DNA from: Nitrospirota bacterium
GTDB lineage: Bacteria; Nitrospirota; 9FT-COMBO-42-15; HDB-SIOI813
Reading direction: 5' to 3'
NCBI GenBank assembly: GCA_016212215.1
Contig: JACRGV010000020.1
Coordinates: forward strand, 1 to 50,600
Length of the DNA stretch: 50,600 nucleotides
A program made the translations under genes and the position numbers. The notes below the pieces were generated by a model. That model was not told where the DNA came from, searched no databases, and worked only from the letters and a program-made list of their open reading frames with translations. Below are positions 1 through 50,600 of the stretch, piece after piece; within the stretch, counting starts at the first letter, position 1; each line of letters starts with the position of its first letter.

Positions 1-7
1 TCCCGCT

Positions 8-60
8 GATTTTCATGGCCCTTTGTGAACCCTCTGTTCATGCGAGTTCATCCGAAAATC
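8..60. repeat. Covarying hairpin unit, copy A
   Basis: First of five copies of a 53-nt unit with outer arms GATTTTC and GAAAATC. The inner hairpin here is TGAAC (26-30) with GTTCA (36-40). The other copies keep the inner pairing with different bases, which indicates a selected structure. The left part of the larger element lies outside the window. Confidence 0.8.
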
Positions 61-152
61 ACCCCCCCATGCCCCCCCTTGAAAAAAGGGGGGGATTGCC
101 GTTGGCCATTGAGAACCTTTCCCCCCCTTAACAAGGGGGGGCTTGGGGGGGT
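61..152. repeat. Poly-C/poly-G hairpin cargo between units A and B
   Basis: Two C-run/G-run hairpins: a C7 run near 72-78 with a G7 run near 88-94, and a C7 run at 121-127 with a G7 run at 135-141. They lie exactly between two copies of the covarying unit. Similar poly-C hairpins occur at 23428-23471 and inside the riboswitch at 48665-48705. No gene is seen here. Confidence 0.6.
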
Positions 153-206
153 GATTTTCATCCTCATTTGTGAAACCTCCGTTTCATGACGGTTCATCCG
201 AAAATC
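153..206. repeat. Covarying hairpin unit, copy B
   Basis: Second copy of the 53-nt unit. The inner arms are TGAAAC (171-176) and GTTTCA (181-186), a compensated variant of copy A. It ends with GAAAATC at 200-206, directly followed by a GC-hairpin repeat. Confidence 0.8.
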
Positions 207-322
207 AACCCTATCCCCACCCTAACCCTCCCCTTGAAGGGGAGGGAATAAACTTAGCATTCTCTCCCTTGTTTCTAACGTCTTGCTTCTACCTTCTGAC
301 TTCTTGCTTCTGACTTCTGCTA
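207..322. repeat. GC-hairpin repeat plus heptamer tract
   Basis: 207-249 is a GC-hairpin repeat (CTCCCCTTGAAGGGGAG with a C-rich flank on the plus strand). 281-322 is a degenerate heptamer tract, CTTCTNN on the plus strand (AGAAGNN on the minus strand), containing TAA, TAG and TGA when read from the minus strand. It lies about 20 bases downstream of the stop codon of the lipoprotein gene ending at 340. Confidence 0.75.
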
Positions 323-339
323 CCCTCACCCCCCCCGCC

Positions 340-1845
340 TCACTCCCTCGCAAAAAACACATCCCCCGATGTATTTCTATAGTCCGTCCATATAACATAT
401 CCCTTTCCATCAATAACTGCGACGGATGGTTTTTCATGCCATGTTCCGAGGTCATCATTAACAATCCGGTTTGTTGTAAATGTTACACCATCACTACTTT
501 TTTTAGCAAAATAAATATCCTTTGTCCCATTCCTCTGGTCGTCCCAGACAATATATACGTAATTATTATCAGATGCAATAGAAGGATAAGCAGGCCCGCC
601 GATATAACCTGCGTTGCTGCTATCCGGTATAGAAAGGCGTTGGGTAATAGTATCACTTGCAACATCAATAATTGCAAGGTCAATATCATAGGAATTTGTT
701 ACCTCTTTCTCAAACGCAGGGGATGTTATTTCTGCCCTCTGCCAGGAAACATAAACCTTATTGCCATCAGGTGTAACGGCAACCGATGGAAACCTTGCTT
801 GAGAATCACTGCCTGTAATTGAATCAACCTGTTTAGGGATAGATGCTGTTGTATTTATAACCTTACTCATCAATATGTGCGTTTGTGAGGGAGTGGGAAA
901 TCCGGTAAGGTCCTCCCATACTAAATACGCTATGCCGTCAGAATCTACTGCAATTGAGGGGCGCCTACCGTTAACTGATATTTTCACCTGAGAAAAAGTC
1001 TGACCGGCATCAGTACTCCTTGCAAAATATATATCAGGATATTTATCAATATCAAGGGAGTTTTCCCTGTATTCCCATACAATACAAATTTCTCCTGAGT
1101 TACTGATTGCAATTGACGGAGAAGAGTCATAGTCAAGAGATCCGAAAATATCCTGATTAATCTTTTTTACAGCACTAAAACTATTACCGTTATAAATACT
1201 CATTAATATATCAGCATCACCTTCTCTATAATCCTCCCATACCGCATAAGCATTTCCGGAATTATATACGCCAATTGCCGGAGAATTCTGCTTAGCTGAA
1301 GAGGATTCGTCAATTGGAACAAGCTGAGGAAAAGTAACACCATTATCACTGCTTTTCGAAAACCATACATGTGAATTACCCAGAGAGTTATCAGCCCATA
1401 CAGTGTAAATATTTACGTTATTACCTGAGTCTTTGAATACTGCTATACCCTTCTGTCCTGATGAATAAGTGTCGGCTTTGTTTTTCCCCTCGGCATAATG
1501 TTTTGTAAGCCTTTTATTATTGTTAAAGGTTGTGAGAAATGCAGTTGCACTTCCTGTTGTCCCGGAGGAATCTGTTGCAGTAAGAACTACCTTTTCAGGT
1601 GCGGTAGAGGGGTCGGATGGCGCCTTATAACTACCGGAGGAATCAATTACACCCAATAAAGGTTCAGAATCGTTTTTTATACCCCATGTTACAGAAGTCC
1701 CTGACGGAGAAACAGAGAATTGTTCGGTAGCGTCCATTTTAACTACTGTTGATTCAGGTAAGACTGTAATTAATTTCTTGGAAGGTTCTTTGCTTGTACA
1801 GGCGGTGAGTATAAGTAACGCAAAAATTAGTGTTATATATTTCAA
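340..1845 (-). CDS. Secreted lipoprotein with Ig-like domain and BNR/sialidase-like propeller repeats
   Basis: The product is an exported lipoprotein of unknown function. I start it at the TTG at 1843-1845 because GGAG lies 8 bases upstream and because this gives a clean lipoprotein signal, MKYITLIFALLILTAC, with the lipobox Cys at residue 16. An upstream in-frame GTG at 1872 would start inside a GC-hairpin repeat and is unlikely. Residues about 20-110 look like a bacterial Ig-like domain. The rest holds at least five repeats of the type PSIAV...GxxYxVWxDxR...DIYFARSTDxGxTF, which is the pattern of BNR/sialidase-like beta-propellers. No catalytic sialidase residues can be assigned, so binding or a structural role is as likely as catalysis. 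It stands alone, with repeats on both sides. Confidence 0.85.
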   Translation of the reverse strand: MKYITLIFALLILTACTSKEPSKKLITVLPESTVVKMDATEQFSVSPSGTSVTWGIKNDSEPLLGVIDSSGSYKAPSDPSTAPEKVVLTATDSSGTTGSATAFLTTFNNNKRLTKHYAEGKNKADTYSSGQKGIAVFKDSGNNVNIYTVWADNSLGNSHVWFSKSSDNGVTFPQLVPIDESSSAKQNSPAIGVYNSGNAYAVWEDYREGDADILMSIYNGNSFSAVKKINQDIFGSLDYDSSPSIAISNSGEICIVWEYRENSLDIDKYPDIYFARSTDAGQTFSQVKISVNGRRPSIAVDSDGIAYLVWEDLTGFPTPSQTHILMSKVINTTASIPKQVDSITGSDSQARFPSVAVTPDGNKVYVSWQRAEITSPAFEKEVTNSYDIDLAIIDVASDTITQRLSIPDSSNAGYIGGPAYPSIASDNNYVYIVWDDQRNGTKDIYFAKKSSDGVTFTTNRIVNDDLGTWHEKPSVAVIDGKGYVIWTDYRNTSGDVFFARE

Positions 1846-1863
1846 TCGAAAATCTCCAAAGCT

Positions 1864-1965
1864 TACCCCCACCCTGACCCTCCCCCCTCAAGGGGGAGGG
1901 AATTCTTTTCTTTATTCTTACTTCTTACATCTAACTTCTTGCTTCTCGCACCTTCCTTCTACCCT
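1864..1965. repeat. GC-hairpin repeat and heptamer tract between two minus-strand genes
   Basis: 1864-1903 is a GC-hairpin copy (CCCCCCTCAAGGGGG core). 1910-1965 is a CTTCTNN/CTTACTT heptamer tract that overlaps the stop codon of the upstream hydrolase gene (1959-1961). In transcription order the sequence is gene stop, heptamers, hairpin, G-rich tail, start of the lipoprotein gene. Confidence 0.75.
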
Positions 1966-2843
1966 CTCCCCTTTATCTCCTCAACAAACTTTTCTATTGC
2001 AAATAAGGTTTCTTTTCTTGCCTCATAGAATCCCACATGCCCTACCCCGGCCAGCATTAATACCTCAGAATGGGCCGGCCTTGTTATCTGTTGAGGCATT
2101 TTATCATAAGGTATCAGCAGGTCATCTTTTCCAATAATAAACAGGACAGGGTAATCCGCTTTATCAAATATGTGCTGACGGTCTTTACGATCACGCATCC
2201 CTGCAAGAGCGGCAATCAATCCCTCTTTTGTGATATTTTTTGCGATTGCAAGTATCTTATCCACATCAACCTTTAATTTTTCAAGATTTGCTGCTGCAAA
2301 CATCTTAGGTATCATTCCTTCGACAAAGGCATCTTTGTCCTTTTTAATAACCTCAATCGCCCTGTCCCGGTCAATCTTTTTCTCCTCAGTATCAGCCATT
2401 GCAGAAGAGTGAAAAAGACAAAGGCCGTTTACCTTTTCAGGAAACATCTCTGCAAAGGCAAGTGCTGTGTACCCCCCCATGGAATGACCGGCAATAGTGC
2501 ATCTTTCCACGTTACATGCCTTCAAGACCTCATTAACACACTCTGCCTGCATTTCCATGGTGTTGGCAGGGGAATTACCCCATCCCCACCCTACCCCTCC
2601 CCTTGAAGGGGAGGGAATAGATTCAGCACCCTCTCCCTGAGGGAGAGGGAATTCTGGATCACCTGTACTCCCATGTCCTAATAGGTCAGGGGTAATTACA
2701 CGGTACTTGTGGGAAAGCTCTACAACAAATTCATCCCATATCTCCATGGATTCACAAAAACCATGAATGAGTACAAGCGGTTCCCCTTTTCCTATATCAC
2801 GATAGCGCACCATGAATTCTTTATAACGTATTTCTTTCAGCAT
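1959..2843 (-). CDS. Alpha/beta hydrolase with an in-frame repeat insertion
   Basis: A cytoplasmic alpha/beta-hydrolase-fold enzyme of unknown substrate, 294 residues from the ATG at 2841-2843. GGAGG lies 7 bases upstream, which favours this start over the longer reading frame to 2870. Visible family features: the oxyanion region VLIHGF (about 24-29), DLLGHG (about 53-58), the nucleophile elbow GHSMGG with Ser121, an acid in the GKDD segment and His in GVGHVGF near the C-terminus. Residues about 64-93 are not hydrolase sequence. They are encoded by two adjacent GC-hairpin repeats (2572-2654), inserted between the GHGSTGDP loop and the NTMEM helix. The frame stays open and the catalytic residues are all present, so the protein is probably functional with an extra loop. 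Related families include carboxylesterases and C-C hydrolases; the exact activity cannot be told. Confidence 0.9.
   Translation of the reverse strand: MLKEIRYKEFMVRYRDIGKGEPLVLIHGFCESMEIWDEFVVELSHKYRVITPDLLGHGSTGDPEFPLPQGEGAESIPSPSRGGVGWGWGNSPANTMEMQAECVNEVLKACNVERCTIAGHSMGGYTALAFAEMFPEKVNGLCLFHSSAMADTEEKKIDRDRAIEVIKKDKDAFVEGMIPKMFAAANLEKLKVDVDKILAIAKNITKEGLIAALAGMRDRKDRQHIFDKADYPVLFIIGKDDLLIPYDKMPQQITRPAHSEVLMLAGVGHVGFYEARKETLFAIEKFVEEIKGRG
2572..2654. repeat. Two GC-hairpin repeats inside a coding sequence
   Basis: 2577-2619 matches the intergenic GC-hairpin repeat (C-rich flank plus CTCCCCTTGAAGGGGAG) and 2628-2650 is the shorter CCCTCTCCCTGAGGGAG form. GGAATT occurs at both edges (2571-2576 and 2648-2653), possibly a duplicated target or simply part of the repeat. 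Together they are read in frame as about 28-30 extra residues of the hydrolase. Confidence 0.85.
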
Positions 2844-2967
2844 TGAATTGCCTCCGGTATTAACTAACAAATCGGTGAGATTATAGCATAGTTGTTATTT
2901 ATTTAAATGATTATTTGAGGAAATCTAATGAAATGAATAAGTCGCAGTTTTCCATCTTTGAAATCTA

Positions 2968-3009
2968 TTCACCATTCACTACTCACTATTCACTACTCAC
3001 TATTCACTG
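2968..3009. repeat. Heptamer tract (TTCACTA type)
   Basis: Alternating heptamers TTCACTA and CTCACTA on the plus strand, read as GTGAATA/GTGAGTA on the minus strand. It starts 4 bases after the stop codon of the deacylase gene (3013-3015). The unit contains TGA and TAG, and because 7 is not a multiple of 3 these stops fall in every frame. Confidence 0.8.
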
Positions 3010-3012
3010 TCT

Positions 3013-3483
3013 TTAATGATGTATCGCAAATTCCGCAATCATTGGATGCACAAGTCTTGCATAATCTTTATAAGATATCTCAACAGTTTCATAATGATTA
3101 CCGGCGTTAAAGAAGATGTGGTCATCGTCAGTCAGTGATCTGTCAACATAGGTATCAATATTATAGAGATTACCCATCGGCGGTTCAGCGCCTGCCTCAC
3201 AATCAGGGAACAACATCTTAAACTCTTCTTCTGAGGCCAGCATTAAATCTTTCTCATGCACAATCTCTTTCAGCCTGTTTATATCTACCATCCAGCTCGC
3301 CGGCAATACAGTCATAATAAACCGCTTGCTTGCCTTTACCATAACAACCTTTGCAAGCTCTTTCCCCGGAATATGCAGAGACGCTGCAATCTCCTGTGCA
3401 GTGAATGCCTCAGGGTGTTTATATGTTTTGAAAGACACCCTGTTGTTTATTAACATATTCTCCATCCTTTCAACCATTGCCAT
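3013..3483 (-). CDS. YbaK/ProX-type aminoacyl-tRNA deacylase domain protein
   Basis: A single-domain member of the YbaK/aminoacyl-tRNA-synthetase-associated domain family, 156 residues. Family members hydrolyse wrongly charged aminoacyl-tRNAs in the cytoplasm. The start at ATG 3481-3483 is chosen because AGGGGGTGAG precedes it; the longer frame to 3546 has no good ribosome site and runs into a likely promoter. The segments HPEAFTAQEIAASLH (family helix), KELAKVVMVKA with the conserved lysine, LPASWMVDINRLK and the PPMGN loop follow the family plan. The substrate tRNA cannot be assigned. It is transcribed away from the ABC-F gene, and a TTGACT-N17-TAAGTT promoter fits upstream. Confidence 0.9.
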   Translation of the reverse strand: MAMVERMENMLINNRVSFKTYKHPEAFTAQEIAASLHIPGKELAKVVMVKASKRFIMTVLPASWMVDINRLKEIVHEKDLMLASEEEFKMLFPDCEAGAEPPMGNLYNIDTYVDRSLTDDDHIFFNAGNHYETVEISYKDYARLVHPMIAEFAIHH

Positions 3484-3517
3484 CTTACTCACCCCCTTTC
3501 TGCTGCTTTCGTCTACT

Positions 3518-3546
3518 AACTTAACGCCCACAAAAATCAAAGTCAA
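3518..3546 (-). promoter_or_regulatory. Putative sigma-70 promoter for the YbaK-type gene
   Basis: On the minus strand, TTGACT (3541-3546), a 17-base spacer and TAAGTT (3518-3523). It lies about 35 bases upstream of the chosen start and supports the shorter start. Confidence 0.45.
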
Positions 3547-3632
3547 GAAGGATAAATTTCAGACAATATTGAACTTTACCATCCATTAAAAATTTAAATC
3601 CGAAACCTTAATCTATGCTATACTAACCCACT

Positions 3633-5603
3633 ATGATTTCTATACAACAAATATCAAAACGATTTGGGGGGCGCGTACTTTTTAAAGATGCTTCCCTCCG
3701 TATAGGTCTTGAAGACCGTATTGCACTGGTCGGGCCTAATGGTGCTGGAAAGACTACCCTCCTTGAGATGATTGCCGGAGGTGTGTCTCCTGACACCGGG
3801 ACAATTACAATCAATAAGAAGGCGGCAATAGGATACCTGAAACAGGATCTGGAGGCACATCAGGGGAAAACAGTTCTTGAAGAGGTGCTGGCAGGTGGGG
3901 CCGAGGAGTCAATCCTTGAGCATCATCTGCGTTTATTAGAAGAAGAGATAGCCTCAGCCCCGCCTGAGACCGCAAATGACCTTCTGACCCATTACGGTGA
4001 ACTCCAGTCGAGGTATGAACAACTGGGCGGGTATTCACGTGAGTCGCGGGCAAGGGAGATTATGTTCGGGCTTGGATTCAAAGAAAGGCATCTTGCTCAA
4101 CCAATGGAAGAGTTGTCCGGAGGCTGGAGGATGCGTGCTACACTCTCGCGGCTACTGCTTTCAGGGCCGGATATACTGTTGCTTGATGAACCGACCAACC
4201 ACCTTGACCTTGCTTCAGTTATATGGCTTGAGGAGTTTCTGTCACAATATACAGGTGCGATCCTTTTAATCTCCCATGACCGTAATTTTATGAATCGCAT
4301 TGTCACCAGGATTGTAGAAGTAGAGCGTCAGGACCTTATATCTTACACAGGTAATTATGATAAGTTTGTAACCTCAAAGGCTGAGGCACAGCTAATACTG
4401 GAAGCCACTGCCAAAAATCAACAGAAAAAGATTGAAGATACACAATCATTTATTGATCGTTTCAGGTATAAGGCGAGCAAGTCACGCCAGGTTCAGAGCC
4501 GTATTAAGATGATAGATAAGATGGACAAGGTAGAATTAGCACCGCAGAGGAAACAGGTAAAATTCTCCTTTCCGCCTCCTCCACGCAGCGGTGAAGTCGT
4601 CATCAGCCTTATTAATGTAGACAAGTCGTATGACAACAACCCGGTTTACAAGGGACTTAATATTGAGCTTAAACGCGGGGATCGTGTTGCATTGACCGGC
4701 CAGAACGGTGCAGGAAAATCCACACTGCTTAAACTGCTTGCCGGTGTCCTTCCATTTGAAAAAGGGGAACGCAAACCGGGGCATAACGTGACAACGGCCT
4801 ATTATGCACAGCATCAGTTGGAACTGCTTAATCCCAAGAATACAATCCTTGAAGAGATTACTTTATCAGCGCCATTGGAGGAACAATCATTTCTACGTTC
4901 CATCCTCGGACGCTTCCTTTTTTCAGGGGATGATGTTAAGAAAAAGATTGCCGTACTATCAGGTGGCGAGAAGAGCCGTCTTGCACTTGCAAAGATGCTT
5001 ATACGTCCTGCAAACTTCCTTCTGCTGGATGAACCGACAAACCATCTCGACATACCGTCACGTGATGTGCTTGAGGATGCACTTAAAGACTTCCCCGGTA
5101 CGATCTGCTTTATCACACATGACCGCCATTTCATAAGGTCAGTAGCCAATAAGATTATTGATGTGAAGGATGGAACTGTTATTCAATACCTTGGCGACTA
5201 TGACTATTTTCTTTACAAAACACAGGTTCTTGATGCAGCAAATTCTACTGTTGCCGTACAGGGGAAAAAAGATTCAGCACCATCTACGGCAGTAATGGAA
5301 AATCCGGTCAAACCGGCAGTTGTTAAAGTTAGGAAAACCGCAGAACAGAAAAGGATGGAGGCAGAGGAACGAAACCGCCTTCACAGACAATCAGGCAATG
5401 TAAAGAAGAGATTACCACAGATAGAAAAGGAAATATCCGAAACAGAGGATTCCCTGAAAAAGTTAACAGAGATACTCGCAGACCCTGAACTCTACAAAGA
5501 CAAAGACCGCTTCTTCGATACCATGGAAACACATAAAAAGTTAAAAATGAGAATGGAAGAATTAATGCAGGAGTGGGAGAAGATGGCGGTGACAACTGAA
5601 TAA
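3633..5603 (+). CDS. ABC-F family ATPase (Uup/YdiF-like)
   Basis: A soluble duplicated ABC ATPase without membrane segments, 656 residues. ABC-F proteins bind the ribosomal E site or act in ribosome assembly or antibiotic protection. The first nucleotide-binding domain has Walker [10 protein letters not shown] (34-42), signature LSGGWRMRA and Walker [12 protein letters not shown]. The second has [19 protein letters not shown] and [11 protein letters not shown]. The linker between them (about 250-320) is the P-site tRNA-interaction region. A charged C-terminal coiled coil (about 565-650) with [18 protein letters not shown] is typical of the Uup-like branch. It is a monocistronic plus-strand gene, divergent from the YbaK-type gene. 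The stop TAA is followed immediately by a repeat at 5604. Which ABC-F subfamily it belongs to is less certain than the family. Confidence 0.95.
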
Positions 5604-5689
5604 GGTTCATCCGAAAATCTCCTCCGGCGGGACAAGAAAACCCCGCCTATCCATTTCTACGAGGATAGGCGGGACTTTCTTGTCCCGCT
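5604..5689. repeat. Long-stem hairpin element, copy 1
   Basis: Begins with a half unit GGTTCATCCGAAAATC (5604-5619), directly after the ABC-F stop codon. It continues with a nearly perfect long hairpin whose arms contain GGGACAAGAAA and CCCCGCCTATCC on one side, GGATAGGCGGG and TTTCTTGTCCCG on the other, around the loop ATTTCTACGA. The same hairpin recurs at 18845-18930. It has no coding capacity and looks like a non-autonomous miniature element. Confidence 0.8.
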
Positions 5690-5741
5690 GATTTTCATGT
5701 CCCTTTGTGAACCCTTGTTCATGTGAGTTTATCCGAAAATA
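5690..5741. repeat. Covarying hairpin unit, copy C
   Basis: Starts GATTTTCAT at 5690; inner arms TGAAC (5708-5712) and GTTCA (5717-5721); ends CCGAAAAT near 5740. It abuts the long-stem hairpin directly. Confidence 0.8.
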
Positions 5742-5760
5742 CCCTAACGGGTTATCATGG

Positions 5761-5810
5761 TTCGACAAGCTCACCATGACACCAGATTGTGTCACCCTGA
5801 GCTTGTCGAA
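5761..5810. repeat. 50-bp nested palindrome (TTCGACAAGCTCA type)
   Basis: Outer arms TTCGACAAGCTCA (5761-5773) and TGAGCTTGTCGAA (5798-5810); inner arms TGACAC and GTGTCA. The TTCGACAAGCTCA motif is, to my knowledge, a widespread dispersed palindrome in bacterial genomes. It sits in the convergent gap between the ABC-F gene and panB, 7 bases from the panB stop codon, and may act as a terminator structure. Confidence 0.75.
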
Positions 5811-5817
5811 GGGTTCA

Positions 5818-6621
5818 TCAGTGATAGCTCTCATTATCACCCGGAAAGCGGCCGCTTTCTACATCTTCTTTAAACCTTTTTACAGATTCTATGCATGTAC
5901 TTCTGAGGTCTGCGTATTTGCGTACAAATTTGGGCATCGGATGATGGAGGAGGCCAAGGAGGTCGTAGAGTACCAGCACTTGTCCATCGCAATTAACTCC
6001 GGCACCAATCCCGATTGTTGGAATTGAGACTGAATCGGTTATCCTCTTTGCAAGTCCTTCAGGTACCCCTTCAATAACTATGGCAAAGGCCCCTGCTTCT
6101 TCAAGTAATATTGCATCATTAAGGATGCTCTCTGCCTGTGCATCTTCCTTTCCCTGCACCTTGTAGCCGCCCATCTGATGATATGTCTGTGGCAACATTC
6201 CTACATGTCCCATTACAGGGATCCCTGCGGTTATAATTGCCTTGATTTTATCTATAACATTTATTCCGCCCTCTGCCTTAACCGCTGCTGCACCGCCCTC
6301 TTTGAGAAAACGCCCGGCATTATATACAGCATCACTCACATGGGTCTGGTATGAAAGAAACGGCATGTCTCCGACTACAAGGGCATTCTTTATTCCCCTC
6401 TTTACCATCTTTGTATGGTATATCATTTCATCCATGGTAACAGGTATGGTTGTTGGGTGTCCCTGTACCACTGTGCCGAGTGAATCACCGACAAGGACTA
6501 TATCAATACCCGCCTCATCAACAATACCGGCAAAGAGATAATCATAAGCAGTCAACATGGTTATCTTTTTTCCTGTGGATTTGCGTTTAATTATGTCGGG
6601 AATTGTAATTGGCGTCATCAT
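5818..6621 (-). CDS. panB: 3-methyl-2-oxobutanoate hydroxymethyltransferase
   Basis: PanB transfers a hydroxymethyl group from 5,10-methylene-tetrahydrofolate to 2-oxoisovalerate, giving ketopantoate, the first committed step towards pantothenate and CoA; it is cytoplasmic and Mg-dependent. The 267-residue product has the normal family length. Visible segments: KITMLTAYDYLFA at the N-terminus, VGDSLGTVVQGH with metal-binding Asp, the TIPVTMDEMIYHTKMV helix, VKAEGG, VIEGVP with the catalytic Glu, and the C-terminal PTIGIGAG. It starts at the first of two ATGs. The only purine-rich sequence before it is the G-rich tail of a GC-hairpin repeat (6627-6669). It follows folD, whose product uses the same folate cofactor. 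Confidence 0.97.
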   Translation of the reverse strand: MMTPITIPDIIKRKSTGKKITMLTAYDYLFAGIVDEAGIDIVLVGDSLGTVVQGHPTTIPVTMDEMIYHTKMVKRGIKNALVVGDMPFLSYQTHVSDAVYNAGRFLKEGGAAAVKAEGGINVIDKIKAIITAGIPVMGHVGMLPQTYHQMGGYKVQGKEDAQAESILNDAILLEEAGAFAIVIEGVPEGLAKRITDSVSIPTIGIGAGVNCDGQVLVLYDLLGLLHHPMPKFVRKYADLRSTCIESVKRFKEDVESGRFPGDNESYH

Positions 6622-6626
6622 GGAAT

Positions 6627-6745
6627 AACCCCATCCCCACCCTTCCCCTCCCCTTGAAGGGGAGGGGAAGTAAGGACATATAATTTCTAACCTCTTTCCT
6701 CTTGCTTCTAACTTCTTGCTTCTAACTTCTGCTTACTGTTTACTA
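6627..6745. repeat. Composite repeat: GC hairpin and heptamer tract between folD and panB
   Basis: 6627-6669 is a full GC-hairpin copy whose G-rich side ends 6 bases before the panB start. 6689-6745 is a heptamer tract (CTTCTAA, CTTCTTG, CTTCTGC, TTACTGT on the plus strand) that overlaps the 3' end of folD and supplies its stop codon TAG at 6708-6710. Confidence 0.8.
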
Positions 6746-7583
6746 ACTTCGCTGCCTTAACAGTATTAAAAAGCAGCATAGCTATGGTCATCGGCCCTAC
6801 ACCGCCTGGAACAGGTGTAATCCAATCTGCCCTCTTTGATGCAGACTCAAAATCTACGTCACCGGCAAGTTTGCCGCTTTCCAGTCTGTTGATACCGACA
6901 TCTATAACTACGGCACCATCTTTTATCATGTCTCCGGTAATCATGCCGGGCCTGCCTGCTGCTGCTATAATGATGTCTGCCATACTGCATATTTCCCGCA
7001 TATTGGCTGTCCTTGTATGGCACACTGCAATAGTGGCATTCTTATTGAGAAGCATAATTGCAACCGGTTTTCCGACTATATTACTGCGTCCGACTATAAC
7101 TGCAAATTTACCTCCAACAGGTATGTTGTAATGTTCAAGTAATTTTATAATCCCGAAAGGGGTACACGGGACAAGCCCTTCCTGTCCAGTAAAGAGTCTT
7201 CCCATATTTATCTCATGAAAACCGTCTACATCTTTTTCAGGAGAAATTGCTTTAAGAATTTTATCTTTATTTATATGATTTGGAAGGGGTAATTGTACAA
7301 GTATACCGTTGATTTTACTATCCATGTTCAAGCGGTCTATCAGCTTCAGAAGCTCAGATTCTTCGGTATCTGCAGGAAGCCTGTGCTCCTCTGAATATAT
7401 CCCTGTAGACCTGCATGCCTCCCCTTTATTTTTAACATATATCATTGATGCCGGATTCTCACCGACAAGAACAACTGCAAGACCCGGTTCAATACCATCC
7501 TTTTTAAGGGCATCAACCTCTGCCTTCAATCCCTCTCTTATAGTTTTTGCTACAACCTTCCCATCAATAATCTTAGCCGTCAT
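6708..7583 (-). CDS. folD: Bifunctional methylene-THF dehydrogenase / methenyl-THF cyclohydrolase
   Basis: FolD interconverts 5,10-methylene-, methenyl- and 10-formyl-tetrahydrofolate with NADP in the cytosol. From the ATG at 7581-7583 it has 291 residues; AGAGAGGG precedes this ATG, and the eight upstream in-frame residues read poorly. Signatures: YVKNKGEACRSTGI with the catalytic Tyr and Lys, GILVQLPLP, SPEKDVDGFHEIN, PCTPFGIIKLL, VGRSNIVGKP in the Rossmann domain and the C-terminal TPVPGGVGPMTIAMLL. The last ten residues, NSKQKLEARS, are encoded by a heptamer repeat tract and do not belong to the family; the tract also supplies the stop codon. Together with panB, fthC and metF it forms the one-carbon gene set of this window. 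Confidence 0.97.
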   Translation of the reverse strand: MTAKIIDGKVVAKTIREGLKAEVDALKKDGIEPGLAVVLVGENPASMIYVKNKGEACRSTGIYSEEHRLPADTEESELLKLIDRLNMDSKINGILVQLPLPNHINKDKILKAISPEKDVDGFHEINMGRLFTGQEGLVPCTPFGIIKLLEHYNIPVGGKFAVIVGRSNIVGKPVAIMLLNKNATIAVCHTRTANMREICSMADIIIAAAGRPGMITGDMIKDGAVVIDVGINRLESGKLAGDVDFESASKRADWITPVPGGVGPMTIAMLLFNTVKAAKLVNSKQKLEARS

Positions 7584-7621
7584 AATACCCTCTCTTTTTT
7601 CAGTCAAAAGCCTCCATAGCT

Positions 7622-7795
7622 CACCCTCCCCCTAACCCCCTCCCGTCAAGGGAGGGGAATAAACGTTAACGCCCTCCCCCCTCAAGGGGGATGGAATTAA
7701 AGGGAGGATGGCCGCCATTCACAATTCACTATCTTGCCTCTTACTTCTTGCCTCTTACTTCTTACATCTTACTTCTTGCCTCTAACTTCTACAAT
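7622..7795. repeat. Composite repeat between fthC and folD
   Basis: Two GC hairpins (7622-7661 and 7672-7697) followed on the plus strand by a heptamer tract (7734-7795; TACTTCT, TGCCTCT, TACATCT). The tract overlaps the last codons and the stop of fthC (7769-7771). No gene lies between 7608 and 7768. Confidence 0.8.
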
Positions 7796-8359
7796 ACGTT
7801 CCTCTGTAACAATCTTATCCATCTTTACATCATGACTACCCACCGGTATATACTCAACAATTTGCAACTCATAAGCCAATGCTACAAGTAATGGACGGTG
7901 TTCTTCATTTTCAAGCAGTTTATCATAATAACCAGCCCCATAACCAAGCCTGTGTCCATTCAAATCAAACGCAACACCCGGCAATATCATCAACTGTATT
8001 TCATGAACCGGAACCTCTCTGTGAAAATCCGGCAATGGTTCATATATACCATGCGAGGTTATACTTAATTCCATCTCATAGTCAAGCAGTTTTGATAAAA
8101 AGATGCGGTGATGCTTTTTATCTATAACAGGAACCACGACATCTTTTCCTGAAGTCATTGCCATTCTGACAGCCTCTTCTGTAATAACCTCACTCTTAGT
8201 ATTTATATAAAAATGGACAACCTTTGCCTCCTTGAATTCACTAAGACCAAATAGCCGCTCACAAATTTCCCTGCTCTTTTCAATCCTGTCATTTAATGAC
8301 AGGCTATTGCGTTTTCTTAGTATTTCGTGCCTTATTTCCTTTTTTTTAGCTATTATCAT
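7769..8359 (-). CDS. fthC: 5-formyltetrahydrofolate cyclo-ligase
   Basis: This cytosolic enzyme uses ATP to turn 5-formyl-THF (a storage or inhibitory form) into 5,10-methenyl-THF, feeding FolD. At 196 residues it is of normal length. The N-terminal KKEIRHEILRKRNSL pattern, the middle VHFYINTKSEV segment, the MILPGVAFD strand and the diagnostic loop HRLGYGAGYYDKLL are all present. It starts with ATG at 8357-8359; no strong ribosome site is visible. The final residues VRGKK come from a heptamer tract that also gives the TAA stop. It lies between recN and folD on the same strand. Confidence 0.96.
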   Translation of the reverse strand: MIIAKKKEIRHEILRKRNSLSLNDRIEKSREICERLFGLSEFKEAKVVHFYINTKSEVITEEAVRMAMTSGKDVVVPVIDKKHHRIFLSKLLDYEMELSITSHGIYEPLPDFHREVPVHEIQLMILPGVAFDLNGHRLGYGAGYYDKLLENEEHRPLLVALAYELQIVEYIPVGSHDVKMDKIVTEERIVEVRGKK

Positions 8360-8363
8360 TAAG

Positions 8364-8571
8364 TTTTTCTTACTTCTAACTTCTTACATCTTACTTCAAA
8401 CTTCTTGCTTCTTACTTCTGCTTACTTTTCAGCACCGTTATAACCCCATCCCCACCCTAACCCTCCCCTTGAAGGGGAGGGAATAAAATAGCCACATCTC
8501 CTTCAGGGAGAGGTAACCTCATTTACCATTCACCATTTACCATTCACCATTAACTATTCACTGCCTTTCCA
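8364..8571. repeat. Composite repeat between recN and fthC
   Basis: Three parts on the plus strand. 8364-8432: CTTCTNN/TTACTTC heptamers. 8442-8515: one full GC hairpin (8442-8483) and a shorter one (near 8495-8515). 8521-8571: TTACCAT/TCACCAT heptamers that overlap the recN stop codon (8550-8552). No gene is seen in this 190-base gap. Confidence 0.8.
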
Positions 8572-10220
8572 AGCAATTCCTTCGCATATCTCAATGCTAT
8601 GCTTGTATCTCCGGTGCCTCCAAGCATTCTGCCTATCTCAGCAATCCTCTCTTCTGCTTTCAATCTTTTGATCCTGGTAACAACCCTGTTATTTTCCAGC
8701 ACCTTTTCAACTGAATAATGTGTATCTGCCATTGCTGCTATCTGGGGAAGGTGGGTTATACAGCATACCTGATGTACTTTTGAGAGGAGCTTTAATTTTC
8801 TGGCGACTTCTTCTGCTGTTCTACCGCCTATACCTGTATCCACTTCATCAAACAGGAGTGTATGAACACTGTCAATTGAAGATAAACAGCTCTTTAATGC
8901 AAGCATCAGCCTTGATAATTCACCACCGGAGATAACTTTTACAAGAGGTTTGGGTTCCTCATTGAAGTTTGCTATCATAAACTCAACGGAATCAATGCCA
9001 TCCGTAGAAAGAGGGGTTCTTTTAATATCCACAACAAATTTAGTCCCTCCCATCTGCAATTGAGAAAGCTCCTTCATTACAGCACTCTCAAGCCGTGATT
9101 TAGACTCCATTCTTAAAGCTGACAACTCATCAGCCTTTTCTTCAACATCCTTTGAGACCTGTTCAATCTCATGTTTTATAACATCCAGTTCATCATCAAA
9201 TGTTTCAAGCAGGTCTAATTCATTTTTAAGTTTAACCTGAAATGCCATAATTGCTTCGATTGTTGTACCATATTTCTTTTTTAATCGCTCAATTAAATAG
9301 AGCCTCTCTTCAATATTTTCCAGCCTGGAAGGGTCATATACAAGGCGTTCTCTGAAGTTACGTATAAACTCCGCTGTCTCTTTCAGATTTATCCTTGATG
9401 AACTTACAAGGCCCTTTGCCTCAGATGCTGACGGGTCAATACCTGCGATTTCATTTATATTGTTTTCAACCCTGTTAAGCAATGACAGGACAGACTCATC
9501 ACTCTCATACAGCAGTTGATACGCATCATCACTAAGGGCGGAAAGCCTCTTTGAATTTATCAGGATGTTTTTTTCTTTGGCGAGTTCAGCATCTTCACCG
9601 CCCCTGAGGCCGGCATTATTTATTTCTGAATATTGAAATCTTGTAAAATCCTCTTTTTCCCTTTTACGCCTGATGTCATCTTCAAGTTTTGCAAGTTTGT
9701 TTCTTATCTGAAACAGATGCTGATAACTTTCTGTGACTGCCTGCTTTTGGACTAAGAGTTTTCCGAACAGATCAAGGAACTCAAGGTGTAATTCTTTTTT
9801 TAGGAGGCTCTGATGCTCGTGCTGGCCGTGTATATCTACAAGGCTGTTGCTAATGTCATCTAGTATCAGAAGTGTTGAGAGGACACCATTTATGAAGACC
9901 CTGCTCTTTCCATTTCTGGAGATATTTCTTCGGATAATAATCTCATCACTATCTTCTGAAATCCCATACTTGTCCATCTTGTCTTTGAATGCAGGGACAT
10001 ATTCCAAATCCAAATCAAAAACAGCCTCTATAACAGCCTCTTCCTTACCATCCCGCACATCATCAGCAGATGCCCGGCCGCCTGTTATAAGACTAATGGC
10101 ATCTATCAGGATGGATTTACCTGCCCCGGTCTCCCCTGTAAACACGGTAAATCCATCAGTAAAATCAATACTCGCCTCATCTATAATGGCAAAGTCTTTA
10201 ACTCTCAGGCATCTGAGCAC
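8550..10220 (-). CDS. recN: DNA repair protein RecN
   Basis: RecN is an SMC-like ATPase that binds DNA double-strand breaks and bridges ends for RecA repair. The 556-residue product has the expected length. Walker A GETGAGKSILIDAI lies near residue 30, followed by a long coiled-coil middle (about 150-370), the ABC signature ISGGELSRLMLALK, Walker B LLFDEVDTGIGG and the CITHLPQIAAMA switch. Three C-terminal residues (VNS) run into a heptamer tract. It starts 20 bases after the trxA stop codon, suggesting co-transcription with trxA; SOS control cannot be judged because no LexA-like box is seen. Confidence 0.97.
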   Translation of the reverse strand: MLRCLRVKDFAIIDEASIDFTDGFTVFTGETGAGKSILIDAISLITGGRASADDVRDGKEEAVIEAVFDLDLEYVPAFKDKMDKYGISEDSDEIIIRRNISRNGKSRVFINGVLSTLLILDDISNSLVDIHGQHEHQSLLKKELHLEFLDLFGKLLVQKQAVTESYQHLFQIRNKLAKLEDDIRRKREKEDFTRFQYSEINNAGLRGGEDAELAKEKNILINSKRLSALSDDAYQLLYESDESVLSLLNRVENNINEIAGIDPSASEAKGLVSSSRINLKETAEFIRNFRERLVYDPSRLENIEERLYLIERLKKKYGTTIEAIMAFQVKLKNELDLLETFDDELDVIKHEIEQVSKDVEEKADELSALRMESKSRLESAVMKELSQLQMGGTKFVVDIKRTPLSTDGIDSVEFMIANFNEEPKPLVKVISGGELSRLMLALKSCLSSIDSVHTLLFDEVDTGIGGRTAEEVARKLKLLSKVHQVCCITHLPQIAAMADTHYSVEKVLENNRVVTRIKRLKAEERIAEIGRMLGGTGDTSIALRYAKELLGKAVNS

Positions 10221-10239
10221 TGATGACTCCGGAATTTGT

Positions 10240-10569
10240 TTATACAGAAAGAAGGGTGTCTATCTTATCCTTAATCTGACCTTTTGGAAGAGCGCCGACA
10301 AGTTTATCAACAACCTTTCCATCTTTGAAGAACATAAGAGTTGGAATCCCCATTATCTGATAACGGCCCGATACCTCAGGATTTTCATCTGTGTTAAGTT
10401 TCACAACCTTAATGCGTCCATCATATTCCTTTGATAATTCATCTACTATAGGGGCAATCATTTTGCATGGGCCGCACCACACTGCCCAGAAATCAACCAT
10501 TACAAGGCCTTTGTTCTGTACTACCTCTGCCTCCCATGAATCTTTGGTTACTGCTGATACATTACTCAT
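10240..10569 (-). CDS. trxA: Thioredoxin
   Basis: A small cytosolic dithiol-disulfide oxidoreductase. It has 109 residues if started at the second in-frame ATG (10567-10569), which lies 8 bases from GGAG; the first ATG is only 2 bases from it. The active site WCGPC sits in the usual context VDFWAVWCGPCKMIAPI, and the cis-proline loop IMGIPTLMFFKDG is present. The length and single-domain layout match TrxA rather than a periplasmic TlpA-type protein; there is no signal peptide. It is followed by recN after 20 bases. Confidence 0.97.
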   Translation of the reverse strand: MSNVSAVTKDSWEAEVVQNKGLVMVDFWAVWCGPCKMIAPIVDELSKEYDGRIKVVKLNTDENPEVSGRYQIMGIPTLMFFKDGKVVDKLVGALPKGQIKDKIDTLLSV

Positions 10570-10613
10570 TAACATTTCTCCTTTCTGATTTTATGTGTTG
10601 GTATTTTCGGAAA

Positions 10614-10726
10614 TAACCCCATCCCCACCCTAACCCTCCCCTTGAAGGGGAGGGAATCTTTATCTAATATCTGACTTCTTGCTTCTTACCTCTTACTTCT
10701 GCTTACTGCTTACTGCTTACTGTTTT
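10614..10726. repeat. Composite repeat between ctpA and trxA
   Basis: 10614-10658 is a full GC-hairpin copy. 10662-10726 is a heptamer tract with CTTCTTG and repeated TTACTGC units (AGCAGTA on the minus strand). The last ctpA codons (SSKQ and TAA) are themselves repeat units. Confidence 0.8.
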
Positions 10727-12052
10727 CGGAGATATTCCCTTGAATATGTTCCATCCTTTCAACAGGTCAATAGCCCTTTGTAACTGAATATCATTTTCTT
10801 CTGATGCCTCTTCTGTTAAAGGAATATCGCCATCTTCATCTTTTGTATCATCTATCTGCTTATCTTCTTCAGATGGTACTGTCTCATTGCTGAGATGTTT
10901 TTTAAGGTCCTTCTCCCTTATATGCTTTGGAGCAGAACCATTCCCGGCTTTAGCAGTTTTGACTACAATATCAGGTGTAATCCCGGTATTCTGTATGGAA
11001 CCACCTTTTGGGGTATAGTATTTTGCAGTGGTAAGTCTCATACCGGATCCGTCACTAAGGGTAAGTACGGTTTGGACAGAGCCTTTCCCGAATGTCTGTG
11101 TACCTAAAACTACCCCTCTCCCCCAGTCCTGAAGCGCACCGGAAACAATCTCAGATGCACTGGCACTGCCTTCATTAACAATGACTACTAAAGGATAATC
11201 CGCTTTTGGAGTCTTAACTGATGACAGATATTCCTCTTTATCCCCATCCCTGCCTTTGACGGAAACTACGAGCTGACCATCTTTAAGGAATTGTTCAGAA
11301 ACCTGAACTGCAGCCTTTAATAAGCCCCCCGGATTATTTCTCAAATCAAGTACCAGAGACTTCATGTTTTCCTTCTCAAGTTTCTCCAGAGCGGCTGATA
11401 AATCTTCACCGGTTTTTTCCTGAAACTGGGTAATACGTATATACCCCACATTCCCTTCCATCATCTTCGATTTAATACTCTTTATCTTTATGATGTCCCT
11501 GACCAATGTAAATTCCAGAGGGTCTTTTTCCCCTTCCCGCACTATAGTAAGTGTTACTTTGGTGCCTTTAATGCCGCGCATCTTTTCTACAGCATCATTG
11601 AGGTTCAGGTCTTTTGTTGCCTCGCTGTCTATCTTGGATATAAAATCTCCTGCCTTGATGCCTGCACGCCATGCAGGGGTATCTTCAATCGGTGCAATAA
11701 CAACAAGTTTTTTATCTTTAAGACCTATCTGAATACCAAGGCCGCCGAACTCCCCTTTCGTATCTACCTGCATCTCCTTATAAACCTTGGGAGGCATAAA
11801 GTTCGTATGAGGGTCAAGCTCTGCAAGCATCCCCTTAATTGCTCCATATACAAGGTCCTTGGTCTTTGTTTCCTCAACATAATTTTTCTGAACCAGTGAA
11901 AGCGCCTCAGCAAATATCTTGAGGTCCTCGTAACTCTCACCCCCGAGCACCGGCGTCCCCATACCTTTTCCAAATATAAGCCACGCACCGGCAAATAGAA
12001 AAATTATTAATACTACAAATCCCCTTCTCCAGAGCCTCTTCTTGTCGTACAT
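10703..12052 (-). CDS. ctpA: Carboxy-terminal processing protease (S41 family)
   Basis: A membrane-anchored periplasmic serine protease, 449 residues. Family members trim C-termini and regulate cell-wall hydrolases. Residues about 10-28 form a signal anchor. A PDZ domain (about 95-170) contains GLGIQIGLKDKKLVV and AGIKAGDFI. The catalytic core has LRNNPGGLL, the nucleophile segment NEGSASASEIVSGAL and the general-base Lys in GTQTFGKGSVQT. An acidic C-terminal extension (about 375-430) separates the core from the end. The last residues SSKQ are encoded by a heptamer repeat. The gene follows the ftsX-envC fusion after about 53 bases; the ftsX/envC/ctpA neighbourhood is typical of cell-division operons. 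Confidence 0.96.
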   Translation of the reverse strand: MYDKKRLWRRGFVVLIIFLFAGAWLIFGKGMGTPVLGGESYEDLKIFAEALSLVQKNYVEETKTKDLVYGAIKGMLAELDPHTNFMPPKVYKEMQVDTKGEFGGLGIQIGLKDKKLVVIAPIEDTPAWRAGIKAGDFISKIDSEATKDLNLNDAVEKMRGIKGTKVTLTIVREGEKDPLEFTLVRDIIKIKSIKSKMMEGNVGYIRITQFQEKTGEDLSAALEKLEKENMKSLVLDLRNNPGGLLKAAVQVSEQFLKDGQLVVSVKGRDGDKEEYLSSVKTPKADYPLVVIVNEGSASASEIVSGALQDWGRGVVLGTQTFGKGSVQTVLTLSDGSGMRLTTAKYYTPKGGSIQNTGITPDIVVKTAKAGNGSAPKHIREKDLKKHLSNETVPSEEDKQIDDTKDEDGDIPLTEEASEENDIQLQRAIDLLKGWNIFKGISPKTVSSKQ

Positions 12053-12077
12053 TATTACCTTCCTCCAGTTATTTTTT

Positions 12078-12122
12078 TGTCTGTTACCTGCTTACTGCTA
12101 CCTGCTTACTGCTTACTAATAC
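12078..12122. repeat. Heptamer tract (TTACTGC type) at the ftsX-envC 3' end
   Basis: Units TTACTGC, TACCTGC and TTACTAA on the plus strand, AGCAGTA on the minus strand. The tract covers the last codons (SKQ) and the stop of the fusion gene (12106-12108). It fills most of the gap to ctpA. Confidence 0.75.
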
Positions 12123-14259
12123 TAAGCCATGGAAGCGGATCCACCGCCTGCCCATTCTGACGAAGCTCAAAATAAATACCGTCTTTCTCTGAAGAATTGC
12201 CGCTGCCTGCCACAGCAATCACCTGACCTTCCTTAACCTTACTGCCTTTTGAAACAAATAGTTTTGAGGCATGTCCGTATATGGAATAAAAGCTGTTCCC
12301 ATGATCTATTATCGTCATTAAACCATAACCTTTCAACCAATCTGCATAAGCAACGATACCATTATACACAGCCTTTACATTTTTTTCATTTCCTGCAATG
12401 ATCTCAATCCCTTTTTTAAAAACATAAGCATCAAATTCAGGGTGTTTCTGCTTACCGAATCTTGACATAACATCACCTGCAAGCGGCCATGTCAATCTAC
12501 CCTTTTCTTTTCCAATACCTGTACCGGGGCTGACAACCTTTTCACTGCTCCGTTTTCTTTCATAAGACTCAATCAGCCCCTTTAAAGCAGCGGATGCACT
12601 TTCAAGCCTTTGAAGGTCCTTTTCATACTCAGCCTTCCTGTCCTGAATACTGACAAGTTTTACGCGGCTCTCCTTAACCTCGCCCTCAATCACCTGTTTA
12701 TCTTTTTGCAGTTTCCCCTTTTCAGACACAAGCGTGTTGTGCCTCCTGTTCAACAATGACAACTGACCGTGTAACTTATCAACTTCATCTCCGAGGCCCT
12801 GCATAATCCTGTTTGTCTCGCCGATCAATTTATCTTCATACTTGGACCTGAGCATAAAGTCATGGTAATCATTTGAGGCAACAATGTTTGCCGCAAGGCC
12901 GGTATTTCTAACTGAATGACTTTTATACACATAGATAAGAAAATCTGCCATCTCTCTCTTTTTTTTTACAAGGTCAGAGGTTAATGAACTCATATCACTC
13001 TGGGTGTTTTTAATCTCTTTATCTTTCTCTTCGAGGGTCTTATGAACTTTCACCAGTTCTTTTTTTTTACTATCTAAATCCTTCTCTTTTGTCTCAATGA
13101 CCTGCTTTACCTTTTTTTCCTCAACAGCAGCCTCTTTGGATGCCTTTTTCTTTTCTTTAATCTCTTTACTTAAATCCTCTAACTTCTTCCGCTTCTGTGC
13201 AATCTCTTTCTCGATATTCTGAGCTTCAGGCTGACCTTCATGGGTGCGTCCGGATTTTGATTTTGCATAAGAAATATCAGTAACATTTAAGCACAAAATT
13301 AAAAATATAGCTACCCCCGTGTATCTCCCGCCTGCGCTTCTGCTGCCTGAGAATCCCCCGCCTGTAATTTTTCCGTTTGTAAATTTCCCTATTGATACCC
13401 AGCTCCCAAAACAACCTGTAATTATCCCTGTTGCAGGAAGCAATAACATCTCTTTAAAAGGAATAAAGGAAAATCTCAATCCTCCGAGCCATACATAAAC
13501 CGCAGGTGGAATTTTATATAAGATAAGGTTATAGACAAGCAACAACAAAATTAGTGAACAAACACCGCCGATTAAACCTAATATCCCTCCCTCTATCACA
13601 TACGGCAGTTTTTTTACGGAATCGGCATTACCTCCATACTGAATGTTTTCAAAATGCTCACGCCTTACCAGAAGGGTGAACTTAACTGTGTTGGAGATTG
13701 TTAAAAGGACTATCAGGATCATCAGGCCGCCGGAAACAACACCAATAACCCTTGCTGTAGAAATAAAAACATTAAGCCGTTCTACCCATTCTACTCCATA
13801 TTCAACTTCATTAACTGCACTTATATCTTTTAGTCTTGCTGCAAGCCTCTTGATACCTTCCGGAGTTCTTGCATCAGACTTCAGGGTTATCCTCATTGAG
13901 TCCGGGAGCGGATTTCCCTTCAGCTCCTTCACAATTTCCCTTGCATTCTCTACGTCATGGGCAAGAATCTCAAGCGCCTGGTCTTTTGGAATATAAGTAA
14001 CATTCCCTACCTCTTTAAATCCCTCTATTTCATTCTTTATGCTGTTTATTTCTTCATCAGCAAGTGCCTTATCAAAATATGCAATCACCTGCATATCCTT
14101 TTTAAGGTTTTCAACTAAATTATTTATATTATAAATTGCGAGCAGATACATGCCGAAAACAAGCAGAATAATAGAAATAATCCCAACCGCTGTGATAACA
14201 GAATGACTGTTGGACCTGATTTGATTTAAGGCTTCTTTTATGCTGTCTGAGAGATTCAC
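12106..14259 (-). CDS. ftsX-envC: Fusion of cell-division permease FtsX with an EnvC-like murein hydrolase activator
   Basis: One open frame of 717 residues joins two proteins that normally form a complex. Residues 1-295 are FtsX: TM1 21-45, a periplasmic domain 46-165, TM2 170-193, TM3 220-248, TM4 272-292. A glycine-rich, basic linker (293-313) leads to a fifth membrane segment (about 314-332) ending in an Ala-X-Ala-like DISYAKS site. Then follow a coiled coil (about 345-575) and a LytM/M23 domain (590-717). The LytM domain lacks the usual metal ligands (KKGIEI instead of HxGxD, YFELR instead of HFE), although YGHAS is kept. This fits a non-enzymatic activator such as EnvC. No internal start with a ribosome site is seen at the junction. 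FtsE, usually directly upstream, is absent here. The start is GTG; the G-rich tail of a repeat sits at ribosome-site distance. Confidence 0.92.
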   Translation of the reverse strand: MNLSDSIKEALNQIRSNSHSVITAVGIISIILLVFGMYLLAIYNINNLVENLKKDMQVIAYFDKALADEEINSIKNEIEGFKEVGNVTYIPKDQALEILAHDVENAREIVKELKGNPLPDSMRITLKSDARTPEGIKRLAARLKDISAVNEVEYGVEWVERLNVFISTARVIGVVSGGLMILIVLLTISNTVKFTLLVRREHFENIQYGGNADSVKKLPYVIEGGILGLIGGVCSLILLLLVYNLILYKIPPAVYVWLGGLRFSFIPFKEMLLLPATGIITGCFGSWVSIGKFTNGKITGGGFSGSRSAGGRYTGVAIFLILCLNVTDISYAKSKSGRTHEGQPEAQNIEKEIAQKRKKLEDLSKEIKEKKKASKEAAVEEKKVKQVIETKEKDLDSKKKELVKVHKTLEEKDKEIKNTQSDMSSLTSDLVKKKREMADFLIYVYKSHSVRNTGLAANIVASNDYHDFMLRSKYEDKLIGETNRIMQGLGDEVDKLHGQLSLLNRRHNTLVSEKGKLQKDKQVIEGEVKESRVKLVSIQDRKAEYEKDLQRLESASAALKGLIESYERKRSSEKVVSPGTGIGKEKGRLTWPLAGDVMSRFGKQKHPEFDAYVFKKGIEIIAGNEKNVKAVYNGIVAYADWLKGYGLMTIIDHGNSFYSIYGHASKLFVSKGSKVKEGQVIAVAGSGNSSEKDGIYFELRQNGQAVDPLPWLSISKQ

Positions 14260-14263
14260 GAAT

Positions 14264-14417
14264 AAACCCCATCCCCACCCTAACCCTCCCCTTGAAGGGG
14301 AGGGAACTTGCTGAGAGACTTAACCTCCCCTTGAAGGGGAGGGAATTTCATTCTTCTGACTTCTTGCTTCTTGTCTTTACCATTCACCATTCACCATTCA
14401 CCTTCTAACTTCTTACG
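14264..14417. repeat. Composite repeat between yraN and ftsX-envC
   Basis: A full GC hairpin (14264-14308), a half copy (14321-14346), then heptamers of two types: CTTCTTG/CTTCTGA and TTCACCA/TTCACCT (14350-14417). It ends about 20 bases from the yraN stop codon. Confidence 0.8.
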
Positions 14418-14434
14418 ATAGACTCTCTATGCTA

Positions 14435-14806
14435 TCACCATGAGATGTTTTCATTCAGTTCAAATGCATCTTTGAATATTTCAATATTCCCCTTGTAAAT
14501 AGATACAACATCAAACCTGCATGGTATATTATCACACTTCTTTTCTGCTATATAGCCCGCGGCTGTTTTACTTATCTTTTCTTGCTTCCGTATATCTACA
14601 GATAAAACAGGATGACCATAAGAACTCAGGTTACGCATCTTCACTTCAATAAAGACGAGTGTCCTATTCTCCTTAGCAATTATGTCAATCTCTCCAAAGC
14701 AATTTCTATAATTCTTCTCTACAATCTTATAGCCATGTTTTTCAAGATGCTCTGTTGCTAATTGCTCCCCCTGTCTCCCTTTTGCCCTGTTTTCTGATTT
14801 GGTCAT
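14435..14806 (-). CDS. yraN: YraN / UPF0102 nuclease-fold protein
   Basis: A 123-residue member of the YraN family, which has a Holliday-junction-resolvase-like endonuclease fold; its cellular role is not settled. The core GEQLATEHLEKHGYKIVEKN, CFGEIDIIAKENRTLVFIEVKMR contains the putative metal-binding Glu/Asp and the Glu-x-Lys of the nuclease motif. The start is the ATG at 14804-14806. An upstream in-frame start at 14839 would translate a repeat (RVRVGVGL) and is rejected. It sits behind rnhB, a very common pairing. Confidence 0.93.
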   Translation of the reverse strand: MTKSENRAKGRQGEQLATEHLEKHGYKIVEKNYRNCFGEIDIIAKENRTLVFIEVKMRNLSSYGHPVLSVDIRKQEKISKTAAGYIAEKKCDNIPCRFDVVSIYKGNIEIFKDAFELNENISW

Positions 14807-14816
14807 AAAGTCTAAG

Positions 14817-14850
14817 CCCACCCCCACCCTAACCCTCAAGGGGAGGGAAT
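14817..14850. repeat. Truncated GC-hairpin repeat overlapping the rnhB 3' end
   Basis: A copy with a shortened hairpin (CCCTCAAGGGGAGGG). On the minus strand it encodes the last rnhB residues (LFPPLEG) and the stop TAG, then supplies the G-rich sequence before yraN. Confidence 0.8.
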
Positions 14851-15455
14851 AAATAGAGTTTCTTTAGGAAACTCCTCCTATGTATAGCTGACATGCCATG
14901 TTCCCTGATACGTTCATAATGTTCCTTTGTACCATAGCCCTTATGAGAGAGGAAATTATATTGAGGATATATGGTATGTTGTTCTGCCATCAAACGATCT
15001 CTTGTAACTTTAGCAATGATGGATGCGGAGGCTATTGACATGCTCAGGGTATCCCCTTTAATTATTGGTAACTGAGGTATCTTTATGGAAGATATTGACA
15101 CTGCATCTATAAGCAGATAATCAGGGGGAATTTTCAAATCTGTCACAGCCGTTTCCATGGCCTTAATGGTTGCATTCAAGATATTTATCCGGTCAATATC
15201 CTCATTCCAGATGATCCCGATTCCGGTACATAACGAATGTCGGATTATAAGCTCATAAAGAGATTCCCGCTTTGCAGGGGATAATTTCTTTGAATCATTA
15301 ACCCCTTTGATAGCAATATCTTTTGGAAGGATTACAGCCGCTGCTACTACAGGGCCGGCAAGACAACCCCGGCCCGCTTCATCTATTCCTGCAATATACC
15401 TGTAGCCCTGCCTGAATAACTCGTTTTCATAAGAAAGGTCAGGAAGGGGAGGCAC
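14829..15455 (-). CDS. rnhB: Ribonuclease HII
   Basis: RNase HII cuts the RNA strand of RNA-DNA hybrids and removes misincorporated ribonucleotides. The product has 208 residues from a GTG start that follows the rplS stop by one base, with GAGGAA a few bases upstream. Motifs: AGIDEAGRGCLAGPVVAAAVIL with the catalytic Asp-Glu pair, GVNDSKKLS, LIDA and ASIIAKVTRDR, and the C-terminal HKGYGTKEHYERI. After KKLY the last residues LFPPLEG are encoded by the GC-hairpin repeat at 14817-14850, which replaces whatever the original C-terminus was. Confidence 0.97.
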   Translation of the reverse strand: MPPLPDLSYENELFRQGYRYIAGIDEAGRGCLAGPVVAAAVILPKDIAIKGVNDSKKLSPAKRESLYELIIRHSLCTGIGIIWNEDIDRINILNATIKAMETAVTDLKIPPDYLLIDAVSISSIKIPQLPIIKGDTLSMSIASASIIAKVTRDRLMAEQHTIYPQYNFLSHKGYGTKEHYERIREHGMSAIHRRSFLKKLYLFPPLEG

Positions 15456-15456
15456 T

Positions 15457-15855
15457 TTATTCCTCTGCTGATGCCTTTGCTTTTTTCTCGGACACGTTAT
15501 TTTTTACAAACATCTCTTTCTCGGCAATACGAACATCACGACCCTTTTTCTTTCTGATATAGTACAGTTTTGAACGCCGTACCTTTCCTCTTCTTATTAC
15601 CTTGATGTTCTGAACTGTCGGTGAATAAACCGGAAATATGCGTTCAACTCCTACCCCGTAAGAAAGTTTCCTTACAGTAACTGTTTCCCTTGTATTACTG
15701 CCTCTTCTCGCAATAACATTCCCTTCAAAAACCTGTGTCCTCTCCCTGTCACCTTCCACAACCTTCACAAATACCTGTACTGTATCTCCGATACAAAAGG
15801 AAGGTACTGTCTTCTGTACCTGCTGTCTCTCAATGCGTTCAATCGTACTATTCAT
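15457..15855 (-). CDS. rplS: 50S ribosomal protein L19
   Basis: A large-subunit ribosomal protein that lies at the 30S/50S interface, 132 residues. [45 protein letters not shown] and [19 protein letters not shown] are the conserved family blocks. The tail [20 protein letters not shown] is longer than average. A good ribosome site, AGGAGAG, precedes the ATG. It lies between trmD and rnhB, but a repeat cluster now separates it from trmD. Confidence 0.98.
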
Positions 15856-15904
15856 CTTAGTCTCTCCTCCTTAAAATTATTGTTCTTACCGGTATTTCGA
15901 GTTT

Positions 15905-15991
15905 AACCCCATCCCCACCCTAACCCTCCCCTTGAAGGGGAGGGAATTTCTTCTAATTTCTTACTTCTTACTTCTTGCTTCTGACTTCTCT
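15905..15991. repeat. Composite repeat between trmD and rplS
   Basis: 15905-15948 is a full GC-hairpin copy and 15945-15991 a CTTCTNN/TTACTTC heptamer tract. The tract encodes the last trmD residues (EARSKK) and its TAA stop (15961-15963). Confidence 0.8.
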
Positions 15992-16713
15992 AATTTAATA
16001 TCTTCCAAAATCTCTCTCTCTTCTACTGTCAGACTTTTATACTTTAACAGATCAGGTCTCTTATTTAAAGTATTGAGTAAAGCCTGCTTCCGTCTCCATG
16101 ATTTTATCTTTCCATGGTCACCTGACAACAATACAGAAGGTACATGCATATCCATGTATTCCGCCGGCCTTGTGTAGTGCGGATAATCAAGGATGTCGTT
16201 AAAAGATTCATCTTGTACGGAAGTAGAATCCCCAAGAACTCCTGGGATTAGCCTCACAATAGAATCTATTACAACCAATGCCGCAAGCTCTCCACCTGTT
16301 AAAACATAGTCACCTATTGATAACTCTTCCGGTGACAGATATGTTTTAACACGTTCATCTATTCCCTCATAATGGCCGCACAGAAACACAAGCTTTTTTT
16401 GTTCTGTACTTAACTCTACCGCAGTCTCCTGTTTATACTGTTTTCCCTGAGGGGATAAGAGTATAATACGAAGGTCGGCGTCCTTTTCTCTTATAAAATC
16501 TATGGCCCTTATTATTGGTTCTACCTTTAAGACCATCCCGGCGCCGCCGCCGTAAGGGTAATCATCAGCAGTACGGTGTTTATTAAAGGTAAAGTCACGG
16601 ATGTTAATGACTCTAACATCCAACAGACCCTTTTCCCTTGCCCTTTTAATAATGCTGGCATCCAAAACCGGCGTTACCATTTCAGGAAACAGGGTTAGTA
16701 CATCGCATCTCAT
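15961..16713 (-). CDS. trmD: tRNA (guanine-N1-)-methyltransferase
   Basis: TrmD methylates G37 of tRNAs with SAM, preventing +1 frameshifts. The product has 250 residues and starts at ATG 16711-16713. The SPOUT-fold signatures PYGGGAGMVLKVEPI, SPQGKQYKQ, FLCGHYEGIDERV and LSIGDYVLTGGE are all present, as is the DESFNDILDYPHYTRP loop of the active site. The C-terminal KSEARSKK is encoded by a heptamer tract and is not family sequence. It follows rimM after about 90 bases that hold an inverted repeat. Confidence 0.98.
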   Translation of the reverse strand: MRCDVLTLFPEMVTPVLDASIIKRAREKGLLDVRVINIRDFTFNKHRTADDYPYGGGAGMVLKVEPIIRAIDFIREKDADLRIILLSPQGKQYKQETAVELSTEQKKLVFLCGHYEGIDERVKTYLSPEELSIGDYVLTGGELAALVVIDSIVRLIPGVLGDSTSVQDESFNDILDYPHYTRPAEYMDMHVPSVLLSGDHGKIKSWRRKQALLNTLNKRPDLLKYKSLTVEEREILEDIKLEKSEARSKK

Positions 16714-16732
16714 TTTATAAAACTATAAGTCC

Positions 16733-16797
16733 TGAGGCCCTTGCAAAAGTTGTCATTCCCCAAATGACATTATCTCCAGACTTTTGTAAAAGCCTCA
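16733..16797. repeat. 65-bp imperfect palindrome between rimM and trmD
   Basis: Outer arms TGAGGC (16733-16738) and GCCTCA (16792-16797) extend with TTGCAAAAGT and ACTTTTGTAA. An inner hairpin TGTCATT/AATGACA (16751-16757, 16763-16769) makes a branched structure. It sits inside an operon, so it is more likely a mobile-type repeat or processing site than a terminator. Confidence 0.7.
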
Positions 16798-16803
16798 TCT
16801 GAT

Positions 16804-17346
16804 TTATAAAAGTCCTTCAATTAAAGCTACAACCATACGGTTTTCTGCAACATCAACATTCTTAACAACATAATGCACAGCAGGTATCAGTAATTCCTTC
16901 TCAGCATCTTTTACAACGTATACATCATTGCTTCCTGTGGAAAAGATGTCTTCAATCTTACCGAGATATGTCCCATCTTCTGAAAATACCTCCATACCGA
17001 TAATTTCAAAATGATAATAGGTATCTTCTGAAAGCTCAGGGACCTCGTCCTCAGGAACCTTTATATAACCACCAACAAGGTCTTCACTTTCTGACACAGA
17101 AACAGGCGGTAAAAAGGACAAAATTATTCGTCCCTTAACCTCCTTAATGCCATGTATAAGATACTCCCTTTTAATTCCCTTTTTTGTAAATACATAAACT
17201 CTGCTTAAGGAATCAAAACGGCCCGGCATGTCAGAAAGGGGGAGCACCTTTACATCCCCCTTAATACCGTGGGTTCCGGTTATATATCCAATTGAAACAA
17301 AACCTTCACTCTCAGGCCGGTTTATTCCAGGATTTCCAGTACGCAC
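16804..17346 (-). CDS. rimM: Ribosome maturation factor RimM
   Basis: RimM binds ribosomal protein S19 and helps 30S head maturation. The product has 180 residues. The N-terminal beta-barrel carries [24 protein letters not shown] and the C-terminal PRC-barrel carries [36 protein letters not shown] and [14 protein letters not shown]. The only in-frame start at a suitable distance is GTG at 17344-17346, which overlaps the end of khpA by about 25 bases; this indicates translational coupling. Confidence 0.96.
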
Positions 17347-17552
17347 CTTTTACCCAGTTTTGTACCTGCAGCGCTGAGAATAGTCCTCATAGCCCTTGCT
17401 GTATTCCCTTTTTTACCGATGACCTTTCCGAGGTCCTCTTTAGCTACCCTAAGCTCAAGGACTGTTGTCTTTTCTCCCTCTACTTCTGCTACCTTTACAT
17501 CAGATGGACTGTCAACAAGTGATTTGGCAATATACTCAATTAGTTCTTTCAT
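17322..17552 (-). CDS. khpA: KH-domain RNA-binding protein
   Basis: A 76-residue single type-II KH domain protein; KhpA homologues bind RNA broadly and, in some bacteria, affect cell division with KhpB. The start is ATG 17550-17552 with GAGGT 7 bases before it, which gives the usual family length; a GTG three codons upstream overlaps the ribosome site. The RNA-binding loop [18 protein letters not shown] is intact. It lies between rpsP and rimM as in many bacteria. Confidence 0.96.
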
Positions 17553-17606
17553 AGCACCCACCTCCCCACCTCCATTTTCTGGTTATTGATAAGGGACAAA
17601 GCTTAA

Positions 17607-17879
17607 TCAGGAAGCCTGTTTAATCTCATTGAACTTCTTTATAACTCCGCTTTTGGTCAGGATCTGTCGTACAGTATCCGACAGTGTTACGCCTTTTGAG
17701 AGCCAGTACAATGCCTTCTCTTCATCTATCTTAATTACAGCAGTAGACTGAAGAGGGTCATAAGTCCCGAGCATATCAAGAAACCTTCCGTCTCTAGGCA
17801 TACGCGAGTCTGCAACCACTAATCTGTAAAATGGTCTCTTACTCCGGCCCATTCTTGTAAGTCTTATTGTTGTAGCCAC
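17607..17879 (-). CDS. rpsP: 30S ribosomal protein S16
   Basis: A small-subunit assembly protein of 90 residues. TTIRLTRMGRSKRPFYRLVVADSRMPRDGRFLDMLGTYDP is the family hallmark, followed by the EKALYWLSKGVTLSDTVRQIL helix. AGGAGGTGATGT precedes the ATG. It is the first gene of the ribosomal-maturation block; the usual upstream partner ffh is separated by a GGDEF gene and repeats. Confidence 0.98.
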   Translation of the reverse strand: MATTIRLTRMGRSKRPFYRLVVADSRMPRDGRFLDMLGTYDPLQSTAVIKIDEEKALYWLSKGVTLSDTVRQILTKSGVIKKFNEIKQAS

Positions 17880-17903
17880 TACATCACCTCCTTTGTTTTA
17901 AGA

Positions 17904-17979
17904 TTAAATATTAAATCTCAAATATCAAAAATTCAAAAAACTTTTTAATTTTTGATTTTAAATTTTTAATTTATAATTG
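17904..17979. repeat. AT-rich heptamer tract (TTAAAAA type) after the GGDEF gene
   Basis: On the plus strand, units TTAAATA, TTAAATC, TCAAATA and TCAAAAA (17904-17938), then TTTTTAA, TTTTTGA, TTTTAAA and TTTATAA (17942-17979). The second half is roughly the reverse complement of the first, so it could fold. It contains the TAA stop of the GGDEF gene at 17971-17973. Confidence 0.65.
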
Positions 17980-18843
17980 TTCTCCCTTATGTTCATCTAT
18001 AGTATCTTTCATCCTCTCAAGCAGTCCGTCAAAATCCCTTTCCAACACAACAAGGTTCATATTGAGTTTCACTTCTATTGAAAGTTTATTAGAATTATTC
18101 CACTTCTTAAGATTCTCCCTTAATCTCTGGATAAACCCCTGTGCCTTGATTTCATCTACACCATACAGCAGGATTATATATTCATCATCACCATAGCGGC
18201 CGGCAATATCAACCTCCCTGATCGTCTTCCTTATCAGCTTTCCTATGCCCTTTAAAACCTCATCACCGGATTTAGTCCCAAGCCTCTGATTTATCTCCCT
18301 GAGTCTTTCTATGTCAATCATAAGGAGTGTGACAAATCCACCGTGACGCTGTGCCCTTTTTGCCTCAATATGGAAAAGCTCATCAAAATACTGACGATGG
18401 TAAAGCTGAGTAAGAGGATCGAGTCTCTCGCCTGACATTAACCTCTCTTCCAACTGCTGTTTCTCAAGTTCATTTTTAACGATGACTGCTGCATAAGAAT
18501 TGGAATCATTATTACCGGAAAGCAAGACACATACTCCGGGAAGTATTACCGAGTGTCCTGATTTAGCAGTTACCTTAACATCAAACGATTCAGATGTATC
18601 TTTTGTAAGCATTACACTCTGCTTTGGACAACCTTCATCGCATAACTGATTGCTGGCCGAGCCGAAACATATAAATATCTCTGTACAAAGTCTCATTGAG
18701 GCAACTTCAGCATTAGACCAGCCTGTAACCTCCTCAGCAGCATGATTCATGGCTACTATTCTCCACTCTTTATCAAGGATAAATATGGCGTCTGATGAAT
18801 TATAAAAGATGTCTTTTAGATTTAGGTTGTTAATATTAAACAT
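17971..18843 (-). CDS. PAS-GGDEF protein (possible diguanylate cyclase)
   Basis: A cytoplasmic signalling protein of 290 residues without membrane segments. An N-terminal PAS domain (about 5-125) has the usual IFYNSSDAIFILDKEWRIVAMN entry and then four cysteines (LC, FIC, LC, GC) in a short segment (about 52-72), which could bind a metal centre or respond to redox. A linker helix leads to a GGDEF domain (about 140-285) with DPLTQLYHRQYFDE and DIERLREINQRLG. The active-site motif reads RYGDDEY instead of GGDEF; the second glycine is replaced by Asp, so c-di-GMP synthesis is uncertain. It splits the otherwise common ffh-rpsP adjacency and is flanked by repeats. Confidence 0.9.
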   Translation of the reverse strand: MFNINNLNLKDIFYNSSDAIFILDKEWRIVAMNHAAEEVTGWSNAEVASMRLCTEIFICFGSASNQLCDEGCPKQSVMLTKDTSESFDVKVTAKSGHSVILPGVCVLLSGNNDSNSYAAVIVKNELEKQQLEERLMSGERLDPLTQLYHRQYFDELFHIEAKRAQRHGGFVTLLMIDIERLREINQRLGTKSGDEVLKGIGKLIRKTIREVDIAGRYGDDEYIILLYGVDEIKAQGFIQRLRENLKKWNNSNKLSIEVKLNMNLVVLERDFDGLLERMKDTIDEHKGEQL

Positions 18844-18844
18844 A

Positions 18845-18930
18845 AATTCACCCGAAAATCCCTTCCGGCGGGGTAAGAAAACCCCGCCTATCCATTTCTA
18901 TGAGGATAGGCGGGGTTTTCTTGTCCCGCT
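18845..18930. repeat. Long-stem hairpin element, copy 2
   Basis: Second copy of the hairpin at 5604-5689. It begins with a half unit ending in CGAAAATC and has arms with CCCCGCCTATCC and GGATAGGCGGGG around the loop ATTTCTATGA. It starts just upstream of the GGDEF gene start codon. Confidence 0.8.
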
Positions 18931-18983
18931 GATTTTCATGCCCCTTTGTGAGCGCCCCGCTCATGAGGGTTCATCCGAAAATC
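18931..18983. repeat. Covarying hairpin unit, copy D
   Basis: GATTTTCATG at 18931; inner arms TGAGCG (18949-18954) and CGCTCA (18958-18963); GAAAATC ends at 18983. The inner pair differs from copies A-C on both sides. Confidence 0.8.
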
Positions 18984-18990
18984 ATCATAC

Positions 18991-19143
18991 CTCACCCCCA
19001 CCCTAACCCTCCCCCCTCAAGGGGGAGGGAATCATCTAAGCATCCCTCTCCCCTTGCGGGAGAGCTGCAATTAAATTCCTTCCAAATCCCTCCCCCCTCT
19101 TTTGCGGGGGGGGGCAGGAGGGGGGGGACCCGGGTGAGGGGGC
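18991..19143. repeat. Three GC/poly-C hairpin repeats between units D and E
   Basis: A full GC-hairpin copy (18991-19032), a CCCTCTCCCCTTGCGGGAGAG form (19043-19066) and a long poly-C/poly-G stretch (about 19085-19143). They are bounded on both sides by the covarying unit, as at 61-152. Confidence 0.7.
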
Positions 19144-19145
19144 CT

Positions 19146-19197
19146 CATTTTCATCATCCTTTGTGAGCCGAAGGCTTATGACGGTTCATCACGAAAA
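19146..19197. repeat. Covarying hairpin unit, copy E, overlapping the ffh stop
   Basis: CATTTTCAT at 19146; inner arms TGAGCC (19164-19169) and GGCTTA (19173-19178), with one G-T pair. Its right end overlaps the last codons of ffh and contributes the stop TGA at 19189-19191. Confidence 0.75.
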
Positions 19198-20535
19198 AAG
19201 CCTCTTTGCCTTTTTCAACATTGATAATTTTCCTTTACCGCCGCCTGCGGCAAGCCCTTTCATCATCTTCCTTGCCTCAAGAAACTGTTTAAGAAGCCTG
19301 TTCACCTCTTCAACACTTGTGCCGCTGCCATGAGCAATACGTTTCCTTCTACTGCCGTTTAATACAGTATGATCACGCCTTTCTTTAAACGTCATAGAAT
19401 TTATAATTGCCTCAACGCGTTTAAGCCCGTCTTCAGGGATTTCTCCACCCACATTCTGGAGTATCTTTCTCCCTCCGGGTATCATGCCTATCAAATCCGT
19501 AAGCGAGCCGAGTCGTTTAAGCTGTTTTAACTGACCTTTGAAATCCTCAAGTGTAAAATTATCTGCCCTGAATTTCTCCTTCATCCCTTTAACATCTTCA
19601 ATGGAATATTCCTTCTGAGCCTTTTCTATCAAAGAAAGAACATCACCCATCCCAAGGATTCTTGAAGCCATTCTGTCAGGGAAAAAAGGTTCAAGCTGAT
19701 CCAGTTTCTCACCAATTCCCATAAGTTTGATCGGCTTACCTGTAACGTGCCGGATTGAGAGAACAGCGCCGCCTCTTGCATCCCCGTCCATCTTTGTAAG
19801 TATCACGCCTGAAACATCCAGTGAGTCATTAAAGTGGGTTGCAATATTTACTGCATCCTGTCCTGTCATAGCATCAACAACAAGAAGTATCTCATGCGGT
19901 GATACCTTATTTTTTATTGAAACTAATTCACCCATCAGCTCATTATCAACATGAAGTCTTCCGGCTGTGTCGAGTATGACTACATCATGTCCATAAGTTT
20001 TCCCATATTCTACCCCATCAATACATACTGATACTGCATCCTGACCTGGCTTAGGTGTGTGTACCGGTATCTTAAGACCTTCTCCAAGTACCTCAAGCTG
20101 TTTAATTGCCGCAGGTCTCCTTATGTCAGCCGCAACAAGAAGCGGCCTCTTACTGTCCTGTTTGAACATCCTTGCAATCTTACCTGCTGTTGTAGTCTTG
20201 CCTGAGCCTTGAAGACCTGCCAGCATTATAACTGTGGGAGGATTTGGAGACAGGTGAATCCCCTTACTGCTTTCTCCCATAATAGTGCACAGTTCTTCAT
20301 ATACAACCTTTACTATCTGCTGCCCCGGCGACAGGCTTTTCATAACCTCCTGCCCCATGGCCCTCTCTTTTATGCCGTCAATAAAGGACTTCACAACCTT
20401 GAAATTCACATCCGCCTCAAGTAATGCGAGACGGACTTCCCTTAGTCCTTCCTGTAAGTCCTGTTCAGTAAGTATCCCTTTCCCCCTGAACTTTTTAAGG
20501 ACAGCGTCTAATTTTGAAGTAAGATTCTCAAACAT
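19189..20535 (-). CDS. ffh: Signal recognition particle GTPase Ffh
   Basis: Ffh binds signal peptides and 4.5S RNA and delivers nascent membrane proteins to FtsY. The product has 448 residues, full length. The N and G domains carry LAGLQGSGKTTTAGKIA (G1), DTAGRLHVDNELM (G3) and ILTKMDGDARGGA (G4). The M domain (about 330-448) has LGSLTDLIGMIPGG and the methionine- and basic-rich C-terminal segment RRKRIAHGSGTSVEEVNRLLKQF. The final residues lie in repeat copy E. A TTGACA-N17-TAAAAT promoter lies 49-77 bases upstream of the start codon. Confidence 0.98.
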   Translation of the reverse strand: MFENLTSKLDAVLKKFRGKGILTEQDLQEGLREVRLALLEADVNFKVVKSFIDGIKERAMGQEVMKSLSPGQQIVKVVYEELCTIMGESSKGIHLSPNPPTVIMLAGLQGSGKTTTAGKIARMFKQDSKRPLLVAADIRRPAAIKQLEVLGEGLKIPVHTPKPGQDAVSVCIDGVEYGKTYGHDVVILDTAGRLHVDNELMGELVSIKNKVSPHEILLVVDAMTGQDAVNIATHFNDSLDVSGVILTKMDGDARGGAVLSIRHVTGKPIKLMGIGEKLDQLEPFFPDRMASRILGMGDVLSLIEKAQKEYSIEDVKGMKEKFRADNFTLEDFKGQLKQLKRLGSLTDLIGMIPGGRKILQNVGGEIPEDGLKRVEAIINSMTFKERRDHTVLNGSRRKRIAHGSGTSVEEVNRLLKQFLEARKMMKGLAAGGGKGKLSMLKKAKRLFS

Positions 20536-20583
20536 TTAAAAATAACCTTTAATTTCCAATTTGTATAAATCTAAAACTATAAG

Positions 20584-20612
20584 ATTTTAAGGAAGTTCAC
20601 TTGACTTGTCAA
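20584..20612 (-). promoter_or_regulatory. Strong sigma-70-type promoter for ffh
   Basis: On the minus strand, TTGACA (20607-20612), a 17-base spacer and TAAAAT (20584-20589). The -35 box lies in the small palindrome TTGACTTGTCAA. It separates ffh from metF as transcription units. Confidence 0.7.
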
Positions 20613-20636
20613 GAACCAAACCACATTTTTCCTTTT

Positions 20637-21500
20637 TTATCTCATCAGGTTTCTAAGAATCGTTCGTGTAGCTGATGAACGATTTAGTGTATAGAAATGG
20701 ATTCCCTGGACACCCTTTGAAAGGAGTTCCCTGCACTGCTCTGTTGCATAATCTATCCCTAATTTCATGACAGAATTAGGGTCATTCCTATTTTCCATTA
20801 TCTTTTCTTTAAGAGTCTTAGGTATGGTTGCACCGCATAGAGTTGTAAACCGCTCTATCTGATCTGCACTGGTGATAGGCATAATCCCAGGGATTATTGG
20901 CTGCTCAATGCCTGCTTTCACTGCCCGGTTGAGTAGATCAAAATATAATTTATTATCAAAGAAAAGCTGAGTAATAAAAAAATCTGTGCCTGAAGATGCC
21001 TTCAATTTCATATAGTTTGTATCTGACTCTAAAGTCGGGCTTTCAAGGTGCCCTTCAGGGAAGGCAGCAGCGCCGATCGAAAATTCATAATTATTGTGTA
21101 TGTACTCAATGAGCTCATTTGCATGAAGATAGCACTGAGGAAATTTCTCCCCTGCTTTAGAATTTGCAGGAAAATCTCCTCTTAATGCAAGGACATTATC
21201 AATGCCATTATCCTGTAGTTTGCTGAGAATTAGCCTGAGATTTTCCTGACTTGTACCCACACAGGTCAGATGTGCCATTGCCTCTATGCCGAGGTCTTTC
21301 TTAATTCGGATGACCCAGTCTGCTGTTTTGTCCCTTGTACTGCCGCCGGCCCCATAAGTAACCGATACAAAAGCCGGACCTAACTCCCTTAGGCTCTTAA
21401 TGGTTTCAAATAATTTAATCTCCCCTTCATCTGTCTTTGGCGGGAAAAACTCAAAAGAGAATACCTGTTTACCCTCTTTTAATAAATGACCAATTTTCAT
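20637..21500 (-). CDS. metF: Methylenetetrahydrofolate reductase
   Basis: MetF reduces 5,10-methylene-THF to 5-methyl-THF with FAD and NAD(P)H, providing the methyl group for methionine. The product has 287 residues. SFEFFPPKTDEGE at the N-terminus contains the catalytic Glu; SVTYGAGGSTRDKT, HLTCVG, LALRGD and FITQLFFDN are the FAD- and folate-binding segments, and IPGIMPI completes the barrel. The start is ATG at 21498-21500. It is divergent from the secreted-protein gene at 21641 and belongs to the same folate pathway as FolD, FthC and PanB. Confidence 0.97.
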   Translation of the reverse strand: MKIGHLLKEGKQVFSFEFFPPKTDEGEIKLFETIKSLRELGPAFVSVTYGAGGSTRDKTADWVIRIKKDLGIEAMAHLTCVGTSQENLRLILSKLQDNGIDNVLALRGDFPANSKAGEKFPQCYLHANELIEYIHNNYEFSIGAAAFPEGHLESPTLESDTNYMKLKASSGTDFFITQLFFDNKLYFDLLNRAVKAGIEQPIIPGIMPITSADQIERFTTLCGATIPKTLKEKIMENRNDPNSVMKLGIDYATEQCRELLSKGVQGIHFYTLNRSSATRTILRNLMR

Positions 21501-21581
21501 TGGGCGTATTATAACTTAATTCATTGTAATTATTCAAATCATTATAAAAATATTATATGGCATAATTATTGCAAGTAACTT

Positions 21582-21608
21582 TTGTCATATATTTATATGA
21601 TATATAAT
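21582..21608 (+). promoter_or_regulatory. Possible promoter of the secreted propeller-like protein gene
   Basis: TTGTCA (21582-21587) and TATAAT (21603-21608) with a 15-base spacer, shorter than optimal, in AT-rich sequence. It lies 33 bases before the ATG at 21641. Confidence 0.4.
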
Positions 21609-21640
21609 CTACAACTTAAACGAATGGAGGATTAGTAATT

Positions 21641-23344
21641 ATGCAAAGTTCTGTCATCAATTATAAGCAAGTCACAGGTAGGATTATTCCCTTATTGATC
21701 TCCTCTCTGCTCATTTATTCTTCTGCTAATGCACAGGAAATAAAACCGGCTGGAACATACAGGATGGAACCATATACCACCACAATAATGGCTGCACCTT
21801 CACTTGCAAATGCCGCCACTAATACAAAACTCCATATTAAATTACACAGTCCTTTAAGTAATACAGAGTTTAATATTAAGAAGGGAACAGCAGTTATCCA
21901 GCCTGATAATCAGGCAACAGATTTTGTTACACCCCCTTCAGGTCCTTCTCCTATGGCATCTACCATAACCGCTACCTTTACCGGGTTAGATCGTCCCAGT
22001 GCAACAAACAATGGATATGTATTCTTTCCACCTGATACCATAGTAAGCAAAAGCTATACAAAAGTTCTGGAAGGTACAAATAGTGCATTGCGTCTTTTTG
22101 ATACAACCGGCGTAGCTCTTGCGACAAAAGACCTCAACACATTCTTTGCTGCTCCAACAGCAAACGGATTACTATTTGATCCAAAAGTCTATTTTGATCG
22201 CAACGGCACAAATAAAAGATTCTATGTTCTTGCATTACAGCAAAGCAGTACCACGACCCCAAAGACATCAAGGATATGGTTAGGAGTTTCAAGAAGTCCG
22301 GACCCTGCTAATCTTGATCCTGTAAACTGGTGTTTTTATAACTTTGAAGGCAGGCGAAATATAGGCACTGCAAATGAAAGCTGGGCTGACTATCCTGGGC
22401 TTGGGGTTGGGGCAGATTCTATTATCATAAGTGTAAATCAATTCAGATTTTCTAATGACAGTTTTACTTATGCCATTGTACATGCCATTAGAAAGTGGAT
22501 TGCAAATAATGCTGTATCATGCCCGGCATCCACAAGATTTACATTCCAGCCGTCGGCAGTGATAGGCGATGGCTCTACATTTACACTACAGCCTGTCCAG
22601 CACTATACAAGCCCTATCTCTTATGTTGGGACAACAAATCCTGCATACCTGCTCAGTACTACTTTTGGCTCTTCCAATCAATATAGTGTATTCCAGGTCA
22701 GAAATGTTGCGAGTGTCACACCAACACTGAGGCGGGTAAATGTTACAGGCACCTTTACTTATGACGTGCAGGCGAATGCACCGCAACTGGGTACAGCCAG
22801 TCTGCTGGATACCGGCGATAACAGGATGACCCAGGCAGGGGGAGTTTATAACTCATTACATGGGGTACACAGTACTTTTTGTAATATTGCCGGAGGTGCT
22901 GCAGAGTCCTGTATCCGTTATGTTAAAATTATTCCCGGACAGGACGGCATGGGCAATCTTACCGCAACGATAGGGTCACAAAGAACCTTCGGCGGTGGTG
23001 CCGGTCAATTCTTCTTCTGGCCAGGAATTGCAGTAAATAACAGAAACCAGGTTGCAATTGATTTTCAGAAGAGCAGCGCTGTAACTTATTTAAGCTCTAT
23101 GTACACAATGAAAGATTCTGCATCAACTATATTTGAAGCTGTAATGCCAATAACAACCGGAACCTGCAGTCGGACAGTGTCAAACAGAACAGGCGATTTC
23201 ATGGGCGCACAGACAGACCCGTCTGATTTATACAGTTTCTGGTTTGCAGGCGAAAGGGCTAACACAATCGGCGGAAGTTGTGTCTGGGAAACACAGATAT
23301 TAAAGATGACCCCAGGCACAGATATAATAAATTTAACACCGTAA
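21641..23344 (+). CDS. Secreted protein of unknown function, probably beta-propeller-like
   Basis: A 567-residue exported protein. GGAGG precedes the ATG by 9 bases. The signal peptide runs to about residue 31 (IIPLLISSLLIYSSANA, cleaved before QE). The mature part is rich in beta-strand patterns, Asn, Thr and Ser. It contains repeated segments around DPKVYFDRNGTNKRFYVLALQ, ESWADYPGLGVGADSIIISVN and RTGDFMGAQTDPSD, which resemble blades of a propeller with surface loops. Only a few cysteines are present. I do not recognise a named family and see no catalytic motif. It is divergently transcribed from metF, and its stop codon is followed at once by a heptamer tract. Confidence 0.85.
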   Translation: MQSSVINYKQVTGRIIPLLISSLLIYSSANAQEIKPAGTYRMEPYTTTIMAAPSLANAATNTKLHIKLHSPLSNTEFNIKKGTAVIQPDNQATDFVTPPSGPSPMASTITATFTGLDRPSATNNGYVFFPPDTIVSKSYTKVLEGTNSALRLFDTTGVALATKDLNTFFAAPTANGLLFDPKVYFDRNGTNKRFYVLALQQSSTTTPKTSRIWLGVSRSPDPANLDPVNWCFYNFEGRRNIGTANESWADYPGLGVGADSIIISVNQFRFSNDSFTYAIVHAIRKWIANNAVSCPASTRFTFQPSAVIGDGSTFTLQPVQHYTSPISYVGTTNPAYLLSTTFGSSNQYSVFQVRNVASVTPTLRRVNVTGTFTYDVQANAPQLGTASLLDTGDNRMTQAGGVYNSLHGVHSTFCNIAGGAAESCIRYVKIIPGQDGMGNLTATIGSQRTFGGGAGQFFFWPGIAVNNRNQVAIDFQKSSAVTYLSSMYTMKDSASTIFEAVMPITTGTCSRTVSNRTGDFMGAQTDPSDLYSFWFAGERANTIGGSCVWETQILKMTPGTDIINLTP

Positions 23345-23471
23345 GAAGAGTGAAGGCACAAGAAAGAAGTCAGAAGCAAGAAGTTAGAAATAAGAAGCAA
23401 GAAGGAAACCCCTTGCAAAAATAAGTCTTAGATTTCCCCCCTTTAGAAAAGGGGGGTCAGGGGGGATTTGA
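23341..23471. repeat. Heptamer tract and poly-C hairpin after the secreted protein gene
   Basis: 23341-23404 holds AGAAGNN-type heptamers on the plus strand, starting at the TAA stop (23342-23344). 23428-23471 is a poly-C/poly-G hairpin (CCCCCC ... GGGGGG). This is one of two loci where the heptamers follow a plus-strand gene; they are again in sense with it. Confidence 0.75.
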
Positions 23472-23501
23472 AGTCTTGGTATTATCGTCAGGAGAATTCC
23501 A

Positions 23502-24380
23502 ATTGATACTCTGACAAAAAAACTTACAAATATAATATTTTTATTACTATTCTTTACAACCTGCTATGATTGCAATTTCTCTTATGCCGGTACTGAAAAA
23601 CCAACTCCTCCCGGCAACATTTCAATTTCAATTGATCAACAATCTAATCTTATCTCAATATCAGCCTCCAACATATCTCTGAAATCACTACTGAAAGAAT
23701 TATCTTCAAAAGTAGGATTTGAATTTATCAACTTAAATATGGAAGACAAAGAGATTACATTTTCATGCGAAAAGTGTCCCCTTAATAAGTTAGATAAAAC
23801 ATTAAAAAATATTCTTAAAGGTAATGGGGTAAGTTCAGCCTTTGTCTATAGTAAGGGTGAACCGGTTAAATTGAGGCGGGTTATTGTTTTAAAAGCTGTA
23901 AATGGGAAGGGTGACGTTGAGCATCCTGATGTAGAAGAATCTGATTCTGCAATAGAAAGTCAGGTTGATGTTTTAAACAAAGAGGCAACCTTAGAGCAAC
24001 TATTAACAAGGGCTGATGATACATCTGACCTGAACAACCGCATCTCTGCCATAGAGTCACTCATACTCCATCTTACAGACAACAGGGTTCGTAAAAAACT
24101 ATCTGAGCTTTCTAATGACCCTGACTTTCATTTCAGACTTTTAGCATTAGGATTACTCGGTAACTTTGTCCCTGATTGGCCTGAGGTCGAAGATATTCTG
24201 ATCAAGGCTATGTATGACACTGAACCATCAGTACGCCAGCTTGCACTTCAGACACTCATTGAAAATGAAGGGGAAAAAACCAAAGATGCCTTAAACATAG
24301 CCATACATGATAAAGACCCTCTCATCTGTAATCAGGCAAAAGAGTACTTGAATGATGACAGCATTATTTGTAAACCTTGA
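23502..24380 (+). CDS. Exported STN-domain and HEAT-repeat protein with probable ATT start
   Basis: The first ATG in frame (23739) lies in the middle of a domain. The frame is open back to 23472. From the ATT at 23502, which has AGGAG 7 bases before it, it encodes a signal peptide (DTLTKKLTNIIFLLLFFTTC, cleavage near SYA-GT at about residue 29). An STN-like domain follows (about 40-115: ISISASNISLKSLLKELSSK, VGFEF, ITFSCEKCPLNKLDKTL), as found at the N-terminus of secretins and TonB receptors. After a linker, residues about 165-288 form HEAT-like helical repeats. A CTG at 23511 is the alternative start. With 292 residues it lacks any secretin barrel, so it may act as an adaptor in the periplasm. 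It ends at a terminator shared with the convergent lipoprotein gene. Confidence 0.8.
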   Translation: MDTLTKKLTNIIFLLLFFTTCYDCNFSYAGTEKPTPPGNISISIDQQSNLISISASNISLKSLLKELSSKVGFEFINLNMEDKEITFSCEKCPLNKLDKTLKNILKGNGVSSAFVYSKGEPVKLRRVIVLKAVNGKGDVEHPDVEESDSAIESQVDVLNKEATLEQLLTRADDTSDLNNRISAIESLILHLTDNRVRKKLSELSNDPDFHFRLLALGLLGNFVPDWPEVEDILIKAMYDTEPSVRQLALQTLIENEGEKTKDALNIAIHDKDPLICNQAKEYLNDDSIICKP

Positions 24381-24392
24381 TTTTGCAAAAAA

Positions 24393-24423
24393 GAAGGGCG
24401 TGGAAAACTCCCCACGCCCTTTG
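24393..24423. terminator. Bidirectional intrinsic terminator
   Basis: Stem AGGGCGTGG (24395-24403) with CCACGCCCT (24412-24420). On the minus strand it is followed by a run of six T, so it terminates the large lipoprotein gene well; on the plus strand the T run is short. Confidence 0.8.
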
Positions 24424-24454
24424 TGAATGGTATATCAATTCAGATTACGCGTTA

Positions 24455-27400
24455 CTACCTGCGTGATCTTGGATCAAGACTGCTTGGAGCATGTCCTGCA
24501 TCACCTGAGTCTGATATACTGCCATACAGATGAGGTGCAATATTGGAAGGTATGGCATGGTATTCAATACCGCCCACCTTCACCTTTGCAACTGAGCCCT
24601 TGCTGCCGGTTGTACCGAATGTCGGAGTCGCCAGATAGCTCGGTAAGGATGTTGTAGCAAACATCCTCGGCTCAAAGGTATCACCCAACGGTTCAGGCTT
24701 ACCGCCTGCAAATGCTGTGGCAAGCTCTGCCTGTGTCTCCTCAAATGCAAGGATGCCCCATGCATAAGCCTTACCTTCTTCAAGTGCAGTCAGCGCTGAT
24801 GTAAATGGGAAGTGCTCATCATTTTTAAAGGCAAGGAGCACATCTGCTGTAATATCATCACCGCCTGAACCTAATGTAAAGGAACGTGCACCGGTTGCAG
24901 TATCTGTAGTCACATCAGATGCAGCAATAGAAACCATCATTACTGTAGTAGGCTGACCGGCACCTGTAGTCATAGCCTCTGTAATCTCCTCTATATGGAT
25001 CAGGTATGAACCAATCGTACCTTTTACTTCTGAATCATCCCATACAAAGGTCGGTGTTACCGTCTGATTAGCAGGCGGCCCAGACATTGGGTCTCCAGCG
25101 GGGCTTATCATCTTTAAGTGTGCAACCTCTCCGCCGAACTGCTTTATATCACCGCTGGCAACCTGCTGAGCATAATCCTCAAGACTATCCACAGGCTGAA
25201 TGCCGGTCATTAGCCATTTGGAAGATGATTTTTCCATATTAAAGACCATTGTCTCAGTCCATGTGTTTACATCATCCGGCTCACCATCATGATTAAAATC
25301 ATCACCCCATGGATTGTGCGGCGTCCATGTCTCGGTGTTAACAAGATTGACTATGGCAGTAGCCTTAGTGCCTGCTTCATCAATCACTATATCAGCTACT
25401 TCAAGACCGGTATGTTTTGTAAGATAGAACATATCTACCACAGCATCAGTAGTCTCCTGATAAACCTTTGCCCACTGTCCATGGTCATTCATACGGTCTC
25501 TCTCATAACTGACGGGGTCTTCATCCTTACGGCCGTCACCATCATCATCATAAGCTGCAGTTGTATCACCATTACCATCTGCATCATTTGGATCGCCTGG
25601 CGGATCTTCATCCAGTTTACCATCTCCATCATCATCAAATGGCTCTACTTCATCAATCTCTCCATTGCCATTGTTATCTATGCCATCGGAAATATCAAAT
25701 GAAGTGGTGCTTGTACCATCCTTTTTATGCAACACAAGCTGGTCTGTACTGCTGTCACGTGTCATACAAGGATAATTCGCTTGTGTTAGACATACTTTCA
25801 GGCTTCCGTCACTATTGAAGTAATCAGAGTAGAGACCATCTTCATTAAACTGTCCGTCTCCATCATCATCACCTTCCATACGCGCCCAGTCTGCCTCAAC
25901 ATCCCAGACAATTGATGGGTCACGAACAAGCTGAAGGTCATTGCTGACACGCCATGTATCCCAACCTAATGCAAGGTAATCAGCAGAAGACATAATACCG
26001 CCGGTTGCCCTGTCATGCGGAACCCTGCGAAGGCCGGCAGTAGGATTTGTATTGACATTCCAATCACCGTCTGCGTTGTAATCAATATGATCCATCAAAG
26101 GACGGTTAAACTGCCAATCAATGCTCTGGCCATTACTGTTGGACAGGTGTCCTGAGCCATCCCACCGGAATATTGCCGCAGCCTTCTCTCCTGACTGCAC
26201 ACGTTCTGTAGGATTGGTTATTACACCATCTACAATATTAAAGCCGGCAGCAGTCAGATCCAAATATACATTCCGGTCATTGTCTGAAAATGCGCCTCCA
26301 GACTTATCATCATTCCGGAAATATACCTTGCCGAGGATACTTACATCTGCCCATGTGAACACATGACCATTTAGATCAGGGCCATTATTCTGGTCAAACT
26401 CATCCCCGCTCCAGGGTTTACCATCCTGACCTGCTGCATAAGGATACGGCCATCCCCTTGGACCAGGAATCTCATAATATACATTATTATCAGCGTCTCT
26501 CCATTGTGCTGCCCCGCTTGGAGCAAACAGAGGGTCAATTATAAGATAAGTCTGAGCCCAGAATTCATCATTGGAGATTATGTTCTCATTATTGGCAAGA
26601 TTCCAGTCAGAATGAGGCATAGGATCATTAGTGAAGTCGCTATCCCCGTCTATAGGCTGGGGGTTATTACCCAAACCATCACCATCTTCATCTATCTTTC
26701 CATCATTATCATCATCCATGCCGTTCGGCATGTCTTCATTGATATGACGGTCTATAAAACCACCCTGCGAATGGTCATCAGGATTGAAGTACATTATACG
26801 GCTGTCGCCATCATTATCCACACCTTCAATATCCCAATGGTTGTTTGCCGCCACCCGCATGGCTGCTGCAACATTAAGACCACCACCGGCGCTAACCAGT
26901 GCAGACGTGATGTCCTGTTCGTTTGCTGACCTCATGTGGGTATTCTGGTCTACATTCTCATAGTACCTTACAGCCTTATCAGGAATACCATCAGAATTAG
27001 TATCCTTGAGACTGATTAACCCGTCTTCATTCTGACAATCCCACATTCCATGTGAACAATCCTGGTCATTATCTTCCCAAACATTTTTGGGACCTGTCCA
27101 GTCAGAAGGATATACTTCATCATCATTTGCCCATGAGTTTGTAGAATTTGCATCGCCATCATACACTGGACATATCCTGGTCTTCATCTCATCTCGTTGG
27201 GTCTGCTGATTCCAGTAATGATAGCTTGCAAGTACCTCACCTGCTCCTGCCTTTTCTGAGGCGCTTGTAAGATCACGACATTCCCCGCTTAAACGATATG
27301 TAACAAACTCACGGCGGGTTCCATTTGGGTTCATTGAATCCGGAACATCAATCTCGCTGTTTACAAAATCAACACCTTCTCTACGATTCGGCATTCCAAC

Positions 27401-29155
27401 ATACAAATCCTTACCAGTCGGATTCCTGTCAGCATCAAAGTCACTATTAAAATGTTCCACTGACATCTTTGAACCGGTCGCGTTGGTCAACATAAGACGT
27501 TGTACCTCGCCAAACCCTTTAGACATGTTACGTTCTTCTAACATATCTTTTTTCATATTAGCCAAAAATTCAGCAAGGGTAAATGTATTGGTTGTACAGA
27601 CCTCTCCCGGAGGAGGCATTACAGCACCGGAAGGAGCCGGACCGGTACCTGTTGCTGTACCATTCATAATCGGATCGCCTTCCTTAGCAAGTTTTGGACC
27701 TGAAACCGTACCTGTTCCTCCATTAGTACCGGTCATCCCGGCATCCGGATTAAAGGAACATTTTTTCTCTTTCATTGTGAATGTCGGTGCAAAGAAGCTT
27801 GCAAAGCTGACAATGTCCTGATTGTCCATAGCCAGTTCAGCCTTAGTAACATTTGCAACAATTGCAAGTAAATCATCCGCAGTGCCGCCGCCTGCATCAA
27901 ACCCTTTCACTGAATTTGCATCAACTCCGGCACCTGTATTAAATTTTAATGCCTTTGCACTCCCTAATTTATTTCCTGCAAGGTCTTCTACATCAGCCCC
28001 AATGGTTACTGTATACTCTGTATTAGCTGCCAATGGACTGTTATGGGAGAATGTAACTCCATCGCCGGACGGCTCAAGACGGCCTGACACAGCAGGAGAA
28101 ATCGTTGTATGATCCTTAAAACTTACAAAATCAACCGGCCTGTTAAAGGCAACGTTTAAGTCCTTATAAACACTGACTCCTGTATCACCATCTTTTGGAC
28201 TGGAGGAAAGATATGAAAAGGAATCTACATGGTCTGTAACTGTAATCCTGGCAAGGGCCACGACGCCATCACTGTCAGGGTCATTTATACCATTGTTAGA
28301 AAGATCTTTTACCTTGTTTGAGATATAAAGTATATATGTAGCACTGGTTGTTAGAGGTGAATTCGGCGTGTATCTGAACTCAGTACCCTGACCATTAAAT
28401 GAAAGGGTAGTAGGCACTGTATTCCCTGAACTATCCTTTAAAACTACTCCAGTTCCTGCCGCCATTGTACTTGTATTCATTGCCTCACTGAAAATAATTG
28501 ATATAGCCTGACTCGGTAACACATCTGCTGCCTCGTAAAGAGGGTCAGGGTCACCGTCTGATAGTGAGGTGTCTGCGGTATTATCGGCTAATACCGACAC
28601 AATAGTCGGTGATGTGGTGTCGGACTCAACTGTAGCCTCACCGACTGTAACACTTTCACCGGCAACCGCTGCAATATCATCCATCTTTGTTGTTTTAATT
28701 GTTAAAGTAGCAAGGTCAATATAGACCCCGAAACACACATAATTTCCTTCTGATACATCCATTGTCCATGTTCCGGTACTGCCTGTTGTAGATGAACCTG
28801 CTGCTGCTGTTGATACTGAATCAGTATCAAAACAGAGTACAGTTGCCCCGGAAACAGGCAAGCTTGATGTTGCTGCTGCAGATTTTTTAAGTTTTTTGAA
28901 TAGACTGCTTCCACTGCTGCTGCTGCTGCTGAGTAATGTTCCGCTCAAAGTAGCTTTAGCGGATGATGTTCCACCGCTTGTTCCGCCTGTGGAACCTGTA
29001 GATCCGCTGGTATCACCACTTGTACCGGATGTATCGCTTGATGCCGTTACCCCGCCGCCCCCTCCACTGCATCCTGCTGCAATTAAGATTACAGCAATCA
29101 ACAGGGATATCAGGGTAAGTGGGAACTTCTTCTTACCCAAAGTTGTAATGCCCAT
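24455..29155 (-). CDS. Giant lipoprotein with Ig-like (Big_5) domains and calcium-binding-type Asp-rich repeats
   Basis: A 1566-residue outer-surface-type lipoprotein. The signal ends in the lipobox LIAAGC (Cys near residue 29), followed by a Gly/Ser/Thr-rich spacer. Two Big_5-like domains (about 178-300 and 305-410) share the pattern NTSTM/FSEAMN ... NTEYTVTIGADVEDLAGNKL. The middle and C-terminal half hold many Asp/Asn-rich loops such as DDDNDGKIDEDGDG, DDDGDGQFNEDG and DDDGDGKLDEDP, the pattern of thrombospondin-type-3 or dockerin-like Ca sites. Cysteine pairs appear in the central part (CSFNPDAG, EVCTTNTF, CSHGMWDC). A last Ig-like domain lies at about 1385-1500. AAGGAGA precedes the ATG. 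The role is unknown; adhesion or surface-layer function is the simplest guess. It follows the TPR gene after 285 bases. Confidence 0.9.
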   Translation of the reverse strand: MGITTLGKKKFPLTLISLLIAVILIAAGCSGGGGGVTASSDTSGTSGDTSGSTGSTGGTSGGTSSAKATLSGTLLSSSSSSGSSLFKKLKKSAAATSSLPVSGATVLCFDTDSVSTAAAGSSTTGSTGTWTMDVSEGNYVCFGVYIDLATLTIKTTKMDDIAAVAGESVTVGEATVESDTTSPTIVSVLADNTADTSLSDGDPDPLYEAADVLPSQAISIIFSEAMNTSTMAAGTGVVLKDSSGNTVPTTLSFNGQGTEFRYTPNSPLTTSATYILYISNKVKDLSNNGINDPDSDGVVALARITVTDHVDSFSYLSSSPKDGDTGVSVYKDLNVAFNRPVDFVSFKDHTTISPAVSGRLEPSGDGVTFSHNSPLAANTEYTVTIGADVEDLAGNKLGSAKALKFNTGAGVDANSVKGFDAGGGTADDLLAIVANVTKAELAMDNQDIVSFASFFAPTFTMKEKKCSFNPDAGMTGTNGGTGTVSGPKLAKEGDPIMNGTATGTGPAPSGAVMPPPGEVCTTNTFTLAEFLANMKKDMLEERNMSKGFGEVQRLMLTNATGSKMSVEHFNSDFDADRNPTGKDLYVGMPNRREGVDFVNSEIDVPDSMNPNGTRREFVTYRLSGECRDLTSASEKAGAGEVLASYHYWNQQTQRDEMKTRICPVYDGDANSTNSWANDDEVYPSDWTGPKNVWEDNDQDCSHGMWDCQNEDGLISLKDTNSDGIPDKAVRYYENVDQNTHMRSANEQDITSALVSAGGGLNVAAAMRVAANNHWDIEGVDNDGDSRIMYFNPDDHSQGGFIDRHINEDMPNGMDDDNDGKIDEDGDGLGNNPQPIDGDSDFTNDPMPHSDWNLANNENIISNDEFWAQTYLIIDPLFAPSGAAQWRDADNNVYYEIPGPRGWPYPYAAGQDGKPWSGDEFDQNNGPDLNGHVFTWADVSILGKVYFRNDDKSGGAFSDNDRNVYLDLTAAGFNIVDGVITNPTERVQSGEKAAAIFRWDGSGHLSNSNGQSIDWQFNRPLMDHIDYNADGDWNVNTNPTAGLRRVPHDRATGGIMSSADYLALGWDTWRVSNDLQLVRDPSIVWDVEADWARMEGDDDGDGQFNEDGLYSDYFNSDGSLKVCLTQANYPCMTRDSSTDQLVLHKKDGTSTTSFDISDGIDNNGNGEIDEVEPFDDDGDGKLDEDPPGDPNDADGNGDTTAAYDDDGDGRKDEDPVSYERDRMNDHGQWAKVYQETTDAVVDMFYLTKHTGLEVADIVIDEAGTKATAIVNLVNTETWTPHNPWGDDFNHDGEPDDVNTWTETMVFNMEKSSSKWLMTGIQPVDSLEDYAQQVASGDIKQFGGEVAHLKMISPAGDPMSGPPANQTVTPTFVWDDSEVKGTIGSYLIHIEEITEAMTTGAGQPTTVMMVSIAASDVTTDTATGARSFTLGSGGDDITADVLLAFKNDEHFPFTSALTALEEGKAYAWGILAFEETQAELATAFAGGKPEPLGDTFEPRMFATTSLPSYLATPTFGTTGSKGSVAKVKVGGIEYHAIPSNIAPHLYGSISDSGDAGHAPSSLDPRSRR

Positions 29156-29440
29156 TTATAGGTCTCCTTCCATTGAATTAATATCTACGAATTTTCTTTT
29201 TAAACAAATTGAAGACAAAAAAAGAGTACGGTTGATAAAACCGATTCCAGAATCACCTCCTTAATATAAGATTTGCTTTTTGTTTTTGATTAAGAAATTA
29301 TGAAAGAACTCAGATGTTTAATCAGATGTTTTATTAATTTGTTATCAGATTTTTTATCGGTGGAATCAGTAGATAACTTTAGACGTTTGTCGCAAGTTTT
29401 TTGTGGAAAATGACAGCAGCTTCTAAGGAAAACAACGATA
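29156..29440 (-). promoter_or_regulatory. Leader region of the giant lipoprotein gene with an orphan strong Shine-Dalgarno
   Basis: No full gene is seen. On the minus strand TAAGGAGGTGATTC (29250-29263) is nearly a complete complement of the 16S rRNA 3' tail, yet no ATG follows it. A CTG 5 bases on would give a 17-codon frame ending in TAA. The small hairpin CGGTT/AACCG (29229-29243) followed by a T run (complement of 29214-29223) resembles a weak attenuator. Near 29310-29360 the minus strand has direct repeats of CATCTGA. Confidence 0.4.
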
Positions 29441-31780
29441 CTATCTGCCTCTCTGGAGAGTCAACACCTTTTCTGATACATCACGGTAGGTAGCATCAAA
29501 GAAATATATCTGCCTGAAAATACTCAGGGCATCATCTCTTTGACCTGTTATCTCCAGCAATATCCCCAATTCATATTTTAATGCAATATGTCTCTTTTCA
29601 TTATATTGATCGTTCTTTATCGCCTTATTGAGGGCATCTATTGCCTCTCTGTATTCACCGAGTTCTTTATGGCAAAGAGAGATCATAAAAGATGCATCAA
29701 AATATCTTGAAGTTAATGGTCCGCAGGATTTAAATTCTTCAACAGCCTCATGAAATAAACCCATCTCTTTGTAAGATATACCGAGGTCATAATGGGACTC
29801 ATAGTCACCTGTATCAATCTGCAATTTGACCCCTTCATTAAACTCTTTGAATATCTCATCCAACGGTCGGAAAGGAGGCTCTTCAACTACGTCCTCTTTC
29901 AGCATATCTCCAAGGTCAAAGAAAGATTCAGATGATTCTTTTTCCGGTTTAATAACTTCCATCTCAGGGATTGGAACATTCCTGTCTTCAGGTCCTAATA
30001 ATGTTAATTGTCTTAAAGCAACCGCATTATTTGAATCTATTTTCAGAACCTTTCTATATACATTTATTGCCTCTTCAATCATACCCTGCTGTTCATAAAA
30101 ACCGGCCTCTTCAAGCAGTTCGTCCGTTTCATCCGCCCACCCCCTCTCCCTCTCCGTCTTTTCCAAAGTAGGCAGATGGGATTGTGAGGGAATATTAACT
30201 TTCATATAAAGTCTATCTTTGTACCCTTTTACTCTCCTATCCTCCGGACTAATGGCCGATGCCTCATTAATCATACGTTCCATCTTGTCCCGCTCGCCAT
30301 TTGCTTCAAATATGTTGAGAAGAACGAGGCACTCCTCAACAACCTTCTCTTTTTCTCCGGTAATCCTGTAAATATCTTTTAACTTTATATGTGCCGCTTC
30401 ATTCATGGGATCAATGGTATTTATAATTTGCTGAAGTTCAGCAATGGCCTTTTCCATTAACCCGTATTTTATATATACATCTGCTGATGATAGTTGATTG
30501 GTAATGTCAACTTTCTTGTCAATTGGAATCTCTTCTATAATGCTCTTTTCAAGCGGTATTACCTCCACGGTTGTTTCTTCATCAGTCTGGAATATCTGCT
30601 TCTCCGCCTCTATAGCAGTCAGTCTTTCCTTTGCCTCCACATTGAAAGGGTCTTCTTTCAGGATTCTAAGATAATAATCTACGGCCTTTTCAACATCACC
30701 GGAATCCTGATAATGTCCCGCAAGGAATAAACCCTTTCCAACTACATCCTCTTTCATGTTATTTCTTAAATAGATATCAAATAATAACTCATGGGCTAAA
30801 ATCATTTCAGGGGCAATCTCAACGGCCTTTTCTGTAAACAAGCGAGCCTTATCTATATTCCTCCGATTAAGGTACTCCCGCCCGATCTCAAGATATTCAC
30901 ACGCTGCATTCTCAACATCACCTTTATTGAAAAGGATTGATGCACGGGTTTCCCTGTAAGACAACTCACCTGGGTTTAATTCTATAATCCTTGTCAGGCT
31001 CTCTTCTGCTTTATCAAAAATACCGGTGCTATTATAAACTTCCGCAAGAAATGAAAGGACATCCTCAGAATCAGGAGACAGGCTTAATGCCTTTTTCCCA
31101 TACTCAAGCGCACTCTCAACCTTTCCGTTTTTTAAATGGAACCTTCCTGTCTCTATAACTGCATTAATGTTATCCGGCTGTAAATCCAATATCACATCAT
31201 ACAGATGTTCTGCTTCTTCTCTTTTTCCTGCTTTCAGATATGCGCCTGCGATCTTATTGTATTCCTCAATTGCCGCATTCTTCATGCCCTCTTTAAGGAA
31301 CATCTCTGCAATCTTTGTCCGGACTGATAGATTCGATGGATCAAGGTCAGCAATCTTCCTGTAGACCTCAAGTGCATCTTTTATTAACCCCTCCTGAGAA
31401 AATAATTTAGCAGCCATGAGATAATCTTCACGGGCATTTCCAATAAGCCCTCTTTCACAATCAAGATTACCGAGACGCATGTAAACCTCTTTATTATTTG
31501 GTGTTATTTTCAGTACCTTCTTATAGACAGCAATCGCCTTGAGGGCAAAACCGGTGGACTCAAATTGTTCAGCGGCCTTTACATAAAACGAGACAGCGTC
31601 ACCGTGTGGATTTGAAGAGGATGAATTTTTTAGGGAAAGGTCACCTATTGTATTATATATATTTGCATCATTAGGTGTGTTAGTTAGAAGTTTCTTCCAC
31701 TCCTCAATAGCCTTCTGAATCTGAGCTCTGATAGTGTATTGCTGTGCATTTTCTAATATCTTGCTCTTTTCAGAAGACAA
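29441..31780 (-). CDS. Large TPR-repeat protein
   Basis: A 779-residue protein made almost wholly of tetratricopeptide repeats, about fifteen or more. Canonical units include NNKEVYMRLGNLDCERGLIGNA, SNLSVRTKIAEMFLKEGM and DSEDVLSFLAEVYNSTG. There is no signal peptide or membrane segment, so it is probably cytoplasmic or a peripheral scaffold. The start is TTG at 31778-31780 with GGAGG 6 bases upstream; no ATG lies nearby in frame. A promoter TTGACA-N18-TATTTT fits upstream. Two acidic low-complexity stretches (about 385-425 and 605-650) break the repeat array into three blocks. The partner is unknown; TPR proteins of this type often serve in gliding, pilus or secretion complexes. Confidence 0.9.
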   Translation of the reverse strand: MSSEKSKILENAQQYTIRAQIQKAIEEWKKLLTNTPNDANIYNTIGDLSLKNSSSSNPHGDAVSFYVKAAEQFESTGFALKAIAVYKKVLKITPNNKEVYMRLGNLDCERGLIGNAREDYLMAAKLFSQEGLIKDALEVYRKIADLDPSNLSVRTKIAEMFLKEGMKNAAIEEYNKIAGAYLKAGKREEAEHLYDVILDLQPDNINAVIETGRFHLKNGKVESALEYGKKALSLSPDSEDVLSFLAEVYNSTGIFDKAEESLTRIIELNPGELSYRETRASILFNKGDVENAACEYLEIGREYLNRRNIDKARLFTEKAVEIAPEMILAHELLFDIYLRNNMKEDVVGKGLFLAGHYQDSGDVEKAVDYYLRILKEDPFNVEAKERLTAIEAEKQIFQTDEETTVEVIPLEKSIIEEIPIDKKVDITNQLSSADVYIKYGLMEKAIAELQQIINTIDPMNEAAHIKLKDIYRITGEKEKVVEECLVLLNIFEANGERDKMERMINEASAISPEDRRVKGYKDRLYMKVNIPSQSHLPTLEKTERERGWADETDELLEEAGFYEQQGMIEEAINVYRKVLKIDSNNAVALRQLTLLGPEDRNVPIPEMEVIKPEKESSESFFDLGDMLKEDVVEEPPFRPLDEIFKEFNEGVKLQIDTGDYESHYDLGISYKEMGLFHEAVEEFKSCGPLTSRYFDASFMISLCHKELGEYREAIDALNKAIKNDQYNEKRHIALKYELGILLEITGQRDDALSIFRQIYFFDATYRDVSEKVLTLQRGR

Positions 31781-31810
31781 ATTTAACCTCCATGATCTTT
31801 ACTTTCACCG

Positions 31811-31840
31811 AAAATAACATAACAGCCTTATGAGTGTCAA
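31811..31840 (-). promoter_or_regulatory. Putative promoter of the TPR gene
   Basis: On the minus strand, TTGACA (31835-31840) and TATTTT (31811-31816) with an 18-base spacer, about 30 bases before the TTG start. Confidence 0.55.
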
Positions 31841-31901
31841 GAAAACGAAATTTGATTGTTGTATCGGAAAGATATGGCCCTAACTGATTAAATTAATTGA
31901 C

Positions 31902-32534
31902 TTATTCTGTTATAATTTCATTCGAGAGTTCATTTATATCATCAGGTGTCACAGGAAAATGAGCAGCGAGTAAATTGCCGACATCCTGCATAACTTTGCA
32001 TAGAGAGTCACAAGCACGTTTATCCTTGACCCCATTTGAAATGGTATTAGCGAAGCTATTTAATGAATCCTGTTCAATCTTTTCATAGATACCCTTATCA
32101 GCAAGTATCCAGACCTTGTGTTCAAGCAAAGAAAGAAAAATCAGTACACCGGTATTATCCTTTGTTTTATATAACCCCTTTTCATAAAATGCCCTTATTG
32201 CCCTTTCTCTAACTGCAATATCTTTTCTTCTCAGGCTGATCAAGGGTGTTTTTAATAAAGGGAATTTTTTAAATATGGGTAATGATAGAAAAAGAAATAA
32301 AAAGCTGAATGGGATATATACCCATACAGAGGAATGGAAAAAAAAGACCGTGAGGATTAAGGATATAAAACCTCCGTAAATGAGGCTGCCCAATACCTCT
32401 GCTTCAGCATACTGACCACTGCTGTCAACTACCATTACCGCAACCTCCCCGATAGTACGCAGCTCTATCTGTTGAATGGTATCCTGTATCCTTGTTTTTT
32501 CTTCAGGACTGAAAAACTTATCTGAGTTCGACAT
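31902..32534 (-). CDS. TPM-domain membrane protein
   Basis: A 210-residue inner-membrane protein of the TPM (YgcG/TLP18.3/Psb32/MOLO-1) superfamily. The N-terminal part FSPEEKTRIQDTIQQIELRTIGEVAVMVVDSS is the family opening. Two hydrophobic segments (about 49-67 and 69-87) form a hairpin in the membrane. The C-terminal part (about 95-205) has the second half of the TPM domain, RAIRAFYEKGLYKTKDNTGVLIFLSLLEHKVWILADKGIYEKI. The split by a membrane hairpin is typical of this subgroup. It is the third gene of a lemA-TPM-TPM cluster. Starts at ATG behind the G-rich tail of a GC-hairpin repeat. Confidence 0.88.
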   Translation of the reverse strand: MSNSDKFFSPEEKTRIQDTIQQIELRTIGEVAVMVVDSSGQYAEAEVLGSLIYGGFISLILTVFFFHSSVWVYIPFSFLFLFLSLPIFKKFPLLKTPLISLRRKDIAVRERAIRAFYEKGLYKTKDNTGVLIFLSLLEHKVWILADKGIYEKIEQDSLNSFANTISNGVKDKRACDSLCKVMQDVGNLLAAHFPVTPDDINELSNEIITE

Positions 32535-32558
32535 TTGATCAAAACCCCATTGCCGTGC

Positions 32559-32717
32559 AACCCCATCCCCACCCTACCCCTCCCCTTGAAGGGGAGGGAA
32601 TTCCATGGCTTACCCATTCTTACTTCTTGCCTCTTCCTTTCTTAATCTTAATCTCAATCTTAATCTTACTTCTTACTTCTATCTTCTTCCTTCTCCTCAC
32701 TGCTTCCTACTTACTAT
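32559..32717. repeat. Composite repeat between the two TPM genes
   Basis: 32559-32602 is a full GC-hairpin copy. 32620-32717 is a long heptamer/hexamer mix (CTTCTNN, TTAATC and TTACTTC units) that starts directly after the stop codon of the upstream TPM gene (32722-32724). Confidence 0.75.
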
Positions 32718-32721
32718 GCTT

Positions 32722-33573
32722 TTACCAGTCCCCCGACGCCCCGCCGCCGCCGAATCCGCCGCCGAAATCGCCCCCGCCGAATCCGCCTCCACCACCATAG
32801 AAACCACCTCCAGGGAATATGCCTCCTCCCCTGCCTTGACCTCTTGATGTTGAAAACATTGGAAGGAACATGCCTGCCCCAAAACCGACAGCAGCAAGTA
32901 CAATTAAAGGGATAAGTCCTATGGGGGTCAGCAAAAGATGGACAAGCGCCGGTAAACCGACTGCACCTGCGACCCCGCCTAATACACGTGATATTGATCC
33001 GATGACTATAATTGCAATGCCGGCAAAGATGATAAGTGTTAAGAATGGTGACAGACCCCTCTGCTTCTTACGAACAGGTGCATCATCAGCCTTAAACTCC
33101 CCACGAACAACCTCGATAATTGAAGATATTGCTGATATGAATCCTTCGTCAAAGTCTCCCTGTTTAAAGAGAGGCTTCATTACAAGGTCAATTATCCTTC
33201 CTGACATCAGGTCTGTCATCTTACCCTCAAGACCTCGTCCTACCTCAATCCGCATCTTCCTATCATCTTTTGAAACAATGAGGATTACACCATTATCCTT
33301 GTTCTGCTGACCTATCTTCCACGCATCTGCTACCCGGATTCCATAATCTTCAATAACATCCCCTTCAAGAGATGGAATTGTAAGGATTACTATTTGTGTC
33401 GAGTCTGTCTGCTCAAAAGACCGCAGATCTTCCTCAAGCCTCGATTCAACAGCAGGAGAAATCATATCCGCATAGTCATTGACATAGCCTTTTAACTGAG
33501 GGATATCGAGGGCATGGGTGTAGTCAGGGAAAAGTAAGAGAAAAAAGATAATTGTGTAAATATATCGTTTCAT
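32722..33573 (-). CDS. YgcG-like TPM-domain protein with Gly-rich tail
   Basis: An exported TPM-domain protein anchored by C-terminal membrane segments, 283 residues from the ATG at 33571-33573; the upstream in-frame GTG lies within a repeat. Signal peptide about 1-22 (IIFFLLLFPDYTHA, cleaved before LD). The TPM domain (about 25-150) shows YVNDYADMISPAVESRLEEDLRSFE, QIVILTIPSLEG, QNKDNGVILIVSKDDRKMRIEVGRGLEG. Two or three membrane segments (about 175-240) precede a glycine-rich end, GGGFGGGGASGDW, which is the family hallmark. Its partner lemA lies directly upstream, a pairing seen in many bacteria; the biochemical role is unsettled. Confidence 0.93.
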   Translation of the reverse strand: MKRYIYTIIFFLLLFPDYTHALDIPQLKGYVNDYADMISPAVESRLEEDLRSFEQTDSTQIVILTIPSLEGDVIEDYGIRVADAWKIGQQNKDNGVILIVSKDDRKMRIEVGRGLEGKMTDLMSGRIIDLVMKPLFKQGDFDEGFISAISSIIEVVRGEFKADDAPVRKKQRGLSPFLTLIIFAGIAIIVIGSISRVLGGVAGAVGLPALVHLLLTPIGLIPLIVLAAVGFGAGMFLPMFSTSRGQGRGGGIFPGGGFYGGGGGFGGGDFGGGFGGGGASGDW

Positions 33574-33589
33574 TAGTAAATAACCTATG

Positions 33590-33704
33590 CCCACCCTCCC
33601 CCTAACCCCCTGCCGTCAAGGGAGGGGGAATAATAACAGGAGGGAATTTTCATCACCAATCTTGCTTCTTACTTCTTACTTCTAACTTCTTGCTTCTTGT
33701 CTAT
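33590..33704. repeat. Composite repeat between lemA and the YgcG-like gene
   Basis: 33590-33635 is a GC-hairpin copy of the CCCTGCCGTCAAGGGAGGG type. 33660-33704 is a CTTCTNN/TTACTTC heptamer tract that begins at the lemA stop codon. Confidence 0.75.
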
Positions 33705-34285
33705 TAAAACTTCACCGCCGGTGCCTTCTCTGCCCCTGCTTCTGCCTTAAAAGGTTCCCTTGGTTTTAATTGTAACAAGAACTTATTTGTAATAACATTG
33801 GGAAAGATTCTCAAAGATGTGTTGTAAATACTTACTGACTCATTATAACGTGTACGTGCAACATTAATCCTGTTTTCAGTTCCCTCAAGCTGATGCTGGA
33901 GGTCCTGAAAATTCTGATTGGCTTTAAGGTCAGGGTATTTCTCAACAACCACCATCAACCTGGAAAGGGCGCTGCTCATGGCTGATTGCGCCTGATGGAA
34001 TTGTGAAAATGCCTGAGGGTCGCTCAGCATATCCTTTGACATCTGAATACTTCCGACCTTAGCCCTTGCCTCTGTTACCTGTATAAGCACATCCTTTTCG
34101 TGTTTTGCATATCCTTTCACAACCTCAACAAGATTAGGTATAAGGTCATTTCTCCTCTGATAAGACGCCTCCACATCCCCCCATGCCGCCTTCACTCCCT
34201 CTTCATTTGCCTGCATCTTGTTATAACCACACCCTGATACACCCAAAATTAAGATCATAATAAAAATATAAAATATCTTCTTCAT
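33704..34285 (-). CDS. lemA: LemA family lipoprotein
   Basis: LemA proteins are membrane-anchored helical proteins with the bulk outside the cytoplasm; function unresolved. The product has 193 residues. The signal [20 protein letters not shown] ends in a lipobox-like VSGC, so this copy is probably lipidated. The diagnostic segments [33 protein letters not shown] and [27 protein letters not shown] are intact. A heptamer tract begins right at its TAA stop. It is the first gene of the lemA-ygcG-TPM cluster. Confidence 0.96.
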
Positions 34286-34293
34286 ACTCTCCT

Positions 34294-34478
34294 TTACCCC
34301 TCCCCTTCCCCCCCTCCTGCCTCCCCCTGCAAGTGGGGGAGGAATTTGGAAGGAACATTATTACAGCCCTCCCGCAAGGGGAGGGGAAATTACGAAAATT
34401 ATATAAACATCACACTTTTTCTTACTTCTTACTTCTTGCTTCTTGCTTCCACCTTCTTGCACCTACCTTCAGACTTCA
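34294..34478. repeat. Repeat cluster in the gap between lemA and the kinase gene
   Basis: Two or three imperfect GC hairpins (34294-34389) and CTTCTTG/TTACTTC heptamers (34415-34478). The genes diverge here, yet the repeats keep the same strand orientation as everywhere else in the window, C-rich on plus. Confidence 0.7.
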
Positions 34479-34528
34479 GCCTATTACCTGCTGTTATAAC
34501 ACACCTGACCCAATACTTCAAACTTCTG

Positions 34529-34558
34529 TTGACCCTGCTTATCCACAAGGATTATACT
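34529..34558 (+). promoter_or_regulatory. Putative promoter of the sensor kinase gene
   Basis: TTGACC (34529-34534), an 18-base spacer and TATACT (34553-34558). The ATG is at 34580, so the 5' leader would be only about 15 bases. Confidence 0.6.
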
Positions 34559-34579
34559 GTGGTTAGAAAGGTTCAATAA

Positions 34580-37201
34580 ATGAGTATACAGAAGAAGGTG
34601 GTTTCGGCCATCCTTTTTTCCAGTCTTATATTTCTGACAGCCAGCCTGCTTGTAACTTACTACCATGTTAAAGACGTCTTAATAAATGTTACAGGAAGCG
34701 ATTTTGCAGAGATCGCAAAAAAAACAGCCGAGAGGTTTGACAGTACATTAAAGGAAGAGATTACTACCTTTAAATATCTGGCATCAAACAAGACTTTTAT
34801 TAAAGGTGTCAAAGAAAACAGCAGGGATTCTCTTGATGTCTATCTCACCTATTATCTTAGCTATATGGAAGAGGAAAAAGAACACCTCGGTCTTTTTATT
34901 GTAAATGACAGGGGCAGGATAATTGCCGGCGACAGCCATAGTACCGGCTATTACAATCCGGATCAATCGGATGAGCATTGGTGGAAAGTAACATACAGCA
35001 ATGGAAAGGGAAGTGTATATGTAAGTAATATATATTTTGATAAGATTCGGGGTGTAAGGGCTTTTGACATTGGAATCCCTGTGTCAGACCCGGCAAACGG
35101 CAGGATTGTCGGCGGTATCAGAAGTGTAATGAATGTTGACCTATTCTTTGATTTTATCCGTGAAATGGGATTCGGCAAAACCGGGCATGGTATGCTGGTA
35201 GATTCTAATGGAACACCGCTTATCTGTGCACTCCTCCCTCCGGCAGAACATTATTTCAATAATTCATTGATTAATCTCTTTAAAAACAAGAAAAACGACC
35301 GGGCTATTGCTCATGATGATGCACACGGCGGGAAAAATTCTATAATAGGATTTAGTGAACTGCCATATACAAATTCTTTTGGTACAGAAAGTCTCGGAGG
35401 AAGGAAATGGTATACGTTTGTTCGTCAGGATCCAAAGGAAACATTTGCACCGCTTTACCAACTTATGAAAAAGGCCCTCTTTTTTGATTCTCTTATAGTC
35501 ATGCTGCTTACACTTCTCGGCCTAATTACAGCAAGGAAGATGCTGTTGAGGCCGGTAAATATACTGCACAGCGGAATAGACAAGGTATCAGGCGGAGACC
35601 TGAGTTACAAGATCACTATACATACAGGGGATGAGCTTGAATCGCTTGCATACGGTTTTAATAAGATGAGTGACTCCCTTAAAGAATCTTACGACACTCT
35701 TGAAGCAAAGATAAGCGACAGGACTATTGAACTTGAGAAAACAAAAAATTATCTTGAGAGCATACTTAAATACTCGACTGATATGATTATAACAACCGAC
35801 ATGGATGGGAAAATTGTTACCTTTAATGAAGGTGCTGAGAAAATGTTAGGGTATAAAAGCCATGAAGTAATTGGAACCATTATGGCTGATTATTATTTTA
35901 ATAAAGCAGACAGGGAGAAGGTCATAGGGATTATTAAAAGTTCTGAGATGATAAAAAATTTTGAGACACAGCTTGTAAGAAAAGATGGAGGTGTAATTGA
36001 CATCAGCCTTTCCCTATCATTATTAAAGGATGAAAACGGCAAGGTAATCGGCACTGTAGGAATAAGTAAAAACATCACCGGATTAAAGACCGCCCAGAAC
36101 GAACTCAAAGAATATTCGCAGAAGCTTGAATCAATGGTGGAACAGAGGACAATAGAACTGGAAGAGAGCAAAAGCCATCTTGAGGCAATGCTGAGCGGCA
36201 TAGCAGATGGCGTTATATTTACCAATCAGGATAATAAGCTTACCTTCATAAATGATGCTGCAGAAACAATATTTGATATTAAAAAGGATGAATGGATCGG
36301 AAAGGATTTCCAGTATGCACATTCTGCAGACTCCCATAAAAAGGCCATTCAATTAATTGCAGATATGCGTGCAGGAAAACTGACTTCATACTCCGGTGAA
36401 ATCCGATCAGGCAACAAAACAATATTTGCCAACTTCTCCCCGATTATGCATGGTGAGGAATACCTTGGAGTAATCTTCATCTCAAGGGATATCACTGAAA
36501 TGAAAAGACTTCAGACAAACCTTGTGAAATCTGAAAAACTTGCACTTGTAGGAAAGATGTCCTCACAGATAGCACATGAGCTTAGAAACCCTCTTGTTCC
36601 TATAGGGGGATTTGCCAGGCTAATCTCCAGAAGATTGGAAGAGGATTCACCATTAAAGAATTACTCCAACATTATTGTAAAAGAGATTGACAGGCTGGAA
36701 AAACTCCTGCACAACATACTCTACTTTACAAAAGAGATAAAGCCTGTAACACAGCCCGGTGACCTGAACAACATATTAGAAGAGATTATTGCACTTTATA
36801 AAGACTCATTTACAGATAAATTCATAAATACAAGAAAAACATTATCATCGGACATACCGTTAATTTCCATTGACTCAGCACAAATCAAACAGGCTATGAT
36901 AAACATTATGAACAATTCAATTCAGGCCATGCCGGTTGGAGGTACGCTGACAATAGAAAGCAGTATTGTAGATCAAGACAAAATACCTTTTGCACAGATA
37001 AAGATTAAAGACACAGGCAGCGGCATTCCAGAAGAAATAAGAAAACACATATTTGATCCATTCTATACTACAAAGATACAGGGCATGGGACTGGGCCTGA
37101 CACTTACAAAAGAGATAATTGAGGCACATAACGGAGATATAGAGGTTGAAAGTAAAGAAGGCAAAGGAACAACATTTATTGTAAGACTACCGTTGTCATA
37201 G
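34580..37201 (+). CDS. Membrane sensor histidine kinase (dCache-HAMP-PAS-PAS-HisKA-HATPase)
   Basis: An 873-residue inner-membrane kinase. TM1 is at about 10-28. A long periplasmic double-Cache-type sensor follows (about 29-290; LGLFIVNDRGRIIAGDSHSTGYYNP, YVSNIYFDKIRGVRAFDIGIPV). TM2 is at about 296-316, HAMP about 317-370 (RPVNILHSGIDKVSGGDLSYKI), then two PAS domains (about 388-505 and 537-645) separated by a short coiled coil. HisKA carries the phospho-acceptor His666 in IAHELRNPLVPIGGF. The ATPase domain has the N box MNNSIQAM, DTGSGIPEE and GMGLGLTL. No response regulator is adjacent, so it is an orphan kinase in this window. The stop codon runs directly into a heptamer tract. Confidence 0.95.
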   Translation: MSIQKKVVSAILFSSLIFLTASLLVTYYHVKDVLINVTGSDFAEIAKKTAERFDSTLKEEITTFKYLASNKTFIKGVKENSRDSLDVYLTYYLSYMEEEKEHLGLFIVNDRGRIIAGDSHSTGYYNPDQSDEHWWKVTYSNGKGSVYVSNIYFDKIRGVRAFDIGIPVSDPANGRIVGGIRSVMNVDLFFDFIREMGFGKTGHGMLVDSNGTPLICALLPPAEHYFNNSLINLFKNKKNDRAIAHDDAHGGKNSIIGFSELPYTNSFGTESLGGRKWYTFVRQDPKETFAPLYQLMKKALFFDSLIVMLLTLLGLITARKMLLRPVNILHSGIDKVSGGDLSYKITIHTGDELESLAYGFNKMSDSLKESYDTLEAKISDRTIELEKTKNYLESILKYSTDMIITTDMDGKIVTFNEGAEKMLGYKSHEVIGTIMADYYFNKADREKVIGIIKSSEMIKNFETQLVRKDGGVIDISLSLSLLKDENGKVIGTVGISKNITGLKTAQNELKEYSQKLESMVEQRTIELEESKSHLEAMLSGIADGVIFTNQDNKLTFINDAAETIFDIKKDEWIGKDFQYAHSADSHKKAIQLIADMRAGKLTSYSGEIRSGNKTIFANFSPIMHGEEYLGVIFISRDITEMKRLQTNLVKSEKLALVGKMSSQIAHELRNPLVPIGGFARLISRRLEEDSPLKNYSNIIVKEIDRLEKLLHNILYFTKEIKPVTQPGDLNNILEEIIALYKDSFTDKFINTRKTLSSDIPLISIDSAQIKQAMINIMNNSIQAMPVGGTLTIESSIVDQDKIPFAQIKIKDTGSGIPEEIRKHIFDPFYTTKIQGMGLGLTLTKEIIEAHNGDIEVESKEGKGTTFIVRLPLS

Positions 37202-37259
37202 TAAGCAGTAAGCAGAAGCAAGAAGTTAGAAGTAAGACATAAGAAGTAAAACATAAGAA
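37199..37259. repeat. Heptamer tract after the kinase gene
   Basis: On the plus strand, AGCAGTA units followed by AGAAGNN units (AGAAGCA, AGAAGTT, AGAAGTA, AGACATA). The tract starts within the TAG stop of the kinase and is in sense with that gene. Confidence 0.8.
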
Positions 37260-37312
37260 AAACCCATTCATATCTGTCATTGATTCTCACTTATTTCTTA
37301 TAAAGAAAGTTC

Positions 37313-37376
37313 TTGACTTATGATAGATAATAAGACTATTATAGTCCTCTTATTTCTAAGACTACATTAGTCTTAG
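37313..37376 (+). promoter_or_regulatory. Promoter with overlapping operator-like palindromes
   Basis: TTGACT (37313-37318), an 18-base spacer and TATTAT (37337-37342). The -10 box lies inside the palindrome GACTATTATAGTC (37334-37346). A second perfect palindrome CTAAGACTA-cat-TAGTCTTAG (37356-37376) follows. Both share the half site AAGACTA, so one DNA-binding regulator may occupy both, or the second forms a leader hairpin. Confidence 0.55.
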
Positions 37377-37401
37377 AACTCATAATATAAAGGAGAGCAC
37401 T

Positions 37402-39249
37402 ATGAAACGATTACAATCACCACTGTTTAACGCATTGTTTTTTGCCTTGATGATTATTTTGGCAACAGGTAATACAACTCAGGCCACTACCCTTTACGGT
37501 ACCCTGAGCAATTTTGATGTTATTGATGACACAGGCCATGAAGGTCATGGTTTTGAGATCGAGCTTGAAGGCATTTCATCGTCAGATGTAGTTTACACCT
37601 TTGGCGCCCCATATCAACGCTATGGAAACCCGACGCTGGTACCTACACCAACCGGGGTAATTGTCCGGTATGCAAGTCCATACAATCCCGGAACAGGCTG
37701 GGCAGCAACAACACCTCTGGCCCCAAGCCCGACTCCAGTTACTCTGGGACATCAGTGCTGGACACACGGTGACCCAAATTACCCAAACAGCGGTTGTGAA
37801 CACTTCGGTGTATCTCTGATGAGGAACCCGACAAAGACCATTTACCGTTGGTTAATAGAAAACACCAGTGCACCCGGTACACTGACACCATTCGGCAGTA
37901 ATGTAAGTATCCCTGCACCGGTATGGAACGTTATCCCCCAACCGGTTATTCCTCCTGTTGTCAGGGCTGTAATCCCTGCTCCTCCTCCCCCGGCGCCGGA
38001 CCCGGTTGTTCCAATACCACAATGGGGTACACCTATTTGGGCTAAGGTCTTCAAGACTGAATCACCGATTCCGGCAAATCTCGACGCCCTTGTTCTTGGT
38101 AACCCTGCAGTCCCTGATGGTCAGGACCCTATACAGGTAGAGGTAGAGTGGAAGCTTATGCAATCTCCTCCGGCTGGAAAACCACATAGTAGCAGAGAAG
38201 TGGAGATTCGCGAGGCACAAGCAGGTGCCGGCAACAAGTCAGTAACCAGGCGTTATGAGTTCTATAAATACCTGGGGCCGGTAATTCCTGAAGACAATGA
38301 GGTGTTATGTGATAACCCGTTGAACTGCCCGGGTGCAGTGGGTGATTTTATCGGGGCACAGAATGCGGCAGTAAATATAAACCCAATCAACCGTCTCGAA
38401 GTTACAAAATCAGGGGTTGGGACAGGCACAGTTACATCCGACATACCAGGGATTAATTGCGGCGCATCTTGTCTGGCAATCTTTGACGCAGGTGCGGTTG
38501 TAACACTAACTGCAACCCCTGATGCAGGTTACTATTTCGCCGGATGGAGCGGTAATGCAGATTGCATTGATGGTATTGTGACTATGGATGCAGCAAAGAC
38601 CTGTACCGCTGAATTTACAGATACTGCAAGCATAGTCGGTGCAATCATTATCAGTAGTGGTAATGTCTGGACAAAAACCACTTCTGTAACCCTCTCCTTA
38701 AGCTGTATTGATAACATTCCCGGCGGCGGGGGATGTAAGGACATGCAGATTTCATACGATGGTGTATTTGACACAGAACTATGGGAGCCTTATGCAACCA
38801 CTAAGGCATGGACATTAAATCCAGGCAATGGCTACAGGGCTGTATACGTCCGTTTCAGAGATAATGCCGGTAATATATCATTAAGATACGTTGACTGGAT
38901 CAGATTAGATACCGCTAAGCCAGTGGTCAGTGGAGTTTCGGACACCCCAGACCCATTTAGCCCTAACCTCGGACAGGCATCTACAATTGGATTTACATTG
39001 TCCGACAATCTGTCAGGTACATGCTCGGTTATACTTAAGATATTCAATTCAGCAAATGTAATGGTAAAAAACATCCTTAAGACATCGGTACCATGTACTT
39101 CCGCAGGTACGGTCACTTCAGTAAAGTGGCTTGGCAGAAACAATGCAGGAGTCATCGTACCGGCAGGTATTTATACTTACAAGATACAGGCTTATGACAA
39201 GGCATTGAACTATTCATACGTAAAAAGCGGGACTACTACTGTGCAGTAA
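37402..39249 (+). CDS. Secreted protein with InlB-type bacterial repeat and Ig-like C-terminus
   Basis: A 615-residue exported protein. The signal peptide covers about 1-29 (LFFALMIILATGNTTQA). AGGAGAG precedes the ATG. Residues 30-165 are a domain I do not recognise; a proline-rich linker follows (about 166-215, PAPPPPAPDPVVP). About 330-400 is a divergent bacterial repeat module (GTGTVTSDIPGINCGASC ... ATPDAGYYFAGWSG) with paired cysteines, as seen in many surface proteins. The C-terminal 200 residues are Ig-like; the end NNAGVIVPAGIYTYKIQAYD resembles the FlgD-type Ig fold. No sorting signal is visible. A role at the cell surface is inferred. Confidence 0.87.
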   Translation: MKRLQSPLFNALFFALMIILATGNTTQATTLYGTLSNFDVIDDTGHEGHGFEIELEGISSSDVVYTFGAPYQRYGNPTLVPTPTGVIVRYASPYNPGTGWAATTPLAPSPTPVTLGHQCWTHGDPNYPNSGCEHFGVSLMRNPTKTIYRWLIENTSAPGTLTPFGSNVSIPAPVWNVIPQPVIPPVVRAVIPAPPPPAPDPVVPIPQWGTPIWAKVFKTESPIPANLDALVLGNPAVPDGQDPIQVEVEWKLMQSPPAGKPHSSREVEIREAQAGAGNKSVTRRYEFYKYLGPVIPEDNEVLCDNPLNCPGAVGDFIGAQNAAVNINPINRLEVTKSGVGTGTVTSDIPGINCGASCLAIFDAGAVVTLTATPDAGYYFAGWSGNADCIDGIVTMDAAKTCTAEFTDTASIVGAIIISSGNVWTKTTSVTLSLSCIDNIPGGGGCKDMQISYDGVFDTELWEPYATTKAWTLNPGNGYRAVYVRFRDNAGNISLRYVDWIRLDTAKPVVSGVSDTPDPFSPNLGQASTIGFTLSDNLSGTCSVILKIFNSANVMVKNILKTSVPCTSAGTVTSVKWLGRNNAGVIVPAGIYTYKIQAYDKALNYSYVKSGTTTVQ

Positions 39250-39312
39250 AAAAGGTAATTCCACCTCACCATTCTATAAACTTAGCGGATAGAATGGTGA
39301 GGTGGAATTACC
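39248..39312 (-). terminator. Terminator with a perfect 24-bp stem downstream of trpS
   Basis: Arms at 39254-39277 and 39289-39312 are perfect reverse complements (core TTCCACCTCACCATTCTAT), with an 11-base loop. On the minus strand the stem is followed by six T, so it terminates trpS. It also lies at the end of the convergent secreted-protein gene, 5 bases from its stop. Confidence 0.85.
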
Positions 39313-39350
39313 ACCCTCACCCTAACCCTCTCCCTGAGGGAGAGGGAATA
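39313..39350. repeat. GC-hairpin repeat beside the trpS terminator
   Basis: The CCCTCTCCCTGAGGGAGAGGG form with a C-rich flank, directly next to the 24-bp palindrome, and 11 bases from the trpS stop codon. Confidence 0.75.
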
Positions 39351-39360
39351 ACAAGGGATC

Positions 39361-40341
39361 TTATATACCTACTGCTTCCCTTACCTCTGAAAGCACTACT
39401 GAGGTAACTTCGCGGGCTTTTTTTGCACCTTGTTCAATTATATCTTTAACAATATCAGGATGGTTGCTATATTGTGCACGTCTCTCTCTTATTGGTTCAA
39501 GCCTCTCTATCAAAGAATTGTTAAGCCACTTCTTGCAGTCAATACATCCGATGCCGGCCCTTCTACATTCTGTATCCACCTTCTGAATGATGTCCTGCGA
39601 AGAATATACCCTGTGAAGTGCAAAGACAGGACATACCTCAGGGTCACCGCAGTCTGTCCTTTTAACCCGTTTAGTATCAGTCACCATTGTCCTGAGCTTT
39701 TCCCATATATCTTCTTTTGTATCAGATAAATAGATTGCGTTGTTGTAACTCTTACTCATCTTCCTGCCATCGGTCCCCGGTAACTTGGGGTATTCAGTCA
39801 TTAGGGCCTGTGGTTCAGGGAATACATTGCCGTAGAGAAAATTGAACCTCCTTGCTACCTCTCTTGTAAGTTCAAGGTGAGGCAGTTGGTCAATTCCCAC
39901 CGGCACAAAATCTGCTTTGTAAACAAGTATGTCTGCAGACTGAAGGAGCGGGTAGCCTAAGAAGCCGTAAGTAGACAAGTCCTTTTCTTTCAGCTCCTGC
40001 TGCTGCTCTTTATAAGTAGGAACCCTTTCAAGCCATGACAACGGCGTAATCATTGAAAATAATATATGTAGTTCTGCATGTTCCGGAACCTGTGACTGAA
40101 TAAAGATAGTACACTTCTGCGGATCAAGCCCTGCCGACAGCCAGTCCACAAGCATGTGCTGAGTGAATTCCCTTAAATGTGAAGCACCCGCATATTCAGT
40201 AGAAAGTGCATGCCAGTCTGCTATAAAAAAGAATGATTCATATTCTTCCTGAAGCCTCAGCCAGTTATCGAGTGCACCGCTGAAATTCCCCAGATGAAGT
40301 TTACCCGTTGGTCTCATACCGCTCAAAACACGTTTTTTCAT
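39361..40341 (-). CDS. trpS: Tryptophanyl-tRNA synthetase
   Basis: TrpS charges tRNA-Trp with tryptophan at the cost of ATP. The 326-residue product is a class I synthetase of normal length. SGMRPTGKLHLGNFSGAL carries the HIGH-like signature, PLLQSADILVYKADFVPVGIDQLPHLELTREVARRFN binds substrate, and GRKMSKSYNN is the KMSKS loop. The C-terminal CIDCKKWLNNSLIERLEPIRERR belongs to the anticodon-binding helix region. A G-rich repeat tail lies upstream of the ATG and may serve as ribosome site. Confidence 0.97.
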   Translation of the reverse strand: MKKRVLSGMRPTGKLHLGNFSGALDNWLRLQEEYESFFFIADWHALSTEYAGASHLREFTQHMLVDWLSAGLDPQKCTIFIQSQVPEHAELHILFSMITPLSWLERVPTYKEQQQELKEKDLSTYGFLGYPLLQSADILVYKADFVPVGIDQLPHLELTREVARRFNFLYGNVFPEPQALMTEYPKLPGTDGRKMSKSYNNAIYLSDTKEDIWEKLRTMVTDTKRVKRTDCGDPEVCPVFALHRVYSSQDIIQKVDTECRRAGIGCIDCKKWLNNSLIERLEPIRERRAQYSNHPDIVKDIIEQGAKKAREVTSVVLSEVREAVGI

Positions 40342-40353
40342 GATTGTCTTAGC

Positions 40354-40476
40354 TCACCCTCCCCTTAATCCCCCCTCACCCCCTCCCTACCCCTCCCCCG
40401 TCAAGGGGGAGGGAATATGAGAGGTGATCTATCTTCTGTTACCTGCTTACTTCTAACTGCTTACTGCTCACTGTAT
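40354..40476. repeat. Composite repeat between the site-2 protease gene and trpS
   Basis: GC-hairpin sequence at 40354-40418 and heptamers TTACTTC/CTTACTG at 40438-40476. The tract starts at the stop codon of the protease gene (40477-40479). Confidence 0.75.
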
Positions 40477-41166
40477 TTAAAACACAGGCATCCCCGCAAA
40501 CAGCCTTGTCAATATGCTCATGATAGGCCATATAATCCGCGACATAAACCCAAGCGGGTTTAGAAATACCAGAAATGTTATTATTAACATTCCATAAGGT
40601 TCAAGTCTGCTGACGGCCTCGGCTTGTTTGTAAGGTAACAATCCTACCAATATCCTGCTTCCATCAAGCGGCGGGACAGGGATAAGGTTAAATACCATTA
40701 ACAGGACATTCCATTTTATACCTTCTTTTAGCATCAGCATTACAGGGAGAAGGATTACAGAGGCAATGCCTGACCTTACTGAACCTGTCCTGAACATAAA
40801 GAACAATACCTGAAACAGGATTCCACAACCTAATCCCATTAAAAGGTTTACTGCCGGCCCTGCTGCGCCGACCCAGATCATATCCCTTTTAGGATTCCTG
40901 AGATTATTAAAATTTACAGGGACCGGTTTTGCAGAACCTATCACAACCCCTGCAAATAAGTAGGTGATAATCGGTAAGATTATAGTCCCGAACGGGTCAA
41001 TATGGGCTATCGGATTTAATGTTAATCTTCCTGCATACTTGGCTGTGGAATCACCAAATTTATATGCAACCCACCCATGCGCAGCCTCATGAAGCGTAAT
41101 CGCAAATATGACAGGGATTGCCATGACGGCGATCTGCTGGAGAATTGAATTTATATCTGTATGCAA
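40477..41166 (-). CDS. Site-2 protease family membrane metalloprotease (M50)
   Basis: A 229-residue integral-membrane zinc protease of the short SpoIVFB/YwhC-like subgroup. Family members cut substrates within the membrane. The zinc motif HEAAH lies near residue 25-29 in the first membrane helix (AIPVIFAITLHEAAHGWVAYKFGD), and the third ligand in NLIPVPPLDGSRIL near 160-173. Five or six membrane segments are predicted by eye. TTG at 41164-41166 is the best-placed start; an internal ATG 14 codons on would trim the first helix. The substrate is unknown. Confidence 0.93.
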   Translation of the reverse strand: MHTDINSILQQIAVMAIPVIFAITLHEAAHGWVAYKFGDSTAKYAGRLTLNPIAHIDPFGTIILPIITYLFAGVVIGSAKPVPVNFNNLRNPKRDMIWVGAAGPAVNLLMGLGCGILFQVLFFMFRTGSVRSGIASVILLPVMLMLKEGIKWNVLLMVFNLIPVPPLDGSRILVGLLPYKQAEAVSRLEPYGMLIITFLVFLNPLGFMSRIIWPIMSILTRLFAGMPVF

Positions 41167-41173
41167 TGTTATG

Positions 41174-41282
41174 TTTTTTCTTCTTGCTTCTTTCTTCTAT
41201 TCACCATTCACAGTCTTACTTCTTACTTCTATCCACAAGACACCATCCCCACCCTGACCCTCCCCTTGAAGGGGAGGGAATA
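41174..41282. repeat. Composite repeat between pycB and the site-2 protease gene
   Basis: Heptamers at 41174-41233 (CTTCTTG, TTCACCA and TTACTTC types) and a full GC-hairpin copy at 41241-41282, which here lies next to the pycB stop codon. This reverses the usual order of the two modules. Confidence 0.75.
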
Positions 41283-41287
41283 TGTGG

Positions 41288-43159
41288 TCATTGCCTTATC
41301 ACGACAAGAACTTCATCAGGATTGACAGAGTCCCCTTCTGATACATGAATCTTCTCAACCTTCCCCGAGATTGGCGTATGTACCTCATTCTCCATCTTCA
41401 TAGCCTCAACAATAAGCACTGTATCGCCGGCCTCGACATTATCACCGACCTTTACCTTTATCTTGACAACCGTACCGGGCATTGGGGTTGTAACGTCTCC
41501 TTCTTCCCTTGCCTTTGGCCTGATAGAATGTCCTGTGGCCTTCGCATCTATAACACCTGATACACTTGGGACTACTTCAACGAGTGAGTCAACAAGTATC
41601 TCTTCCAACTGGTCATCAACATATATGAAATAAGGCCTCCCCCCTTCACTTGGATGGCCCATACCCCCTACTTTAACATGATAAGTCTCACCATGCAGTT
41701 TGATATTAAACTCACTTGGAGCAAGATGGGCAAGTGCAGGCTCTTCATTATTATCAGTCGAATTTACTGTCCCGTTCACTACTGCCTCTTCAGGCTTTAT
41801 CCCCTTCTCCCTCGCATCAAAAAAATCAAGGGCAACCTTTGGGAAGAGTGCATATAAGAGCACATCCTCAACACACTTTGCCTTATCACCTACCTCTGCT
41901 GTAAGTTTCTCCATCTCAGGTTCAAGGAGGTCTGCCGGCCTTTTTTCAATAAACTCCTCCTCACCGATAACCTTCCTGCGGATTTCCTCATCTATCGGGG
42001 CAGGCGGCCTGCCGTACAGACCCTTAAAATAATTTTTGGTCTCTGTAGTTATCACCTTGTATCTTTCGCCTGTAACAACATTCAGGGCGGCCTGTGTCCC
42101 TACTATCTGGCTCATCGGTGTAACAAGCGGCGGATAGCCGAACTCCTTCCTGACATTCGGTACCTCTAATAATACATCCTTCATCTTTCCTAATGCCTGC
42201 TGTTCATTTAACTGGGACGCAAGATTTGAGATCATGCCGCCGGGTATCTGGTATATAAGCACGCCCGGGTCAACCCCTGTATATTCACTTTCATACGCCT
42301 TGTATTTTTTACGGGCATCTCTGAAATATTCCGCAATCTCTGAGATTAATTCAAGGTTAAGCTCTGCCGTGTATTTAGTTGAACGTCTCAAAATATTTGC
42401 AAAAGTCTCTACCGGCGGCTGAGATGTACCGGATGCAAGTGTAGATACTGCCGTATCAACTATATCCAGACCTGCCTCAACAGCCGTTACATAAGTTGCA
42501 ATTGACATCCCACTTGTATCGTGGGTATGAAGATGAAGCGGAATGGAGACACACTTTTTCAGTTCACTGACCAGGTCAAAGGCATCATACGGTGAAAGAA
42601 GGCCCGCCATATCTTTGATGCAGATTGTATCGCACCCCATATCCTCAAGCCTCTTCCCCATGTCAACAAATGCCGCATTATTATGCACAGGGCTGATAGT
42701 GTAGCAGATAGTTCCTTCAACCTTTCCGCCATTTTTTAATGTAGCCTTTACTGCTGCCTTGATATTCCTGAAGTCATTCAAGGCATCAAAAATCCTGAGT
42801 ATCTGAATACCGTTTGAAATTGCATGTTCAACAAATGCCTCAACTACATCATCAGAATAGTGGCGATACCCAACGAGGTTCTGTCCGCGAAGAAGCATCT
42901 GAAAAGGGGTATTCGGCATCTGTTCTTTAAGCAGTCTTATCCTCTCCCATGGGTCTTCCTTCAGATACCTCATGCTTGAATCAAATGTTGCACCGCCCCA
43001 CATCTCCACAGACCAGTAGCCCACCTGATCAATCTTATGGGCAATCGGAAGCATATCAGCCGTTTTAAGTCGGGTAGCCAGTAAAGACTGATGTGCATCC
43101 CTTAAAGTTGTATCTGTGACAAATACCTTTCTCTTCTTATTCTTCAATTTAATCTCCAA
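41288..43159 (-). CDS. pycB: Pyruvate carboxylase subunit B / oxaloacetate decarboxylase alpha-type carboxyltransferase
   Basis: A 623-residue carboxyltransferase with its own biotin carrier. The N-terminal TIM barrel (about 12-275) has TDTTLRDAHQSLLATRL, MWGGATFDSSMRYL, GQNLVGYRHY, the metal-binding HLHTHDTSG and TAVSTLASGTSQP. The conserved carboxylase domain follows (about 290-460). The C-terminal biotinyl domain (about 550-623) has the acceptor Lys in VEAMKMENEVHTP. It is paired with a stand-alone biotin carboxylase (pycA) directly upstream. This pairing and the lack of membrane decarboxylase subunits favour pyruvate carboxylation to oxaloacetate over a sodium-pumping decarboxylase. Confidence 0.95.
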   Translation of the reverse strand: MEIKLKNKKRKVFVTDTTLRDAHQSLLATRLKTADMLPIAHKIDQVGYWSVEMWGGATFDSSMRYLKEDPWERIRLLKEQMPNTPFQMLLRGQNLVGYRHYSDDVVEAFVEHAISNGIQILRIFDALNDFRNIKAAVKATLKNGGKVEGTICYTISPVHNNAAFVDMGKRLEDMGCDTICIKDMAGLLSPYDAFDLVSELKKCVSIPLHLHTHDTSGMSIATYVTAVEAGLDIVDTAVSTLASGTSQPPVETFANILRRSTKYTAELNLELISEIAEYFRDARKKYKAYESEYTGVDPGVLIYQIPGGMISNLASQLNEQQALGKMKDVLLEVPNVRKEFGYPPLVTPMSQIVGTQAALNVVTGERYKVITTETKNYFKGLYGRPPAPIDEEIRRKVIGEEEFIEKRPADLLEPEMEKLTAEVGDKAKCVEDVLLYALFPKVALDFFDAREKGIKPEEAVVNGTVNSTDNNEEPALAHLAPSEFNIKLHGETYHVKVGGMGHPSEGGRPYFIYVDDQLEEILVDSLVEVVPSVSGVIDAKATGHSIRPKAREEGDVTTPMPGTVVKIKVKVGDNVEAGDTVLIVEAMKMENEVHTPISGKVEKIHVSEGDSVNPDEVLVVIRQ

Positions 43160-43164
43160 TCTAT

Positions 43165-43259
43165 TTTTCTTCTTACCGCTTACTTCTGACTTCTACATAT
43201 AGCCTATCTGACTATGCTCACCCCCACCCTGCCCCTCCCCCGTCAAGGGGGAGGGAATA
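43165..43259. repeat. Composite repeat between pycA and pycB
   Basis: Heptamers TTACTTC/TGACTTC at 43165-43196 lie next to the pycB start, and a GC-hairpin copy (CCCCCGTCAAGGGGG core) at 43218-43259 next to the pycA stop. Confidence 0.7.
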
Positions 43260-43265
43260 TTGGAG

Positions 43266-44684
43266 TTATCTATACGAATACGCCGTTATTGCCGCGGCTA
43301 TTGCAAACACCATGTCTATCTTTTCCATCTCATCTTCATATAACAATTCATTGAACCTATTTTCAATATAATGAGTATCAAACTCCCCCTTTTTAAAAGA
43401 CGCATCCCTCATTATCATCCTGTAAAACGGTATAGTGGTCTTAACACCCCTTATCACAAATTCATCCAGACCCCTTGCTGTCCTTGCCACAACCTCATCC
43501 CATGTCCTGCCCCAGACAGTCATCTTCGCAAGCATGGAATCATAGTATGGAGGCACAACATAGCCCCTGTACACGTTACCATCTATCCTGACACCGAATC
43601 CACCCGGTGAGTAGTATGCACTAATCCTTCCTGTTGTCGGCAGGAACCCATTTCTCGGGTCCTCGGCATTTATCCTACATTCAATGGCATAGCCGTCTAT
43701 CTTCACATCTTCCTGAGTTACAGAAAGCCTTTTACCTGCGGCAATCCTGATCATCTCTTTAACTATATCAATACCTGTAACCTCTTCAGTTATGGTATGT
43801 TCCACCTGCACGCGGGTATTCATCTCAAGGAAATAAAAGTTCTTATCTTTATCCACAAGAAATTCAATAGTCCCTGCATTGGTATAACCCGCGGCCTTTG
43901 CCGCTTTAACTGCGGCCTCGCCCATCCGTCTCCTTAAATCAGGGTCAAGAAAAGGTGAAGGTGCTACTTCGATTAACTTCTGATGCCGCCTCTGAATAGA
44001 ACAATCACGTTCACCGAGATGAACAACGTTACCGTAATTATCAGCTAGTATCTGGAATTCAATATGCCTCGGACACTCGATATATTTTTCAATATAAACG
44101 TCACCCTTACCGAATGCCTTGAGTGCCTCTGACGAAGCAATCTCAAAGTTTTTCTTTAACTCTTCAGGTGTGCGGCACAATCTTATCCCTCTGCCGCCGC
44201 CCCCTGCTGCTGCCTTCAGCATTACAGGATAACCTATATCCCCTGCAATCTTTTCTGCGTCAGATGCAGAATCAATTGCGTGTTCTATACCAGGCACAAC
44301 AGGAACACCCGCCCTCTTCATCATCTGACGGGCAAGTATCTTGTCCCCCATATTTTTCATAGCATCAGGAGACGGGCCGATAAATGTAATCCCGTTCTCC
44401 TGACAAGCCTCAGCAAACTCATGGTTCTCTGCAAGAAACCCATATCCCGGATGAATGGCGTCCACACCTTTTTGTGTAGCAAGGTCAATAATCCTGTAGA
44501 TATTAAGGTAGCCTGCAACAGGCCCTGGGCCTACAAGGCAAGACTCATCCGCCTTCTTAACATAAAGGGTAATCGCATCTACCTCAGAATGAATGGCAAC
44601 AGTAGGGATATTCAATTCCTTACATGCCCTGATTATCCGTAAGGCAATCTCACCCCTGTTAGCTATAAGAACTTTTTTAAACAT
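43266..44684 (-). CDS. pycA: Biotin carboxylase subunit (pyruvate carboxylase subunit A)
   Basis: A 472-residue biotin carboxylase of the ATP-grasp fold, which carboxylates biotin on the partner protein. FKKVLIANRGEIALRIIRACKEL, HPGYGFLAEN, KAAAGGGGRGIRLC (glycine-rich ATP loop), RDCSIQRRHQKLIE, EMNTRVQVEHTITEEVTGIDIVKE and the YDSMLAKMTVWG segment are all present. It could serve acetyl-CoA carboxylase, but its place in front of pycB and the short C-terminal extension after the B-C domain point to pyruvate carboxylase. Confidence 0.95.
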   Translation of the reverse strand: MFKKVLIANRGEIALRIIRACKELNIPTVAIHSEVDAITLYVKKADESCLVGPGPVAGYLNIYRIIDLATQKGVDAIHPGYGFLAENHEFAEACQENGITFIGPSPDAMKNMGDKILARQMMKRAGVPVVPGIEHAIDSASDAEKIAGDIGYPVMLKAAAGGGGRGIRLCRTPEELKKNFEIASSEALKAFGKGDVYIEKYIECPRHIEFQILADNYGNVVHLGERDCSIQRRHQKLIEVAPSPFLDPDLRRRMGEAAVKAAKAAGYTNAGTIEFLVDKDKNFYFLEMNTRVQVEHTITEEVTGIDIVKEMIRIAAGKRLSVTQEDVKIDGYAIECRINAEDPRNGFLPTTGRISAYYSPGGFGVRIDGNVYRGYVVPPYYDSMLAKMTVWGRTWDEVVARTARGLDEFVIRGVKTTIPFYRMIMRDASFKKGEFDTHYIENRFNELLYEDEMEKIDMVFAIAAAITAYSYR

Positions 44685-44884
44685 TGTGGAATATTACTCC
44701 ATTACGCCAATTTCTTCAAGAACTCTTTGATTAAGTCCCTTAGAATTTACCGGCCTTAATTTCATGCACGGCAGAATAACACAGCACAGATAAGGCGGTC
44801 AAGGCAGGTATTACACTGATTTCAGCACTGATTTCAGGGACAGATTTATTTTTATAAGGTGTAAAATAAATCTGTCCCCTTTTA
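44685..44884. terminator. Terminator-like palindrome after the giant secreted gene
   Basis: Perfect 16-bp arms GGGACAGATTTATTTT (44837-44852) and AAAATAAATCTGTCCC (44863-44878) with a 10-base loop. This hairpin sequence is, as far as I know, a frequent dispersed element in many bacterial genomes. It lies 6 bases after the stop of the minus-strand gene ending at 44885. The rest of the 200-base gap (44685-44836) shows only a short direct repeat, ACTGATTTCAG twice. Confidence 0.65.
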
Positions 44885-47572
44885 TTATACTCTATTGATT
44901 CCTCTACCCCAGGAAACACTATGAGTCCAAGCATAATTGATATTGTTATTCCCCATGATTAATTGAGGGTTTGATCCATCAGCATTTGCGATCATAATCG
45001 AAAACTTAGTAGTTGAATAAGGGTTATACTGCACATAACAAAATCTACTTCCATCCGGTGAAAATTTTGGTGCCGAAAAAGTATTCCCTCCAGGGACCTT
45101 CATTATTGGGGTTCTCCCTGTAGAACCATTATTTGAAGTTTTTGCGATCCAGTGATAATCTGCCCCTGTTGGCGAATTGTCTATATAATAAATCTGGTCA
45201 CTATTGGGTTGGTACACTGGTCCCCATGCACTTCTATTAATGCCATAAAGGATACCGGGCATATTCGTAATCTGCTTTTGGTCGGTTCCATTGATATTAA
45301 TCGTCCGGATATTCGTTATTCCATTTGTGGTACTTTGATAAACAATGCGACTGCCATCAAGAGACCATGAAGGCTGGACACTACTCCCATTTGTTGTAAC
45401 CTGCATAGAAGGCGGCATACTGTCTTCGGCAGAAAAATCAACTCCTGTTACATCTGTGCCTGCCACTGTCACTGGTTTACTTGCAGGTGTGAAGGCATAC
45501 CAATTCAAGGTCGGAGTAATTGTATAGCTGCCATCGGCCAGGTTGGTAAAACTGTAGGTTCCATCCGATGCGGTGGTAGTTATAGTAGAGGTGAGGTCGG
45601 TTATAGTCAAGGATACACCACTCAAGCCAACGCCATTTTGAGTTACTTTGCCGTGGATCGTCCGCGCAGAGCCAGCATAGTATATCTTGATATCGTCTAT
45701 CCATGCCTGTCCAGCTCCTCCGCCCCAATTGCTAAAATTCCAAATCAATGTCTTAATACCGGAGCCAGGAACAATAAAATGTAAATCATTCCAGCACTGG
45801 AAATTGTCTCCTGACTCTGACAGTGCTATATAACCAGGTATAGTAAATCCAATGCCAGAGTATGTAGGTATATTCACTCTAATCTTAAAACTTACTGCTA
45901 CGGCATCAGTGACATCCAGAGAAATGCTTGAATTCTGACTGGTATTTATATATAGAGAATGTGATGAATTATATCCGTCATTAGTAACTGTCCAATTGCC
46001 CGTGCTATGAAAGGACGCCGGTATTAAACCATCTTCAAAATCATAAGTCACAGTGCTTCCATAACTAATCGTTACAGGTATTGCATCTGTTTTTACTTCG
46101 GCAATCACAAAATAAGAACTTGCTCCTGCATATTGATCACCGGATCGGAAATATATCTGAGTCTTATCAATGAACTGCCATTGAGCATCAGGAATTGTTT
46201 TCGTTTCACTGACGAATACAGATCCTCCATTAATGTCGTAGTTATTTGTAGATGTCACATGATTAAAGGTCTTGTCAGGATTTATTTTAATCCTCGTGTA
46301 GTACCATGTATCATTTGCAATAGCTTTTGTGTAAGTTTGGCAACAAGCACTAGGAGAGGAAAAATTGTCTCCTAAGTCAAGGACACCAAAAAGCCCCGGC
46401 CCAAATGCGGAAAATGAGCCTCCGTTATTGGCCTTCCATTTTATAAATAATTCTTTGCCGATAAAATTGTATATAGTTTTTGAAAGTATTTGATTATTAA
46501 TTCTATAATCAGTCCCATACACTTTTAATCCATCAACCGTATTCTCCCACGGGCCACAGTACAGCTTCATCCAATCGTTCATTGCCAAAGAAATGACGGT
46601 AGTTGTACCAGATGTCGGGAACATATCTAAATAGGTTTGAGGCACATCAATAACATCAGGCCAACAGTTTACTTGCTGGCAAACCGCATTAGAAACATAT
46701 TCCTTTTGTCCGTTATTGATTTTATAGACATCCGTCCCGCCGTATAATCTTATAAACATCCCATTTGATTCGCTGGCAGTAGAAATAAAATCAGGGGCAG
46801 GTGTGTATGCATTGGAAACAGTATAAACTCCCTGCCAGCTCCAGCCGGCTATACTGCTGTATCTCATAGTATCTATTAAAGTGCTATCAATCACATGATA
46901 TCTTTTATTATTTTGAATCCAGTAGACTCTCGTTGAGTCGCCGTAAGGGTCAGGATTGAGGTATGTTAGAAATTTGTCAGTAGGAGCTATAGTCGAGTTT
47001 GTTATGGTTAGCGTTACTCCGTTAGACCATTGGCCGTCGGAGTTTTTGACATATACTGTATAGTCGCCAGGCGTTACGCCGTTCATATATTCCACAACAA
47101 CGATCTGTGAAGCAGTCCTGCTCTTGATGGCACCATGTCCCATAAAGGTGCCATCGGTGTTATAGACCTGCTCTACCGCTCCGCTATCAAAGTTGACACC
47201 ATCAATAGTCAGATTAAAAGTTCCGGTTCCAATTAAAGAAGGATTTATGGAAGTAATATTGGGAATGCTTCCTCCTGTCAAATCATACACCGGATCCATA
47301 CCAGTAAATCCACCTACTAAGCCCGCTCTTTCAGAATTAAAATCCGCATCCGATTTGAATGCTTCCGGATCAGTCGCATTGCGTCCACCCAAAGGTGCAC
47401 CTAAATGATATGATTTGGGCGTGCCTGCTGGATAGTAAGCATAAAAATAGTTTTTACTCGATGAATACTTAGGTAAGACATTTAAGTACATCGGAACAAG
47501 TTCATCCAAGGTTTTAGGGTACTGTAGTTTATCGTTGTAATATCTCTCTATGGCGGTTTGAATGTATTTCAA
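44885..47572 (-). CDS. Large secreted multidomain protein, 3' part of a frameshifted gene
   Basis: The frame is open from 47677, before any start codon, and its first residues (STLSESTPPPP, SNLTETEKILETDPTDPAHVSN) read as a natural proline-rich linker. This shows that it continues the upstream frame rather than starting at the TTG at 47572. Domains in order: a pseudopilin-like segment (LKYIQTAIERYYNDKLQYPKT), an IPT/TIG-type domain with ITSINPSLIGTGTFNLTIDG, an unknown repeat with YWIQNNKRYHV and KINNGQKEYVS, a lectin-like beta-sandwich region (about 360-640 from 47572), a carboxypeptidase-regulatory-like domain (GKVTQNGVGLSGVSLTITDL), and a TolB-like propeller (WSLDGSRIVYQST, FSPDGSRFCYVQY). 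No signal peptide of its own. Together with the upstream part it would be about 1220 residues. Confidence 0.85.
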   Translation of the reverse strand: MKYIQTAIERYYNDKLQYPKTLDELVPMYLNVLPKYSSSKNYFYAYYPAGTPKSYHLGAPLGGRNATDPEAFKSDADFNSERAGLVGGFTGMDPVYDLTGGSIPNITSINPSLIGTGTFNLTIDGVNFDSGAVEQVYNTDGTFMGHGAIKSRTASQIVVVEYMNGVTPGDYTVYVKNSDGQWSNGVTLTITNSTIAPTDKFLTYLNPDPYGDSTRVYWIQNNKRYHVIDSTLIDTMRYSSIAGWSWQGVYTVSNAYTPAPDFISTASESNGMFIRLYGGTDVYKINNGQKEYVSNAVCQQVNCWPDVIDVPQTYLDMFPTSGTTTVISLAMNDWMKLYCGPWENTVDGLKVYGTDYRINNQILSKTIYNFIGKELFIKWKANNGGSFSAFGPGLFGVLDLGDNFSSPSACCQTYTKAIANDTWYYTRIKINPDKTFNHVTSTNNYDINGGSVFVSETKTIPDAQWQFIDKTQIYFRSGDQYAGASSYFVIAEVKTDAIPVTISYGSTVTYDFEDGLIPASFHSTGNWTVTNDGYNSSHSLYINTSQNSSISLDVTDAVAVSFKIRVNIPTYSGIGFTIPGYIALSESGDNFQCWNDLHFIVPGSGIKTLIWNFSNWGGGAGQAWIDDIKIYYAGSARTIHGKVTQNGVGLSGVSLTITDLTSTITTTASDGTYSFTNLADGSYTITPTLNWYAFTPASKPVTVAGTDVTGVDFSAEDSMPPSMQVTTNGSSVQPSWSLDGSRIVYQSTTNGITNIRTININGTDQKQITNMPGILYGINRSAWGPVYQPNSDQIYYIDNSPTGADYHWIAKTSNNGSTGRTPIMKVPGGNTFSAPKFSPDGSRFCYVQYNPYSTTKFSIMIANADGSNPQLIMGNNNINYAWTHSVSWGRGINRV

Positions 47573-48554
47573 GTTCGATACATGCGCAGGATCTGTAGGA
47601 TCTGTCTCGAGGATCTTCTCCGTTTCCGTCAGATTGGATGGGGGAGGAGGAGTAGATTCGGAGAGGGTTGAGCTTACTTAATAGTGCATTTTCTTCTGAT
47701 CTGTTGCCTGCTGAGTCGTAGGCAATAATGACAAACTTGTATGTTGTGTTAGTCAATAATCCTGTGTATTTATATGAAGTATGCGAACCAGAAATGATAA
47801 TATCTGGATCTAAATGTGTTGTTCCTTGAAATTTTTTAATTATATATCCAAACACTCCTACATTATCAAAAGGCACATTCCAAGTTAATCGAATTTCTGA
47901 CGTGGATAATGGACTGGCAGAAAAATTTGGGACTGGAGATGGCGGAGTGGAGTCAGTAGAACTTGATATTACATCGCCATCTCGCACTGCCCAAGCATAA
48001 TAGTAGTTGGATAACTTATCATTCGACTTCTGCTCGCCATAGCCAAAATAGAAGTTCCAAGCAAAGTAAGGATCAGTAGCCCATAACGTACTTGACCAGT
48101 AAGATGCATAACTCAGGTCGATATTGCTAAAGGGACCTGTATTGGGCAGTGGGCTTCCTGGGCCACCCAAATTCCCAAGCTCTGTGTAGTAAAGATGCCC
48201 TATCTCACTACCCCTGCAGTTAAAACCATTACTTGTTAATGGCCAAATACAACTGGGATCAGGCTGGAGTGTAACAGGTAGCCGCCAGTCACTGTAGCCC
48301 CCATAGACCAGGTTGTCCGCCCAGGTCATGGCCTCACTCCATGTCATCAACCCATCTGCATCATATCCTGATATCTTTGCATAATTGGCGTCTTTAAGCC
48401 AGGTGATATTGAGATCCGTGTCATAGATCATCCCACCACCTCTGTCTATGAGTTCAGCATGTAGAGGTTGACTTCCTACGAGTAAAGTAAATGCCATCAG
48501 GGAAAATGGCAGGAAAAGATATACAAAGATACATTTCAGAATAGACTTACGCAC
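47529..48554 (-). CDS. Secreted DUF1566-fibronectin III protein, 5' part of a frameshifted gene
   Basis: It starts at GTG 48552-48554 with GAGGAA upstream. The signal peptide spans about 1-33 (cleavage after PLHA). A DUF1566/Lcl-type domain (about 34-195) shows LIDRGGGMIYDTDLNITWLKDANYA, MTWADNLVYGGYSDWRLP and YWSS. A fibronectin III domain (about 207-290) ends in TYKFVIIAYDSAGNRSEENALLS. From residue about 292 on, the translation (LNPLRIYSSSPIQSDGNG and so on) is low-quality sequence that overlaps the real frame of the downstream part. The shift lies near 47675-47682. Expression is preceded by a c-di-GMP-I riboswitch. Confidence 0.88.
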   Translation of the reverse strand: MRKSILKCIFVYLFLPFSLMAFTLLVGSQPLHAELIDRGGGMIYDTDLNITWLKDANYAKISGYDADGLMTWSEAMTWADNLVYGGYSDWRLPVTLQPDPSCIWPLTSNGFNCRGSEIGHLYYTELGNLGGPGSPLPNTGPFSNIDLSYASYWSSTLWATDPYFAWNFYFGYGEQKSNDKLSNYYYAWAVRDGDVISSSTDSTPPSPVPNFSASPLSTSEIRLTWNVPFDNVGVFGYIIKKFQGTTHLDPDIIISGSHTSYKYTGLLTNTTYKFVIIAYDSAGNRSEENALLSKLNPLRIYSSSPIQSDGNGEDPRDRSYRSCACIELEIHSNRHREILQR

Positions 48555-48587
48555 AATTTCCTCATCAATAGAATTTATTTTAGCTTA

Positions 48588-48775
48588 CGCAAAAAAAGCC
48601 GGACCGCCAATATAACAATAACCACACAATTATTGTCACCTCGGCTGGCTTGGTTATCCTACCGTTTAAATCCCCCCCCCTTTTTCAAAGGGGGGAATTT
48701 CAAGGAAGAAAAACATTGGATAAGCCCCGTGGCTTTGCGCCCTGCCCTCACGGACAGTTTGCCCTGATAGAAGGT
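48588..48775 (-). promoter_or_regulatory. c-di-GMP-I (GEMM) riboswitch with terminator
   Basis: On the minus strand the conserved blocks are CAGGGCAAAC (near 48767), a hairpin CTGTCC-GTGA-GGGCAG with a GNRA tetraloop, GCGCAAAGCCACGGGGCTT (48724-48742) and a 3' block AGCCGAGGTGACA (near 48634-48646). The P3-like stem pairs GGCTTATCC with GGAT and AAGCC; its loop holds a poly-C hairpin repeat (48665-48705). Downstream, the sequence AAGCC ... GGCTTTTTTT (T run complementary to 48591-48597) can form an intrinsic terminator ending about 37 bases before the start codon. AAGCC is needed in both, so aptamer and terminator compete; an ON switch is inferred. Confidence 0.85.
48665..48705. repeat. Poly-C/poly-G hairpin repeat inside the riboswitch
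   Basis: A C9 run and a G6 run flanked by AAATC/GAATTT-like ends. It is of the same type as 61-152 and 23428-23471. It occupies the variable P3 loop, leaving the conserved riboswitch blocks intact. Confidence 0.7.
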
Positions 48776-48873
48776 GCTGTAATATTTCTGACAATTAAAG
48801 CGACTATAGCACACTGAAAGTCACAAATTCGTCACAGATTGGAGATTTTTTTAAGAAAATAAAAATTATTTTA

Positions 48874-49116
48874 CTACGTTAAGGCCAGCTCACGGACACT
48901 TAATACCTCGTTTGCCGTTAATGATTCAATGGCAGATTCCTCAAGTGTTATTACAGCTATGGTGTCACCAAGTGCATTAAAGACTTCTAAGGAATATCCG
49001 TCTTCCCCATCAGAAACCTGGTGGAACTCTACTATTGTGGCAACATCACCTTTTTGCAATTTTTTTCCAGGAATATCCTTTTTTAATACTACCTCTACAA
49101 ATAATTTGTATTTCAT
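48874..49116 (-). CDS. DUF4926 domain protein
   Basis: An 80-residue protein of the DUF4926 family, small beta-rich proteins often found beside toxin-antitoxin or other accessory genes; function unknown. The pattern VVLKKDIPGKKLQKGDVATIVEF, then GYSLEVFNALGDTIAVITL, matches the family. AAGGAGA precedes the ATG (49114-49116). It lies between the vapBC-type pair and the riboswitch-controlled gene, all on the minus strand. An AT-rich stretch after the stop (48840-48872) could terminate it. Confidence 0.88.
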   Translation of the reverse strand: MKYKLFVEVVLKKDIPGKKLQKGDVATIVEFHQVSDGEDGYSLEVFNALGDTIAVITLEESAIESLTANEVLSVRELALT

Positions 49117-49259
49117 TGCTTTCTCCTTTTGTTTGGATACATGGTTATGAATTTTGTGATATTATTTTCACTCTCTGTCATCCAGATTGTGATCACTAAA
49201 TGAGTTTTTTATGTCAAAATGATCTAATTGAATGGGCAGGAGTTAAAGGTTAAGATTTC

Positions 49260-49673
49260 TTACACACCAGGTGGAATCAGTGTATATCGCTTTTTATGGC
49301 GAGGCTTATATATAGAAAAATCCTTATGATCAAGTGTAAATACTGTTGAAAGCCTTTTTTCTTCTCCCAATACTACTAAGGTTGCATCAGCAAGGTCCAT
49401 AGGCAGGTCATGGTATTTTTTCATCAATTCTCTGATTCTGAAATAGATATTTTCCTCTAATTGTTCTATCCTTATACCTCCCCTTTGAATAAACTGCCAT
49501 AAGTCATCCTGGATGTTAGCGGAAAAATTCAGAAGGTAAAATGCCTCAGTAATAACAGGCCATGTTGTGATAAGGGGTTCTTTTATCCCCTTGAGTATTT
49601 CTATACAATGACTATGATACCGGTCATCCTTATCGAAGAAGGCAATGATAGGGCCTGTATCTATTATTATCAA
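49260..49673 (-). CDS. PIN-domain toxin (VapC-like)
   Basis: A 137-residue PIN-domain ribonuclease. The N-terminal IIIDTGPIIAFFDKDDRYH carries the first acidic residue; Glu in VITEAFYLL, and Asp in LPMDLADATLVVLGE and FTLDHKDFSIY supply the other metal ligands. The start is TTG at 49671-49673, which overlaps the antitoxin stop by four bases (TTGA), giving translational coupling. This is a type II toxin-antitoxin arrangement; the RNA target is unknown. Confidence 0.93.
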   Translation of the reverse strand: MIIIDTGPIIAFFDKDDRYHSHCIEILKGIKEPLITTWPVITEAFYLLNFSANIQDDLWQFIQRGGIRIEQLEENIYFRIRELMKKYHDLPMDLADATLVVLGEEKRLSTVFTLDHKDFSIYKPRHKKRYTLIPPGV

Positions 49674-49921
49674 TCTTTCCTCCTAAATGCCTTCCGTAGA
49701 ATCTCTTCTCCTCTGCTTGAAAGGTCACCACTGCCGCTCCCTTCTTTATCTATAAGATCTGAAATGAGTTCGTAAGGGTGATTCCTATTCTCCTCAATAA
49801 TGCGGGTGCAATATTCCCGCAGTGACCGCTTAATCACTTTTCCTTTGTTGGTTTGAAGAATCTTTGCTGTCTTGTTTAGAATAGTCTCTGTCTCTTTATC
49901 AAGGCGGACGCTCATGCTCAT
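49670..49921 (-). CDS. Ribbon-helix-helix antitoxin (VapB/CopG-like)
   Basis: An 83-residue antitoxin. The N-terminus MSMSVRLDKETETILNKTAKILQTNKGKVIKRSLREYCTRI is a ribbon-helix-helix DNA-binding domain; the acidic C-terminal part (ELISDLIDKEGSGSGDLSSRGEEIL) would bind and block the toxin. The start is the ATG at 49919-49921. A palindrome over the promoter fits autoregulation. Confidence 0.92.
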   Translation of the reverse strand: MSMSVRLDKETETILNKTAKILQTNKGKVIKRSLREYCTRIIEENRNHPYELISDLIDKEGSGSGDLSSRGEEILRKAFRRKD

Positions 49922-49944
49922 TTTTTTATCATCTCCTCTACCTG

Positions 49945-49989
49945 AATTGTAATACAAACAGTATCACACAATTCTGGATAAGGAGTCAA
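49945..49989 (-). promoter_or_regulatory. Promoter-operator of the toxin-antitoxin pair
   Basis: On the minus strand, TTGACT (49984-49989), a 17-base spacer and TGATAC (49961-49966), extended by TG. An imperfect palindrome AATTGTAATAC ... GTATCACACAATT (49945-49973) covers the -10 box, as expected for a ribbon-helix-helix operator. Confidence 0.6.
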
Positions 49990-50025
49990 ATCGGGTCTAC
50001 TACAAATTTATTGGTATAGTGTAAC

Positions 50026-50081
50026 CCTTTTATCCTGTGATCCTTTTTCATGTGATCCTTTTATCCTGATCCTTTTATCCT
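50026..50081. repeat. Short tandem repeat (GATCCTTTTATCCT)
   Basis: Three to four imperfect copies of a 14-16-base unit, GATCCTTTTATCCT or GTGATCCTTTTTCAT. It lies in the divergent gap between the toxin-antitoxin pair and the DUF5678 gene. Confidence 0.75.
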
Positions 50082-50148
50082 TGACTCACAACCGTGGTCA
50101 GAGTATCTTTGTTTATGTAAATTGTGCTGCATCCAAAAGGAGGAACTC

Positions 50149-50451
50149 ATGGACAAGGATGACCTGTGGGTAGTAGAACACTTCGGCGAGCTTGTAACAA
50201 AATATGCAGGAAAGTATGTGGCTGTGGTCAATGAAACTCTGGTAGCTGTAGGGGATTCCCGAAAGGAAGTGGAAGAGAAGGCAAGAGCAATCGCTCCGGA
50301 TAAAATGCCTTCTGTCATGCGGATACCACGTGAAGAGGATATGGCATGTCTGTTACGCACAGATGTGAACCACTTTGCGACAGGAGCGCAGGATATCCGA
50401 AACATGCCTCCCTTACTTAAGGAGAGGGTGGGAAGAAGAATATTGTGCTAA
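50149..50451 (+). CDS. DUF5678 domain protein with a repeat-derived C-terminus
   Basis: A 100-residue protein. AAAAGGAGG lies 7 bases before the ATG at 50149. WVVEHFGELVTKYAGKYVAVVNETLVAVGDSRKEVEEKARAIAPDKMPSVMRIPRE matches the DUF5678 pattern (a small domain with unknown function, often next to aspartyl-protease-like genes). The last 15 residues, MPPLLKERVGRRILC, are encoded by a degenerate GC-hairpin repeat (CTCCCTTACTTAAGGAG). No protease gene follows before the window edge, so the usual partner may have been lost or displaced. Confidence 0.85.
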   Translation: MDKDDLWVVEHFGELVTKYAGKYVAVVNETLVAVGDSRKEVEEKARAIAPDKMPSVMRIPREEDMACLLRTDVNHFATGAQDIRNMPPLLKERVGRRILC

Positions 50452-50600
50452 TTGAGTTAAGGGTCTGTCATGAAATAACCTATACATTTATGCATCTCAT
50501 CTTCCGGCCATCTTTGTGTGCTCCTCAATCGCAACCCCTCAGCGTAGATTCAACTACGCCTTCGGGTTTGCTCAATCGGTCGCACTCAAACCTGACCGAA
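50452..50600. repeat. Probable dispersed repeat at the right window edge
   Basis: Non-coding. It contains the hairpin GCGTAG-ATTCAA-CTACGC (around 50540-50560) and a CGCCTTCGGG motif. I take it for the start of another repeat or mobile element, cut by the window end; there is no second copy in the window. Confidence 0.35.

Follow-up and report, generated by a model that had tools for sequence, protein, structure and literature searches.

FtsX and EnvC are normally separate cell-division proteins, of which EnvC is an activator of cell-wall enzymes and FtsX is driven by the ATPase FtsE. The extracellular domain (ECD) of Escherichia coli FtsX is the part to which EnvC binds, and in the accepted model ATP binding and hydrolysis by FtsE drive FtsX, by which EnvC is pulled out of autoinhibition. 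FtsX contacts FtsE through a coupling helix between transmembrane segments TM2 and TM3 (PMC11139282; PMC7468199), and the substitutions I216K and V220K in the coupling helix of pneumococcal FtsX are lethal though the protein is made (PMC7468199). The locus described here resembles the FtsEX-EnvC-amidase system of E. coli, Vibrio and Pseudomonas, a type VII ABC mechanotransmitter, in the FtsX fold with its ECD, the EnvC coiled coil, the dead LytM domain and the presence of an AMIN-Amidase_3 enzyme in the genome, but differs from it in that a single polypeptide is encoded, FtsE is missing and the coupling helix is degenerate. It also resembles the ftsE-ftsX-envC-ctpA clusters of other Nitrospirota, which have the same gene order (ctpA usually downstream) and homologous FtsX and EnvC, but in which ftsE, ftsX and envC are distinct genes and FtsX has an intact coupling helix.

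Architecture and distribution of the FtsX-EnvC fusion

The window, that is, the whole analysed stretch of 50,600 nucleotides, is part of a Nitrospirota assembly (G000) of 2.99 Mb, for which the listed completeness is 100% and the listed contamination 2.7%. Two other genomes are named repeatedly below: G001, its genus mate, and G003, from another genus of the same family. The features of the locus were as follows.

10703..12052, minus strand: gene for a CtpA-type S41 protease, a conserved downstream neighbour
12106..14259, minus strand: ftsX-envC fusion gene, a single open frame for 717 amino acids with a GTG start and its stop codon at 12106-12108
12118..12498, minus strand: degenerate LytM (M23) domain of EnvC, residues 588-714 (PF01551; 4bh5, 1.9e-29)
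12541..13227, minus strand: EnvC coiled coil, residues 345-573, with modelled helices at 348-451 and 465-573 (matches EnvC 6tpi/8hd0)
13263..13264, minus strand: candidate signal-peptidase site S-Y-A332/K333, small-x-Ala retained in 8/10 family members
13273..13317, minus strand: helix 5, about residues 315-329, with invariant G..A..L.LCLN (family identity 0.78; helix in the structure model at 310-324)
13311..13313, minus strand: out-of-frame TAG at the V316-A317 junction in 10/10 genomes, possibly what is left of the stop codon that ended the ancestral ftsX
13318..13386, minus strand: Gly-rich basic linker, residues 292-314, from the alignment
13387..14259, minus strand: FtsX moiety, residues 1-291, with TM1, ECD, TM2, loop, TM3 and TM4 (TIGR00439, structure model and Foldseek)
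13603..13668, minus strand: decayed FtsE-coupling helix between TM2 and TM3, residues 198-219, VRREHFENIQYGGNADSVKKLP (z -8.6 against 28 FtsX controls)
13804..14091, minus strand: FtsX ECD, residues 57-152 (PF18075, 62.5 bits)
14260..14434, no strand: intergenic gap at the place of ftsE in seven relatives, with no ftsE remnant
14435..14839, minus strand: YraN-family gene, a conserved upstream neighbour

In the Pfam search of the 717-residue protein, FtsX_ECD was matched at residues 57-152 with a score above the cut-off and Peptidase_M23 at residues 614-708 (86.9 bits). The NCBIfam models FtsX_Gneg (TIGR00439) and EnvC PRK11637 covered residues 6-293 with 202.7 bits and residues 503-712 with 132.4 bits, respectively, the former below its full-length cut-off of 255 and the latter likewise below that of its model. 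An AlphaFold2 model (mean pLDDT 80) showed the FtsX part, one helix around residues 310-331, a pair of long helices and a LytM barrel. With Foldseek it matched E. coli FtsX 8w6i (TMt 0.82) and the LytM domain of E. coli EnvC 4bh5 (TMt 0.90); the EnvC moiety also gave matches to EnvC 6tpi and 8hd0 and to 8tzk. The FtsX moiety has the layout that marks FtsX, namely four helices and a single large ECD that follows TM1 and precedes TM2, and the EnvC moiety is modelled with a long coiled coil ahead of the C-terminal LytM domain. The fifth membrane helix proposed in the preliminary description was recovered in the model, with which the proposed topology (FtsX ending inside, the fifth helix leading EnvC outside) is also consistent. 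The LytM domain had been called degenerate as well, and its active-site ligands are indeed replaced: the first His by Lys616, the Asp by Glu619 and the HxH motif within 'GIYFE'. These replacements (K616/E619, YFE) are conserved across all ten family members, and the metal ligands of E. coli EnvC are likewise replaced. Lacking the Zn ligands, the LytM domain of the fusion is expected to have no hydrolase activity.

The arrangement of ftsX and envC was searched in 396 genomes across the phylum Nitrospirota. The fusion frame, 686-737 codons from stop to stop, was open in all ten genomes of the family, which span six genera at 50-74% identity and stem from several different sampling projects. The claim of a natural fusion therefore stands: the frame is continuous across the junction in 10/10, none of the family genomes has separate genes together with an indel or a missed stop there, and a stop lost in one single assembly is ruled out. 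In the loci read from outside the family, ftsX and envC were neighbouring but distinct genes, preceded by ftsE and in most cases followed by ctpA. Two further fusions were found in the phylum (G240 and G138), both with ftsE retained. G138 has an unfused congener, G254, so its fusion is recent and independent, and at least one of these two fusions thus arose separately. Apparent additional fusions in G060 and G269 resolved into separate ORFs once the DNA was read. G269 carries two ftsE-type loci (L120, L121), each with a full ftsE-ftsX-envC set, and two ftsE-type loci per genome were also seen in G325, G333, G369 and G379 of the same family (f26). No mention of an FtsX-EnvC fusion was found under the phrases searched in a collection of open-access papers.

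The junction and helix 5

The Gly-rich basic linker, regarded earlier as part of the fusion, is present at residues 292-314 but is confined to the window species; it is absent from the other nine fusions and was rejected as a general feature. In most family members FtsX passes almost straight into helix 5 ('GSWVSVGRYLGVAIFLFLCLN'), and the join in family members other than the window species reads 'SVGRYLGVAIF' or similar. An internal start for a separate EnvC was likewise rejected, since no ATG or GTG lies just ahead of helix 5 in the window and the lone TTG is within helix 5.

The TAG at V316-A317 lies one base beyond the codon at which FtsX of an unfused relative stops (SMGRFLK-stop), and a one-base insertion may have bypassed the old ftsX stop. 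Among 655 codon pairs, only this TAG and the TAA at L324-N325 are +1-frame stops conserved in 10/10 genomes. Codon identity at invariant residues was 0.64 at the junction versus 0.46 gene-wide, and in contrast to the conserved junction codons, synonymous sites elsewhere in the gene are near saturation (dS 1.4). It is possible that the conserved codons and stops (window 13288-13317 and the relatives) are a relic of the ftsX stop or a signal at the RNA level.

Helix 5 is apparently derived from the signal peptide of EnvC. Its identity within the family was 78%, versus 27% for the free EnvC signal peptides of another family that was matched on EnvC divergence (coiled coil 0.51, LytM 0.71), and this difference implies a lasting sequence-specific role of helix 5.

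The absence of ftsE and the state of the coupling helix

In seven of the ten fused genomes, ftsE was found directly upstream of the fusion, with scores of 400-418 bits for an FtsE profile built from these same seven sequences. The genome-wide profile search for ftsE in G000, G001 and G003 gave best hits of only 170-176 bits, the level of MacB/LolD ATPases, and a broader profile, for which every candidate was scored, agreed. The best hit in G000 had 175.6 bits, and the encoded FtsE that marks a type VII ABC FtsEX system was not found in this genome. An FtsE hidden among the MacB/LolD-like ATPases of G000 was ruled out by the score gap and the gene context. In all three genomes the contig spans the locus but ftsE is not there, nor was any remnant of it found at these three fused loci. 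With a listed completeness of 78% for G001 and 70% for G003, absence from the genome is weaker for them than absence from the locus. The preliminary description had noted that ftsE is missing from the window and had treated the fusion as one without ftsE. The absence extends to the whole genome of G000, but it is not a property of the fusion: since seven of the ten fused genomes retain ftsE directly upstream, fusion and ftsE loss are separate events. A single clade of G000/G001 and G003 was rejected by the AU test with CtpA (p 0.003), CtpA+YraN (p 0.002), the fusion protein (p 3e-6) and all genes (p 1.3e-5), and because these lineages are not sisters, the simplest account is two losses of ftsE, both later than the fusion. 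Other cases of FtsX seemingly without FtsE were discarded, in G039, G049, G068, G075 and G345 by reason of truncation of the gene by contig ends and in G143, G118 and G370 by reason of an adjoining ABC gene. Between yraN and ftsE of relatives, a conserved ORF of about 84 amino acids (MVTGINSDIEHNGKVYHVQTEDGG...) was observed (L012:3515-3766, also L005, L006, L009 and L011); it had no Pfam match and is missing beside the fusion in the window genus.

The preliminary description overlooked the main point at this locus, namely the loss of the FtsE-docking coupling helix in FtsX. In FtsX of relatives with ftsE, the motif EIExxKxxGAT of this helix is nearly invariant. It is scrambled in the window FtsX, where H, N, Y and G stand at the positions equivalent to pneumococcal E213, I216, L219 and V220, respectively; G001 has H, T, N and A at the same four positions together with a 4-residue insertion, and in G003 about 21 residues are deleted in frame, so that TM2 and TM3 are linked by a short loop in the model. 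Against 28 control FtsX sequences, some of which are cut by contig ends with their ftsE not directly seen, the z values of the helix for G000, G001 and G003 were -8.6, -6.7 and -14.7, respectively; G021, for which no FtsE was found, and G370, whose FtsX is divergent, were kept out of the controls. The helix overlaps the most decayed stretch of FtsX in the ftsE-less species (ranks 2-8 of 268 among the windows scored), and the remainder of FtsX scores like that of species with ftsE. Helix identity was 0.76 in species with ftsE versus 0.41 in those without it, and the values for ECD (0.52/0.54), coiled coil (0.54/0.56) and LytM (0.71/0.70) were unchanged. Between G000 and G001, dN/dS was 0.43 in the helix, as against 0.08 in the remainder of FtsX, 0.10 in the coiled coil and 0.07 in LytM; these estimates, rough because dS is high, place the remainder of FtsX under purifying selection.

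A third loss was found in the unfused genus g80, a member of another family, in which ftsX and envC are separate. Two of its genomes (G161 and G329) have no ftsE genome-wide, and FtsE is present in a third (G224, 330 bits). A fossil of ftsE, corresponding to 24 FtsE N-terminal residues with 58% identity (E 7e-5), lies before ftsX in the two genomes.

L142:2388-2459: 24-codon ftsE fossil before ftsX
L143:1421-1492: 24-codon ftsE fossil before ftsX

The coupling helix is the most decayed stretch of FtsX in these genomes (z -4.5 and -6.0), and g80 shows the same decay at an early stage. In families f2 and f10 FtsX has gone along with FtsE, as is usual, and they were not taken as further losses of FtsE only. 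G021 is a partial counter-example, as no FtsE was detectable and yet the coupling-helix motif is mostly kept; the z values of G021 and G370 were about -4.3 each, on an overall divergent FtsX.

Proposed mechanism and alternative explanations

The explanation preferred here, with reasonable though not high confidence, is that the FtsX-EnvC fusion was fixed in the ancestor of one family of uncultured Nitrospirota, that two independent losses of ftsE followed together with decay or deletion of the coupling helix, and that EnvC is presented to the amidase without FtsE-driven ATP mechanotransmission. FtsX helices 1-4 would anchor the fusion in the inner membrane, and helix 5 would lead the chain back out, exposing the EnvC coiled coil and LytM domain. 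The latter would be presented during division to the single AMIN-Amidase_3 cell-wall amidase encoded by G000, and this septal activator probably no longer uses ATP hydrolysis by FtsE. What the sequences themselves show is a conserved fusion, the lack of ftsE, decay specific to the coupling helix and purifying selection elsewhere; the location of the fusion, its activation of the Amidase_3 enzyme and the independence of this activation from ATP are what we infer. In the family alignment, the stretch ahead of LytM by which E. coli EnvC is restrained seems to be retained, and a release signal other than ATP hydrolysis by FtsE would thus be expected. Besides this retained stretch, the incompleteness of G001 and G003 and the coupling-helix motif of G021 count against the preferred explanation. 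So do two features of the E. coli system: amidase activation requires the ATPase activity of FtsEX (PMC7668044), and the complex contains two FtsX per EnvC (PMC7668044), whereas a 1:1 ratio is enforced in the fusion, which uncut cannot alone give 2:1.

An artefact of assembly, with a stop codon missed or ftsE left unassembled, could be suspected because the genomes are metagenome bins, incomplete in two of the three cases without ftsE; it is extremely improbable, given a frame common to ten genomes from several studies and contigs that run across the locus where ftsE is missing, and a missing contig cannot yield helix decay in the same species. Several MacB- or LolD-like ABC ATPases with 38-40% identity to the family FtsE are encoded by G000, one of which (C79) has no permease seen beside it, and such an enzyme might have replaced FtsE. 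However, two of the three best candidates adjoin MacB/Lol-type permeases, and the coupling helix would be expected to be reshaped for a new partner, yet G003 has lost it outright, so that a replacement is quite unlikely. The disappearance of this helix from three fused genomes would also suit an FtsX moiety that is a decaying relic and a mere membrane anchor for EnvC, but the low dN/dS of FtsX beyond the helix (0.08) and the EnvC-binding ECD, conserved as in species with ftsE, make this unlikely.

The fusion may also be a polyprotein in which signal peptidase cuts past helix 5 (A332), giving FtsX and free EnvC in equal amounts. The Ala-x-Ala-like site pointed out earlier exists in the form of the small-x-Ala site S-Y-A332/K; the c-region around it is 29% identical, yet eight of the ten members keep Ala at -1 and a small residue at -3, helix 5 is short and looks signal-peptide-derived, and EnvC is as a rule a soluble periplasmic protein. 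Cleavage is opposed by the loss of the Ala in G008 (VVES) and G009 (HEVE) and by the conservation of helix 5 far above that of free EnvC signal peptides in the matched family. A literature search turned up no precedent for such a polyprotein. A polyprotein is a serious possibility that we put somewhat short of even, and it is compatible, and can be combined, with the preferred sequence of fusion and subsequent ftsE loss.

More generally, it is in our estimate slightly favoured that FtsX-EnvC can become an ATPase-free amidase activator; on this reading, Nitrospirota lost ftsE on three or more occasions while retaining ftsX and envC, two of them subsequent to a fusion, and coupling-helix decay followed each loss. 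Lineages in which FtsX and EnvC are under selection and FtsE and its docking helix have been dropped constitute a natural test of the need for ATP, and equally of the suspected FtsE-independent role of FtsX. Such an essential function has been inferred for Caulobacter FtsX (PMC5607218), which is alike in having a role beyond its ATPase but differs in that ftsE is still present. The fusion also renders the FtsX:EnvC stoichiometry directly testable.

Two further elements were observed in the window. The 16-base near-palindrome CCCCTTCAAGGGGAGG, a dispersed intergenic repeat, occurs at ten sites (none expected), namely 227, 2596, 6647, 8462, 10635, 14285, 14324, 15925, 32579 and 41259, two of which lie just before the fusion gene. 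A c-di-GMP-I riboswitch aptamer was detected at 48632-48773 with 45.2 bits.
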